Source of the DNA: Urechis unicinctus
Taxonomy: Eukaryota; Annelida; Polychaeta; Xenopneusta; Urechidae
Length of the DNA: 64,000 nucleotides
Assembly (NCBI GenBank): GCA_034190875.2
Contig: CM067344.1
Coordinates: 19,487,112-19,551,111 of the forward strand
Direction of reading: 5' to 3'
The position numbers and the translations under genes were made by a program. The stretch's first letter is position 1; each line of letters starts with the position of its first letter. The notes under the pieces were generated by a model. The model did no database searches. It saw nothing but the letters and a program-made list of their open reading frames with translations, and was not told the origin of the DNA. Below, piece by piece: positions 1 to 64,000 of the stretch.

Positions 1-54
1 TATATATATATATATATCTCTATATATATATCTATATATATATCTATATATATA

Positions 55-95
<41 letters not shown>
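1..95. repeat. (TA)n microsatellite
   Basis: Almost pure TA dinucleotides with a few TC interruptions. It lies in the intron after B4GALT exon 4 and touches the window edge, so its full length is unknown. Confidence 0.95.
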
Positions 96-98
<3 letters not shown>

Positions 99-314
99 AG
101 AACACAGTACAAATACTCGTAGGTACAATAAACCATCGTTTACGCCCTTTAGAAAATTATAGTAACAAAGGCAGGTATAAACTGTTTAATCATGTGCACA
201 GTGAGCCACTTTGATCAAGATTATTTAAATGTAAATCGATTATGCTGAATTATCTTATCTGATCATCAGACAATATTACATCCCTATCTAGCTCTGATTA
301 ATTTCATAGCTTAC

Positions 315-498
315 TAGTAGCGCGTTCGATTGCGTGTCACCACCAAGTGACGCGGGTTTTCGCCACAGTGGTATAGGTTTTCGACCCGTTCTGGGAGCAG
401 ATCGACGTCTTGAATGAACATGCAGTCATATTCATCCTTTTTCATGCCTTCAAGAAAACCGATATTCATCATGGCTGCTCGATTGAACACCGTGGGAC
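315..498 (-). CDS. B4GALT coding exon 4: FNRA and DVD metal-binding segment
   Basis: A 184-bp exon from a TATGTAG acceptor to a TA|GTAAGC donor. It encodes PTVFNRAAMMNIGFLEGM, then FIQDVDLLPE, LYHCGE and PRHLVV. DVD is the Mn2+/UDP-sugar motif of the family, and the Cys in LYHC is a conserved disulfide position. The tail after PRHLVV (TRNRTRY) differs from the usual xDKFGY. The next exon is outside the window, beyond a (TA)n tract at 1-95. Confidence 0.9.
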
Positions 499-2278
499 CT
501 ACATATCGACACATGTAGTTGAAATCTTTACGACATGGATAGACAATTGTGCACTCAGAATATGTTAAGATAAGCATAGCACTATACATAAGGTATGCCT
601 GACAATAATGCCCACCCGATGAATTACATGCTTAAACGGGGAAATAGAGTATAAATTTAATTCACACCCGTTAACACTCCCGGTTGATCTCCAGCCCTAT
701 ATACAATGATTTGCTTATCGATGATCGGGAAATGAGAATGAACATATTAAGAGATGTACCCATTTATCAATAATAACAAATCCAAGAGATACGAATACGT
801 ACATGTATGTTCCACTATATATATGGAGTACTTCACGTTTTGGTGTCGCAGAAAAGAGTGCATATGTTTGACAAATATTTGCAGGTGTTCCATGCGATCC
901 CGGAATGGGACGATGACGGCGATTTTCCATTGTGGCACGCAGTCACGTGGACCCCATGAGCCTCCAAGTATCACGTGGTTGTGATGCGTGGCTATCGACT
1001 CCCAGGACTGGATACTGGTGTCAATTTCCATGTTAGTGGCTGTAAATTTATGCGATCACATTGCCAGTTTTAGGCAGGATTTATTGGGCATCAAAATAAC
1101 AATAATACTAAATTTATGGCGTATAACTTTTCAGATTGATCAAAGCTTAGAGCGTTAAACTGCCAAAGTTAGATCGGTGCGTATCCACAGAAGCACACCT
1201 TATATTTCATATAGTTGAATGGGGTTGTGTAATGTGATGTGGCCATTATGATGTCTGATGGGAAATGATGAAGCTTTAAGTAAACGTTCTAAAGATAGAC
1301 GGAGCGGGGCATATTATAGAACACAGAGTCGGCCATCTCACCGTATGAAAATGCCACAAGCGACAACTTGAACTATACAAAATACGAACATCGGAATGGC
1401 GACATGCGTTATAAACATGTTAATCATCAAGGCTTAACTCACGAAAGCATGTCTCCATCCAGAAGCTGTCACCCGTGTAATTAGCCAAGGACAGTGCGAT
1501 TCCCTTACTAGCTCCTTGGATCTTCTTTACGTATACAAAACCCACGTAATCATTGTCTGTCACTTGGAGTTGTTGTATCATGCGATGACTGCTGAAATAC
1601 TTCCCATACTCCCTGTCCACGATACCGATAACATGAATGTCATCAGGAAGATTATGGAAGGTCTTGTCAAAGGATGACAACTTCGGATGTCCCCGAAGAA
1701 GAAGACTTGTACTGCAGTTATTATGGACAATTTGCAACACCACGTGGTCTGATGGCCGCCATTGCAGTTTGAGTTTCCGGTTGATGTATATACCCGCTAC
1801 GACTTCGTCGCTTTCGAGTGTAGTCGTGCTTAACTGTTTTATAGTTACGGAACAACCTGAAAAAAAATGAAGACAAAAGATCACCTAATTATAAATACCA
1901 GTTTGTCAGAGTTTTTGAAATAGTACTGGCTTTGTTTACATTAGGTGTCGAATTGCAGCAGCTCACGTTCAATTAAGAAACTGAATTAAGATCAAACTAA
2001 CATGGCGCTTCAGAAGGCTTTGGACAAAGCGACTTTTCCAAATTTGTGTTATCCTCTGGTGCCAGTTGAATATTGAATTTGGGTGCTGACTTCGTGGATT
2101 CGTGAACGTTGCTGCGTTGCTTGTTCGTTAAGGGGTGCATTTCATGCTGGTCGTCACTGGTAGAACACGTAGCGAAGCTCTGGTCGAAATAATTGAGTAC
2201 TGATGCGACGACCAACACAATCATCAGAAGTATAAAAGTTTTTGGCACAGAAGATAAGTTGCTTCCGCAACAACGCAT
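315..2278 (-). CDS. Beta-1,4-galactosyltransferase family gene, 5' part (4 exons, 3' end off window)
   Basis: Family role: a Golgi type II membrane enzyme that transfers galactose (or a related sugar) from the UDP-sugar to terminal GlcNAc or similar acceptors, using Mn2+. The model joins 2278-2002, 1856-1443, 1039-803 and 498-315 on the minus strand. Every junction has GT-AG ends and phase 1, so about 370 codons read without a stop. Order of parts: a short cytosolic tail, a membrane anchor (about residues 14-31), a linker, a stem exon with an ILEI/PANDER-like fold (about 108-216), then the catalytic start with PFRDRMEHL (275-283), FNRA (314-317) and the DVD metal site (340-342). The WGWGGEDDD segment and C-terminus would lie left of base 1. 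The subfamily (B4GALT1-7 or B4GALNT-like) cannot be decided here. The family call is secure; the full length is inferred. Confidence 0.9.
803..1039 (-). CDS. B4GALT coding exon 3: start of catalytic domain
   Basis: A 237-bp exon with a TTTACAG acceptor and T|GTACGT donor. It encodes residues 231-310: LGGSWGPRDCVPQWKIAVIV, then PFRDR, HLQIF and IYIVEH. These match the family pattern in which G-x(3)-P-x-DC-x-P precedes the IVIPFRNR-x-HL nucleotide-binding strand and the IYVI/VEQ strand. The split codon with exon 4 restores exactly the usual spacing between that strand and FNRA, which confirms the intron position. Confidence 0.9.
1443..1856 (-). CDS. B4GALT coding exon 2: ILEI/PANDER-like stem domain
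   Basis: A 414-bp symmetric exon (phase 1 at both ends) with a TTTTTTCAG acceptor and a C|GTGAGT donor. It encodes residues 93-230, between anchor and catalytic domain. Visible pattern: hydrophobic strands at VVLQIV (131-136), FDKTF then LPDDIHVIGIVDRE (162-175), and YVGFVYVKKIQG (196-207). The order and wording resemble the ILEI/PANDER domain of FAM3 proteins and the stem of POMGNT1, where IPDG-type turns precede a VAVKDE strand and a WAFVG-KG strand. Two N-glycosylation sequons (NCS near 139, NYT near 218) fit a lumenal location. Exon status is well supported by phase; the domain name rests on a by-eye match. It could instead be a lineage-specific stem. Confidence 0.75.
2002..2278 (-). CDS. 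B4GALT coding exon 1: start codon, cytosolic tail, membrane anchor
   Basis: The ATG at 2278-2276 opens a 92-codon exon. It encodes a 13-residue Cys/Ser-containing tail, then an uncharged hydrophobic run starting FILLMIVLVVASVL with no cleavage-site pattern after it, as expected for a Golgi signal anchor. A polar, Ser/Thr/Asn-rich linker follows. The exon ends just before GTTAGT (donor at 2001-1996), leaving one base of a Cys codon that exon 2 completes. No other in-frame ATG precedes the anchor, so this start is favoured. The 5' UTR and promoter upstream of 2278 were not resolved. Confidence 0.75.
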
Positions 2279-3264
2279 GGTTATATTTGATCGAAAATCA
2301 GTAAATCGCCTTTATCCTATTACCGGGCATTGCCTCTCGACTATGTCAAATAATCAAATGGGCAACGATGCTGGATAAAAGTCTCCGGATCCATTTTCTG
2401 TTTGACATTTAAAGCAACTCCTTATAGATCGCGAATGGGAGCGTGTATAACGTGTGACCGTTGTTAACACGTTGCCATTGCTTTATATATTGAGCGTTGT
2501 GGGCTGGGGTTTCGGGGACTATGGCCTGTGACAGCTTGCTTTACGCACGATTGATCGATGAACGGCCATGTAAATATGTACCTCTCTCAGTCCGCATTAA
2601 TCGTAATTGAACAGAACAACAATGTAGATATTTGGGGTTTATGACCGCTCTATGCAACTGACCACTCGATTGAACTGACTACAGTATTGTAATGTTCTTT
2701 AGTTCTATGTTTTATGATCACTTCCACAGCTCCTCTCCCTTGTTGGTGTCTGCTTCAGCTTGGTTTTATACTATTCTCCAGCTGTTTATATATCAAAAGC
2801 CATTATATACAGCGTGTATGGTTGATAAAGGTTGACCAGGATCCACGCCTGTATATGCTATTGGCATGTCCCCAATGACAGAGTCTGAATACAATTTGCG
2901 CCGACATAGAGCAAAAGGGCGGCCTGGGTATTCAAGGCTATCTCATCTCAGTGCCATCATAGGGTCTTTATTCCTCTATGCCTGTACAGAAACATATAAA
3001 TCCAGCTCTGGCGCCCATAAGTTTGCTAAGATGTCCTCCCGTATCCCGGACTCACAGAAAGCTCGATGTATGTCACGTTGCCAACGGCATCCCAAACCAC
3101 CAATGCAACATCCCCAAACCCCATTTAGTCCCACCACTTTAAGCGTCGTGTTTGGATAGAATCTTGTCGCCTTTCCGTTCATTAACATGCAAAGTCAGTT
3201 AATGCGTGACATGTTAATCACCATTTTGGCTCGTTTCACTCAATGTCGTGCTCACAACAACGGT

Positions 3265-3978
3265 GTAGGCAAAGAAACTCCGCCTCTGACAGTGCCGCGC
3301 TATTTAATTACTACTTTCGATCTCTCACATCCGCGCTCTAGCCTAAGGTGGGATTAGGCAAGGCACTTGGCCCTGGTGTTTTGATGATCTGATGCCACCT
3401 TAGGGGCGAGGGTCCGTATGGCAGAATCTTTAAGGATATAAGCAAATTTGCTCCTTCTCGCGATGCAGACAAGGGACAGTTTAAAAAACATACATTTTCA
3501 TATCCATAAATGTCTTAACATCAATCTTGCCTAGAGTACAACAACAGTCATACTCCTTAATCAAGAGAATCAACGAAATCCAACACAATTTTCAGAATTG
3601 TTGTCCAACATGGCTACCGCGCGAATCGAAAATGTGAGCGATATCACAACGAATTAACTTAATTATGTTCCATTGTGGGAGTCGACCATGTTGAGTTTTT
3701 GAATAAAGTTTCTTGATGTGCCGTATTTTAGTGCTCAAACAATAGAAACAGTCCTCGTGTCATTTTCTGTTATAATCTTTCATTTCGTCACAATGTTTTG
3801 GCATGGAGGTAAGTTTTTAGCGAGTTCATCTGTCATTTTGACTTCGGACCCTTAGAAATTTTGCAGGCGGCTCTTCGCCTCTGCAGTAGTGAATAGCGAG
3901 GCGCTGTCAGAGGCGGAGTTTCTTTGCCTAAAGGTGGCACCAGATCATCAAAACACCAGGAGTGAGTGCCTTGCCTAC
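3265..3978. repeat. Inverted repeat with swapped halves
   Basis: Block A (3265-3305, containing AGAAACTCCGCCTCTGACAG) and block B (3354-3404, containing CCTGGTGTTTTGATGATCTG) reappear in reverse complement as A' (3891-3930) and B' (3929-3978). A simple inverted repeat would read A-B-B'-A', but here the order is A-B-A'-B'. The blocks are exchanged around a shared TAGGCAA. This suggests two related element ends that were circularly permuted or recombined. Confidence 0.7.
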
Positions 3979-4409
3979 ACAGCGGTGATGATATATATAT
4001 GAATGGGTAACTAAGGGCAGAAGCCTTCGTTCTCGTGCGTCATAACGTACAGACATACAACTGTTTCCTTATAGTAAAGAGCCGAAAAGGGAGGGCTGTT
4101 TGGTAGTCAATCGGAAAATATCGCTGCGTAGTTTCTTTCGCTGGATTACTTTTCGGGAGGTATTGTGAAGTTTTGTGACATTATGAAATGTAGCTTTTCA
4201 ATGAACCGTTTTCCGCAATATTTTATTGCAAACTGATTCAGCTAACTTCATTCCGCCTATTTTCGCTCACTAGTTTGTAGGCGTGCCCTGTTGGGGAATT
4301 AGGTTATTCCATTTTATCGACGGCGGTAAACTGGTACAGCCAGAGAGGCTCCACATGGGTACTGATGAGTGCGGCTGAAACGTAAAAGGCGTAAAGTGCC
4401 AAACGTTGG

Positions 4410-4520
4410 CACCGAATTAGCTCCGGTCGAACGGTAACATGAATTTATAGACGTCTTGTAGGGCTAGCATAGCTAGGCTATCACCGAATTAGCTCCGGTG
4501 TAACGGTAACATGAATTTAT
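4410..4520. repeat. Direct repeat, 72-bp spacing
   Basis: About 40 bp beginning ACCGAATTAGCTCCGGT is repeated at 4411 and 4483 with few differences. The intervening motif GACGTCTTGTAGGGCTA recurs at 5245-5261, followed by TCACCGAAT, inside the neighbouring foldback element, so the two repeats share sequence. Confidence 0.7.
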
Positions 4521-4780
4521 ACCGTTACGAAGAGTTCGTCAAACACAGTCGGCAAGTTCTCGTTTGGGTTGAAGGACTACTCTGCGTACCTGGAAAATAA
4601 CATATATCAAGAGCCTTTACAAAAAATAGACTTTGCGCGCCAAATAACTTACCACCCCTCGACGCTATTCTTCAATAAATGGCATCGATAGTTCGTTTCC
4701 TAACAAATCGCGATACGATGTCTGCCATTTTGGAAACAATTAATTCTCGCGATTTCCCGCATTGCCTTAGCATCCCAAGT

Positions 4781-4986
4781 GGGGGGCACTTACCCTAACT
4801 CGGATAGGGGTGTGCCGCGGGACCTCGAAAACCTGTTCCCGTTATACTCGTTGAGAATGAGAAAAAGTATACTCCATCGTACAAGGTATTATGCGAATGT
4901 CTAACCCCTCGTAAAAGTCGAGATGTTGAAAAAACCACCCCCCTCGTGCGGCACATGTATACTATATCTTAAGTGCCCCCCCCCCC
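4781..4986 (+). mobile_element. G-tract/C-tract bounded MITE-like element, copy A
   Basis: It begins with G6 then CACTTA and ends with TTAAGTGC then C11, so the ends are inverted repeats. Inside are GGATAGGGGTGTGCCGCGGGACCT near the left end and GTGCGGCACATGTATA near the right end. The same landmarks occur in reverse at 19812-20087 (copy B). Copy A keeps only about one clear CATCGTACAAGGTATTATGCG internal unit. No clear target duplication is visible at this copy. Confidence 0.65.
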
Positions 4987-5229
4987 GCGCAATGCATGTG
5001 GTCTTGAACTTGTAAACATACATGTTGCTGTGTTTCTGACTTTTTACCGCTTCCCAAATTGATCGAACTATAAATAATTACCACGGATGAAATCACCAGC
5101 CGAAAAGGGATGAAATTGTCCGTAAAACATCATTGCATTCTATAACTCCATCACTTGTGTATATTTGGTGTTTGGTAGTTGTCTGAATCGATCTAAAAAT
5201 AATTGAGTTGCGTTGTTTCGAGAAACGGT

Positions 5230-5251
5230 AAGACGTCTACGCAGACGTCTT
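5230..5251. other. Perfect hairpin
   Basis: AAGACGTCT and AGACGTCTT form a 9-bp perfect stem with a 4-base loop inside the foldback element. Confidence 0.7.
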
Positions 5252-5927
5252 GTAGGGCTATCACCGAATGTGACTCTTGTTTGCGCAAATGTATTTAGAC
5301 TCGGCATTAGACCTGCACAACGTATTATTGAAGTCGTGCTATGATCGTAACCGAAAGCGATGTGAACGATACAGGAGTTCCAATTATACACGATAATTAC
5401 ACAAATGTACATATGAAGAATAATTTTTCACATAAATGAATGTTTATTAACAAGTTGATTTAGTTTACATGTGAGATTTCGTCAAAGGCCATTTAATCCG
5501 GCCAGACAAATTTTGAGAAGTTCATGTTTTTATTTTGAATGACAAGATCGGTTTTTCTGCGCGCACGCGCAGACAAGGTTCTTCGCAAGCGAACTTTTGC
5601 TTTCCGAATTCTATTATTTAAGTTTATGTGTCATTTTGTCAATGATTATCTTTTGGCATTACCTACATTAGAGATATGTATTCAACGATATTAATTTGAC
5701 AATTGAAACTGCGTAATGTGACGTCATATGTCCAAAACGGGGTTTGCCGTGAACGAAAGTTGTGACAATTGCTAAATAATCATGAAACGATGGATAACCA
5801 AATTAGTGCAGTTCAACTGATATTCATCTCAATTCTCGACATATATAGGTACGTAAGTACACAACATTGATGAGAAGCTGTATGCACTCGAAGTAAAACG
5901 CTCACCGCACGACACACATATATTTCA

Positions 5928-5960
5928 GCACGACGGTATATATTTATATTACCGTCGTGC
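5928..5960. other. Hairpin with GCACGACGGTA arms
   Basis: GCACGACGGTA and TACCGTCGTGC flank an AT-only loop, giving an 11-bp perfect stem near the right arm of the foldback element. GCACGACGG is CpG-dense against an AT-rich background. Confidence 0.75.
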
Positions 5961-7302
5961 GCGGCATGACAGCTTGTTAACAATTTTGAGATTGATTAAA
6001 GACAACAAACCAAACACTTCACATACCCAAGTGATGGAGTTTTAGAATGCCATGTTTACAGACAATTTTACCCCTTTGTGACGGGGGATTTCATCCATGG
6101 TTATTAGTAATAGTTCGATCAATTTGGAAGCGGTAGAAAGTCCGAAACACAGCAACATGTTAGCCCAATAGACTAACGTCAGGTTTTATCACCTTGTGGG
6201 TCCAACAGTAAAACCACCAGTTTTGTGGTTGATTCGGTACATGCTTACATGTTTTCATGAAATATGCATGTTCTGACGAGTTTCAGATGATCAGAGTCGA
6301 AATTTATTATTTATTTCGGTTCAAGATAATGTTTCATATTCCTATTGTCTGAGGACAAATATATTTTCGATAACTTTCCTAGTTTACCAGTGATAATTTC
6401 TTCAGAAATTCCAAGCGTGGAGGATGGTATCCCAGAGAGCCCCAGAAACTTCCAATGTTAAAAAGGCGGTGAAAACATAGGCAAAAACTATAGCTGATAG
6501 TTCCGGTCATCTTTTCCCCAAGTCATGTTGTTTTCTTCGTGATTCGATGCCCGTCCAGTTCAATCTACTATGGTCTCCTAGACCTGAAGGCGAGACTATT
6601 GAATATCAGTAACATGTTAAAAAGCGCCCGCAGCCATCAGTCTGTGATATTTGTGATATTTGTGCGACAGTGATTGTGAGTGGCCTTTTCTACATGTTAG
6701 ACAAGGTCATTTTAGCTTTTAGCTTCGTGCCACAAATAGTTCCTGTGAACCCGCGTTTTATGGCTGCCTCGTCTATGTTCTTATTTGTGAAAGCTTCCGC
6801 TGGTCAGTTTCCACCGCCATTTTGCCGAGTCAGGCACAGGTATTACTGCTTGGTGTGATTTTAGGCCAAGATATGACGTAAGCTGTGTGACTGATTTAAG
6901 TACTGTGATGAATACTGTGCATTTTGTCATATCATTTATTCTTTGCTGTTATTTTTAGTCCTTCTCTACAAATAACAGAATAATGCCACTCTCTTGGGGA
7001 TTCTGGCAATCAATACTGGATGATAAAAAGGGAAAGTGTGTTTACATTCAGACAGTTGACGGGAACTCCTCAAATTTTCGCTTTTTAAAGCAAGCTCAAA
7101 GCATCAGAAACTTAGTCAATCTTACTATTGACCAATCAAATGCACTGTAAAGTGTATGAATAAATCTCTAAAGCACCCCCAAAATGGCTGAAACAAACTT
7201 GTCTGTCAACCGATCGAAGGATAGTGTATTGTAGAATGAGGTACGTCCTTCATCTACGGGATGTAACTAAAAGTCAGTCTGTTGTAATCCTCTACCTGGT
7301 TA

Positions 7303-7395
7303 TGACATGTGAGCGACACAACCCCTCTGTGCATGGGTCACAGATTCCAGGCGATGCTGGTCTAATGCAATACATGACAGCTTGTCGAGGTTGTT
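7303..7395 (+). repeat. Diverged dispersed duplicate, copy 1
   Basis: It shares ordered words with 8246-8338: GTGAGC-AC, CTG-GCATG-GTCACAG and ATACATG-CAGCTT. Both copies are on the plus strand about 0.94 kb apart, upstream of the first PKI exon. No coding meaning was seen; it may be an old tandem duplication or a SINE-like repeat. Confidence 0.55.
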
Positions 7396-8005
7396 GCACA
7401 CAAGGGATAGGTTGATTGTGACTCTGTCGCATAAAACATGACAAAGGGAACTCTTGCAGGGCCTAATATTATTCTACAGTTTCCACCAGCCCAGTCAGGC
7501 TAATCATTAGCCTAAACTTTTCTTCAAATGTAACATTGTTTTCACTTACACCACTGGGCAATGTAAAAAACACAAAAATCTCTTGTGTCAAATATATTTA
7601 TTTGAAGTATGTGAAATTAACAATCTGCCTCTATGGTTTGACCTTTTTGTGGTTTATTTCGGCATCTAATGTGTTAAAACATCTGATCTTGTTGTTGTAA
7701 ATGAAAACCCAATTTAAGAAACCCCACCTTGGCTTTCAACGAAGCTTTTCATTTCCGTTTGGTTACTGGCTCCCTGAATGGCTATGATTGGTGTAGACCT
7801 TGACCTTTGCACGCGTCGTTCGGAAAAATATGTCTGCCGCCGTTTCTCCAGTGTCAGTACTCCACTATTGTGGAATATCTACTAGCCTAAATGACTGTCT
7901 TACCAGCCAGGGGCTATCAGATGGCTGTTAGTGTTAAGCCCTGTCTTAATATTTCAATTCTATGGAATGTAATTCATTACTCGAATCATCTATGGATATC
8001 TACAG

Positions 8006-8150
8006 GTCAATCCGTCTCACTGTCACCTGGACATACTGACTCCAATCAGTCTCACTGTCACCTGGACATACTGACTCCAATCAGTTTCACTGTCACCTGG
8101 ACATACTGACTCCAATCAGTCTCACTGTCACCTGGACATACTGACTCCAA
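8006..8150 (+). repeat. 35-bp minisatellite, about 4 copies
   Basis: Unit starts are at about 8006, 8041, 8076 and 8111. Each carries CACTGTCACCTGGACATACT, and the last three are nearly identical. The array lies between the two diverged duplicates. Confidence 0.95.
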
Positions 8151-8245
8151 AGCGTCACACACATGGCTTCTGCTGATTATATTTGAGCTCTGGTTGGACA
8201 TGCTGAGTTGGTGATTGGTATTAAGGGTTTGAATCTGACTGCTTT

Positions 8246-8338
8246 ATGGCACGTGAGCAACAATACCTCACTGCGCATGTGTCACAGCTGGTTTGAGACG
8301 TAGGTATGGTGCTATACATGGCAGCTTATGAGCGACGC
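8246..8338 (+). repeat. Diverged dispersed duplicate, copy 2
   Basis: Partner of 7303-7395, in the same orientation. Its GTGTCACAGCTGG and ATACATGGCAGCTTATG match the first copy with scattered substitutions. Confidence 0.55.
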
Positions 8339-8858
8339 AGGCCAGGTGGAAGCATCCCTCACCAGACTTCTTTTCCAGATGTGTTCTGCACCAGGGTATT
8401 AGCCAGGATATGCTTTTTCCAGCGTAAGATGGGTGACCTGTTTTTGAGGCCACTTTTTGGACAGAGCAGTTTAAAACCCCATGGATAATCAACATAAGAA
8501 GCGGATAAATTGATGTTTTACATAAAGATGACTACAATTAGAATCATGCATTTTACCATGTAGCTGCATGTATATCCATTCCTTTTTAATTGTTTGTCTG
8601 TCATCAGCTGTGGATATAGGCAAATAGGTCACCTGGTAATTATTTATTGCCTAAGTAATGCATTTTTTCACAAATTTCAGAAATATACATGGCGATATAT
8701 CAAACTATGATACAATAATAAAGCATAACAAAATGCAAGCACATTGTCAGGTCACCGTTCCCATGGCTAACATTTCAGTCTAATGCTTTCTCTGATAATA
8801 TACTAATAGCATTTATTATGATGTTTTATTTCCATCTGCCATGTTGTTGTGTCATCAG

Positions 8859-8937
8859 TGAGGAAATCATGCCACAATGGAAGTCATCCAAGTCTAGGAG
8901 ACCTCCCTCCTCCCGCAGGGCCCGCCTCCGTAGCCAG
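8859..8937 (+). CDS. PKI alternative 5' exon A (basic Ser/Arg-rich N-terminus)
   Basis: The exon follows a GTTGTTGTGTCATCAG acceptor and ends CAG|GTAATT. An ATG at 8869 opens 23 codons reading MPQWKSSKSRRPPSSRRARL plus three residues, and ends in phase 0. Spliced to 15113, the reading frame passes through PYP into the PKI ATG at 15122 without a stop. The predicted 106-residue isoform would have a strongly basic, Arg/Ser-rich leader that could act in nuclear targeting or RNA/membrane binding. The acceptor implies another untranslated exon upstream. Phase and splice signals support it; no transcript evidence is available. Confidence 0.5.
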
Positions 8938-8994
8938 GTAATTGAATACTGTCAATGTTATCTCATTTGATATTCGCTATGTGAAATCGCTGTT

Positions 8995-9325
8995 ATGGTA
9001 TTGGTAATATTAGGGTTTTACATTACTTTTATCAAAGAGGTCAGATCGCTATGCTGATGGATGTGAATTATTGTGATGTCAGTGCACACTTGGCACCAAC
9101 TTTTTTGCTCAGACCATGCTAGGAAAACCATGCTGGTGTGACGAAGATCCAGCTTGATGCTGTTGATCCAAAGGCCAGGTGCATTACCTTTAAGCGATGG
9201 CACTGCCATTCAACATGATCATCCAAGTCTCGAGCATCCTGTCAGGTTTTCACATCTTGGGATTGAACCCACTAGCCGTGGGTCAATAGGCAACAAAGCA
9301 AACAACTATGTCACGGGAACTGGCT
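8995..9325 (-). mobile_element. tRNA-type SINE, antisense in PKI intron
   Basis: Read on the minus strand it has a Pol III B-box-like GGTTCAATCCC (9269-9259), GTGAAAACCTGAC, GGATGATCATGTT, GTGCCAAGTG and a tail of TAATATTACC units ending near 8995. The same modules occur in the same order on the plus strand at about 37445-37793. Full length is about 330 bp. It starts only 57 bp beyond the donor of the upstream PKI exon. Confidence 0.75.
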
Positions 9326-10627
9326 GTCTGTTATACTGAGACAGGTTTAGCTGTATGTAAAGACTGTTGACTGTGCATTATCATACTATGTCCACCGAGA
9401 TAACTTCCAGTGAGATTTACGAAGTCGAGGTTTTCTTTTTCTTTACAAATAGCTTGGGAAATATCTTCTGTTTGTTAGGATATGAATTTATGCATGGACA
9501 GGTGACACATTATGATCTAAATCAGACTGTAAGTCATAGCGAAAATAATATGTACATTGAAGTCATAACGTAGCCACGCTATGACGAAATGTTGGCCGTG
9601 GTTGTGCACTCGACAAAGTAGTCCTTGACCTGATTGTTTCGATTTGGAGTCTGCAAAGGGTTGTGTCACGTTTGCGAATTCACCTTCTTCGTTTACCACA
9701 TCCCCTCTCATTATTTGTCATAACATCCACATTAGAATTGTCAAATACATGATACATTTTTCTCAATGAATCTGCTTTTCAAGCTTGACTACTAACAACT
9801 TAATCTGCCTCTGACCAGCTTACATCCAATCACCGTTTTTTTCCACAGCTCTTGATGGTCTAAGCAAGGCAAGCGCAACAGCATAGTCTCTCTGGGTTAG
9901 GTTAGCATATTGTCCTAGAATACCTTGATAATCACATCAACTTACATAGGCATATCTCTTTGTGCACCCGAAATATTTCTACTGTGAGGAGGATCTTTGG
10001 TATCATGGATATGTTCTGTAAACAAGGACCTGTTTATACTGAACTGTTACATCAACCTTATTCAATCGTCATTCGATCCTCCCCAAGCATCATGGATGGT
10101 GTTATATTCCGCGACCATGGCATATGGTGTCTGTGATGTACACTGCCTTCGAAACAAGTGTAATATCCTATTTATAGGATACATCGCGTAGGAGGTAATT
10201 CGCTGTTAGTGCCACGTGTATCACCATTCGCCTCACACTTGTGAACACTGGTCTCAGTGTGGTGTCCGACTGCGTTGCTTTGCTCCTGGTCCAGTTATTA
10301 CTCCAACCCTCCACTTGTCCACGGTAGTACCTGGAATGTTTCATAGCAATGTCGTGTTTGATTGTTACTCCGGCTATGTGTAATGCGAGGCGGGATATCA
10401 CGGGTTCTCTTGGGGCGGATGAGATCATAAGCATTACTCGCATTATTATTGGACATGGTATTAATGTTAGCTCTGGTGGGGGTGGGGTGGGTTAAAATCC
10501 CGCCATTTTGTTACAAATCATAGTGAACGAAATCGTTATGGCCATCTTTCCACGTCAAGTTCCTGTCGATTGCTACTTGCACATGGAGACAATTAGTGAT
10601 GTTATAACCGCTACGTCATCGCCTCCT

Positions 10628-10645
10628 ACTCTCTGTAGAGAGTAC
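10628..10645. other. Short perfect hairpin
   Basis: TACTCTC and GAGAGTA pair around a 4-base loop. No associated gene or T-run was seen, so no function is claimed. Confidence 0.5.
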
Positions 10646-11695
10646 AATTGTTTGCCTGTTTAAAAAAATACACCTGATTCTGTAAGCACGAAACAGCTGC
10701 GGTTAAGCGTTCCCTCGGGTGATTTAGGCGCCCCCTTTTTTAAGCGTCTATAGATAAATATAGACTTGACACCCCAGTGTTGTATAACCCTGTTGATCGG
10801 ATTCGGGTCCCCCGGCGCCCCCACTCGTCCCATAAATCAATCAATGTCCCATTATGTTTGATACAAATTTTTATCTTTGTCAATATTGAGCATGATCGTT
10901 GCGTAGCGGCGTGACTGTGTGCGCCTTGGTAATTGATTGCTGTGGTACACACGGCGCTCACTAGCTGTGTACCTAGGTGTATTCAGCTATTTGTAACTTG
11001 TGCACAATTCTTGTCCAAGCAGGCGCTAGCTTGCGCAAGGATGTGGGCATTGCTGGAGTCTATTGGCCGATTAAAGTCGATATATCAATGAAAGGGGAAT
11101 TTGCATGGCGTCTACTTGAGCGGCTACCTGCATGTTGATTTGATCTAGCGATCGTTATGGAAATTTATCACAAGCCGCGGTCGCACGCAGCTTAATAGCG
11201 GTCATTAGGTAGCTGGTCAGCTGTGATGGTTACCGACCGCCGCCCGGCAATAATCTACCTTACTGCCCGTAGCTTTCATGATACCCCTACCCCCTCAAGC
11301 CTCACCTCGATGTTACCCCCGTCCCCGCTTATTCTCTGCCGATTCGACTGTGTCCTGCCACTCCCATCTCTCTCCCCCCCCCCCCCCCACACACACACCA
11401 TTGGAAACTCTCTGCTTTCGCCCCGGTACATGCACTATTTATTAGGCAGCACCGTGCCGCGGTCTGCTCTGCGTGAGGTGTGATTGTGTGAGTGTGGCAG
11501 GGGCTTGGTGGATCAGTCTGTTGCTGAGTCCGCGATCACTCCGCCGAGGAAATTCCTCGCTAGATCGCACCACACTCAGCTGACCCAACCGCTCTCCTTC
11601 TGACGTCATCATTAGCAATGACGAATTCGAATCATGAAAACTGCATCCTCAGGATTTACCAGTAATCCGTTTATAGAAACCAGTTCATGGGAAAT

Positions 11696-11771
11696 TGTAA
11701 TCGTCGAAGATAGACTAGCGGTAAACATTCAGCTGTAATCGTCGAGGAGAGCCTGGCGGTAACCATTCAGC
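11696..11771 (+). repeat. 38-bp tandem duplication
   Basis: Two adjacent copies begin TGTAATCGTCGA and end CATTCAGC, at 11696 and 11734, with five or so differences. Confidence 0.85.
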
Positions 11772-11930
11772 TTTAAACGCGGATACGCCGAAACAATGGA
11801 CTATGGATATTAACGCGTGAATTCAGTTGAGATTGTTACAGTGACATGGTGGATATCTGGCCGTAGTGTACTTGCTGAAGCGAGCTGCCATACATATATA
11901 CAATACATAAACAGTATATATACATACATA

Positions 11931-11940
11931 TATATTTATA
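11931..11940 (+). promoter_or_regulatory. Possible TATA box for alternative PKI first exon
   Basis: TATATTTATA followed by CCCG lies about 70 bases before the ATG at 12003. It sits in a TA-rich stretch, so chance occurrence is likely. Confidence 0.2.
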
Positions 11941-12002
11941 CCCGTTTATTGTTGATGCTCACTACACAAGAGGGCGGTTTGAGTGTTATATTCCGTGTAC
12001 CC

Positions 12003-12041
12003 ATGCCTTCACCCACTCAAATCGCGGTCGAAATCACTTCG
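12003..12041 (+). CDS. PKI alternative first coding exon B (candidate)
   Basis: An ATG at 12003 begins 13 codons, MPSPTQIAVEITS, ending at a consensus TCG|GTAAGT donor in phase 0. Splicing to 15113 continues in frame through PYP into the PKI start, predicting a 96-residue isoform. No acceptor is obvious upstream, so this would be a first exon with its promoter in the preceding TA-rich stretch. The local sequence is CpG-containing, unlike the surrounding intron. It could also be a chance donor after a chance ATG. Confidence 0.35.
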
Positions 12042-13721
12042 GTAAGTGCTCAACGGAAATATTCTGTTACGCTGTTTTTCTGTATAAATTATTGACCACA
12101 AATAAAACAGCTATTTGTTAGAGGGAACGTCGAATCAATACTAGGCCATATTAGCTACACCCGTACGTGTTAACATGTACGCTATGTATAGGAATCGTGA
12201 GCGGAGGTGTGAAACGCCTCACAGTATGTGGCCAACACGCTCGATGGGCGATTTTTTTCTCTATTGGCAAAGGTTAACTTTGCTTTGAGCGAGACATTAT
12301 ACAGCAGATGGCGTCTTTGCGACGACAGTTAATGACAAATGATTTTTCTCAAAAGAAAATATAGCCTTATCGATACAATATTACTTACTGCAACAGGTTG
12401 TTAAGGTTGGTTGATGACAACGCTATCCCCGGTGGCGGAATACAGTGTGTTGTGCTTATTAGGTGACAAATGTACGGCTAATGTTGTGAATGGTAAGCAG
12501 TAAGTGGGACTTTTCTCTATGCCTAGTAAACGTATAATTAATGATTATTCACAAACACAATGTTTAGATGTACGGAGGGTTGTTTCAATTGTACCCTAAC
12601 TGGAAACCTACATATAGAACGTACATCCCAAGTACTTGTAGTCTTTGCTGTAACCACACGTGCTTGGGTCCCGATGTCAGATCGCCCGAGTGAAGTCGGG
12701 CTTAGAAAACCTGAATGAGCCGAGCGAGTTGATGGCATTTGATGCAGCACGCTCCATTATCAGATTATACTGCTGTTATTCTGTTGACAGCAATAGTAAT
12801 GGATAGAGAAGGTCATAGCACCCACTGGTTTGTATCCTAACGGTGGTGACCCGACAGCGCCATTTTTCCGCTCATCATGTCATGATGTATAATGGTCGGC
12901 ATTTCTTCCCGCGTGTGGGTGTTCGGACCTCACATATTTAAGCGCGAGTCGTCAGATGCATGCCTGGACGAGGCGCTATCGATTCTTTCCAGACCTCGAA
13001 CATACTCTACTTTATGCTCTTCATCCCAGCCACTCCTTTGGTCTATAGATTCCCCCTATCAGCATCCATAGGCGTGATTAAAGCGCCTATTTTACTCCCT
13101 CCCGTATGGCGTAGTTACGTTTGTCTTGTTCGGCAATATTGTAGCGCAATAGGGGTATTAGGCAATAGCAATAGTGGCGGCAAACAGGTCAATGCAGTGG
13201 AGCCACTATTCTATTATGTGAACAAGGCATAACATAATCGCCTCATAATTGAGTCCTTACCACCTGTTTGCAATGACTTCAGGGCTTTGTTGATATTGGT
13301 TGAGATTCGTGTCAGTCGTGGGTTAAAACCATTGAATATGGCTTCATTATTGACCATACCATAACTCTCTCTCATTTCAACTGTGCCTTTCGATTTATTT
13401 ACACGCTGTCCCTTAAATTCATTCTCAACGTTTGTGCCATGAGGTTACTTCTCCTACTTCGCCACATAGTATTACAGTCATAGGTTAGCAACAGTGGCTA
13501 TGTAGGCAATAAGTCTAGAAACATTGTTTTGTGCGTCATTTTGTCTGTCCATTCGTCATACAAACCTCTCCTTGTTACTAATCTCCTTCCTTTGCCGGCG
13601 CAGTCTACCTTTTCGCTACAATTCTGACCGTGTCAGTTTGCAAATACACATAAGTCAAATCTGCCATATAGCGCAGTCGGCTTGTCATTAGCGTTCATTC
13701 ATAGGAACCCACTAGGTAAGG

Positions 13722-13830
13722 TCTATGTATAAATCCTGATTAATCTCCAGAGCAATACTACTGTTGGAATCGGTAAGTGCCTGGGCACGTTTAGTCTATC
13801 GACCGGAAGGTTGTATAAGCGAATAACAGG
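13722..13830 (+). repeat. Dispersed repeat family R1, copy 1
   Basis: Shares AGAGCAATACTACTG, TTGGAATC-GT and GTG-CTGGGC-CG with 27155-27260 (+), and ATAAATC plus CCAGAGCAATACTAC with 43850-43925 (-). It includes a GTAAGT that should not be read as a real splice donor. Confidence 0.55.
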
Positions 13831-13929
13831 GGACCTGACTGCTTCCTTCATGAACAGCGCAGCAGTGCTACAAAGGTAATGATGGGTGGAGCTATTTATG
13901 CTATGTCAGCGTAATTGGCACATTTTTGG

Positions 13930-14457
13930 ATGATAAGGCAGTCGGTTAGGATGATAAGGTCGGTGCGGTTCCGACATGCGGTGTCAGTGATGATAAGGCA
14001 GTCAGGCAGGATGATAAGACCGATGTGATTCCGACATGTGGTGTCAGTGATGATAAGGCAGTCAGGCAGGATGATAAGGACGGTGTGATTCCGACATGTG
14101 GTGTCAGTGATGATAAGGCAGTCGGGAAGGATGATAAGGTCGGTCGGTGTGATTCCGACATGTGGTGTCAGTGATGATAAGGCAGTCAGGCAGGATGATA
14201 AGGTCGGTGTGATTCCGACATGTGGTGTCAGTGATGATAAGGCAGTCGGATAGGATGATAAGGTCGATGTGATTCCGACATGTGGTGTCAGTGATGATAA
14301 GGCAGTCAGGCAGGATGATAAGGTCGATGTGATTCCGACATGTGGTGTCAGTGATGATAAGGCAGTCAGGCAGGATGATAAAGTCGATTTGATTCCGACA
14401 TGTGGTGTCAGTAATGATAAGTCAGTCGGTTAGGATGATAAGGTCGGTGTGATTCCG
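13930..14457 (+). repeat. 60-bp minisatellite, about 8.8 copies
   Basis: Unit starts fall at 13930, 13990, 14050, 14110, 14174, 14234, 14294, 14354 and 14414. The fourth unit has a 4-bp CGGT insertion. Each unit contains two GATGATAAG words, so it is itself a decayed dimer, and ends CCGACATGTGGTGTCAGT. Because 60 is a multiple of 3, it reads open on the minus strand as a 20-residue repeat; this is not taken as a gene. Confidence 0.95.
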
Positions 14458-14900
14458 TTTCATGACCTATCTGCATTTCATGTCTAGCTTTAATGACAAT
14501 GCATTCCTTGCGTGGGCCAAACATACAACATACCACATACCCCTAGACAAGAGGCTGGAATGGCGTGGTCCAGTGAATCAGCTGGTGGTGACATGCCCCG
14601 GAATCATTTGTGCATTTTCATCTATTTCCCCGTCTTGTTTTTGTTCATCATTAATTTTTATCAACGTCAAAAATTCACCCGCAAATGTCCTAGAAGGCGG
14701 CTGATTAATCAGGTCAAACTTTTTTCTACTCACCATTGCAGGCACTATATAACACCCTATGCTTACTTACTTAACTGTATATACCAAGTGAAATATCACG
14801 AATTTGGAAAATTTTCAATACATTGCATGAATTAAGAAATGAATATGTTTTATAAATGGACCACGCGTTAATCAAAGTTAATCAAAGTACATAAATGTCA

Positions 14901-15005
14901 TTGACAAGTGTGTCTCTCTAATTGGACACTAGCAGTTGACAGGTGTGTCTTTATAATTGGACACTAGCAGTTGACAGGTGTGTCTCTGTAATTGGACACT
15001 AGCTG
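14901..15005 (+). repeat. 35-bp minisatellite, 3 copies
   Basis: Three units with TTGACA-GTGTGTCT and AATTGGACACTAGC, ending about 105 bp before the PKI coding exon acceptor. Confidence 0.9.
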
Positions 15006-15112
15006 TCGGCTTGTCTTCCTTTGTTACACAATTTTATGCAGCCTTCCATGTGTCCTGATGCAAAAACGCTAAAGGTAGTGTTACATTCTTACTTTTATTT
15101 GTTTGTGTTTAG

Positions 15113-15272
15113 CCATATCCAATGACAAATGTGGATCCTAAATCCCTAGAGGACTTTGCTGCCAGTGGTCGCTCAGGGCGGAGGAATGCTCTGGCAGATA
15201 TCCTGGATAGTAATGTGTCTTCCACTTCAACAGCCAGTCTGCCACTTGACTTGCAGAAGCTATCATGCAGTG
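15113..15272 (+). CDS. cAMP-dependent protein kinase inhibitor (PKI), main exon
   Basis: PKI binds the free catalytic subunit of protein kinase A as a pseudosubstrate and exports it from the nucleus. The exon follows a TTTGTGTTTAG acceptor; the ATG at 15122 gives residues 1-50. [13 protein letters not shown] (12-24) is the family signature: Phe for the hydrophobic pocket, the Arg cluster, and Ala in place of the phosphorylated Ser. LPLDLQKL (40-47) fits the leucine-rich nuclear export signal. The donor is G|GTATGT at 15273. With the next exon the protein is 80 residues, against about 75-78 in vertebrate PKIs. PYP codons ahead of the ATG are open and in frame with two upstream exons. Which vertebrate paralogue (A, B or G) it matches best cannot be decided. 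Confidence 0.93.
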
Positions 15273-15315
15273 GTATGTTGTCATATCATTTGTTAATTTC
15301 CCCATAGGAATGTCA

Positions 15316-15451
<136 letters not shown>

Positions 15452-15504
15452 TTACTGTGCATTTTGTTCTAACAATGTGTCATGGCTATTCATTTGTGTC
15501 ACAG

Positions 15505-15596
15505 ACACCAGTGAAATGAAGAAGTCAGATATTGCCACTGGTGGCGAGGATACAACTGCAAACAGCTCAACAGATGAAAGCAACTCCAAATCTTAG
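15505..15596 (+). CDS. PKI terminal coding exon
   Basis: After a TTTGTGTCACAG acceptor, AC completes a split Asp codon and 29 further codons run to TAG at 15594-15596. The peptide is acidic and Ser/Thr-rich (DTSEMKKSDIATGGEDTT...), like the disordered tail of vertebrate PKIs. Phase matches the 15272 donor exactly. The intron between is only 232 bp. Confidence 0.88.
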
Positions 15597-16205
15597 CATT
15601 ATCCAGCCGCTTTATATTGCATCCATCACTATTTTAGAGATGGTGCACAATAATTTAACAGTTTGAATGATCCTGAGAGAATCTTGTATGAATGTTAAAG
15701 TTCCCCTTATGATCTCATCTATCACATGGTTGTTGAAGAGTAGGTGTGGTCATTTCCAAATATGTGTTAGTTTTTACATTCACCTTTCAAGTAAGAGATG
15801 ACTGAGTTTTATTACATTTGCCTGTGTGTTGAATGTATGCTGATGTGTTTGTATTTGGTCAGAGTTCCACTGGAGATTTGAATGTCTCAGCATAGATAAT
15901 TGGTTGTAAGCATTATTGCTTTTTGTAATTTGTTATGTCAATTATGTGAATCTCTGGCTAATGCTATAGTTGTTGTTTCATTTTCATTTCATAGTTGATT
16001 ATATGTGAATTTGATTTATGAATTTATGCTTTTTAACCCCTAGTTCTTGAGGATATCCCTGTTACTGCTACTGTAATGTAGGAGATAGTATTGCACACTG
16101 TGTCCTTATGAAAATGCTAAAATTTCTCAAATGTTATGTTTGGTGATTCCAAACTGGTATTTGTGACAATATTGTTTGATGGGTTTCTAATTAAACTTGA
16201 GGTTT
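15597..16205 (+). other. Probable PKI 3' untranslated region
   Basis: About 600 bp of T-rich, CpG-poor sequence after the PKI stop, with no tandem repeats and no long ORF. It ends near an ATTAAA at 16190-16195 followed by a T/G-rich stretch, as expected for a 3' UTR. The end is inferred. Confidence 0.5.
16190..16195 (+). terminator. Candidate polyadenylation signal ATTAAA for PKI
   Basis: The common variant hexamer, followed within 20 bases by GAGGTTTTATC. Earlier AATAAA is not seen in the 3' UTR. Confidence 0.4.
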
Positions 16206-16535
16206 TATCATCCCTTCAGATTACTTTCTTTCACGTTTTTCTTTGGTCTGATGCGGACTTCATTTAAGTATGATGATCAAGATTTATTGCTCAAGTCTTG
16301 GAGAATAATCACATTTGCCTTGATAATGACCATGACCAACAATTTGCCACCAGTTTCTAGCTATAAATGGCTTAATGTTAAACAAATGCACAAATTTCAT
16401 TCAATCAGCATCCATTTGAAATGCGATTGAGTTATAGCTAAGGTGTTGGTAATGTGATTTGGCTATTTGTGTGCTCACTGTAAGCGTGACATCTTTAACG
16501 CCTAATCTATCATTATGTGACAAAATGCAACATAC

Positions 16536-16595
16536 TTCGCTAGAAAATCCTCCAAAATATCCACTTCATAGGGACAACACGTCCATGAATCATAA
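16536..16595 (-). CDS. Candidate 60-bp exon, unknown gene
   Basis: On the minus strand, GGCTTTGTTCTGCAG precedes 60 bp reading YDSWTCCPYEVDILEDFLA, and the block ends AA|GTATGT. Both splice signals are good, but a 60-bp open block is easily met by chance. No homology is recognised and no partner exon was found. Confidence 0.2.
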
Positions 16596-16834
16596 CTGCA
16601 GAACAAAGCCTCATTAAGACTCGAGGAGCCACTATTTGTAATGCAAGTGAAAATTTTTATGATTGTGAATATGGCTTTAGAACATGTCATGAAGGATCTG
16701 TTTCAGTTTATCATTTCTATATAAGTAAAGGTTGATGAAGTATCATGCAGCCCCTCGCAATTCTGTATCTCGGAGACCAGTGTCCTATGGCTGAGCTGTA
16801 ATAGCAAGTCGCTTCACTTGTTTTTTTTACACAG

Positions 16835-17126
16835 ATTTGATCCAAGTCGTGTCATTGTGGCAGCGACTGACTACCCAGCGTTTAACCACAAGTATATCCT
16901 TTGTTTCCATTGTTGCTACTACAACACATTATGCACTAATGGTGTGACAATTCTCCTAGGTAAGATGTTCTCATTCGTGTTAGGGTGTAAGTATGATCAT
17001 GTGATCGACCTGGATATGGTTAACTCCTTAGATCGAGCTTCGAGCTCTGATAGCCCCCTAAAAACGACAAACGCTAATCGATCGGACTCTGGCCTGTCGT
17101 CTTTCAGCTCCGTTATTAGCGACTAG
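16835..17126 (+). CDS. Candidate terminal exon of an unidentified gene
   Basis: A T8-rich acceptor ending TTTTACACAG precedes 292 bp open to TAG at 17124-17126. The peptide starts FDPSRVIVAATDYPAFN, has a hydrophobic Cys-containing stretch with VTILLGKMFSFVLG (possible membrane helix), then a polar Ser-rich tail with SSSDSPLKTT and ending SGLSSFSSVISD. The tail uses CpG-containing codons (TCG, CGA, GCG) unlike the AT-rich surroundings, which favours coding. A second acceptor within (CGTGTTAG at 16976-16983) could shorten it. I do not recognise the family. It cannot be a PKI 3' exon in phase. Confidence 0.35.
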
Positions 17127-17270
17127 TGGTAGAAGAAGATCAGTCATGAGCACATTCATGGCGGCCTGATCATATCATTCGTCATTATCATTACTACGTA
17201 TAAACGGTAGCGGACCGGGTTTTTGAACCGGACCGGGCATCCTTCACTTCATCTTTTTTTTCATATCCAG

Positions 17271-17393
17271 CCCAGCAGCCAAAGTCTTACTCGGCGTTCC
17301 CAGCCCACTGCGTATCGCCCGGATGTCTATAAGGCCAGTCTGCCACTAAACGACGTTTATAAGTCTGATGCGGAAATGAAATCTGTGTATAAT
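17271..17393 (+). CDS. Candidate 123-bp internal exon, unknown gene
   Basis: A strong acceptor (T-rich tract ending CATATCCAG) and an AAT|GTAATG donor bound exactly 41 codons, phase 0 at both ends. The peptide is polar: SLTRRSQ, then three tyrosine repeats (YRPDVYKAS, NDVYKSD, KSVYN), resembling a cytoplasmic tail with tyrosine motifs. Codons are CpG-rich. It lies 145 bp after the block ending at 17126 and may be an alternative or following exon of the same gene. Function unknown. Confidence 0.35.
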
Positions 17394-17780
17394 GTAATGT
17401 ATTTGTCATCTCAGATTTTCATGTTCGGATGTGATAGGGGCGTGTTCTTGTTAGCGTATATTAAAAATCGGCTCGACAGTTCATCACATCTAAAAAAGTA
17501 CATATTGGCTTTTAGATCAAAATGATATAATGTCAAAATTGTGACAGTAATCCCTTTTAGGCACTCAGCGAGACATATTATTGTCAGTTGTTCTGATATC
17601 GCTACACTTCACGCTAATCGTAGTGATTTATTGCAATCGCAAGCCATTAAAGCATAACTGCATGGTTACTTTGCCTCTTCATCAATAGTTCGACTTCGAG
17701 CTCTATTATTACAAAAGAGTAAATCAAACATGCGTTTTGATTGATAAACCCGCCAACTACTGGGCACGGTAACTTTATGA

Positions 17781-17806
17781 GACAGGCAGAATGAATCTGC
17801 CTGTTT
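17781..17806. other. Hairpin GACAGGCAGA / TCTGCCTGTT
   Basis: A roughly 10-bp stem with a 5-base loop (ATGAA). No gene context explains it. Confidence 0.6.
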
Positions 17807-19737
17807 CTAATGGTATTCTAGGTATTCAAAATAGCTTGTTTGCCTGCCGGTTATCTCGTATCCAGTGGTGTTAACTTGTCAGTTAAATGCAATTACACAT
17901 CAGTGCTGTGACTTAAGCTACTTCCTAACGCAGTCGATGCGTTTCTACTGAGCATTAAAGACAAAATAAACTGTAAAACCCTTGAACTTTCATCAGAGTC
18001 ATGGGCGTTTATGGGTAATCCCCAAGATGTGTGGACACAGTGGCTTGGTAGAAATAAACATCGTATGTTTGAAAGTTATTAAGCCGGTCTTTTGAGGTTC
18101 ATACATTTGATCATGGTGTTGCTATCACTAAAGAATAGTATCTTAATGGACTAGTAATCAAGCAAAAGTGCAGTATCTCATGATATCATCCAAGCCATGT
18201 TAATATATCGTTCCCCTGTATCAAGAGAAACATGATCATATGATGATGCAGCCATTATAGCATACAATGGCTGCTGATCAACCCACAACCATTTAAGGAA
18301 ATCCATTATGCAATCTGTCAATGTTCAGACATAAAATCTTCGATCCCTATTTGGTATTAAGTGTGCTAGTTTACAACTTGCTCTAGAAGCACGACCTTGA
18401 AGCGTAGGCGTGGTTAAAGGAAATAATCACGAAGGAACGTTCCAGTAACTCAGAGCAAATTAAATTCTGCATTTAAGTAATGTCAAATGTCTAATAAGCG
18501 ATTGAAAAGCAGTGGCAAGGCAATCAGTTATCAAAATTACGGATAAAAGCAATTATACATGGGTGTGGTTTATCCTAAACATGAGGGATGTCGCTTGTCA
18601 ACTGAGGAATACTGATTTGCTGTAGGTGATTGGGGTGCAATGTCTTCCTTAAAACAAGAGCATTGTTGCATATAACAGCAATAAATGTTACTGATGATTG
18701 GTGATATTTGTGTAAAAATCGTTTATATTGGTTGGTTTTGTACCGATTGTATCGTAGGGCGTCAAACATATATGCATACATTATTCTAACTGGTGATTGA
18801 TAACGTCAAATCAATAAATTGCCAAGGGGGACAATTAGAGAGGTTTAACCTCATGTACAGGAAGCGGTGGTACTTGTTCCGCGATACATAGTAGGGTGTG
18901 TTTGTCGGAGGGTTCTTGGCATATAACTGCCACACAGATCGCTATTGATGTCATTCTGCTCGCGGCTCTAATACCAAATGTCATATAGTTTTACGTGGAC
19001 AAGTTGATTTCGATGGTAATTTGATGTCTTTGCGCATACATAAGGCGTTATAAAGGACGGTTGCTTGGAGAGAATATCCATAAGGCGATATTTCCTTCTC
19101 TCATCCTGCTGTGTATGTAAGTTTCCTTATCGTATTAGATTTCCGAAGATAAGACAGCATACGTATGTTGTACACTTAATATGCGAGATAAAATCTGACT
19201 CCAGCCTCATCAATATTGAGTGGTGATTGGTGTAATTAGTGACTCCCTTTGTGTGATTGATTCAGGGGACAGTAGAATGACTACATGTCGCGAGCCATGT
19301 ATCCTTCTGATATATATCATTGGGTAAGAGGCCACTCCCCCGTCCTAACCATTGATCCAGGAAAGTATCGAATGTTTAATGCACATGAGCGTAATATGAA
19401 AAGTATCTTGAGGAATGCTGTCTTGTAAGTTACTGTATTCCTGGGGGTCCCTATTAGACGTTATCTACCCCAAAGACCGCACGTCGAGGATGGTACCGCT
19501 GGCCAGATGGTGAGCCAGGTAGTCAGCAGGATCTGGTGTGTTTGGAAGTAGCGGCTTGCGGTGTTTTATTGTATGAAACATCCATTGGAGTGGGAGACAG
19601 CGTAGTTCCTCAGTACTGACAGAGTGAGAGTTGATAAAGAGAAGACTATCTCAGATTTGACAGACTGATGCTTGGCTGCCCAGATTACAGGGACTCCCAG
19701 CTCATCATCTGCCTCAATTACGAAACCAAGCCGGCTT

Positions 19738-19795
19738 CCTGTCCGGATGGGGAAGACGATTCACTTCCTGTCCGGATGGGGAAGACGATTCACTT
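19738..19795 (+). repeat. 29-bp tandem duplication
   Basis: CCTGTCCGGATGGGGAAGAC plus 9 bp occurs twice in a row (19738 and 19767), directly left of the G/C-tract element. Confidence 0.9.
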
Positions 19796-19811
19796 GCCTG
19801 GATATAGGCCC

Positions 19812-20087
19812 GGGGGGGGGGGGCACTTAAGTATATAGAGGTGGTATATATGTGCCGCGCGACGGGGTATGTTTTTTCGGCCTCTCGTCTTGTACGACGG
19901 GTTTTTTTGGCCTCATACTTGTACGACGGGGTATGTTTTTCAGCTTCAAATCTGTTCGACAGGTTATACATTCGCATAATACCTTGTACGACGGGGTATG
20001 CTTTTGGCCATTTTGACTTGTACGACGGGATTTTTAGGTCCCGCGGCACACCCCTATCCAGAATAAGGCCAAGTGCCCCCCCCCCCC
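19812..20087 (-). mobile_element. G-tract/C-tract bounded MITE-like element, copy B, with target duplication
   Basis: G12 then CACTTAAGTATATA at the left end and CCAAGTGC then C12 at the right end form the inverted termini. Read on the minus strand it matches copy A (4781-4986) in order: GGATAGGGGTGTGCCGCGGG, several CGTCGTACAAG units, GTATTATGCGAATGT, and GCGGCACATATATAC. It carries about five diverged internal units built on CTTGTACGACGGGGTATG. The 9 bp GGATATAGG lies on both sides (19800-19808 and 20090-20098), which looks like a target-site duplication. A minus-strand frame through it reads Lys/Tyr/Arg-rich repeats (PSYK-like), probably a by-product. Confidence 0.75.
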
Positions 20088-20233
20088 GGGGATATAGGAC
20101 CGACTGATACGCTACCTGACTGGCTGGCTTTCCGATCCAACACTGAAGACAGAATAGAAAAGGATAAAAGAGTTCATGTCTCCTCGAGCAACGGACGGTA
20201 TATTGACGTTATAGACGCGATAAAGGGGGTGCG

Positions 20234-20257
20234 CCAACAACAACAACAACAACAACA
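20234..20257. repeat. (CAA)7-8 microsatellite
   Basis: A perfect trinucleotide run. It reads Gln on the plus strand and Leu on the minus strand, in ORFs with no other support. Confidence 0.9.
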
Positions 20258-20764
20258 TGGCAGGAATTAACCCCACCCCACGCCCCTCTCGGTGATTTAT
20301 CGCAATAAGTCGCCTACAAGGCATTGGTCTATCTGTATAAAGTATAAAGAAGATCGCATCTAGGTGTATTGAGGTTGATGTTGATACGGTGAGGCCTACG
20401 TTCTCTCATTGAAACATGTACAACACAGTGGCCAAGGCACGAAGCAACTACCCAATGCACGGATGTACTCTCATGTTCCTTATCCCACTTCTCTCCTCGC
20501 ACCTTATGAAAAACACAGGACGTTTATTTTCCAAACCCGGTGGAATATATATGGTTTATATCCTGACAGAATAATGTTTGGGCGCATTGGCCATAGACGC
20601 CACATTACACACCCGGCTTTTCATTGTCGGTCGTTCGTGATAATCTACATGGTAGTAGCACAGCATACATCAAGTTTAATCTCAAGACCAATGCTAAACG
20701 GATCCAATAAATGTCTGAAGTGGGGTTTATCGACCAGAACGTGGTTAGGGTGTTTCAGCGCAGG

Positions 20765-20792
20765 CTGCTCTCGAGATCCATCTCGAGCAGCT
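20765..20792. other. Near-perfect palindrome around two CTCGAG sites
   Basis: CTGCTCTCGAGAT pairs with ATCTCGAGCAG across a 2-base centre, with one TC bulge. Its role is unknown. Confidence 0.6.
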
Positions 20793-22335
20793 CAGCACTG
20801 CTACAATAGGGAAGGAGTACTAAGGCTATATATAGTAACACTGCGCATCCACTGGAACCATGAAATATTATATTAGGCAGCTGTACCAAAGTATGGGCTG
20901 TGGCATATCAAAGGAATCCAAAGAATCCTAGAATCCTATTTGGTTGACGTCGTGACGGAAACAGGTTTTTTGCTGCAGTTTTTATCTTCTGCGGGTTTGA
21001 TACAAAACTGTGAAATCATGCGGTCAGGCTGAGGTGTGTGATCAACGGAAAGTTTGTTGGTTTATCTCAGATACACTGCTCATGTCAGTGTGATAGTAGA
21101 AAATGGGTTCCCATGATTTTGTTGATCCGCCAATGCTATACAGGATGCAGTGAAATGACTACCGGCCTGATAATGACAGTCGTCACCGGTGCAGAATGGA
21201 TGACTGTTCTAATTAGGGACCCTTCGACAGCAGAATAAAAATCCAAGAAAACAGTTAACGACATAATTTAAGATGTAAAAAAAGCGCGTTGTGGTCTTTT
21301 GTGTTTCATGTTAAGGCACCCGGTTATTAGTGAACGTCCGAATTTATATATAAAGCAAGAGCGCTAGATGGTAAGATAAGAAGAGCGTTTCTAGTGATTT
21401 ATTAAGCGAACCGTTTGACTCGCTCCCATGGGAGCTGTGCTGTATATGCGAGAGCACAGGTCGTCTTCTGTCTCGCCCGGCACGGGGCTGCTTGATTTAT
21501 TGATAATGAACAACCCAACTCACTGAGTCGAAAGTACTTTAACACAAGTATCCTGCCGTAAATAAAATGCTACATATTAATCATTCAACATGTGCAATAC
21601 GACATTAGTGGATATGATACAGACGGACCCGAACTAATGCCATGAAGCGTAATAGAGAAACAGCGAGGATGAATCATACTTGCTTCTATCATACAATATT
21701 TTTTCCTTACATAGTCTTACAGCAGTTGATAGGGCAGAAGGAGCCACAATGGCTGCTAGATGCTCCGGGCCATGACATATTTATTACTTCTGATGAAGAG
21801 AGGTTTTCACTTGTACTTTACGCACGAAAGCGGAATTATTTTGTAGAAGTTTTGCTGCTTTCTTAGAGGATAAACAAAAACTTTTATGTGCAACCATTAT
21901 TCGTAATGTTGTTGTTCCTTCCGTAAACCCTCATGACGCTCTTTGACTACAAAAAGATTATGAAGCCATTAACTCGTGGTAAGGTCGTAAACAATAGCTC
22001 GCGTGTTATTGGATACAGGAAAAATGTCGTTCACGCATTACTTGATTGAATCTACCGATTTGTAATTCTATTTTACGTTTTCACCTCAGCCCCAATGCCC
22101 ATGCTGAATCATGTTACACTGAAGCATATTGATAATCTATCCCGTCATTATTTGGTCGGTTAACTACAGTAACGCATCCACACTATTACTTCAATGTGCT
22201 GATTACATTACCTAGAAGATTATTTACTACAGTCGTACAGAAATAACTGTGGATTCAAGATCGCAAAATTATTATGAAAAATTTGCATGAGCTAAATAAT
22301 GGCCGGTCCTGGGCATATATTAAGGCATTGATAGC

Positions 22336-22433
22336 CTATGATGCGGCATGTTGTTGATTGCAGCTTGCTTGATGGAAGTTAGGGCTATGATGCGGCATGT
22401 TGTTGATTGCAGCTTGCTTGATGGAAGTTAGGG
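22336..22433 (+). repeat. 49-bp perfect tandem duplication
   Basis: CTATGATGCGGCATGTTGTT plus 29 bp occurs at 22336 and again at 22385 without differences, so the duplication is recent. Confidence 0.95.
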
Positions 22434-22580
22434 CTATGGCCCACTTTATTTATGGCTTACTTAGTGCTGTGCTCTTTGGTAACATGGCATCCGAACTGAC
22501 TTGTTCTCGCGTAACATTACATCATATACACCATGTTCATGGCTGGTAAATATTGACTTTGATAAAACGCCAAGGTATCC

Positions 22581-22915
22581 CAGGTGGCGTGATCGTCCTC
22601 AATCTGATGGTTACTTGGCTATCATACACCCTCTCCCAGGTGGCGTGATCGTCCTCAATCTGATGGTTACTTGGCTATCATACACCCTCTCCCAGGTGGC
22701 GTGATCGTCATCAATCTGATGGTTACTTGGCTATCATACACCCTCTCCTAGGTGGCGTGATCGTCATCAATCTGATGGTTACTTGGCTATCATACACCCT
22801 CTCCCAGGTGGCGTGATCGTCATCAATCTGATGGTTACTTGGCTATCATACACCCTCTCCCAGGTGGCGTGATCGTCATCAATCTGATGGTTACTTGGCT
22901 ATCAAACACCCTCTG
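22581..22915 (+). repeat. 56-bp minisatellite, 6 copies
   Basis: Units start at 22581, 22637, 22693, 22749, 22805 and 22861 with CAGGTGGCGTGATCGTC (one unit has TAGG). The first two carry CCTCAATC where later ones carry ATCAATC. Very low divergence points to recent expansion. Confidence 0.97.
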
Positions 22916-22920
22916 TGGAG

Positions 22921-24000
22921 CGCTCTTGTGCACATCTATCTATCGTTGAATATTGAAAATCTATCGCAATTCTGTACTGAGAGCTTCCTCCAGAAATAAA
23001 CTATAAATGTACCAACACGGAACAGTCATGTATTCATAAGAACCTTGCATAGGTCATCAGTATCAAATGAACAACAATCATGTGTGGGGCAACGGAATAG
23101 GTTTCGTTTGTTTACGTTACACTTTATACAAAGTAATCCGGAAGGGAAGATTGATTTAATCCGGAAAAAAAGTATTAATGGTAACATTATGGGTAAAATA
23201 GATTATAGATTGAGTGTTCATTACCAGACCGACCGATAAATACTGTCTTGCAGTAGTGAATGACCTGTGATATCTTTCAGGTAAAGAGACAAGGGCAGCA
23301 TTGTTGCATTAATGAGCAATGGATGTTACAGAAGAAGCATAACAAACCATCGTCGTTTTCTGCTGTAAGCCTAGTTCCGTATGGTTATCAGAGGGGTCGT
23401 TACACAGAAACTGAAATGCAAAGGTTTCTTTAAATCAACAATGTGATAACTTTCCACCATACAAAAATGCACTATACACAAAATGGATATTGGTGCAGCA
23501 CCACGTTAGGAATGGTTTTATCCTGTCGTCTAAACGTCAATCATTGTGACCTTTGTAACTCCCCTTCATGCCCAGTAATGATTTCATCCGTATGATTTCT
23601 CCTTCGCTTCATTTACCTGCTGAGACCATTGTAATGATTCCCGCTCCATGCAAGTGTACATATATTGTGTCAACAACGAGATTGTTGGGTTCAAATTCAA
23701 TCACCAGCACCTTTCTCTGGGAAACACCTTAAAACGCTCACCCTATGCCTTGATTACAGCCATTGCCTTATATTAGCGGTTAGTGTATAAGCGTGGTCAT
23801 GTGATCGGGTAGATTAATGAAGTTTGGCTTATGGTCATTCTTAGTTATTGTGTAGGGTCTTATCGCCGATCTGCCATTATATATTTAATGGTGGCTATGT
23901 TACAACATGCAGGTGTGCTATGCATTGTGGCGATAACACAGAACGACGCTGGAAAATGATTGCTACCCATTTCACACGTTACGCCACATCATCGCTATGA
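22921..24000. other. Unique AT-rich spacer between two arrays
   Basis: About 1.1 kb with no repeat, splice-bounded ORF or RNA gene that I can recognise. Confidence 0.4.
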
Positions 24001-24004
24001 TCGC

Positions 24005-24683
24005 ACTTGTGGATTGGTTGCCCACTTGGGCAATATCAAATGATGCATTTGTGGATTGGTTGCCCACTTGGGCAATATCAAATGATGCATTTGTGGATTG
24101 GTTGCCCACTTGGGCAATATCAAATGATGCATTTGTGGATTGGTTGCCCACTTGGGCAATATCAAATGATGCATTTGTGGATTGGTTGCCCACTTGGGCA
24201 ATATCAAATGATGCATTTGTGGATGCCCACTTGGGCAATATCAAATGATGCATTTGTGGATTGGTTGCCCACTTGGGCAATATCAAATGATCATTTGTGG
24301 ATTGGTTGCCCATGATGCATTTGTGGATTGGTTGGGCAATATCCACTTGGGATTGGTTGCCCAATATCAAATGATGCATTTGTGGATTGGTTGCCCACTT
24401 GGGCAATATCAAATGATGCATTTGTGGATTGGTTGCCCACTTGGGCAATATCAAATGATGCATTTGTGGATGCCCACTTGGGCAATATCAAATTGCATTT
24501 GTGATTGGTTGCCCACTTGGGCAATATCAAATGATGCATTTGTGGATTGGGTTGCCCACTTGGGCAATATCAAATGATGCATTGGTTTTGCAATATCAAA
24601 TGGATTTGTGGATTGGTTGCCCACTTGGGCAATATCAAATGATGCATTTGTGGATTGGTTGCCCACTTGGGCAATATCAAATG
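24005..24683. repeat. 42-bp hairpin satellite, about 16 copies
   Basis: The unit is 42 bp and contains GATGCATTTGTGGATTGG then TTGCCCACTTGGGCAATATC. TTGCCC-ACTT-GGGCAA is a 6-bp stem with 4-base loop, and AAATG-ATG-CATTT at the unit joint is a second inverted repeat, so every unit has two hairpins. Left units are near-identical. Right of 24225 many units carry internal deletions whose breakpoints often fall inside or next to the hairpin arms. Since 42 is a multiple of 3, several frames on both strands stay open (14-residue repeats); these are not taken as genes. Confidence 0.97.
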
Positions 24684-24689
24684 CCTGCA

Positions 24690-25433
24690 ATTCATCAGAG
24701 TGCCTTTTAAGCTGCCAGCATTTCTTCTACAGGCAATATAGTAAACAGTATTTCGCGGCCTTGCCGACAAGCTTTCTTTAATTATCAACCGCTTTGTGGC
24801 TTCCAGGCGGGGAACAGTTTTGCAATCCACCCCCGACGTACACCTATGTTCCTTAACCCATTGCTTTAATCATGCATGCCTTGTTTTCACATTGTATGAT
24901 CTATTGGGCGTGCAAAGCTCATGAGCGCCATATTGCGCAATCGGCTTATATTATTTTGCAATCGATCCCGCTTCGTAGGATCATTGTATACATCATGTTT
25001 TATCTGTGGAGCACTACTCTAAGAGTGACATAACCTGATCAAAGAAAACTCATCCACACATCGGGACCCACACTTTTTCATTTCCCATTCATGTCAACAT
25101 ATGCATAAGGACATGTGAAAATACTGGGCACAGAAATAATCAAATCAATACTTGGTATTCACTACATGTGGACGACATGAAGTGCATACATTGGTGATCT
25201 GAGGTGTGATTAGCCGCATCCAGTTATCACAGCAGAAAGGCGAGCAGTGTCAATAGCAAACCTTCGTTCACAGGGGTCTATATTATATGGATGGCAGGCT
25301 CCTATATGCATATACCAACGGCCGGGACAGGTGCACCAACCAACCTTATAATGCAAATACCCGTGCCTTAAGCCACTTTGTGTATGTGAACCATCGGACA
25401 ACACGCACAGAAAACCGATGCAATGCATGATTT
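24690..25433. other. Unique spacer
   Basis: No gene or repeat recognised in about 740 bp. It separates the 42-bp satellite from the G-rich array. Confidence 0.4.
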
Positions 25434-26325
25434 AAGGTGTGGGTGGTTGGGCGGCGTGGTGTAGGGTGTGGGTGGTTGGGCGGCGTGTGGTGTGGGTGTG
25501 GGTGGGTGGGTGGGTGTGGTGGGTGAGGTGGGCGTGATGTGGGTGGTGTGGTTGGGGGTGGTGTGGGTGTGGGTGGTGGCGGGGTGTCGGGGTGGGTGGG
25601 GAGGTGGCATGGTGTAGGGTGTGGGTGGTTGGGCGGCGTGGTGTCGGGTGGGTGTGGGTGTTGGGGTGTGGTGTGGGTGGGGGGTTGGGCGGCGTGGTGT
25701 AGGGTGTGGGTGGTTGGGCGGCGTGGTGTCGGGTGTGGGTGGTTGGGTGGTGTGGTGTCGGTGTGGGCTGGTTGGGCGGCGTGGTGTAGGGTGTGGGTGG
25801 TGGGCGGCGTTGTGTAGGGGTGTGGGTGGTTGGGCGGTGTGTGGTGTAGGGTGTGGGTGGTGAGGCGGCGTGGTGTAGGGTGTGGGTGGCGTGGGGGCGT
25901 GGTGTAGGGCGGTGGGTGGTTGGGTAGGGTGGTGTAGGGTGTGGGTGGTGAGGCGGCGTGGTGGTGTAGGGTGTGGGTGGTGAGGCGGCGTGGTGTAGGG
26001 TGTGGGTGGGTGAGGCGGCGTGGTGTAGGGTGTGGGTGGTTGGGCGGCGTGGTGTAGGGTGTGGGTGGTGAGGCGGCGTGGTGTAGGGTGTGGGTGGTGA
26101 GGCGGCGTGGTGTAGGGTGTAAGTGGTTGGGCGGCGTGGTGTAGGGTGTGGGTGGTGAGGCGGCTTGTGTAGGGTGTGGGTGTTGGGCTGCGTGGTGTAG
26201 GGTGTGGGTGGGTGGTTGGGCGGTGGTGTAGAGAGTGGGGGGTTGGGGCGTGGCGTGGTGTAGGGTGGTGGGGCGGAATAGAGAGTGGGTGGTTGGGCGG
26301 CGTGGTGTAGGGTGTGGGTGGAATT
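25434..26325 (+). repeat. G-rich 29-bp minisatellite, about 30 copies
   Basis: The consensus unit contains GTGTAGGGTGTGGGTGGTTG then GGCGGCGTG. The plus strand is almost free of A and C; the complement is C/A-rich, giving a long proline/threonine/histidine frame on the minus strand (25368-26333) that I regard as an artefact. Each unit supplies several G-runs of two or three at short spacing, compatible with G-quadruplex formation. Units vary in length by 1-8 bp. Confidence 0.95.
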
Positions 26326-27154
26326 AAGCGCATCTCTTCAAGCGTGATCAGGTTTCGGCCCTCCTCAAACCATGTGTATGTGATTGCTTACTCTTCACCA
26401 AAAACTCTGACCGACACTACTCCCTAATGCCGTCTTTTGACCATGATTCCCATAAGCCACATCCATTGGAGTGACAGAATAACCACCGGACCATGTATAA
26501 CATTACTGCATTGATATTATATGTGATTTCTTTACGCATAGGCAGATCACGTGTTAGATGTGACGTCAACGCCAAAGAACCCGCGTTCTATTTGGAAAAC
26601 AAAGCACGAAATGCACGATGTATGATTGAACCACTTGCTGCGTATGAATCAGTATGTCAAACTGCAGCCATGGAGTGCCATGAGTGGCCCTTGGTTATAT
26701 CCATAGACTAATGGCATTATTGAGAATATAATTATGGACTCTTTTCACTGATACGTCCCCCGCATCTGCTATTAGTGAGCGATAATAGTTTCTCCGTAAT
26801 GTTAGCATCTGAGCAGTTGTAGCTCACTGGAGCAATATAACGGACCTTCACTCCGCTGTAGTCCATAGATAGCATGGTTTCACGCAGAATAAAGCTTTCC
26901 TGATTTAAACTGTCCCCCTTATTTCCAGACAACCTTCTGTTTTACGTCTTCGAAACAGGAAGAATTTGTCAGACGCCCGAAAGTGCACCTCTGTATCTTG
27001 CTCCCCATTCACGTATCACGTGACATTCTCGTAGCGCAGAAACTTGCCGCAGTAAAGCAATGTATTATCTCTTTTTATACAAGCAACCACACATAATTCT
27101 TATACGTCTAGTTAGGCCTTAGGCTCATTATTGTCGAACATATGACAGGATTAT

Positions 27155-27260
27155 TTATGAATCATAGTTAATCCCTTGAGCAATACCTTTATTGGAATCA
27201 GTCAGTGTCTGGGCGCGACTTTATTAACCAGAGCGTTGAAAAGGATGCTGCTTCCTACAG
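27155..27260 (+). repeat. Dispersed repeat family R1, copy 2
   Basis: It aligns with 13722-13830 through GAGCAATAC, TTGGAATCAGT and GTGTCTGGGCGCG, then GCTTCCT, with a similar order of words over about 100 bp. Confidence 0.5.
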
Positions 27261-28454
27261 GAACAGACTGGAGAACGCAGGTTGTTTGAGGCTATACATA
27301 TAGTGATGGCTCATCAGCTTCAACGTCCTCTTATTGTAAAGCGAACCTATATCTCTCTCTTATTGAATCATGGAGAATTTCCGCCTTTACAGCTGTAGAT
27401 CGGTGGTAACGATGCAGATATGGTTAAGTATAAATAATTTCAAGCCAAATAGTTGCAAATAATGCATTCAGTGAGAATATATCGTGTATGACTAACTGAC
27501 CTTCAGCAATGGCTGTATAAAAATGACCGGGATTATAATTTGCCATCAGCTCCTTTCTTTTTAACAAGAATCAAATGTGTAAATAATCGCGCTCCGCATA
27601 AGAATACGAGCAAACACAAATTAAATCAGTGCTATTCTACGATAAAATTGTCAATCAAAATAAACTTCGCAATGATAAGCAATTATACCAAGAGCATTTA
27701 CGAATATAAATTGCTGACTTGGTCGGATGGGTGCGGTCACCACAAGAATGATATCGTCATATTATTGGTTGAAACATTCTCATTGATTCGTTTCCATCGG
27801 GTTGCTATCACATGTGGCCAATCAGGCATGCTTACATAGCGTTGGGATATTGTCACTATGTATTATGTAAACCAATATTTTATTAGGTCACAAAATCATG
27901 GACTACAAAATAGATAAGTCTGATGAAATTAATGTATCGCTTAGCAATACTGTGCCATCTATCAGTTTCTGGGGTCGGGTATGTTACAGTCGTATCGTAT
28001 ATCATATCATCTACCCTTTAGTATTATTTTGGCAGTATGGAAGGTCCACTTCTAACTTGTAAACTATACTTCGATAGAAGCGAACCTTGATCGACGTATA
28101 TCAGACATAAGTGAATGCATGATTGCCATTTAATATTATTTGACCTATAAACGACGTTGAGAAGTCCGACCCGGGTATTCAATCGGTGGATGATGTTCAG
28201 AACTGAGACCATCATGTCCGATGTCAAAATCCCCTAAACAAAGCCTCTGTTATTACGAAGTGTTAAGTATCGAATATTCGACTAGTTATTCACGATAGCC
28301 CGTCGAATATAACATTTTGGGTTTGCGGAAATATATGACTTACAACGATTAACAAAGATGGACATTCAAGACCGTTTAGTGTTGGCAAGCAAAAAGACCA
28401 AATGTGGTGACATTACTTTAAGCCTTTAACCTTTAAAGAGTTCAGTGAGTATCT

Positions 28455-28531
28455 TCGCAGGTTAATTGTTCGCAGGTTAATTGTTCGCAGGTTAATTGTT
28501 CGCAGGTTAATTGTTCGCAGGTTGATTGTTC
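28455..28531 (+). repeat. 15-bp tandem repeat, 5 copies
   Basis: TTCGCAGGTTAATTG is repeated four times exactly, and a fifth unit has one change (GGTTGATTG). Confidence 0.97.
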
Positions 28532-29146
28532 CGCACAAATTAACATTCATATAATTGAATTCGCTGCACATTTTGTATACCTGCATGAGACCCCACGGGG
28601 ATGGTTTGTTCTGAGAGATGTCAATCCTGACAAGAGTAATTTGCGCGCGAAACTTAAATCAGAGATGCATGTTTCAGGTCCTTGAGCCCTTTCTATTTGG
28701 TCCATGCCACATTGAATGTACACTCTTAGAAATAAATTGTGGGTTATATCTGGAACCCTGGGGTGCTATAATGAACCTGAGTGTTTTACCACATGTTCCA
28801 AGGTTCGAACTGATTCCAAAAGTTATAAATTAAAGATTATAGATTCGCATGGATTCATATTTACAACATTGTGTATTCATGAGTTATATGATTAGCAGAT
28901 AAGTGTTTTGTCAGCACAAGTGAATTTTTGGTGTTCTAGATAAGGGTTATCTTTGGCGAGTGGTTTAGAGGGGCGAGGGAATAGGCGAAGGGGTGTTGGG
29001 AGAAAACAATAGATAAAGATGTGTATCCAACCGTCGTTAAGTTTGATGTCATCATCAGATGTCGCCGTAAAACTCACCTTATAAGCTGACCATGCCTAAA
29101 CTGCATTTTCTAGATGCGACCTAAAACATTTTTCTGTTATATTCAG

Positions 29147-29219
29147 ATAAATGACTCTTTTGAAGAGGCTGGTGACTGTTCGTATCAGCGTGGCTACATT
29201 ACTTTGGTGTATCTATTAG
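29147..29219 (+). CDS. Candidate 73-bp internal exon, unknown gene
   Basis: A TTTTTCTGTTATATTCAG acceptor and a TTAG|GTAAGA donor bound 24 codons plus one base. The peptide reads INDSFEEAGDCSYQRGYI then TLVYLL. The leftover base is in phase with the exon-like block starting at 33552, whose first two bases complete a Val codon. Both splice signals are strong, but the block is short and no family is recognised. Confidence 0.3.
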
Positions 29220-29406
29220 GTAAGAGACGCTGCTTCACAACCCCCACCATCGCTTATCTCAATTTATATGCTTCCAACATTGGCATACGAGGGAACAAGT
29301 CTTAATGATGGCCGTCTGTCTTATTCCCTGGGGACAGCCCTTCCTCATTTTCAACTGCTTTGCGTCTACGAGGCAGGGTACACTTCCCGGACATCCTCCT
29401 TCCTTA

Positions 29407-29459
29407 TCCCCCCACCCCCCCCCACCCCCATCCCACCACCCCCATCCCCCCACCCTCAT
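29407..29459. repeat. C-rich tract
   Basis: C-runs of 3-9 separated by A or AT. The minus strand is a strong G-quadruplex candidate. ORFs through it in several frames are Pro-rich artefacts. Confidence 0.8.
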
Positions 29460-29830
29460 GCTTTCTCTCCCACAAGCGCTGTTTGTCACAGTGGTTGAGA
29501 CATCGATTTCAAGATGAAATTCAATCAGTTTACAACTCTATGACTGGAATAGCTGCATAAAGAATGTGTGTTCTTCATTAAAAGGCACGTTACTTTCTTC
29601 TGATTGGTTATCTCCCCGCAACATTGAAATATTGCCAAATAAATCGTATGCTTTGGTGATTGGCTTAGAACTATGCTATGCGAAGACAAATTCGGTGAAA
29701 CTATCCGTTTATCATTGAGAGAATAATCATAGATTCCAGCTTGTGAATTCCATATGTTCCACACCCCACGTAGCAAACATTTATGCCATTTCCTCGGACC
29801 GTAACTTGGATCAATTCAGCAGCACTACCA

Positions 29831-29882
29831 ACAGGAAAGTGAGGTTGCATCAGCTGGTATAACGAAATGGAAGTCTGTTTTA
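29831..29882 (-). pseudogene. Possible degenerate copy of the 37.9-kb exon
   Basis: A minus-strand block reads DFHFVIPADATS before the frame is lost. The exon at 37879-37994 reads QIHFVVPADAKS at the same phase after an AG acceptor. Eight of nine core positions agree or are conservative. The shared DNA is only about 12 identical bases in a row, so chance is not excluded. Confidence 0.15.
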
Positions 29883-29898
29883 GCCGCGCTTAGGCGTG

Positions 29899-29946
29899 TC
29901 ATGTGGTGAAGGCATGCCATGTGGTGTAGGCATGCCATGTGGTGTA
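29899..29946 (+). repeat. 18-bp tandem repeat, 2.7 copies
   Basis: CATGCCATGTGGTGTAGG-type units. They explain the repeated His-His-Met run of the overlapping minus-strand ORF. Confidence 0.85.
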
Positions 29947-30710
29947 TCAACAAACTCTGACTAACACGTATCCTGCTTGGGTAGTTTTTTGCGTGGTTGT
30001 GATACACAAATGGGAATTGCTACTGTCAGAGGAAATGTCACGCTGTGGTACGAGATCCTTGAAAAGATCATGGAGCTTCGTGTGAAGTTATATCAGGATC
30101 TCCAACAAACTATATATACTTAATGACCTTACTGACGTCATGAGAAAACGAATCTCTCAGCTCGGGCCCACACTTTCCTAGATTGTAAATTTAAATCAAC
30201 GCAATCAAATATAAGCCTTTTGGAGTATATGTACATAAATAGGTAATTGCTAGCAGTACAAAGTATCAAATCAATACAATAATATTGGCTGCATCGGGGT
30301 GCGTTCACACGACACATGACTTCATATGGACTGTTTATAATATTGCTATTTCATATTAAGGGGAATTACCTTATTACGTCTCTCAGACTAGAGTGAATGA
30401 CGCCATAAAAAATAATTGAAAGCCATAACCACTCACTGTAGGCATACAATGAATAAGTAACACAGCGCTGTGTGGTCGGAACCACACGACGTTATCAGAT
30501 GGACAAGGTGGTTAGAATTAGGGTGATGTCAACGCTATACTCCCTGTAGGAACCCAGACGAGTGAACGAATGAAGTGTCATGCGTACCGCTTATTATGCT
30601 GCGAATTGAACTAGTTCAACGGTTAATTTGTGAAATAAACCAGCAGGAAAGAATTCGAAACGGTAGTTTTCGGATGCAGTGGATGGGGATTGGTTAAGCG
30701 TCCTACTTAA

Positions 30711-31868
30711 AGGACCCCTGAAATGTAAATTTTCTTTTTCATCAAATTTTTACACATGATAATTTATATATATGGTAACCTTTCTGTGCAATCAGTTCTC
30801 TATTTGAACTACTCGAAAGTGGTTCACATGGGCGGCATAAGTCGTCTTCCCATGTGCAAATAATCCAACGCGTGATTTGACACCATACGTGAGACAAGGC
30901 GCGACTCGAAGCTGCACATGCTGTCCAACCGATAAGCTGGCTGTAGCAAGCCGCGGAAAGCGTCAACGGCGACCCGAGAGAGGCGGGGGCACTTGTATTA
31001 TTTGATGTATAAGAAAATAATAGGATTGTAATGCAGTCCCCATTAACACATTTTGTAATCCCCTTTTGGTAATTTCTTATTTCAATAAAACAGAGAAGAG
31101 ATAATGGGAAGAATCAGCAAAGGACTCAATCCTTCCTACTCCAACTTTTCCCATCGTTAAATCTGCACCATCTACAAAATACATATAATTACTACCTTGG
31201 CATGTATAAATCACTTGAAGGGATTAGAGCTACGAATCTAAAGTTATTAAAAGAATTCGAAACGTTCTCTATCTCAAAAAGTCACCAGTCCTCGCCAAGT
31301 ATTTGAAAAAAGCGCTTTAGACACGCGATTTTCATTGCACATATATGATTTTCATTGCACATATATGAGGATATGCAGGGAATAATTATTGAAATATGAA
31401 ACGATAGCTCTTGTTTGAGGTCACATTTTCCCAATTATATTTATTGTAAATGCCAGGTTGGACAAGTTGGCGAACTAAATTCGAAATTGCATGAATTGCT
31501 TCACAAGCGCGGCCGATAATAGGGACTTTGGTATCTCTCGATTTTGTATCAGACTGATAAAATTTCCTCCATTTTTTTTTTACAGCGCATCGAACCTGGG
31601 GCATTTCATCCTCAATATAAACGGCCTCAAAACGACAGCTGAAATCTGTAAGCACCGCCACGTCGGAGAGCTCATGTAGAGCGGCACCGGCTTGCGTGAT
31701 GTCACAACTCGGGCTTTTGACCTCGTCTGCTTCTCTACGCCAAGCAACCAGCGAATCTTATATTTGTCATAAAATCTTTATTCACCCGAATATGCATACC
31801 AAACTCTGGCTACATCTAATCTCACACCTAATCTTTCACTTTTGGGAAAAAAGTCGTTTTAGGGGGCC
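30711..31868. mobile_element. TTAA-flanked DNA transposon remnant (piggyBac/Kolobok-like ends)
   Basis: TTAA stands at both borders (30707-30710 and 31869-31872). The ends are imperfect inverted repeats: AGGACCCCTGAAATG at the left, and GGCCCCCTAAAACG read inward from the right. TTAA target duplications are typical of the piggyBac and Kolobok superfamilies. Inside are two short minus-strand ORFs (30742-30966 and 31386-31661, the latter Lys/Arg-rich), a run of nine or ten T at 31569-31579 that would frameshift a coding strand, and a 21-bp duplication. No DDE motifs could be assigned, so it is non-autonomous or decayed. Confidence 0.55.
31328..31369 (+). repeat. 21-bp perfect duplication
   Basis: GATTTTCATTGCACATATAT plus one base occurs twice in tandem inside the TTAA element. 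Confidence 0.95.
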
Positions 31869-32546
31869 TTAAAGCAGCATATGGGCACAAGCGGGGCTGT
31901 TGGTTGCCAACACCTCGAGCAGAGCTCCAGACGGGAGATTGTTACGTGCTGCAGGCTGTGACATTAGTGATAAGATTGAATCACCAAGTGAAATCTGAGG
32001 CAGTGACACTAATGTATGTCTCGCGGCGTATCACCGAACACTTCCTTGAATCCGGGTCGTGACTGCAGTAGCTAAGTGTTTGAAGGCGTGGTTTAGACGC
32101 ATCAAGTTGCCATGATACGGTCAGAAGAAGAGCTGCACTGGCCTACGTGATCATCGGAGTTGTGGCCTGAGATTTCCGAGCAGTGTTCGTAATGTGTAGC
32201 ATGATTGATCAGCTAATAAAAGCTGTAAGGTGCTAATCTACTGAGTGTCTGAGCTTAAACATATAAGATATTTCCGTGCTGTAATAGTGCTCAGTGTCGG
32301 CAAACTTGACCCTCTGATACCCGCACTATTGACCAATAGTTTACTTAAAAACACCATTCGCATGGACAGCATGAATATCTGGCCTTCCATCTTACAACGA
32401 TAATACAGGCACAGTTAGCCTATAATAAAATTATGAGTGGTATGATTAAGCGTACTTTACGAGATATATGTGTGCGCTGGGTATAGTATTACACACCAGA
32501 TGTGCCCTGAATTATTTCCGGTTCCGCTGAGTATATTGGTACACCT

Positions 32547-32700
32547 GTCGGTCAGTTCATTGTTACTTCCGTCGGTCAGTACAATGGTGTTCCCGTCGGT
32601 CAGTACAATGGTGTTCCCATCGGTCAGTACATTGGTGCTCCCATCGGTCAGTACATTGGTACACCTGTCGGTCAATTCATTGGTACACCTTTCGGTCATC
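32547..32700 (+). repeat. 24-bp minisatellite, 6.4 copies
   Basis: GTCGGTCAGTACAATGGTGT plus four bases, with start positions every 24 bp from 32547. Because 24 is a multiple of 3, frames on both strands (about 105 codons each) read 8-residue repeats such as SVSTMVFP. Variation is not biased to third positions, so I do not call a gene. Confidence 0.95.
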
Positions 32701-33551
32701 ACAACGATAGCATGCAAGCAGTGTTGCCTCCCCAGTAGCATTACAAATATCTGGCGCATACATCCTTCGCCAGACATTCGGTGATTTCATGTCGAAGCAT
32801 TTCCTGATTACTACGGAGATTTCTAGCTACTCTTTGTGACCGTTGAATACCAACTAGTCACGACAATAGGTGTGGGATGTAGCCGTTTTAGAAGGACTGA
32901 CAATTATGGATATTGTCGAGCACTGAAAAGTGATTGATCTCACGAACTGTATTCCACAAAGAATCCGATAGATTGCATTCTCGTTTGGCAATTAGATACT
33001 GAATGTATCACGATATCACATTGCCCGCTTAGGAAACGTGGCCGATAAACATAGGTTATTTACGTATCTAAGTATACAGACATGACTAAAGATTTTAACA
33101 GAAGAATGGCTTGGTTCTAGATTAACCATACCAGTAATAACCCAATAACGATAACCTTTTGTGCTGCTGTCATGACTTTCATCGTCTAATATTGCTGAAC
33201 TTATTGCTCGTTTCACTCTATACACAGGAGAATTATACTTTTATATCCACTATGACAAAAATAGCACACTTTCACCAACCTCAAAACAACCTGATAATTA
33301 TGCCACAATATTCAGGCTCACGCGTCATTCTTTGTAATACTACTGGGTTGTTCTCGTAGGAGGATGTATCAAGCCCGCTCTCTTTACACACACCTCCACG
33401 TCGCTCTGGTCGATCAAGTTTTGCCCTCGCATAAGCGTTACTGCCAACTTTCAGGGTAAAACTATACCGCATAGCGTCTTGACCTCAATGTGGTATGTAT
33501 GTGGGAAACAATATTGTTCTTGGAACCCATTGTTTGAACATACCTTTGCAG

Positions 33552-33712
33552 TATACAAAACCATATTTGACAGACTGCACATGCTATTCCATGAAGTGAA
33601 TGTCTCCAATATTAAGTCAATAGCCCGCTGTAGCATAGAAGCAATAAAACGAATAAAGGAGATACGACAAGGATCTTCTCAAGAAGTAGGGTATAACCAA
33701 GATTGGTATTGA
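33552..33712 (+). CDS. Candidate terminal exon, unknown gene
   Basis: An ACATACCTTTGCAG acceptor leads into 161 bp open to TGA at 33710-33712. The peptide is charged and helix-prone (YKTIFDRLHMLFHEVN, IEAIKRIKEIRQ), ending NQDWY. Its phase accepts the candidate exon at 29147-29219. There is no recognised domain. It stands just before the 37-bp minisatellite. Confidence 0.3.
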
Positions 33713-33890
33713 GAATCGGAATTGAAAAGTTTATGGAGTGAGAGGCGTAGGGCCGTTTAGATAGTTGGATACAGAGGAGGGAATCATTGATACGGCGTCC
33801 AGGCGTGCATCAGGCGCAATTTTTGTGGAATGTCGAATCTAAAACAGTCATGGAGAGTCGACAGATATAAGCAGCATGCCGAGCGGAATC

Positions 33891-34186
33891 GCTATGCTGC
33901 GGGAGCATCATCACCAAACAGATACAAGCTATGCTGCGGGAGCATCACCACCAAACAGATACAAGCTATGCTGCGGGAGCATCATCACCAAACAGATACA
34001 AGCTATGCTGCGGGAGCATCATCACCTAACAGATACAAGCTATGCTGCGGGAGCATCATCACCAAACAGATACAAGCTATGCTGCGGGAGCATCATCACC
34101 AAACAGATACAAGCTATGCTGCGGGAGCATCATCACCAAACAGATACAAGCTATGCTGCGGGAGCATCATCACCTAACAGATACAT
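33891..34186 (+). repeat. 37-bp minisatellite, exactly 8 copies
   Basis: Units start every 37 bp from 33891 with GCTATGCTGCGGGAGCATCA. Copies 4 and 8 share CACCTAAC where others have CACCAAAC; copy 2 has CACCACC. The recurrence of the variant every four copies suggests duplication of a four-unit block. The period is not a multiple of 3, so two overlapping frames translate the same repeat in rotation. Confidence 0.97.
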
Positions 34187-34311
34187 GTTGCGCTATCACC
34201 TAAAGGTCACATCCTATATCTGTAAAACAAATTCACAGAATTATACTATAACATAAACCGACACTGATTCGCTACCCTTTTGTCGAGTTTAAGAAACTGG
34301 CTACTTAACAC

Positions 34312-34314
<3 letters not shown>

Positions 34315-34359
<45 letters not shown>
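34315..34359. repeat. (GA)n microsatellite, about 45 bp
   Basis: Pure GA dinucleotides, followed within 100 bp by a G-rich tract (34427-34493) with several GGG and GGGG runs. Confidence 0.95.
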
Positions 34360-34361
<2 letters not shown>

Positions 34362-34499
34362 TTTTTTTATAAATAGAATGCTCCAGTGCATCACATAGTT
34401 AGCAACTTGCCAATAGCTTGTGTGTGTATGAGGGGGATAAGGGGGAGGGGTGGCGTTGGGTAGGCGTGGGAGGGGGTGGGTGGGTGTTGAAGATACCAT

Positions 34500-37440
34500 T
34501 AAGAGAACCTGCCTTTGTTGGCCATTGAACTCATCTATGAAAACTATTCTGTTACGCACTTACTATGGTTATGAATGGTAACTTTCTTGCTGCATTTCTG
34601 TGCACGGCGCCGGCCAACCCCTGATTAGTCCAAAGTGATGATAGCGCAATGTTAGCACATCGCCTGTTGTGCCGTGTGACAGAGGACATTATGAAATAAG
34701 GCTTCCGCAATTGCTTAAGGTCATTCATCTAGATATGAAGCCCGTGTCTGGCTTGAGTATGGACGTTGTGTAATATCAGCCATAATTGACATCCCAAACT
34801 GCCTGACCATTTATCACCTAACCATGTCACGAGATAGTGTTCAATAATAATAGCTTGTTCGGGGATGAATGGGCGTGTTAAAGGTAGATGGATTTCGTTT
34901 GTCGTGTCGATTATTAACTGCGTTTACGTACTGAGTGTTGGGATCAATACACATGTCATCCCTTATCTTCTGTCCCATACGTTTACTAAGAATCGGCAAA
35001 TGTCTAGGGAATCTGGAATATAGCACCAGTGCTAATGGACGATCCAGCTGGCTTCGGTCGCCCCGAAAAGCTCCCATCTCACTTCAGAACTATAATTTAC
35101 AAGGAGGGATCCGACAAAATATTGTGATATTAAACATAAGCTAGAATTATGTAGTGAAATCCGTGACAGTGGCATACGTATTGGTACTGTGGCTGATATT
35201 AACTGACTTGGATCCGGGTTGATAACCATTGTCTCTAAATCCGTAGTATATTTTGTGCAAACAACAATAACGAGAAAGTTTAAAAGAAAGCGCTAGGTTG
35301 CAGATAATAAATGTTCTCTGAAAAGTTGTAGGCCTTATGTTAAGCCTTACACCAATCACATATCTGGGTTGTTAATGAATCCCGTAAAATAACACACATC
35401 ATTATTGATCTAAACTCATTTGCCTGTGAATTCCAGTTTTGCGTTCAGGACCAATAAAATACAACGCGCTTGCAACTTTCTGTCTATCAATTACCGAGAT
35501 TCAGTTGCCGACGTGCTCAGTCCTTTTTTAAGTTAAGTTATGTATTAATTATCCTCCTTTTGGCTTTTAAACATGAGTTCCATACTGACGTATACTGTGA
35601 ATATCTAGTCACGCGCGCCTTGCGCAATCGGTGTGTGAGTAACATACACTCGCCTGAATCACAGGGTTTGACAGGACATGTCCCCATGGCATATCACCGG
35701 ACACACATTTCAAAACACTCGGATGGCTACAATTAATACACACATAGCTGGTTTGTCTATATTCTCGATCAATCAATGTTATATAACGGGTATATACATA
35801 TACTCCGCATCATCTGCCGACGTCATGTGGCAGGAGACAATCGATTAGTCATATTAGTACATAGCTGGGAACCAGACCGCCTGCTGGTTGCTCGCAGACC
35901 AGCACACTCATGTATGGAGCATATTACATCAACTGCATGATCCTTGTCAGAATTACATATGTTCATATTACCACAAACCAAGCTCGCTTGGTGGCCTGCA
36001 TCGTAACGAAAATGCGTTAGGTACAGAAATAATGACCATGAGGATTAAATATCTTTGTTATGCTATGCGTTACTGTCCTGAAAAAAATACCAACGTTTTC
36101 AAAATAAGGTAGGCAGTTATGAAACTAGCGATTGTTTTTCTCGGATAAACAACAACTGCTAGAGTGCGAGTGCATTGGACAGTTTCATTGATATCAGAGC
36201 CGGATAAATGAAGAAGTTCCATTGACCGCAGGTGCAGATTGACATTGGTTATGTAAAATAAACGTTTTGTTTAAAGACACGCCATGAGGTAGTGCTTGAA
36301 ATGCATGGTCAAAACGCCTAAGCAGGTAGCATATCGGCCTAGTTTACTGGGCCTAGTTTCATATTATGGTATAATCTTCGCTTTGAAACAGGTACAAAGG
36401 AAATAATAGCAATACCAACAAGATGAATTTCCGCAGCTGTCAAATAAGCAGAGAGAAGAAAACTTGTGTCGTGGTGAAATATTATTGAACAAAGCTGCAA
36501 TATGGAAGTACTACGTCTGCTCGTCACTAGAATAATGAAGAGAATATTAATTGGTACAGTTTACGTAATACCACTCAAAAAGGAATGCAGAATTTTGACA
36601 TGAGGTTTATCATGAAACAAGGAGTCTTTAACCACCATTAGGACATGTGTTTATCTCTGCAGCATAATGATTGCCACTTGGTAGTTAAACTTGTCCGCAT
36701 CTATTAGGTCGATCTATTAAGCAGCCGTTCGGTGACCGGCATCTATCAAGGATACGAATGTACCATGCAAGAATGTTTAACAGTAAACACATATTTTAGA
36801 TCTATTATTTGTTTTCTTTGCCGTTGACGCATTTTCTGTTGGTCATGTATTACAAACGAGGAGTCTTATTATGTGTGTGTTTAAGTCTGTGATGTTTAAT
36901 GAACAGCATCCATTGTGTAATGTCATTTTGAAAAGTCACGTTGTCCTAAATTATGCCACTGCTAGCAATGCAACGTTGTGAGGGTAAAGTTGTAAACACG
37001 TATTTATGTTTAAACCAAGCTTTTCAAATTAACACTGTTTTGCATGATCATTATCATGCTTCGACCAACACAGAAAATGGGCAATTCTATTCAGCCATAG
37101 GGCTTTAGTAATGTAGGCAGTAAAAGGTTATGTATTGGCAATCAAAACGTTTTCTGGAGCGACGAAGGCCCCCGGAAAACACGTAGACACAAGTTACAGC
37201 CTCCTCCACCTTCTCGTTTATGACCACTTACGTAATTGCCTGCCGTGTAGAACGCTGTTCTGAAGTGGCAATCGCAGGTTCCATGTAAACAACCGCGCTT
37301 ATTTGAATAGAGCTAAGCATTATTAGCAGAAGTCACAGTATGGTAAAATGGCATGTGGACAGATTGGTCTGATGTGGATGCTACAAAGTGCACAGTTGGC
37401 ATGATTACCTACTGTAAGTTCCACGTATCATAAAGGTGTA
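34500..37440. other. Gene-poor unique stretch
   Basis: No tandem repeat, splice-bounded ORF or RNA gene recognised. ORFs of 60-90 codons occur on both strands without homology. Confidence 0.35.
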
Positions 37441-37444
37441 CTTT

Positions 37445-37793
37445 CAATAGGCTTCGCCGTAAACTGTGTTGTCTTTCGACCCACAGGTTGTGGGTTCGAT
37501 ACCAAGGTTTGAAAACCTGACTGGCTCCCCGTGCCTCGGATGATCACGTTAAATGACGGTCATATCTCCGTAAGGGGATGCACCCGACTCCGCAGCTCAA
37601 TAGTACCATGCTGGACCTTCGTCCCAGGGGCGTGGGTTTCGCAGCCCGGTCTGGGTAACGGGTTTGTGCCAAGTGGGCGCTGACACTTAAGGGGCGCTGT
37701 CCAAGCATCACAATCATCTTCATCCATCGCCGTCGCGATATCACCTCGTTGTTGAAAACGACGTTACACCCAATATTACCATTACCATAACCA
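37445..37793 (+). mobile_element. tRNA-type SINE, plus strand
   Basis: GGTTCGATACC at 37493-37503 is a good Pol III B box. It is followed by TTTGAAAACCTGACTGG, GGATGATCACGTTAAATGAC, GGGATGCACC, GTGCCAAGTGGGCGCTGAC, AACGACGTTACACCCAATAT and an (ATTACC)n-like tail. The same modules, in order, form the antisense element at 8995-9325. CpG content is higher here, so this copy may be younger. The minus-strand 96-codon ORF across it is a by-product. Confidence 0.75.
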
Positions 37794-37878
37794 TCGATAG
37801 GCTTTGAGTATATATCCACATTCATTGCTGACATGCGGACAATAAAGAATTTTGCATAGGTAGATTAGGTTAACCTAC

Positions 37879-37994
37879 ATCATCCGTCTGGAACAGCCTC
37901 ATTCTCGCTGGATAAGGAAGAACATATTCAGGGGACTTTGCATCAGCTGGAACCACAAAGTGGATCTGCGCTAATGGCCCTGCTATATCGCCAG
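37879..37994 (-). CDS. Candidate internal exon, unidentified gene (3' member of a pair)
   Basis: A TATATTTTCAG acceptor and GAT|GTAGGT donor bound 116 bp. Two bases complete a Pro codon from the exon at 38235-38420, then 38 codons read GDIAGPLAQIHFVVPADAKS, PEYVLPYPARM and RLFQTDD. The pattern of short hydrophobic strands and prolines suggests an extracellular beta-rich domain. The exon ends in phase 0. I do not recognise the family, and no downstream exon was found. Confidence 0.4.
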
Positions 37995-38234
37995 CTGAAA
38001 ATATATTTAAACCGCAAGTAACCTTGAAGACAGACGTTTTGGGGTAATATGACACAAAGACGTATGTCGATAGCTTTCCAGTTCTGATTCGATAAACAAT
38101 TGAATTTACCGAAGGATTATTTATTCATAAAATTCCTGTACAATGTTTATGACTCTATGCGCCATAAACAATCATAATATTGAAATCCAAGAAAATCTCA
38201 CTTAGGAATGACCAGCATCGTATTTCAAACTTAC

Positions 38235-38420
38235 GTCCATGAATAACATCGGCTGTGTCGTGGTTCAATTCTTTTGTCATATTCTTGCGCGGTAATTCGA
38301 CACACAAGGGGTTAGTGAATATGGAGCCGAATGGAAAGAATGTGACATGTGTCTCATGCTTTGGCGTTTGACCATATGCTGCAACAGATCGATCAGGAAT
38401 TAGCCCGAATACATTTATTA
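38235..38420 (-). CDS. Candidate internal exon, unidentified gene (5' member of a pair)
   Basis: A CTTTCGCATTATTTCTCAG acceptor and GGAC|GTAAGT donor, both close to consensus, bound 186 bp with two bases of phase at the start and one at the end. The peptide includes INVFGLIPDRSVAAYG, HETHVTFFPFGSIF and NPLCVELPRKNMTKELN (one NMT glycosylation sequon). The 240-bp intron to the next candidate exon contains stops in the joined frame, so splicing is needed. Function unknown; probably part of a larger extracellular or lumenal protein. Confidence 0.42.
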
Positions 38421-40064
38421 CTGAGAAATAATGCGAAAGGTCGGGGATTCGTCTAGCCTGAAGCCTGTGATTTTAGCGAGACCTCCCGCGACGAAGAAGC
38501 CGGATTATATTTGATATGGAATATTGTTTTCACGAGGGTGCTACTATGAAAAGGAATTAAGTTTTGCCTTTGTTACGCTTTGTGAATTGCAACTGGTTTA
38601 GGTTTTTTTCAAGCTTTGAATTTAAGATTGCTACGAAAATGTATCAACATCAATAAACTTCGTGACATCCTCCTGTATAGTCACCACATTTATTTGCTCA
38701 GTTTTTCAGGATAGAAATGGCGAGGATTCTGTTGGGTTAACAAAATTAACTTTTGACCTTTTAGAATGCAACATCTGGATAATCACTGGTTGTTCGCCAG
38801 TCAAGGAAGAGCACAGAAATGAACCTCTACGATGCCATTGATAACTGCATATGCATGAACTGTGAGCGGCTATAATTGTCCAGTTTTCCGCCAAAGCGAC
38901 CACCGACTCTTAGCGGTTATACCATGACGCGTTAATAGCAGCGAGGCTAAGTTTTAAAAGCGAGTCGCGTATCCGCGTTAGAACCAGGGCTACATCTATA
39001 TCCCGAGCACGTATGGCTTCGGCTGTATGCTGCTCCACAAACATAACACGGTCGGTGATTACATGTTATATTATAATGCTACAATACTAATATCGCTGTA
39101 TTTGTTTAGGACACTTGGTAAAACATACTCAGATTTCGTTATATTCCGGGTGTATCGCTAGAGGAGCATGCCATATGTGATGCAGACACCTATCACTGAT
39201 AAGTACCTCTAAATCTATTGGCATCACCAAGGTACGCGTGTGTACGTGTGTGTGTGTGTGTATGTGTGCAGGAAAACATATGCGTAGAAATTCTATACTC
39301 TGACGACAAAAACTAATTGGGAGAATCGCACTAAGGTGTTTGGTTATGAATGTACTGAAATACATCTATGATCGGTTTACAGTAATTAATTGCATGATAG
39401 GTTTTGCTCATCAATGTGCAGTCAAAGCTGTTCTCTGCCATTCATGGAAGAAGTCAAAACATTGACAAAAACACATATTACTGATAAACACACATTGTGG
39501 ATCATTCAAAAGATGATTGCACAGCTCTTATCTTATATGAATCACAACAATACAGGAACCAATCACATGGTGATAGTTATCAAGGTAAAGACAGGATTTC
39601 CTAACCTAGATCCAGTCATATCGGTAAATATGGACCATCAAAGCATCGCTCTCTTAACGACATTTGTAGACGCCAATGCATCACTGGCCATTGGTGTTGC
39701 AATTGCTTTATCTATTATAGCATACAAACCAAACGCTGGTGTATGGTGTTAGATGTTGTATCTTGGTATGTTTGGAAAGCTCATAGTCTCGGTATTCATG
39801 TGATGATGTAAAAGGATGTTAGTTATGTTGATTAAAGGCGTTCTGATCAAACCCATGTTGTAAGTGCCACCATGAAGCAAGCAAGGTATTGGTGCTCTGT
39901 GGATTAAACTACTTTCTGCATAGGAAGGCCAACGTGTCGGTAGCTTATTACGGGACACCAGGTATCAGGAAGTACGAAGGTAATGCGGCGCAGTTGACAC
40001 ACCCATGAGATAGCATTGGATGATGACATATATATTGATCGCAGTATACCTGGTAAGAATTTCC

Positions 40065-40066
<2 letters not shown>

Positions 40067-40119
<53 letters not shown>

Positions 40120-40125
40120 TATATA

Positions 40126-40217
<92 letters not shown>

Positions 40218-40219
40218 GT

Positions 40220-40307
<88 letters not shown>
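40067..40307. repeat. (TA)n microsatellite, about 240 bp
   Basis: TA dinucleotides with rare GATA, GGA, GTA and TCTC interruptions. ORFs of Tyr/Ile repeats through it are artefacts. Confidence 0.97.
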
Positions 40308-40309
40308 GA

Positions 40310-43300
40310 ACAGCGGTAAGTTACAATTTTGGGCTCATCAATCAACGTCGCGATATCAGCTCCTTGTAGAAAGTGACGTCAAACCCCGACATTACCATCA
40401 CCTTTAGTTAATAACATAGTAGTAATTACAAATGACCTAACGTGACTATTTATTCATTCTAAATGTACACAATTGATGCAATACTCCTCCACAGTGGTCA
40501 GCAGGCTTAGCTAAATAGTGTTGTTAATGTCATTAATTTGGGGTAATAAAAGCCATGACACACTAGAGAAACTAAACGTGTGTCCAAGAAGAATTCGCGG
40601 TAAAATGCTGATTACAAGATGCTTACGTTACATTAATCAAATCCAATGTAGTGCATAAAACAATAGTGATATTGCTGGTATATATTCGTCATTTTGAAAT
40701 GCAACGAAAAACAACGATTACATGTGACGATATAAACTATATTCATGCATGCTTTTGTGATTGTATTAAGATGAAGTATGCAAATACAGCGGCAGACACA
40801 AGGCAGAGTGCATAATATGTATCATGGGATATGTTTTCATCCCTCTTCGCCCTTTCTTCCCATCCATCGATGACCACGATACTTGTATTGTACTTACCTT
40901 GGGCAAACAATATGCTGAACAGGTAAGTTGTCCTTGATTAAATAGCAAGGTTCAAGCATACCTAGGCATACACAAACTGATAATTAAGGAATTCAGTACT
41001 ACCCTGCTAGTTATACTGCTTCAGATTGAGGCTGCTTCAGATTGCGCTCCATAATTCAAGTCACACAATGCCACCTTATATAACCAAAACGTTGGAAGAT
41101 GTTTATTTCTTCTCTCATGCATGTGTTGTTTTAGAGTCGTTTGCATAATTTGTTTTGTAATCCTATACCGCGTATCCCATCAACGTACACCTTATAACGT
41201 GCCACAATCGTCATAAAATATCCAACTGACTCTACTCGAGACACACATGGCACTGCATAGAACACAAATACCCATTAGACACTTAGTGTAGCCGGTCACA
41301 TTTCGTTCGCGCTTCCAATATAAAACGTGCTTTTTCTGCTTGCTGCACAGCACCATAGTTTTAAACCTCGTCGTGTTCCTCACACAAATTAAGTATTCGG
41401 GACGAAGGGCATTGGGTCATGATAAAATATAATAAACATTCTGCTGCAATATAATGGCTGATTGTGGGTATGCAGTACGCATATCGTGTTGTATGGAGTA
41501 TGGGTTTGTTGATTGGCATAAAGTTTCACTTGGCACAAAATTCACCTGCTTTTAGCATTCAGACAGTGGAATTAGATATATATTACAGAAGAATGGAGAT
41601 ATATGTTCCTGTAAAGTCTTCTGACCCTTGATACATAGGCATGTACCTTTATTTGGGAGCTTATTACATGGTAATCAGGGATCAAATCGGACCAATGTAC
41701 CACAGGCAAACAAAGTCAATTCAACCAACGCGTTCGGCTGTGTTCAGTTTCGTCTGACTCATATATATACATATACAATTATTATTACATGACACTGTCG
41801 CTCGGGGAACGCACTCGCTGAATGAATTGATTTGAGTGCATGTGCAATGTACATCCCTGTTGTCTCTATAAATGCAACTGTGATAGATGGTATTATCTTA
41901 TGTTATGAGCGAAGTCTTGCTTTATCTCAAATATTATTTTTGGGATTAACCGACCCCAGGTGGTATTACTTGGGCACAAAAATGGTCGCTGCCTCGTTTG
42001 AGAGCATCTGAAACAGTCGAACTTACTTCCTTGAATCTTGGTAGGAATCTGCCGTGACAGCGCTAGCTTAGACGTTCAACAAAGGTTCTTCATGCAAATA
42101 AATGACAGGAACGACGATTATTTCATATCAGATTCTACAAACTTTGGAAAATCAATGGTAACGATTGTAAATCAATGACAACTGGCGCGGCTGAAGAGGA
42201 TAATTTAGATCGTCAGATAACACCGATATAGTACCCGATATCCGTTTATCATACTTTGGTAATATATGACACTTTTTTCAATTGGGGATAGATTTCATAT
42301 TACTTCCATCTTGTCATAGTCATCTTCTCTACAACAGCCCATGTTTAGAAATCTCACTCCTAGATCTCTAGTATTCGCAGTACAAAGTCACTTCTACCAA
42401 AAGCAGACTTGTGTATGCTTGGATCCTAGGCTGATTCAACATCACATTGCTGTGATTTATTGATCGATCTTTCCGAAAATAAATCCGGTAACCTATGGGA
42501 ATTGATTCCTCAAGCACCCCGGAACAATTCTTCGTAACCTTAGTTCAAACATCGCAATTGCGCAGTAATAACTACAGCAGTATAAATGTTCTATCTCAGA
42601 CTCCATTTCGTGATGCTTAAATAAAACTGCATGATCCAGAAGCCTAATTTCCCCGCGAGAAATTGTCACCAGACATTGATTCGTCGTTGATGTATAACTC
42701 TGCAGCTCAACAATGATGCATACTATAATTTTACCGTGCAGGTCATGAATTAACCTCCCTTTCCAATTTCATGGTACAAAATGCATATTAGAGGAAAAAT
42801 GCCGTGTTGATGGCGACAAGAAACTGATATGTACTTCAGGTAATGAGGACTGACAGATCAATGACCGCAATAACACACTGCTATTGGGCCATTAATTATG
42901 TGAGGCTTTATTTGCCGCTTTTGGACGCCTGTAAGCTCCATAGCACTAGCCCATACACCTCCCACAACTCATCGCAACACCGAGCTTAACTTCATGTGGG
43001 AATGGCCCCTTAGGATTACTCCCTGTACAGCAAATTCAAACAACATTTATTGGCTATAACATGACAATTGTTTGGTCAACAGTTTGAGCTTAAAAAAGAG
43101 GCCCGATTGTCGAAACACCATCATAAATACAAAACGCGTCTCACTGTTAAGCATCGAATTACACAATATCATTGCAGCCGGGTTGTGGGCTTGTTGATAC
43201 ATCGCACGGCATAAATTTGCAATTATGTCTCAGATTTCGCATCGTGTATGTTTCCGATGCGCAGTGGAACTCCAAATAGCCTTTAGCTTCTTCCCTCTTT

Positions 43301-43849
43301 GTAGTGCTGCTGAGTATGTGCCCCTCAAATATCATAAACGTGATCTCTTTCACTTTCCATGGATATTGTTTTACTTTTGTTATAGTGATATTTCTGCTTT
43401 ATATTACTGCCTGTAGAAAACAATGATGTGAAATAGCTTCGTATCGATAACTGGGTATTGGTATAAAGTGTTAGATGTAACATCTCCATGCTTGTACGAT
43501 ACGAGTGAATAAATGAAGATAGGGAGGTTACATACTGAGAGCGCATGCCACTTATAAGCCACTTATGCACATTCTTTAGTGCGCAATAATATGGAGCCAG
43601 TTAGTCACACAAGATAGATGCCTGTTGTCTATACTGATATTAAACCCTTTGGTTAGATATCAATCGGTAAATACATAATTACTAGTTGTATCATCCATGT
43701 TATAGCTTGTTATAAGGTACATATAGGTAGTGAAGTTACTGGAAATACAATACAGCATCGATGATTCCAATAATAGGCTGTTCTTGAGGGAAGCATTTAG
43801 AAGCCTGCTCCCCTGTTACTTTCCCTACCAACGTTCTGCTCGATAAACT
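40310..43849. other. Gene-poor stretch
   Basis: At 40890-40935 the two strands each show a consensus GTAAGT facing the other (plus CTGAACAG|GTAAGT, minus GCCCAAG|GTAAGT). They flank the same 22-bp block, and no convincing exon goes with either. Nothing else recognised. Confidence 0.35.
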
Positions 43850-43925
43850 CAAGGCCGGTCCTTACTGATATAGCGGTAGTATTGCTCTGGCGATAATTTA
43901 TGATTTATGCACTAACCTTCCCATG
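43850..43925 (-). repeat. Dispersed repeat family R1, copy 3 (partial)
   Basis: Reverse complement shows ATAAATC, ATTATCGCCAGAGCAATACT and AGTAAGGAC, matching the first half of copies 1 and 2. Confidence 0.45.
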
Positions 43926-44745
43926 AGGTATCCCGTGAATGATCGACATTGATAAGCCTATGGCCCGATATGGCATACATCAACTATGTCTATTTCCGCG
44001 CACAAACTGCCAGAATATATGTGATAACCAAATATTGCAGTGGGTTTGTTAATTCCACATGACGTGTCATAGGCCATTTGTGCTTACAAAGCCATAGTTC
44101 AGAGACTATAAAAGCTCTTCAGTAGTGTGAAGGCCTTTAATATTGGCCCTGTCGACGGCCAGTTGCTGAAAATAACAAAGCCGTGATGGAGTGAAGTGAG
44201 AGATTTGACGTCGGTAATGGTAATTCACAGAATAACAGCGCAAAGTGTAGCGGGGAAGCATGGAATGCCATGAAGTCATTGTACCCACTTGCTCACAAGC
44301 CTATTGGCGATACCTTTACGGACGAATCTTTCTTCATGGCATCAAAGCGCAATGCCACAATATCTATATCGAATATGTGCCTGATAAACGGCAAAAGTAT
44401 AACGTTTAGACAAAAGAACCTTCAGAAATCGGGTCATTGTAAAATAGTGCTGAGAGAAATACATTTGCTGTGTATGGTATCCGTAGAGACTTAGATGCTA
44501 AACGATAAATGATGGTTCTTTCACTTTTGCCAGAGGTTCAATATGTGAATCACGTCATTCATAAATACAATACTTTAACCGTCACTTCGCCATCAGATAT
44601 TAAACGCTGGTTGTACAGTGAGATCGTCTTATATTTAATTCCTAGTTATTACACATAAGGAACAACGATCATCTTCCACTGCTGTGTTTGTTTGAAATGG
44701 AAGCACTAAGCACTATATCCGTGAGCGAGCCGGCATGTGCCTGTC

Positions 44746-44903
<158 letters not shown>

Positions 44904-45512
44904 GGATGAGCCCATGTCCCAGTATTGTCAGGCTTTTAAATTTAACGACCGTGTAGTAATGTTGAATACATTACAGCATGAAAGCACCATGTAGTGAGGT
45001 CTTAGAGCAACAACTCGGAATGGATGTCGCGTATCGTCACTTCAATCTATTGCAATATAATACTTTACATTTGACGCACTCATTGGAATAAATAAGTATA
45101 TGCTTTAACAGTACATGGGTGACGCGTATAATCATTAGATGTATAAAGTGTTCAGATCAATTTATGCATCAGAGCCTATCCTCTGAGCTATACTTCAACC
45201 ATCGGTAAATATCCGATGAGGATTCCTACTGGTCAATTCTACAAGCTGCTTCCATCTCGAGTTGCTCCCAACAGTGCTTCAACATGGAAGGTTGTACAGG
45301 GCAAAATAAATTGTTATTAAGTATTAGATATAATCACGCAGAGTTATACGCGGCAGTCACTCTTATATCTTGAATGTGGCGTATCTTCTATTACTGACTT
45401 CCTTGAAAGGGGGTTGCTAATATTGGGCCTTTGTTGCCTTGATATGATGATGCAAAGTGCCTTGAAATTGGCTCCTTGAAATGTTAACGTCGCGCAACGT
45501 TTTCCGACATAC

Positions 45513-45702
45513 TTGGGATTTGGTACTGGGCAGGAGACTCAATCAGTGAGATGTTATTGCAGACTAGTTTTTCGACATTTATTTGCTCGCTGCACGCATC
45601 GCCTACATGAATCACATGTCCCTCCTTCCGAGGTGTGAAAACGGCCATCATTTGGCATGAAAACCTCACCTGTCGTTCTCCAGCATACACCGAACCAGGT
45701 AA
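45513..45702 (-). CDS. Candidate exon, unknown gene
   Basis: An acceptor ending TCTCAATATCAAG and a CCAA|GTATGT donor bound 190 bp (63 codons plus one base). The peptide includes VYAGERQVRFSCQ and IHVGDACSEQINVEKLVC, with Cys spacing suggestive of an extracellular domain. The single leftover base fits the two-base start of the exon at 38420. A competing frame over the same DNA is also open and Cys-rich, which lowers confidence. Confidence 0.22.
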
Positions 45703-46584
45703 CTTGATATTGAGAAACAATTAAGATGGGGATTAATGGGCGTGTTGACAGCAAGTTAATGTCACCTGTCAGCTTCTTTAAGTACCAAACTACTATTACA
45801 ATAATTTGAAATGGCAGCAGTATTTGATTGTGACAGTTGTAATTGTTGAAAAGTACACTGTCCGAATAGTTTTCTTCTGCTTTGTGTAAAAGGCATTAAT
45901 AGAATATTCGTCCATGTGCTAATATATGGTGACGTTTGGCCACCCCGAACATGAAATAGCACAGGAGTACACATACTCAGAAAGCGTACACTACAAACAA
46001 GTGTAAATCTATAGAAATATTGAATGGTCAGCAAACCGTTAGTCAGAACACACAGCCATGTAGTTTGAAATGAGGCCCCCTGCTACAAATATTTATATCT
46101 GTAGTTTATGAGAATCAGGATTTCATTGAGAACATTGCACAATCGCACTCGACAAGTTGTATGCTATGTAATGGTTGTATTTGTTACATGAAGAGATAAA
46201 ACAATGCGTCATTCACGGCAGCGGGCAGAATTGTGCCTGCATCACGTGATTTCAATTAGCGGTCATTTGCCAACCAGAAGAAGATAACAACCACAAAGGT
46301 AAGGTGGAATGATATTGTTGTAGCGCAAAGAATGTATCTGATCGATCTACGGCTGAAGATATGATACATGGCGGACAATTAGGGTAAGCATTAAGGGAAT
46401 GTCATTTTGTTAGCTCCTCGTTTATTTACATATCCTGGGCTTGGTAGTAGTTCGATTAAGGACAGATCTTCATTACGGTGGATCTCGAGGGGCCTCTCGT
46501 AATATCGTCAGCCCAGAGCCCAGAACAGCGGCATGTCATCGCATTGAAAAAGATAACTCGTAAGCTTGATATTGTTTCTTAAGC

Positions 46585-46635
46585 GTGGGAGTGTGGGTGT
46601 GTGGGAGTGTGGGTGTGTGGGAGTGTGGGTGGGTG
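46585..46635 (+). repeat. 16-bp tandem repeat GGGAGTGTGGGTGTGT, about 3 copies
   Basis: G/T-only units with GGG runs, similar in composition to the array at 25.4 kb but with a different unit. Confidence 0.9.
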
Positions 46636-47582
46636 ACAATTAGGGATACTAGCTGTCACAGCGATACGTTATTTTTATGTCACGTCTAATAAGACACTCA
46701 TGTCACGTATTGTTCCCACGCTATACAGAATATCGACAGGACTTCCACAGCCTACTGAAAGTCTAATATTACCCTAACACTTATTTCGATTGGTTGGCTG
46801 GGCCTTTACAGTTATTTGTTAAGAGCACGGTTTGTTGACCTGAATAATATATTTGTATAGGCACAAATTTAAACGCATAACATCTCATAACATCTTACAC
46901 TTTGTACAACATATTCCAGCATAGTAATTTGCTAAGCAACGATTATTCGTCGGGACAAACAGAAATCGTTATTCCGACTACCAGTCTCACTGAAATTCTC
47001 TTTTTCTAGCAAAGCGCTAACCAGGGATCGAAGGCAACAATAAATCAGATTTTTGTCATGGAAGGTTTTTTATAACAAACCTTTCATCTGCAATGAGGTG
47101 CATGCAGTAAGCTAGAATCGTAAATAAATATCACCAATGCCGCATTCCTTGTCTATTCACAAAAGCTAACGCGGCGTAAATTATGGGATGTGACTCCTAT
47201 AAGCTACGTAGACTGCATTGCAACCAGGCACAGAAGCAATGAAAGCACCAGTTGGAGCTTACACGGCACAAAATTCAAGGTGGTTTTCCATACGTACACA
47301 TTAATTCACCTCGCACTACTAATCAGTGTACAAAATGTCTTCCGAAAGAAATCAGCACACAGCTTAACGCCTGAATCTTATGCAACATTTCGGTGAAAAG
47401 GTCATGACCAGAATAACCTATTCACAATAAATTAGGTACCAGGTGACTCGTGTAACCGAGCATTGGGCAGATCAAACAAGGAAAGGGGAACACTTTTTGT
47501 GCTCGCAACAATACGCATGGTAACAGCATTTACACGCAGCCGCTTGCAGGGTACTTCGCTATTACTGTTTCCCAGTGGTCGG

Positions 47583-47786
47583 TCATTTTCGTCGATGGTA
47601 TCCTCGCAGTGCGTCAGTCATAGTGGGTAATTGAATAAATTCCAGATGCAGCTGATAAGAGGCCATATAATCGATATGGTAGCCTGAGCATATAGATAGT
47701 AGATCTGAATGGTGGAGCTTGACACAATCAGTGAATGTAGTTGGTTCGGATTCTACAAAAGGAATACCAATTTTTGGGCCACTATG
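47583..47786 (-). CDS. Candidate terminal exon, unknown gene
   Basis: A TATTTTCGTTTTGCAG acceptor precedes 67 codons and a stop. The peptide starts HSGPKIGIPFVESEPTTF and has DCVKLHHSDLLSICSGY, ending GYHRRK. No homology is recognised and no upstream partner exon was identified. Confidence 0.25.
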   Translation of the reverse strand, partial: HSGPKIGIPFVESEPTTFTDCVKLHHSDLLSICSGYHIDYMASYQLHLEFIQLPTMTDALRGYHRRK

Positions 47787-47870
47787 CTGCAAAACGAAAA
47801 TATGAATATATAAAATATATAAATTTATAAAACCACCTTGAATTTTGAAACTTATATATCTACCTACATC

Positions 47871-48262
<392 letters not shown>

Positions 48263-48289
48263 TATATTAATATATATATATACAACGAT

Positions 48290-51200
48290 GTTATTCAGCA
48301 TTGTGAAGCGGTCGCCTGCGGGGGTGAGTTTGGGGTTATCTCTGTTACGTCATGTTCTCCCATCGCATTGCATCATAATTAAACAAGATCCTTGCCAGCG
48401 AATTTCTCCATAGATACCATGCAAATGTATCAAGAGAGGCTTGATTACATTCAGAATCAATGAGAATTGCACAATCGAATAACCCTATATTCGTGGGGTA
48501 TCTTGCAGACGTCAATCTGTCAATATATATTGACGAAGTCATCGCTAGTAACTTGGCACTGTATAGAAGCAGTATAGTAGCAGATACACACCATTTTAGC
48601 TAAATATGAGAGGTTATTATTAGCAGGCTTGCTCGTAGGGTGCTGTCGACGACTTACTAATAAGCATTGTAACATTCGTGAATGATACACACCGCAAGTC
48701 CATCTCGTAGCTTCTAGAACTATTTCACCTTGTTAGGTAGTTCGTGGATTAGGAATCGATATAGAAACTATAATAATGCACAAATCTTCATTAACCTCGA
48801 AAGCTAATAGGCCAGTTGATGAGCTTAATCACACCGATATGATGGAATCATTCCATGGATTATGATCAATATAGATCGTGATACTGTGTCTCGTCTCTTC
48901 TTTGTCCAAATGTCTTAACAACTGTATAATGGGTTTTCCAATTTTGATTTTGATTTATCATGAGAAAACTGTGCATGCACAGATCTTTGGGTAGGTAAAC
49001 AAGGTGTCCTTATCAAATCAGTGAATATACCCGACTTTTAACACAAATATGCTGTTCTCCCGCCTAGCGTAACATATAGCCACAAACAAATATTCGTGCG
49101 AAATGATTACATAAATCATTCATACTTCTGAACACACCTATGACAGATGTAGAGTATAATGGACTCCTCTTAGTGACATGGATCGGACGATGAGTTTACG
49201 TTTGCAGTATTCGGTAGGGCTGGTTTAATAATCCATTCACACAAACAATTTTCTCTTCGGTTGCAACCTTTGCATGTACAATAGATTATTAGTGCTAGAG
49301 ATTTGGATGCATCAATTATCACGATACCTTAATTGGCTTTGGTGTACTTCCTCATCAATCAGCAGTTGCACGGTATCCTCAGCATGTTATGTAAGAGCAT
49401 TGGCCCACCCAGAGTGAATCTTTCACTGAGGTACATATATTCCCTAATATACCGTAACATACGCAGAACAACGCCCAACATAAATCATGACTTGCACACA
49501 GCGTTGTTGTTTCCGCATGAGATTCATGTTAGTTGTATGGAGTTGGCGTTTTGGACCATTCAAGGCAACATTGGTATGATGGACATCACCCACTGGTACG
49601 CTTCCTGTTGTGGAGACCCGGATGTGGTCTCTGCCAATAGATCCATGGCCATGGTTGATGTCGGGAGATAGCCTCACGAACTCGTTTGTCTCATTTATGT
49701 GAAATGTGGTCATGGATTAAAACTCGGTGTTATCTTTGATCCAACCTTACTGACCTACGTTGAAATCTTCCTGAAGACAGCAGTCGAGTTGTGGCTGCGG
49801 AGGTTGATGCAAGCTACATGATGTAACCTTAGCGAAAGTATACACAACAGCAGAAAGTTAGTTAAGGGGTGCGCGGAAGGATTTACAGCCACCACTCTTG
49901 CAGTTCCTAGTTAAAGGGATGTTCCTTAGATCGGTAATAACCGATAGAAAGCCACTGAAATAGCCGCTCTTTGCATGAGGCTCCTTACAGACATGTGGAA
50001 GTCAGTGCTATGCTGTCAACAGACTCATTAATCAGCGACTTGGAGCAATCCCTCCATTCGCCAAACGCGTTAATCGCAAATAGCATAGGGAATAGTTTGT
50101 GGTCCACAGCGAGTCAGGTATAACGGACTGTATACGTAAGGCCGACACCCCGATTCTGAAATCAAAGACGTATAACCTTTGAGGTTTATCTTCTTTGAAT
50201 TATAATCACACAGAGATGAAAAAACAGTAGAAAATACACCTGTTATACACCATGATTCAACTTATTGCCCTCAATTCTCCGTAAAAAACAGGTTTATACG
50301 AGCCACCTCAAAATCAAACCTAATTAATACAGATATGCAGACTAACGTGTTTATCCCAGAAGTAGCATTGCACTGCTGGGTGGAGCTTGGCGAATACGAC
50401 AAGCACCTTGCTTCCCTGCCACCATTACCATGCCTTGGATAAAACACCATGGACAGACATTTTTAAGAGATTTCCCAGTAGACTTATCATGATTCATAAA
50501 AACGGCGACGTGCCCGTACAGGGACCTCAAGGTCAAGGGCAATTGTTTGTTGATTACATGTTAGTATAGTCGTGGTTGTCGGATAACAGATTACAACCAA
50601 TATACGACTGCGTGGCGTTTTCTCCGCGGTACAGAAACGAAAATAGTCCGGAATGGTTATTATTGAAGGAATGGTTATTCGGCCAAACGTGGTAGTTGAT
50701 TACGGGAATCGCAAATCCTCGCCATGACCCTACATCAATTCGCACCATGACCACATCTCAATCCATACCATGACCTCACCCTCAGTCTCACCCCAATACC
50801 AGCCATGACGCCATGCCAGGCATATTAGCGTAGTGAAGAGAACGTGTACTAATTGGACAATTTCATTAAAAGGCGGAGGTAATTAGCATACAAATACTAT
50901 ATTCTTTAAGCAATATCGTTAATAAGCCAGTCTAATGATTCGTCAGAGGATTCCTGTCTGCTGTGCAGCTTTGCCGAAGGTTAAACACAAGAGACAAACT
51001 GGACGAGAACATTCGGGAACTTGTAACATGGGCAAGATAGGAAATGTTGTGGGTATCAAAACCAAGTACGTCATGCTTACCTACATCCAAAACGGACCGT
51101 CGCTGGCATTAACTGCATACTGGCCCAAGCACACAGATATCATCGAACATGATATGACTACAACAACATACAGCATTTACACCCAAAACGCGTTACTCAT

Positions 51201-51330
51201 AGGCGAGCTAGGCCTTTCGGCGCCGTCTTCCATGACTTCTCCATTGCTGTCTCTGTATTGTTACAAGCGTACAATAATCCTCGGTATTTGAATGATTGCT
51301 CTTTGACGTGAAGAAATAGCCTGCTGCATG
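48290..51330. other. Gene-poor stretch
   Basis: Overlapping ORFs near 49.3-49.7 kb (112 codons plus, 89 codons minus) lack an ATG-plus-homology case. A degenerate C-rich run with recurring CCATGACC and CATCTCAAT words lies at about 50720-50815. Confidence 0.35.
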
Positions 51331-51332
51331 GC

Positions 51333-51516
<184 letters not shown>

Positions 51517-51519
51517 CCC

Positions 51520-54500
51520 TCTGGGGTTTCGGATATGCACTTCCGGCATTACAATCTTAACACCATCGGCAAATATTTGCACCCCGCACCCCGCATCCCG
51601 CACGTATGTAATGGAAAGAGGAAAGTTATGTCAAGTCACCGGTAAATACATGGTTTGGTATGATGTGCCATTACGGTATTTGGTATTGCCTATGGGAAAT
51701 ATCTGCACAACCAATTATAGCAATGGGACCATTACTATTCATCAATTATAGGTGCTCCATAATATTTGGTGCCTTTATTCTAGATAAACATAAGCATAAG
51801 GGATCGCTATAATGTCACATTGGCAGTCTAACTGACAATGATTGCCATCGTCAATACAAACGGAATACATCAATACTGAACTGTGAAAGATAAACATAAC
51901 GATGGTCAAGAGGTCACCTAACGTGTTATGCAAAAGTGATTGATTCATGTCACACTGGCTACAGTGACAAGGCACTACCACGGGGCAACTGATGACACGG
52001 CGCTCCGGCTTCCATTCCTTTGTACCTTGCATAAGCGTAAGACCAGCGGAGCCATTTTCTAGATATCTGATATTCGAAAAGGCTGGTGCATGGAAGGAGA
52101 AATTCTATAAATACATAGTAATATCTCCGCTCTCCCGGCGTACGTATGCATAGTACAACAGCTCTCACAGATACATGACCGAATTATTGCCTGCTGATGT
52201 TATAAATCATTACATGAAGTTGCTCTTGAGAAAGATTTTGAAGATGGATGAAATAATTTCGTTCAGAATGCAAATACAGCGTGCGGTACACGCCAAGGCT
52301 CTACGTAGGATGGAGCTGCATCACGTGGAATGATGTGTTTTAGACGGTACTTCTATTCCGCCACACGGTGAAGTGTAAATTGGTCCGCCAACCATATTTT
52401 GTGAGTGTCAATGTATCCGTCGGATTTGTCTCATAAGATAAGACTTACGATACGATAGAAAACCCTCCTCTATTATCCTAACACACCCACAAATTAGATA
52501 AGCGACAACTATTTGTTTGGGTACACAGAAGTGTGCAGATGAACTGCATTTGCTATAGTCCATTATACTTGACTTAGCTCCAGATTTGATTATATACTGT
52601 AGTGTTTGGTCCGATGTGCAAGCTACTGCGCTATATATTAACGGCATATAATGATATTGCTTTTCAATAATGCCAGATGTTTTACAATTCCGTTGCCTGT
52701 CGTTCTCCGGCATTCCCATTAATCAATCAATTCACGGAATGAGCTGACTCACATGCGTGTGCCCAGAAACGGACGAATAATGGATAGCAATTGTCACCGT
52801 CGTGCTTACAAATCATAATTCTCCACATTCAGCAAATTCCGGTTTACTGTAATGGAAGAGCTATTTAAAGAATATAATTCAGCCACATCCGGTCTCATTT
52901 TCTTTGCATAATTGATTCAAAACGCATCTGTTCAATCCATATTACGTATTAAAGTACTGAAGTGTGGCTCCGCTATTGATATCAGAATTGTACGATGCCC
53001 AGCTTCAGAGATAACTAATTAATGCTGGTGTTCGAGAGAGTGACGCGCGAGTTCAATATTAAGGCAGGGTAAGTATTAGCGGTGACCTTCAAGTGATTTG
53101 TCAGCGCAGAGCTGGATGCTTTGTCAATGGATTCTTCCGTTTCAATTGGATAACACATTCTCTGCATATGTCCCTTTTTACAGTTAAGAAAATCAATCCG
53201 GCTCCCTGCATCTGGGGGGGGGGGGGAGAGATAACACGATTGTAACCAGTTTTCGCAAAAAAACAGTTCCTGTGTTGAATTCAGCTTTTGTATAAGACAC
53301 GAGCTGCGTTCAAATCAGGCCATTTATTAGATACCTCCTGGGTTTGTATCAGACACCGTGCTTGTGCTTCTGTCTATAGTAGTAACTCCACTCCTCAGAT
53401 AAAACTCAAAACTGAAATACATTCTACCATTGTTCATGTGAAGGAAAAATATATGACATATATCTTGCCCGAGACTACATCTAATGTCTGGTTGTTGTTG
53501 GGTCTGTGGTACGTCGACAGGCGACTGCATTACATCCCCGTTAAATGTATCGACCACTATGACATTTTACGCCCCTCCTGCCTGATAGTTTATTTTGTTG
53601 GGCTGATTGAAACCAGTTTTGTGCTCATTGAGATTTGGTTTCTTTTTGTCTTCATTTAAGCGAATGAATGCCATTATCACCCTTGTCTTGTACAGTTATA
53701 AAATCATATTTTGTTGGAACATTAATCTCTTTGAAAGAATTATGAGAAATATTTCTGTGTCAAAGTGAAGCATGGTCCTCTTTGTGGTTCATAGTCCATA
53801 GTGGCTACCCATTGATATTACGTGTGATACCGTATTACATCGATGTGGGGATTCGATATTATTTTCCAGTTGATGATTGCTTCAACTAAATAATCATTCA
53901 GCGCTGATGTGCCTGGGTTGTATGCTTGCGGTATGCTACCAAGACAACAGAATGTTAAACTGAAAAGATGAACGAACTTGATCTGACAGTGGTGTTGGAC
54001 CAGTCTAGATTGGAGCCTGAGTTACCTGGTATCTCCCAGTATTGTTGTTTCCAGGCACTAAGCAAAACTGTTTTGCCCCGAAATGTGTTGTATGGTCACA
54101 TTCATCTCATATTGTGCACATCTATGGTTGATAACCTAGTCCTGTACAAGGGTTAGTTATTAATGTGATTTGTTAGCGTGTCGTTCACTTAAATTTTACA
54201 CGAATATCATGGCCATGTTCTGTGATGCAAAACATAATTTGCTGCCACCGTGACTCCACCCTAATCATTGACGGGATTCCTAAATATCCCCGTGACCTCA
54301 CTTCATCCCACTCGTTACCCCACCCTATCCCAACCCAATTCCCACCCAATACCACCCCAATCCCCGTCGTGACCCGTGTCACCCCCCATTACCCCACCAT
54401 AATACCCTCTGAACCCCTCCGTTTCCCCGCAGTAACTCCTTCCTTTCGCAATGACTGCACCCTAATTCCCATTGAGACCTAATTAAATTTCAGTCAGGTG

Positions 54501-57467
54501 TCTGTTGCGTTAAATTCAAGTTTTTGACTTTAATACAATTTTGTTCTAGAAGGTGACTACTTTGGAAACTGTAATGAACAGCAGCAGCTTTGTGGAAACA
54601 AATTACTTACATGAAACAATTTGAAACAGGCAAGTTGCAAAACAATGTCCCGAAGTAAGTTACTTTCCTAGAACTCCATTGATATTGCAATTTGTCATCA
54701 AGCCCTTCACATGATGATAATTTTTTTTCTATCTAGGCACAATTACGATGGAGGACGTCGAAATGACGAAAAAAGCTTTCTTACAGGTCACTTGTAATTA
54801 CTACATGTCACTCAAACCTTCTATCCGGGCTTGCATGATGTGTTTAGTTATTGATCAATTATAACATTGATTTCCTTTTCATAATGCACAACTGTAAAGA
54901 AAAGACCGATTTGTGCCGTAGGAGCTTGACATGCAATGATATGAGAAAGTTATTTATAAAGATTTTGTCAAACTTTTCCACAAGTAGGAGAATTTTTAAA
55001 CAGGGTACCGAGACAAAGCTTACAAGCGATAACGACATATTTCGATAAGAAATATTGCTCACGTTATATTGAGCTAGGCCTTGTTAAGGATCATAATATA
55101 TTACAGCAGCATCGTGCTGCCCTGGTGTTTAATTTTGTCCCAGCTGGCAGCAACCGCACATTAGATGTTTTATGAATGTAACCATGGTGATCACAGATGA
55201 TATTAGTAGCAATACCCTATAAAATGTGGAGAACGATAAGAGGTTTAACAAAAACGTGAGTGATGTATTTTTTGCTATGAATACTTGTTGCTCTTATGAT
55301 TCACACATTACCATTTAGCGGTATGAATTCCCTATGGATGTACCATACCTCAGTACTAAAACGGTGCTCACGTTATAAAGGCGTCCCGAGACAATACTGG
55401 TTTTATTACACGATGTAGCTACGCTCGGCAGATTTCGGGCTTTTGTACAAAAGTCAGTCAATGATAAAATTGACAGTATTTGCATAAAAATGTTATACCT
55501 CTCAACAGCAACAGCATGCAGTTATCTGTGTTTACCAGAGCCTCATTTATCAGTCCAGGATTGGTACTATGTGTGTTGTGATGCATTTTGCTATGCTCTC
55601 AATACGTCGTACGTGATATACGAGAGATAATTACTGAATTACTGCTATTAAACTTTGTGCCGGATTTCCTTGCAAGTACAACGTTTATGCACTTGCACAG
55701 CCATCATTATCGCATTCGATATTCAAACATCATACATAATTCGGGACGTTATTGTTTGTACAGAAACGAAATCTGCATACAGTATACATGGTGATCACTT
55801 CATGGTAGGTGCCGTTATTGCCGATGTTTCTTTACATGGATATCGGAATATGTAGTTTTTTATAGAAGTTAGTAACAATTACATATCATGAGGCATATAG
55901 TCGCGAAGTTGTAAGATGTGTTGGTGGCAATCATCTTTTAAGTTGCAAATTTATGCTTTGTATGGTAATTGACACAAATATTTATTGTGCACAGCAGAAT
56001 TGTTTTGTGTATATAACGAAAACTTTGTTAGGAATGTTTGATCGCGGAACAAGTACCATCTGATAGTAGATCCCTCTTATGTGAATAAGTGTGTTTTTCA
56101 TTTCCTTTGCTATATTTAGATGACAAAAGGCTTTCTCTCAACGCACACCCGGTCCTCATTTAAATATTGATCATACTTCCTGCTTGTTGATATCAAACTT
56201 GGTATAAGGGCCATGGGTTTGGCTAATCAGAGATATAGATTGGTTCAGATACTGGTTAGGGACTTGTTATGCCCTGGTCGATTGCGCTTAATCTTGCATC
56301 ACATTAATGTACGTCATGCTTTGCTTTTTTTATAACTGCTTCTTTTTAACAAAGCACAATTATCTTAAGTCTAGATAACGTTAATCAGCCGAAAACGCGA
56401 TCAGTACATTTATCTGTACGAATAAATGTTTGCCTGACAACTCTTAAATATTTGTCTTCTTGCATTGACCACTCAAACACTTACACATGCCAACATCCAT
56501 ATATAACTAAATATCGTGACCTTTTTTTAATTCCCTATTGCGTCTTGCCCTTTCAAAGAGACACGCCTTTGAGCCCTATCCCTTGCGCTTTAATACCTTA
56601 ATGGCAGGCATAGTGTGCTAGACATTTTGCTAATGCAAACTCACTCAAGCCACTTGATATGTCAAACGATAATGGAGATTGAATCCTTTGCGGGAATCTA
56701 CTCAGGGCGAGTAAATCAGAAAGAAAGCCGTGTGTTGCAATACTGCTACATTGAATTTCAGTGAAGGCTATGCTCATAAAATAGTACTACTGGGTTTTTG
56801 TAATGAATAAGATGATGTTGTGTACTTATAGTGTATAAAGTCAAGAGCATGCCACCAGAACGTATGCCCAATATCATTGCCCTAGATCTATTCTCAATGG
56901 GGGTCAAATCATTCGTGCAATGTTTACAAAGGCTATTTACTTAACTCACATTTTCATGGACATGTGTATATTTTGTGCAACTCGTGTATTCATTTCCAAT
57001 ATCAAATATTACTCTAAATATTCCAGAAGCTGGTGAATCAAGCATTTATATTAGTGTGTGCCTGCTAGTCGGATATCGAAACACACATCATCATCATTCA
57101 CTGACAACCGTCATTTGTTTGACCTGCGCGTTTTAAAATAGGCATCACTGTTAATGCGTTAATGACCTACAGATGTCCCTACTATACGTTTATAATATGA
57201 GACTAAAATAGGTCATTTCTTCGCGAAGAGCCACGGGGTATTCATAAATGTGATCGTTTGCAACATTCAAAAAAGTTATTGTAATATGATAATATTGTTA
57301 ACCCCCATAATAATTCAGCCATTATATCATTATAGTGTCCTAGAATCTCATATTTTTTCCACGAAGACAATTATTTACAAACCACTGTTAAAAGTTGTCG
57401 CTGTTTTTTTGTCATCCTAATGGAATCACGATGTGAGGCAAATGCACTAACTGCAGTTCTCCTGCAG
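51520..57467. other. Gene-poor stretch
   Basis: Holds a G13-14 run near 53213 and a degenerate C-rich repeat (54250-54470) with CCCCACC and GTGACC words resembling 50720-50815. The longest ORF (53288-53659, plus) has no homology or splice signals that I trust. Confidence 0.35.
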
Positions 57468-57504
57468 CATAAAGAGTCACTGGTCGATATCCATCGAGAA
57501 AACC
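57468..57504 (+). CDS. Candidate microexon (37 bp)
   Basis: CTGCAGTTCTCCTGCAG is a very good acceptor, and ACC|GTGAGT is a very good donor. Between them 12 codons plus one base read HKESLVDIHREN. The size makes coding status unprovable from sequence alone. Confidence 0.15.
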
Positions 57505-59318
57505 GTGAGTGTGGTGTTTTGTTGGCTTATAGTGCAACACGGAACAGTGCTATAGCCTACCATATGATGAACTGCGACACCATGCATCTGCAGGCAAAGA
57601 AGAAATTGTGTGAAACGTGTTATCCAGCTTATGCTAAGGAAAGACCCTATCGGCCTGAAGGTTTATTATGAACGATGTATATCAAAGAAGGAAAATAGAG
57701 ATATAGAGAGCCTGTATCTATAAATCACAACAGTATACTGCCCAGAGGACATTTTCTTTGATATATGATACGGTGTGCCTGAACAATTATGTAGGCGACA
57801 TTGAACATGATTGGTGCTTGCTATTACCTGTGCCGGCGTGAATTGCGATGTGATTGATTTCGTAGTCCGCTACTATAGATTCAGCAAGCCAGCCATTATA
57901 ACTGGATGTTCGCCATTTATGGAGCCGAAATGTGTGTACTCATTATCATAGTCCCGAGCCATTTTGCGAATACAACGTCATTTTGCTGACGCAAGCAATT
58001 ATCACTTGCAATTTTCGTGGTGAGTACTACATTTGGCTCTTACCTGTGGTCATCGATTCATACTGATTGACTAATACTTTATTATGTGCACAGCAAATCT
58101 TTGCATGAGTACGTAACGATAGATAAATGAGGGACGATATATCAGCTATGAAAGTGTAACCCACACTTGTGCTGTGTACAATGACCGCACGTTGTGCGTG
58201 TTAAATGGCATTTACTCAGATCAAACATTTTAGAGTCACTGCGGGATGAACAACTGTTTTGCTCTTTACTAAGACGCTTTCTTCATCATCAGCTTGTAAC
58301 ATATCTTTTTGTATTACTTGGTTTGTCTCCAATGATTGCAGTTATCAAATTAACAATGGTTGACAATAGTATAACTATCAGCAATAAAATGGGGGATGAA
58401 ATATGAGACCACGATGAGTATTGTTCGTACAATGCCTTTGAATAAACAAATAGTATTATATTGGGGTAATTGCAACAAGAATTGCCCGGTTGATGTGTCC
58501 AATGTTTATTGACTATAAGAAGTATAAACTTTATCAGAGAGTTATTTAAGGCAACCTGGATTTGATAATTTCCACGTGGCAGGAGAAACTTTAATAAGTC
58601 ATCTGAAAGTCAACTAGATATCACTTCGCGGCACATACAAAAAATAAAGCGGGTAATTTGGGCTTGCAAATACGATGCTACAATTCATGGAGTCGATATT
58701 TCGCATTCAATGTAGCATAGTTTTGTAACCCACGAGACGCATTTTGGCTTTTGTTAATTAATCGGATATACTTTGACTAAAAACCCGCTACTGGGTGTCA
58801 TTATGAAGCCGCAAACATGGTAACTTGCTGTTTGCTTCTACAAAAATGTTGTGGTAGGGCTACGGCCGTAATTCGAGCCATTTGCTTTGCATTCAAATTG
58901 AAAATGGAGAAGAACAGCAGAGAAAAAAACGGCATCGAATACAATCAAACAATTGAAATGAGTAAGTGTAAGGGTAAGGAGGGTGTCCGAGTAAGCATTA
59001 TCATTATATTTCGTTCTTCACAATAGGGAAGCAATTGTCCATTAGTATTTTAGAGCATTCCTCTTGCAGTTAAATGTTCACACCGACCTGCATGATTTCT
59101 ACGGCCCTAATTAACGAGATTGGTCCGTCCACGTGCCTCACGCCAATAATGCACCGATATAGTCACATGCAGTATAAGCCCCACCCCACCTCCTCCTCGA
59201 AATCTCTCCCCACAAGACACCATTGAACAAGATGGCGTGGGTGCTGTCCAAATTGTCGTGTTGGGTGTTCAGGCCATATGCGGATGACCATTCCACGAGG
59301 CAGCCATTCGCCCACCCG

Positions 59319-59319
<1 letters not shown>

Positions 59320-59361
<42 letters not shown>

Positions 59362-59628
59362 TATATATATATATATAGAGATATAGAGATAGAGAGATAG
59401 AGAGAGATAGAGAGAGAGAGATCTATAGAGAGAGATCTATAGATATATCTCTCTAGATATATATATAGAGATCTCTCTATCTCTCTATATCTATCTCTAT
59501 CTCTCTCTATCTCTATCTATCTATATCTCTCTATCTATCTATCTCTATCTCTCTCTATATATCTCTATATATATATATATATATATATCTCTCTCTATAT
59601 ATCTCTATATATATATATATATATATAT
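59320..59628. repeat. Compound TA/GA-CT tract forming a large imperfect palindrome
   Basis: (TA)n at 59320-59360 leads into GATA/GAGA purine-biased words up to about 59450, then CTAT/CTCT pyrimidine-biased words and (TA)n to 59628. Left and right halves are largely reverse complements, with small perfect palindromes at the centre (ATAGAGATCTCTCTAT type). This could extrude as a cruciform. Confidence 0.85.
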
Positions 59629-61167
59629 GAATGCGGCTCAAAGTGCACCCGAAATTTTAAATGTCACGCGCCAGTCGTAGACATTATGGAATCGTGAGCG
59701 GATTGTAGCCCTTTTGTATTCAAATCCGGAGTATACAAAGGTTTCAGTGAATAGAAGAAGAGTGACAATGACAAAGAGGAAGTTTGGCAGTGATGGAATA
59801 CCGGAAGTTGATACAAAAGATCTGACAATACCCAAAGGAATGGGTAATGGGAACAACCTGCTTTTGCTGACCGAGAGACAAATAAAGTAAAATAGTACCT
59901 GATCTGCGAAGGCGTATTTATATACTATTGTGGCTGGTCTGCTATAAATGCTAACATAACTCTATGTTAAATCAACCCCTGCTTATGAACAACATATGTC
60001 GCGTATGCAGTGATGTCAAAGATGACATCACCGGATATTCAAAGAAAAATCACATGGTTCAGCAGCAGGATCAACCAACCTGAAATCTAAATTTCACACG
60101 GAACCAAGGGTATAAGCAATCCATCTAAACATCTGCATTTCGATAAATATATGTATACTGCATGTCGTTGTGTAAAAGTAACAGTGAACCAATCCTATAA
60201 AATATATACAATCAACTCGCGGAGAGCTGTGCTGAACAACACCAACAAGCTGGTTACAAAGTTGTTTATGCTTATCTATTTTAAGGATATGGTATAGCCG
60301 AGCAATGATTTACTAAACATTCAATCTTATGTGCGAAATATTTTATAAGGTTCCGAACACACACCACGTGTCTCCAATAGATATTGTAACTATGCATCTC
60401 TGTTCACGTGGCACATACGCACACATGCGCACACATAAGCCGCGTATTGATTCAGTGTTGATTTACATTTTGCTGAGCCTCTTCAAGCATTGACAACATC
60501 TCAAACAAGTAGGAGACAAACATATATAAACAGAGTGCTATTGTGGAATCAGCAGCAGAATGATGCATTCGCGCTGAATCAAAATAAACATAGAGAATGG
60601 TCCATAAGAATTGGTCGATACAGTATCGAAACGGTTATACTATGATTTCCGGTATATTAATTGACACATTACTTTATCTATGAACGTGTCATTCTATCAG
60701 GGAAAGTCTTTACACTGTCACTGGGTTACAAACACACTATACACAGTGCCGTTATGCTACTGTGATACTGCATATCCTCAGTTGTCGTCTGTCTTATGAT
60801 CTAGAAGCGATATGGTTTATACAAAAGCTCAACAGATATTCTATAATAACTTGTATACCACCTGTACATATCACCTGTACATAGACGGCTTATGATATGG
60901 ATAATTAAAGAGCATATTTTGTCACCAAATATTATAACACTTCCTCCAAGTCCTCCAACGGTCATACGGTTTTTGAAACCACATCATTTAGATTAGATGC
61001 TCCCAATATCCATCCTCTACACTTGCTCAGTACTTCTCTTCGAGATATGTTAGCTCATAAGACTTGTTTTAGGACCCTGTTTAATTAATGCATTAGGTGT
61101 GCCGCTAATGCACTTTACCACCTAACAAAACATTTACAACAAGCATTAGACATATGTATTTATGCAG

Positions 61168-61415
61168 TGTATAGCGTGGTTATCATTCAATATGTGGTAC
61201 ATTCAAAGCCTCTATGGCACATGGGGTGTCTCTTCCTGTCACCGACTTATACCTTTAAGTATTCAATCCATTACGACACTATATCGATAGCTAACATGAT
61301 GTTGAGGCTATACAACGGTTTCACTTTGAACCATTGGCAAAACCTCACCTTACCTAAGAGAATAGACAACGGAAGCTTCATTCGTTTATTGAATGAACGC
61401 TTGGGAGCCACTTGA
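61168..61415 (+). CDS. Candidate exon, unknown gene
   Basis: A TATTTATGCAG acceptor opens 248 bp running to TGA at 61413-61415. The peptide includes YSVVIIQYVVHSKPLW and, near the end, RIDNGSFIRLLNERLG. The frame is protein-like, but no donor, start or homology is evident. Confidence 0.2.
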
Positions 61416-61463
61416 TACCATTTGTGCTGTGCATTGTGGTATTTCGTTTCATGTTCTTAACAG

Positions 61464-61661
61464 GAAATGATTTTCTCAAGCTCGACTACTAATGTGTACC
61501 GTGTGTGGTATTCAGTTCAATTTGTAGAAGAGCAACATGTTGTCGCATTAACCGATGACAATGTGCTTTTCCCATTTGTTATTGTGAAACTCCATCTTGT
61601 AAATTTCAGCCAGGAGAGGAAATGTTACCATCTTATGTTATGCGCTTCACGTTGTAGATGA
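61464..61661 (+). CDS. Candidate terminal exon, unknown gene
   Basis: A CATGTTCTTAACAG acceptor gives 65 codons in phase 0 to TGA at 61659-61661. The peptide contains VYRVWYSVQFVEEQHVVALT, an alternating beta-strand pattern loosely like the N-terminal W-Y-x-V-x-F modules of some BEN-type nuclear proteins, then FPFVIVKLHLVNF. The likeness is weak. It lies 48 bp after another open block (61168-61415), and the two cannot be joined directly because each ends in a stop. Confidence 0.25.
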   Translation, partial: EMIFSSSTTNVYRVWYSVQFVEEQHVVALTDDNVLFPFVIVKLHLVNFSQERKCYHLMLCASRCR

Positions 61662-61949
61662 CTCACCCCGGCCCCTATGATATGTAGAAAGCGTATATAA
61701 GATTCTATGGCTCAGAGTTACTGATAACAGAGCAATCATCGGTAGATACGTGTAATTTCCCATTACATGCATATGCGAGAATTGCTTATAGTAAAAGAAA
61801 GTCTTAAGTAACTTCCAATCAGGTTGTAACCTCCCAAAGTATTGAGGATGAAAAGCCTTATAACACATGCATGGCAATGTGCTAGAGGAATGTACATAGA
61901 GGCACCACATCCCATAGGACAATGATATAGAGGATACGCCGCCCAACAG

Positions 61950-64000
61950 ACTATATATCTGTCATGACTTTTTCACCTTAAGCTAAAAATGTAGGTAGTT
62001 CCAAGTCCGTTTAGCCGGCAGTGTTATTCCTGTAAAGAGCAAAATCTTGTCTGATGTCATAAACATGAAGCACACAGACTAGATTTTTCTACCAGCTTCT
62101 TCTCTCGTGCAACAAAATGGCTGACACAATTGCGTCACGTGATGAAAGGCGCACATGGCTTATCAATTAAGTCTGCTCAAGTAAGAAACAAAAATAAAAT
62201 GTTCCATACATAGTTTTAAAGATATTGAATATGGCACGTTTTGAGCAAATACAAGCTTGATAAATAATGGCTCGCGTTCACTTTGCCGTTCTGCATATAA
62301 TGAAGTCGTTTTGAAGCACGTGCAAAGCACAATACGTCATCGAGGTTAACTTTATCCAAACACACATCAACCTCCAAGCTCAAGCTCCACGTGTACATGC
62401 ATAACATGTATTCATATGTGTACCACTACATGGTAAGCTGTAGAACAGCAACATCATGCAGCGCACTACCTCTGACGTAAGGTGAACAGGGATGCTGCTT
62501 TATTTGTGCAGTTGTCAGTTTTATGGAATCGAGATAACACACGCCACATTGTACCCGCTTGGTTGGTCATTGGGATATAGCGTGCCGCACACAGGTTCAG
62601 GTGATAAGAAATGGCTTCGACAAGCAGGCATCGCTGGGTCTTCTATGCAACACAGCCGCAACATCACCGAGCAACTAACGAGACGCTGCATCTTTACAGC
62701 CTGTCTAGATAAGGCTGTTTCTGGCAAAACCTGGGTCATAACTTAAGCAAACAGCTTGTTAACGGAGCAACCCTCAGTCTAACAATATTTTTTGGGTTCA
62801 GTAGATTCACCAGCAAAACATTAGGCAGCTCCATTGAGCCACACAAGTGTCCTTACCGTCGCCGCTGCCTCGTGAACATTTCCTTGTAAATGTTCGCCGT
62901 CGAAGCGAATCATAAACCAGACACAACGAAGCGTAGTTATCACCTATTTCCTTTCACCGTTGTGGTTTATTTTCAGACCTCGCGCTTATCGTTGTTCCCA
63001 TAAATATCATGATAGCTGGGCGCCTGCTGGCTAACTGGCTGCACCCCGGACAAATCAAGCAAATATCTTGCCAAATATATCAAATGGTTTAAACTTATTC
63101 CTAGAAAAATCAAGTAGAATCGGATTATATCCCAGTTTTAAAATGCACAGGCCATACGTTGCTCACGGTCAAACACCTAGGTAGGAATCTGAAACGAGCT
63201 TATTGAGTTTATATCCTGCCCATACTGTACACCCTACCCTACTACCATTCGCTTCCAACATTCCCTTATGGCAATACTTCTGGCAATCACTTATGGAACC
63301 TTCTTCGTGTTTGAAACGAATCCTATGTGACAAACTAGTTTTCCTCATTTTGGCAGACTCTTGCTTTGGTATTGATGCACTCCCGAGGCTGAAGTTGGCG
63401 ACACTCTACATCATCGCTCGTCGGACATGGTCTACGGTTTCGCTTATGAAGTCATGTCGTCTCTCTGTCGAACAGCAAAGTATCTATATATGTGTTTTGG
63501 TACTCTAGCCCTCTCTGGTACCACTTAACTGTCAGCCATCACAACCACACTGCCAGCTCCAGGTAATTTAAGACTAGTGGGGTTTTGAGCAAAAGTCTGA
63601 ACTCTGTGTACTGGCAGTCGATTAGCAAAATAATACTGGTAAGCTAAAAGTCGTATTACTGTTGACCCTGTTGCATTTGATTTTCTCCTCCTGAAGATGA
63701 GCAAGCTGGCCCTTTATATTCGGATGAGTATTTTCCCCAAGAAAATAGATATTACAAGCTAGATACAAGCTTCGCCAATGTACACAATGGTGGAGCCTTT
63801 ATAGGATTCATTAACAAGAATTGATAACATTGCGAAAGACTGAAACAGAGCAGAAAGGGGTAAAACTATAAGAAGCTGCCTCAAATGGAAATAAATGCAT
63901 TGCACACCAAAGATCTAAACAGCATAACACATCATGTCAAGACTGTTAGGCAGAAAAAACTTCTACAAAAACTCTCATTTAAGCATATGGATCGATCTCT
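61950..64000. other. Unannotated right end
   Basis: No array, element end or splice-bounded ORF recognised. ORFs at 62492-62746 and 63203-63508 (plus) have no homology that I can name. Confidence 0.35.

Follow-up and report, generated by a model that had tools for sequence, protein, structure and literature searches.

A gene of the beta-1,4-galactosyltransferase family B4GALT in Urechis unicinctus carries an additional exon, placed after the exon of the membrane anchor and before the catalytic exons, that encodes a stem module of about 138 residues. The gene lies in the window, by which we mean the whole 64,000-nucleotide stretch that was analysed (C3:19487112-19551111, in a genome of 1.19 Gb and 926 contigs), and positions given below are those of the window unless a contig is named. 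The reading that we propose, and to which taken as a whole we give an even chance, is that of a type II Golgi B4GALT whose stem module arrived by one phase-1 insertion, is most likely a strongly diverged ILEI/GG domain, and plays an accessory role. In this joint reading the exon, its phases, the sister exon, the intron phase of the relatives and, in the alignment that was made, the absence of the pocket residues are seen directly, and the fold, the single insertion, the donor and the function are what we infer from them.

The visible part of the gene consists of four exons on the minus strand, which when spliced form a single open frame of 370 residues that includes both LPDDIHVIGIVDRE and YVGFVYVKKIQG. 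Exon 1 (2002..2278, minus strand) supplies the start codon, a hydrophobic anchor (FILLMIVLVVASVLNYF) that was called by eye from the hydrophobic run, and the stem as far as CPKPSEAP, and it exits in phase 1 at a GTTAGT donor. Exon 2 (1443..1856, minus strand) is the extra stem module, a class 1-1 exon of 414 bp that is divisible by three and is in phase 1 on both entry and exit; it is recognised by its splice sites and phases, by a counterpart on contig C11 and by HMM-HMM comparison with ILEI. Exon 3 (803..1039, minus strand) is the first catalytic exon and matches Glyco_transf_7N (Pfam E 3.9e-23), and exon 4 (315..498, minus strand; Pfam E 6.2e-15), the second catalytic exon, exits in phase 2 and reads IQDVDLLPE, which contains the DVD metal motif of B4GALT; the exons that follow it lie beyond the window. 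Joined exons 2-4 match PF13733 (Glyco_transf_7N) at E 5.7e-42 in a Pfam search, and the best PDB match of exons 3 and 4 joined is B4GALT1 (E 5.9e-33). Across exons 1-4 all three acceptors end in AG, all four donors start with GT, and all three junctions are in phase 1.

A long open frame alone is weak evidence, as 42 out of 500 random sequences of 6 kb contain a stop-to-stop frame of at least 154 codons, and the case for exon 2 therefore rests on the splicing, the phases and the exon of the sister gene; judged by these features of the sequence, exon 2 is a real exon. The first-pass annotation had described a phase-preserving 414-bp exon between the membrane anchor and the start of the B4GALT catalytic region, with junctions at 2002/1856 and 1443/1039; splice sites, phases and frame agree with this description, and both junctions are correct by splice sites and frame. 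That exon 2 is skipped, or forms part of some other transcript, leaving an ordinary B4GALT enzyme, strikes us as highly improbable: the loss of a class 1-1 exon would indeed leave the frame intact and go unnoticed, but the splice sites and phases of exon 2 suit both of its neighbours and the C11 gene shows the identical exon order. The exon was also considered as a piece of another gene, which was ruled out on the fit of its phases to both neighbours and on the order kept in C11. Searches of the window with Rfam (gathering threshold) and ARAGORN gave no matches.

A companion to the window exon is found within the B4GALT family of the same genome. A profile search with PF13733 yielded 106 exon matches, and 30 loci from this search (L025-L054) were examined with about 1.5 kb of flank. 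Among them the C11 locus L031 shows, between its anchor and catalytic exons, an exon with phase-1 borders on both sides. This C11 exon 2 measures 403 bp, a length that misses divisibility by three by one base, and its frame is broken once; read across the frame break, it reaches a local score of 45 against the window exon, which was matched by 12 of 2000 shuffles (top shuffle 55), and the global score of 29 was matched by 7 of 2000. A tree of the catalytic exons (exons 3 and 4) from 24 loci places the window gene and the C11 gene as a pair (support 0.843); L036, the broken near copy, and L053, the same gene as L026, had been left out of it beforehand, and L027, L032, L037 and L042 dropped out because their exon 4 match was absent. 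When a profile of the two exons was run over 1273 frames from 34 loci, it returned at E<0.01 its two source exons and a relative on C4 (best 1.1e-6), and nothing else, and a genome search with the window exon returned two places, its own and that of a copy at a distance of 34 kb. Exon 2 as a general feature of B4GALT genes was rejected, being absent from seven genes whose anchor exon can be seen (L028, L030, L033, L035, L042, L050, and L026 with L063). In exon 5 the motif reads YFGG in the C11 gene and in the broken copy, and LFGG or IFGG in the C1 genes seen; a tyrosine at the first position of YFGG goes with the transfer of galactose and not of N-acetylgalactosamine. Many of the PF13733 matches lie on C1, where they form a big local expansion of B4GALT-like genes, several of them with stops.

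The place into which the exon was inserted can be recognised in relatives, as a phase-1 intron follows the CPC motif in L028, L033, L035, L042 and L050, all of them without exon 2 (scored by eye; L030 falls outside this count, and within it L042 (C884, 39.8 kb) and L035 (C13) are near-identical B4GALT loci, perhaps an unmerged haplotype copy). A symmetrical 1-1 exon inside a phase-1 intron is a classical sign of exon shuffling. Since the C11 exon stands at the same place, the tree pairs the two genes and the relatives have the phase-1 intron, there seems to have been a single entry of a symmetrical exon into a phase-1 intron. We would picture the module as having arrived, presumably a single time, as one symmetrical exon of phase 1 that settled in the phase-1 intron separating the anchor exon from the catalytic exons. 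The insertion would date to the ancestor shared by a small branch of B4GALT genes, made up of the window gene, the C11 gene and the decayed copies, with a donor perhaps to be sought among single-exon GG modules such as those on C5. The joining of an extra module to a B4GALT, as originally claimed, has thus held up, with the class 1-1 exon, its C11 counterpart, the tree pairing and the phase-1 introns of the relatives all in agreement.

The identity of the module is a separate matter, for which clear ILEI modules elsewhere in the genome provide the standard of comparison. A genome search with PF15711 gave eight matches, five of them above the cut-off, and the window exon is not among the eight. 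The gene L017 on C5 (C5:45699607-45700727) has two ILEI/GG modules in tandem, both encoded by single phase-1 exons of class 1-1, one of 477 and the other of 498 bp, which match Pfam ILEI at E 2.6e-12 and 1.6e-12. The ILEI matches on C9 (POMGNT1-like) and on C2 are partial, separate pieces, as if split by introns. In exon structure and in score alike, the window exon resembles the C5 type; like it, the modules on C5 are each contained in a single class 1-1 exon, and they are its best pattern match, although they match Pfam ILEI clearly and the window exon is without a match, whereas the POMGNT1-like gene on C9 has its ILEI in separate partial pieces and the window module is one exon.

Searches with the exon alone did not bring up the family. 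Against Pfam there was no PF15711 match at E 10 and one line, to an unrelated family, at E 0.087; against PDB sequences there was no ILEI match and one line, to an unrelated protein, at E 1.4, and the C11 exon gave no result there. FAM3 and POMGNT1 were both absent from the two matches (E 1.4 and 2) of a PDB search with the two-exon profile, and a home-made ILEI HMM (HMMER) left the window exon unlisted at E 10, with some shuffles listed. The RG and FD motifs, which never vary among the seven ILEI sequences that were compared, are missing from the window exon. It had been claimed that the exon encodes an ordered domain, which was not borne out by single-sequence AlphaFold, the models being uninformative at a mean pLDDT of 31.2 for exon 2 and 32.9 for its core; Foldseek, run on the low-pLDDT core model, gave 21 matches with a best E of 4.6.

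The comparison of profile with profile tells more. In hhalign, true ILEI members left out one by one were recovered at 98.0-99.95% probability. The window exon alone attained, against the seven ILEI sequences, a score matched by 12 of 400 shuffles, a proportion that fell to 4 of 400 against the C5 modules only and rose to 102 of 400 without them, and the score of the C11 exon alone was matched by 14 of 200. Combined, the window and C11 exons gave against the seven sequences a probability of 34% and a score of 28.9 that none of 200 column shuffles matched; against the C5 modules by themselves the figure was again 0 of 200, and with these left out it was 1 of 200. In two alignments tried on two templates, 0, 0, 1 and 2 of 500 column shuffles matched the score, at probabilities of 7.8-34%; the real scores ran from 22.1 to 28.9, against 10.0-10.7 for reversed profiles and at most 17.0 for 36 decoy pairs. 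The aligner's own comparison of the two exons with ILEI gave 7.8%. With the C4 pieces added, the probability was 40% in the best setting (0 of 199 shuffles) and 13% in a free three-way alignment (0 of 200), and for C11 and C4 without the window exon it was 1.2% (7 of 200). Pairwise against the C5b module, the score of the C11 exon was matched by 2 of 500 shuffles, and for the window exon the count was 30 of 500. The majority of the remaining pairs were at chance level.

These comparisons lend moderate and indirect support, short of proof, to the module being a remote ILEI/GG domain. What stands of the ILEI/PANDER-like claim is that the exon, paired with its C11 sister, beats nearly all shuffles; what does not is any recognition by Pfam or PDB of the exon alone, and the HMM-HMM probability stays at 8-40%. 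The same data can be read as a stem module particular to this lineage, with a fold that is different or unknown, whose likeness to ILEI comes from a chance pattern of strands and helices, and this we think rather unlikely, though it must be taken seriously. It would account for an exon that alone goes unmatched by Pfam, PDB and HMMER, for the low HMM-HMM probabilities, and for the missing RG and FD motifs and sugar-contact residues; it sits less well with a score that, once the sister exon is included, no more than 2 of 500 column shuffles reach in any of four settings and that reversed profiles, at 10.0-10.7, fall short of, nor would it lead one to expect the exon class of the C5 ILEI modules. 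In this reading, too, the module would have been gained as a symmetrical exon.

POMGNT1 is a known example of a glycosyltransferase that is helped by an extra stem module. According to PMC9802357, that stem contacts GlcNAc via R129, D179 and R207. At the corresponding columns, where the alignment is uncertain, the window exon has V, R and N and the C11 exon E, G and N; all three contacts are kept in C5a, C2, FAM3A, FAM3B and FAM3C, and C5b keeps the first only. A sugar pocket or sensor of the POMGNT1 type is hence not supported by the residues found, and neither is the proposal of a stem that senses carbohydrate in the manner of POMGNT1, R129, D179 and R207 being absent from both exons. The module would not use the POMGNT1 GlcNAc pocket, because the contact residues are missing, and it would probably act as an accessory surface, either to hold an acceptor, be it protein or glycan, or to position the enzyme.

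The other three copies of the gene are broken, so that the window gene may or may not be intact. In the copy 34 kb away, whose five longest matching stretches are 84-99% identical to the window gene, exon 2 has a stop and a deletion, exon 5 has stops, and exon 4 is damaged, its DVD motif gone (by eye). C4 holds a further relative of the C11 exon, now decayed (C4:17611109-17611393; weak matches, E 0.2 to 1.5), which adjoins a broken PF13733 exon (C4:17611601) in a wider gene that is legible in pieces and has many stops. Four genes carry exon 2, and only the window gene is free of breaks in its visible part. The window gene might itself be a decaying duplicate whose module is out of use, a possibility that we consider quite improbable. 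The damage to exons 2, 4 and 5 of the 34-kb copy, the one-base frame break in C11 exon 2 and the stops of the C4 copy all point that way, and no Glyco_transf_7C (PF02709) exon was seen for the window gene; the expected site of this exon falls in a run of N, however, and if the exons are spaced as they are in the copy, the fifth exon of the window gene would sit in a run of 2500 N (C3:19484612-19487111) that abuts the window. The four visible exons, moreover, have neither stop nor frameshift and keep their splice sites and the DVD motif, and a lone break of one base, of the kind that C11 shows, can also arise as an error of assembly.

Set against known systems, the window gene shares with B4GALT1 and the GT7 family the anchor, the stem and the Glyco_transf_7N catalytic exons, and adds to them a stem exon of 138 codons. 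With POMGNT1, whose stem is FAM3B/PANDER-like, it shares the layout of anchor, extra stem domain and catalytic domain, as described for this enzyme in PMC9802357; it differs in its catalytic family and in not keeping R129, D179 and R207. The C. elegans protein FAMP-1/M70.4 likewise joins a FAM3-like domain to another C-terminal domain, but it has two FAM3-like domains, a different C-terminal domain and no B4GALT part (PMC9802357). GG domains are reported, in PMC10276149, in FAM3 proteins, POMGnT1, phage gp35 and TMEM2, and CEMIP and TMEM2, which have GG domains, are there hyaluronan-related proteins. A B4GALT with an ILEI/GG module was not found among the open-literature titles and starts of abstracts that the searches listed, and the architecture may be recorded elsewhere. 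A fuller evolutionary account, which we hold with slightly less than even confidence, is that an ILEI/GG phase-1 exon was shuffled into the B4GALT stem and produced independently a layout like that of POMGNT1, the sugar pocket then being lost or remade for another acceptor. If this is true, exon shuffling would have given a second enzyme family a module that may be related, which would show that the layout can arise more than once, and the gene would offer a natural test of the role of such a module in the absence of the known sugar-contact residues. The case is also relevant to the ways in which a B4GALT family as large as the one in this genome may diversify.

Some further features of the window are recorded here. 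At 3266-3977, two nested pairs of inverted repeats with arms of 39 nt (95%) and 47 nt (89%) and 529-587 nt between the arms resemble a small mobile element, and for a stretch near 3111-3176 the same match is also present in L006. Minisatellite arrays occur at 13929-14457, 22578-22914, 23997-24683, 25436-26272 and 33891-34185, the array at 25436-26272 consisting of 28 copies of a GC-skewed 29-bp unit. On the same contig, an open frame of 444 codons (L007, C3:19447502-19448833) looks, by its pattern, like ankyrin repeats.
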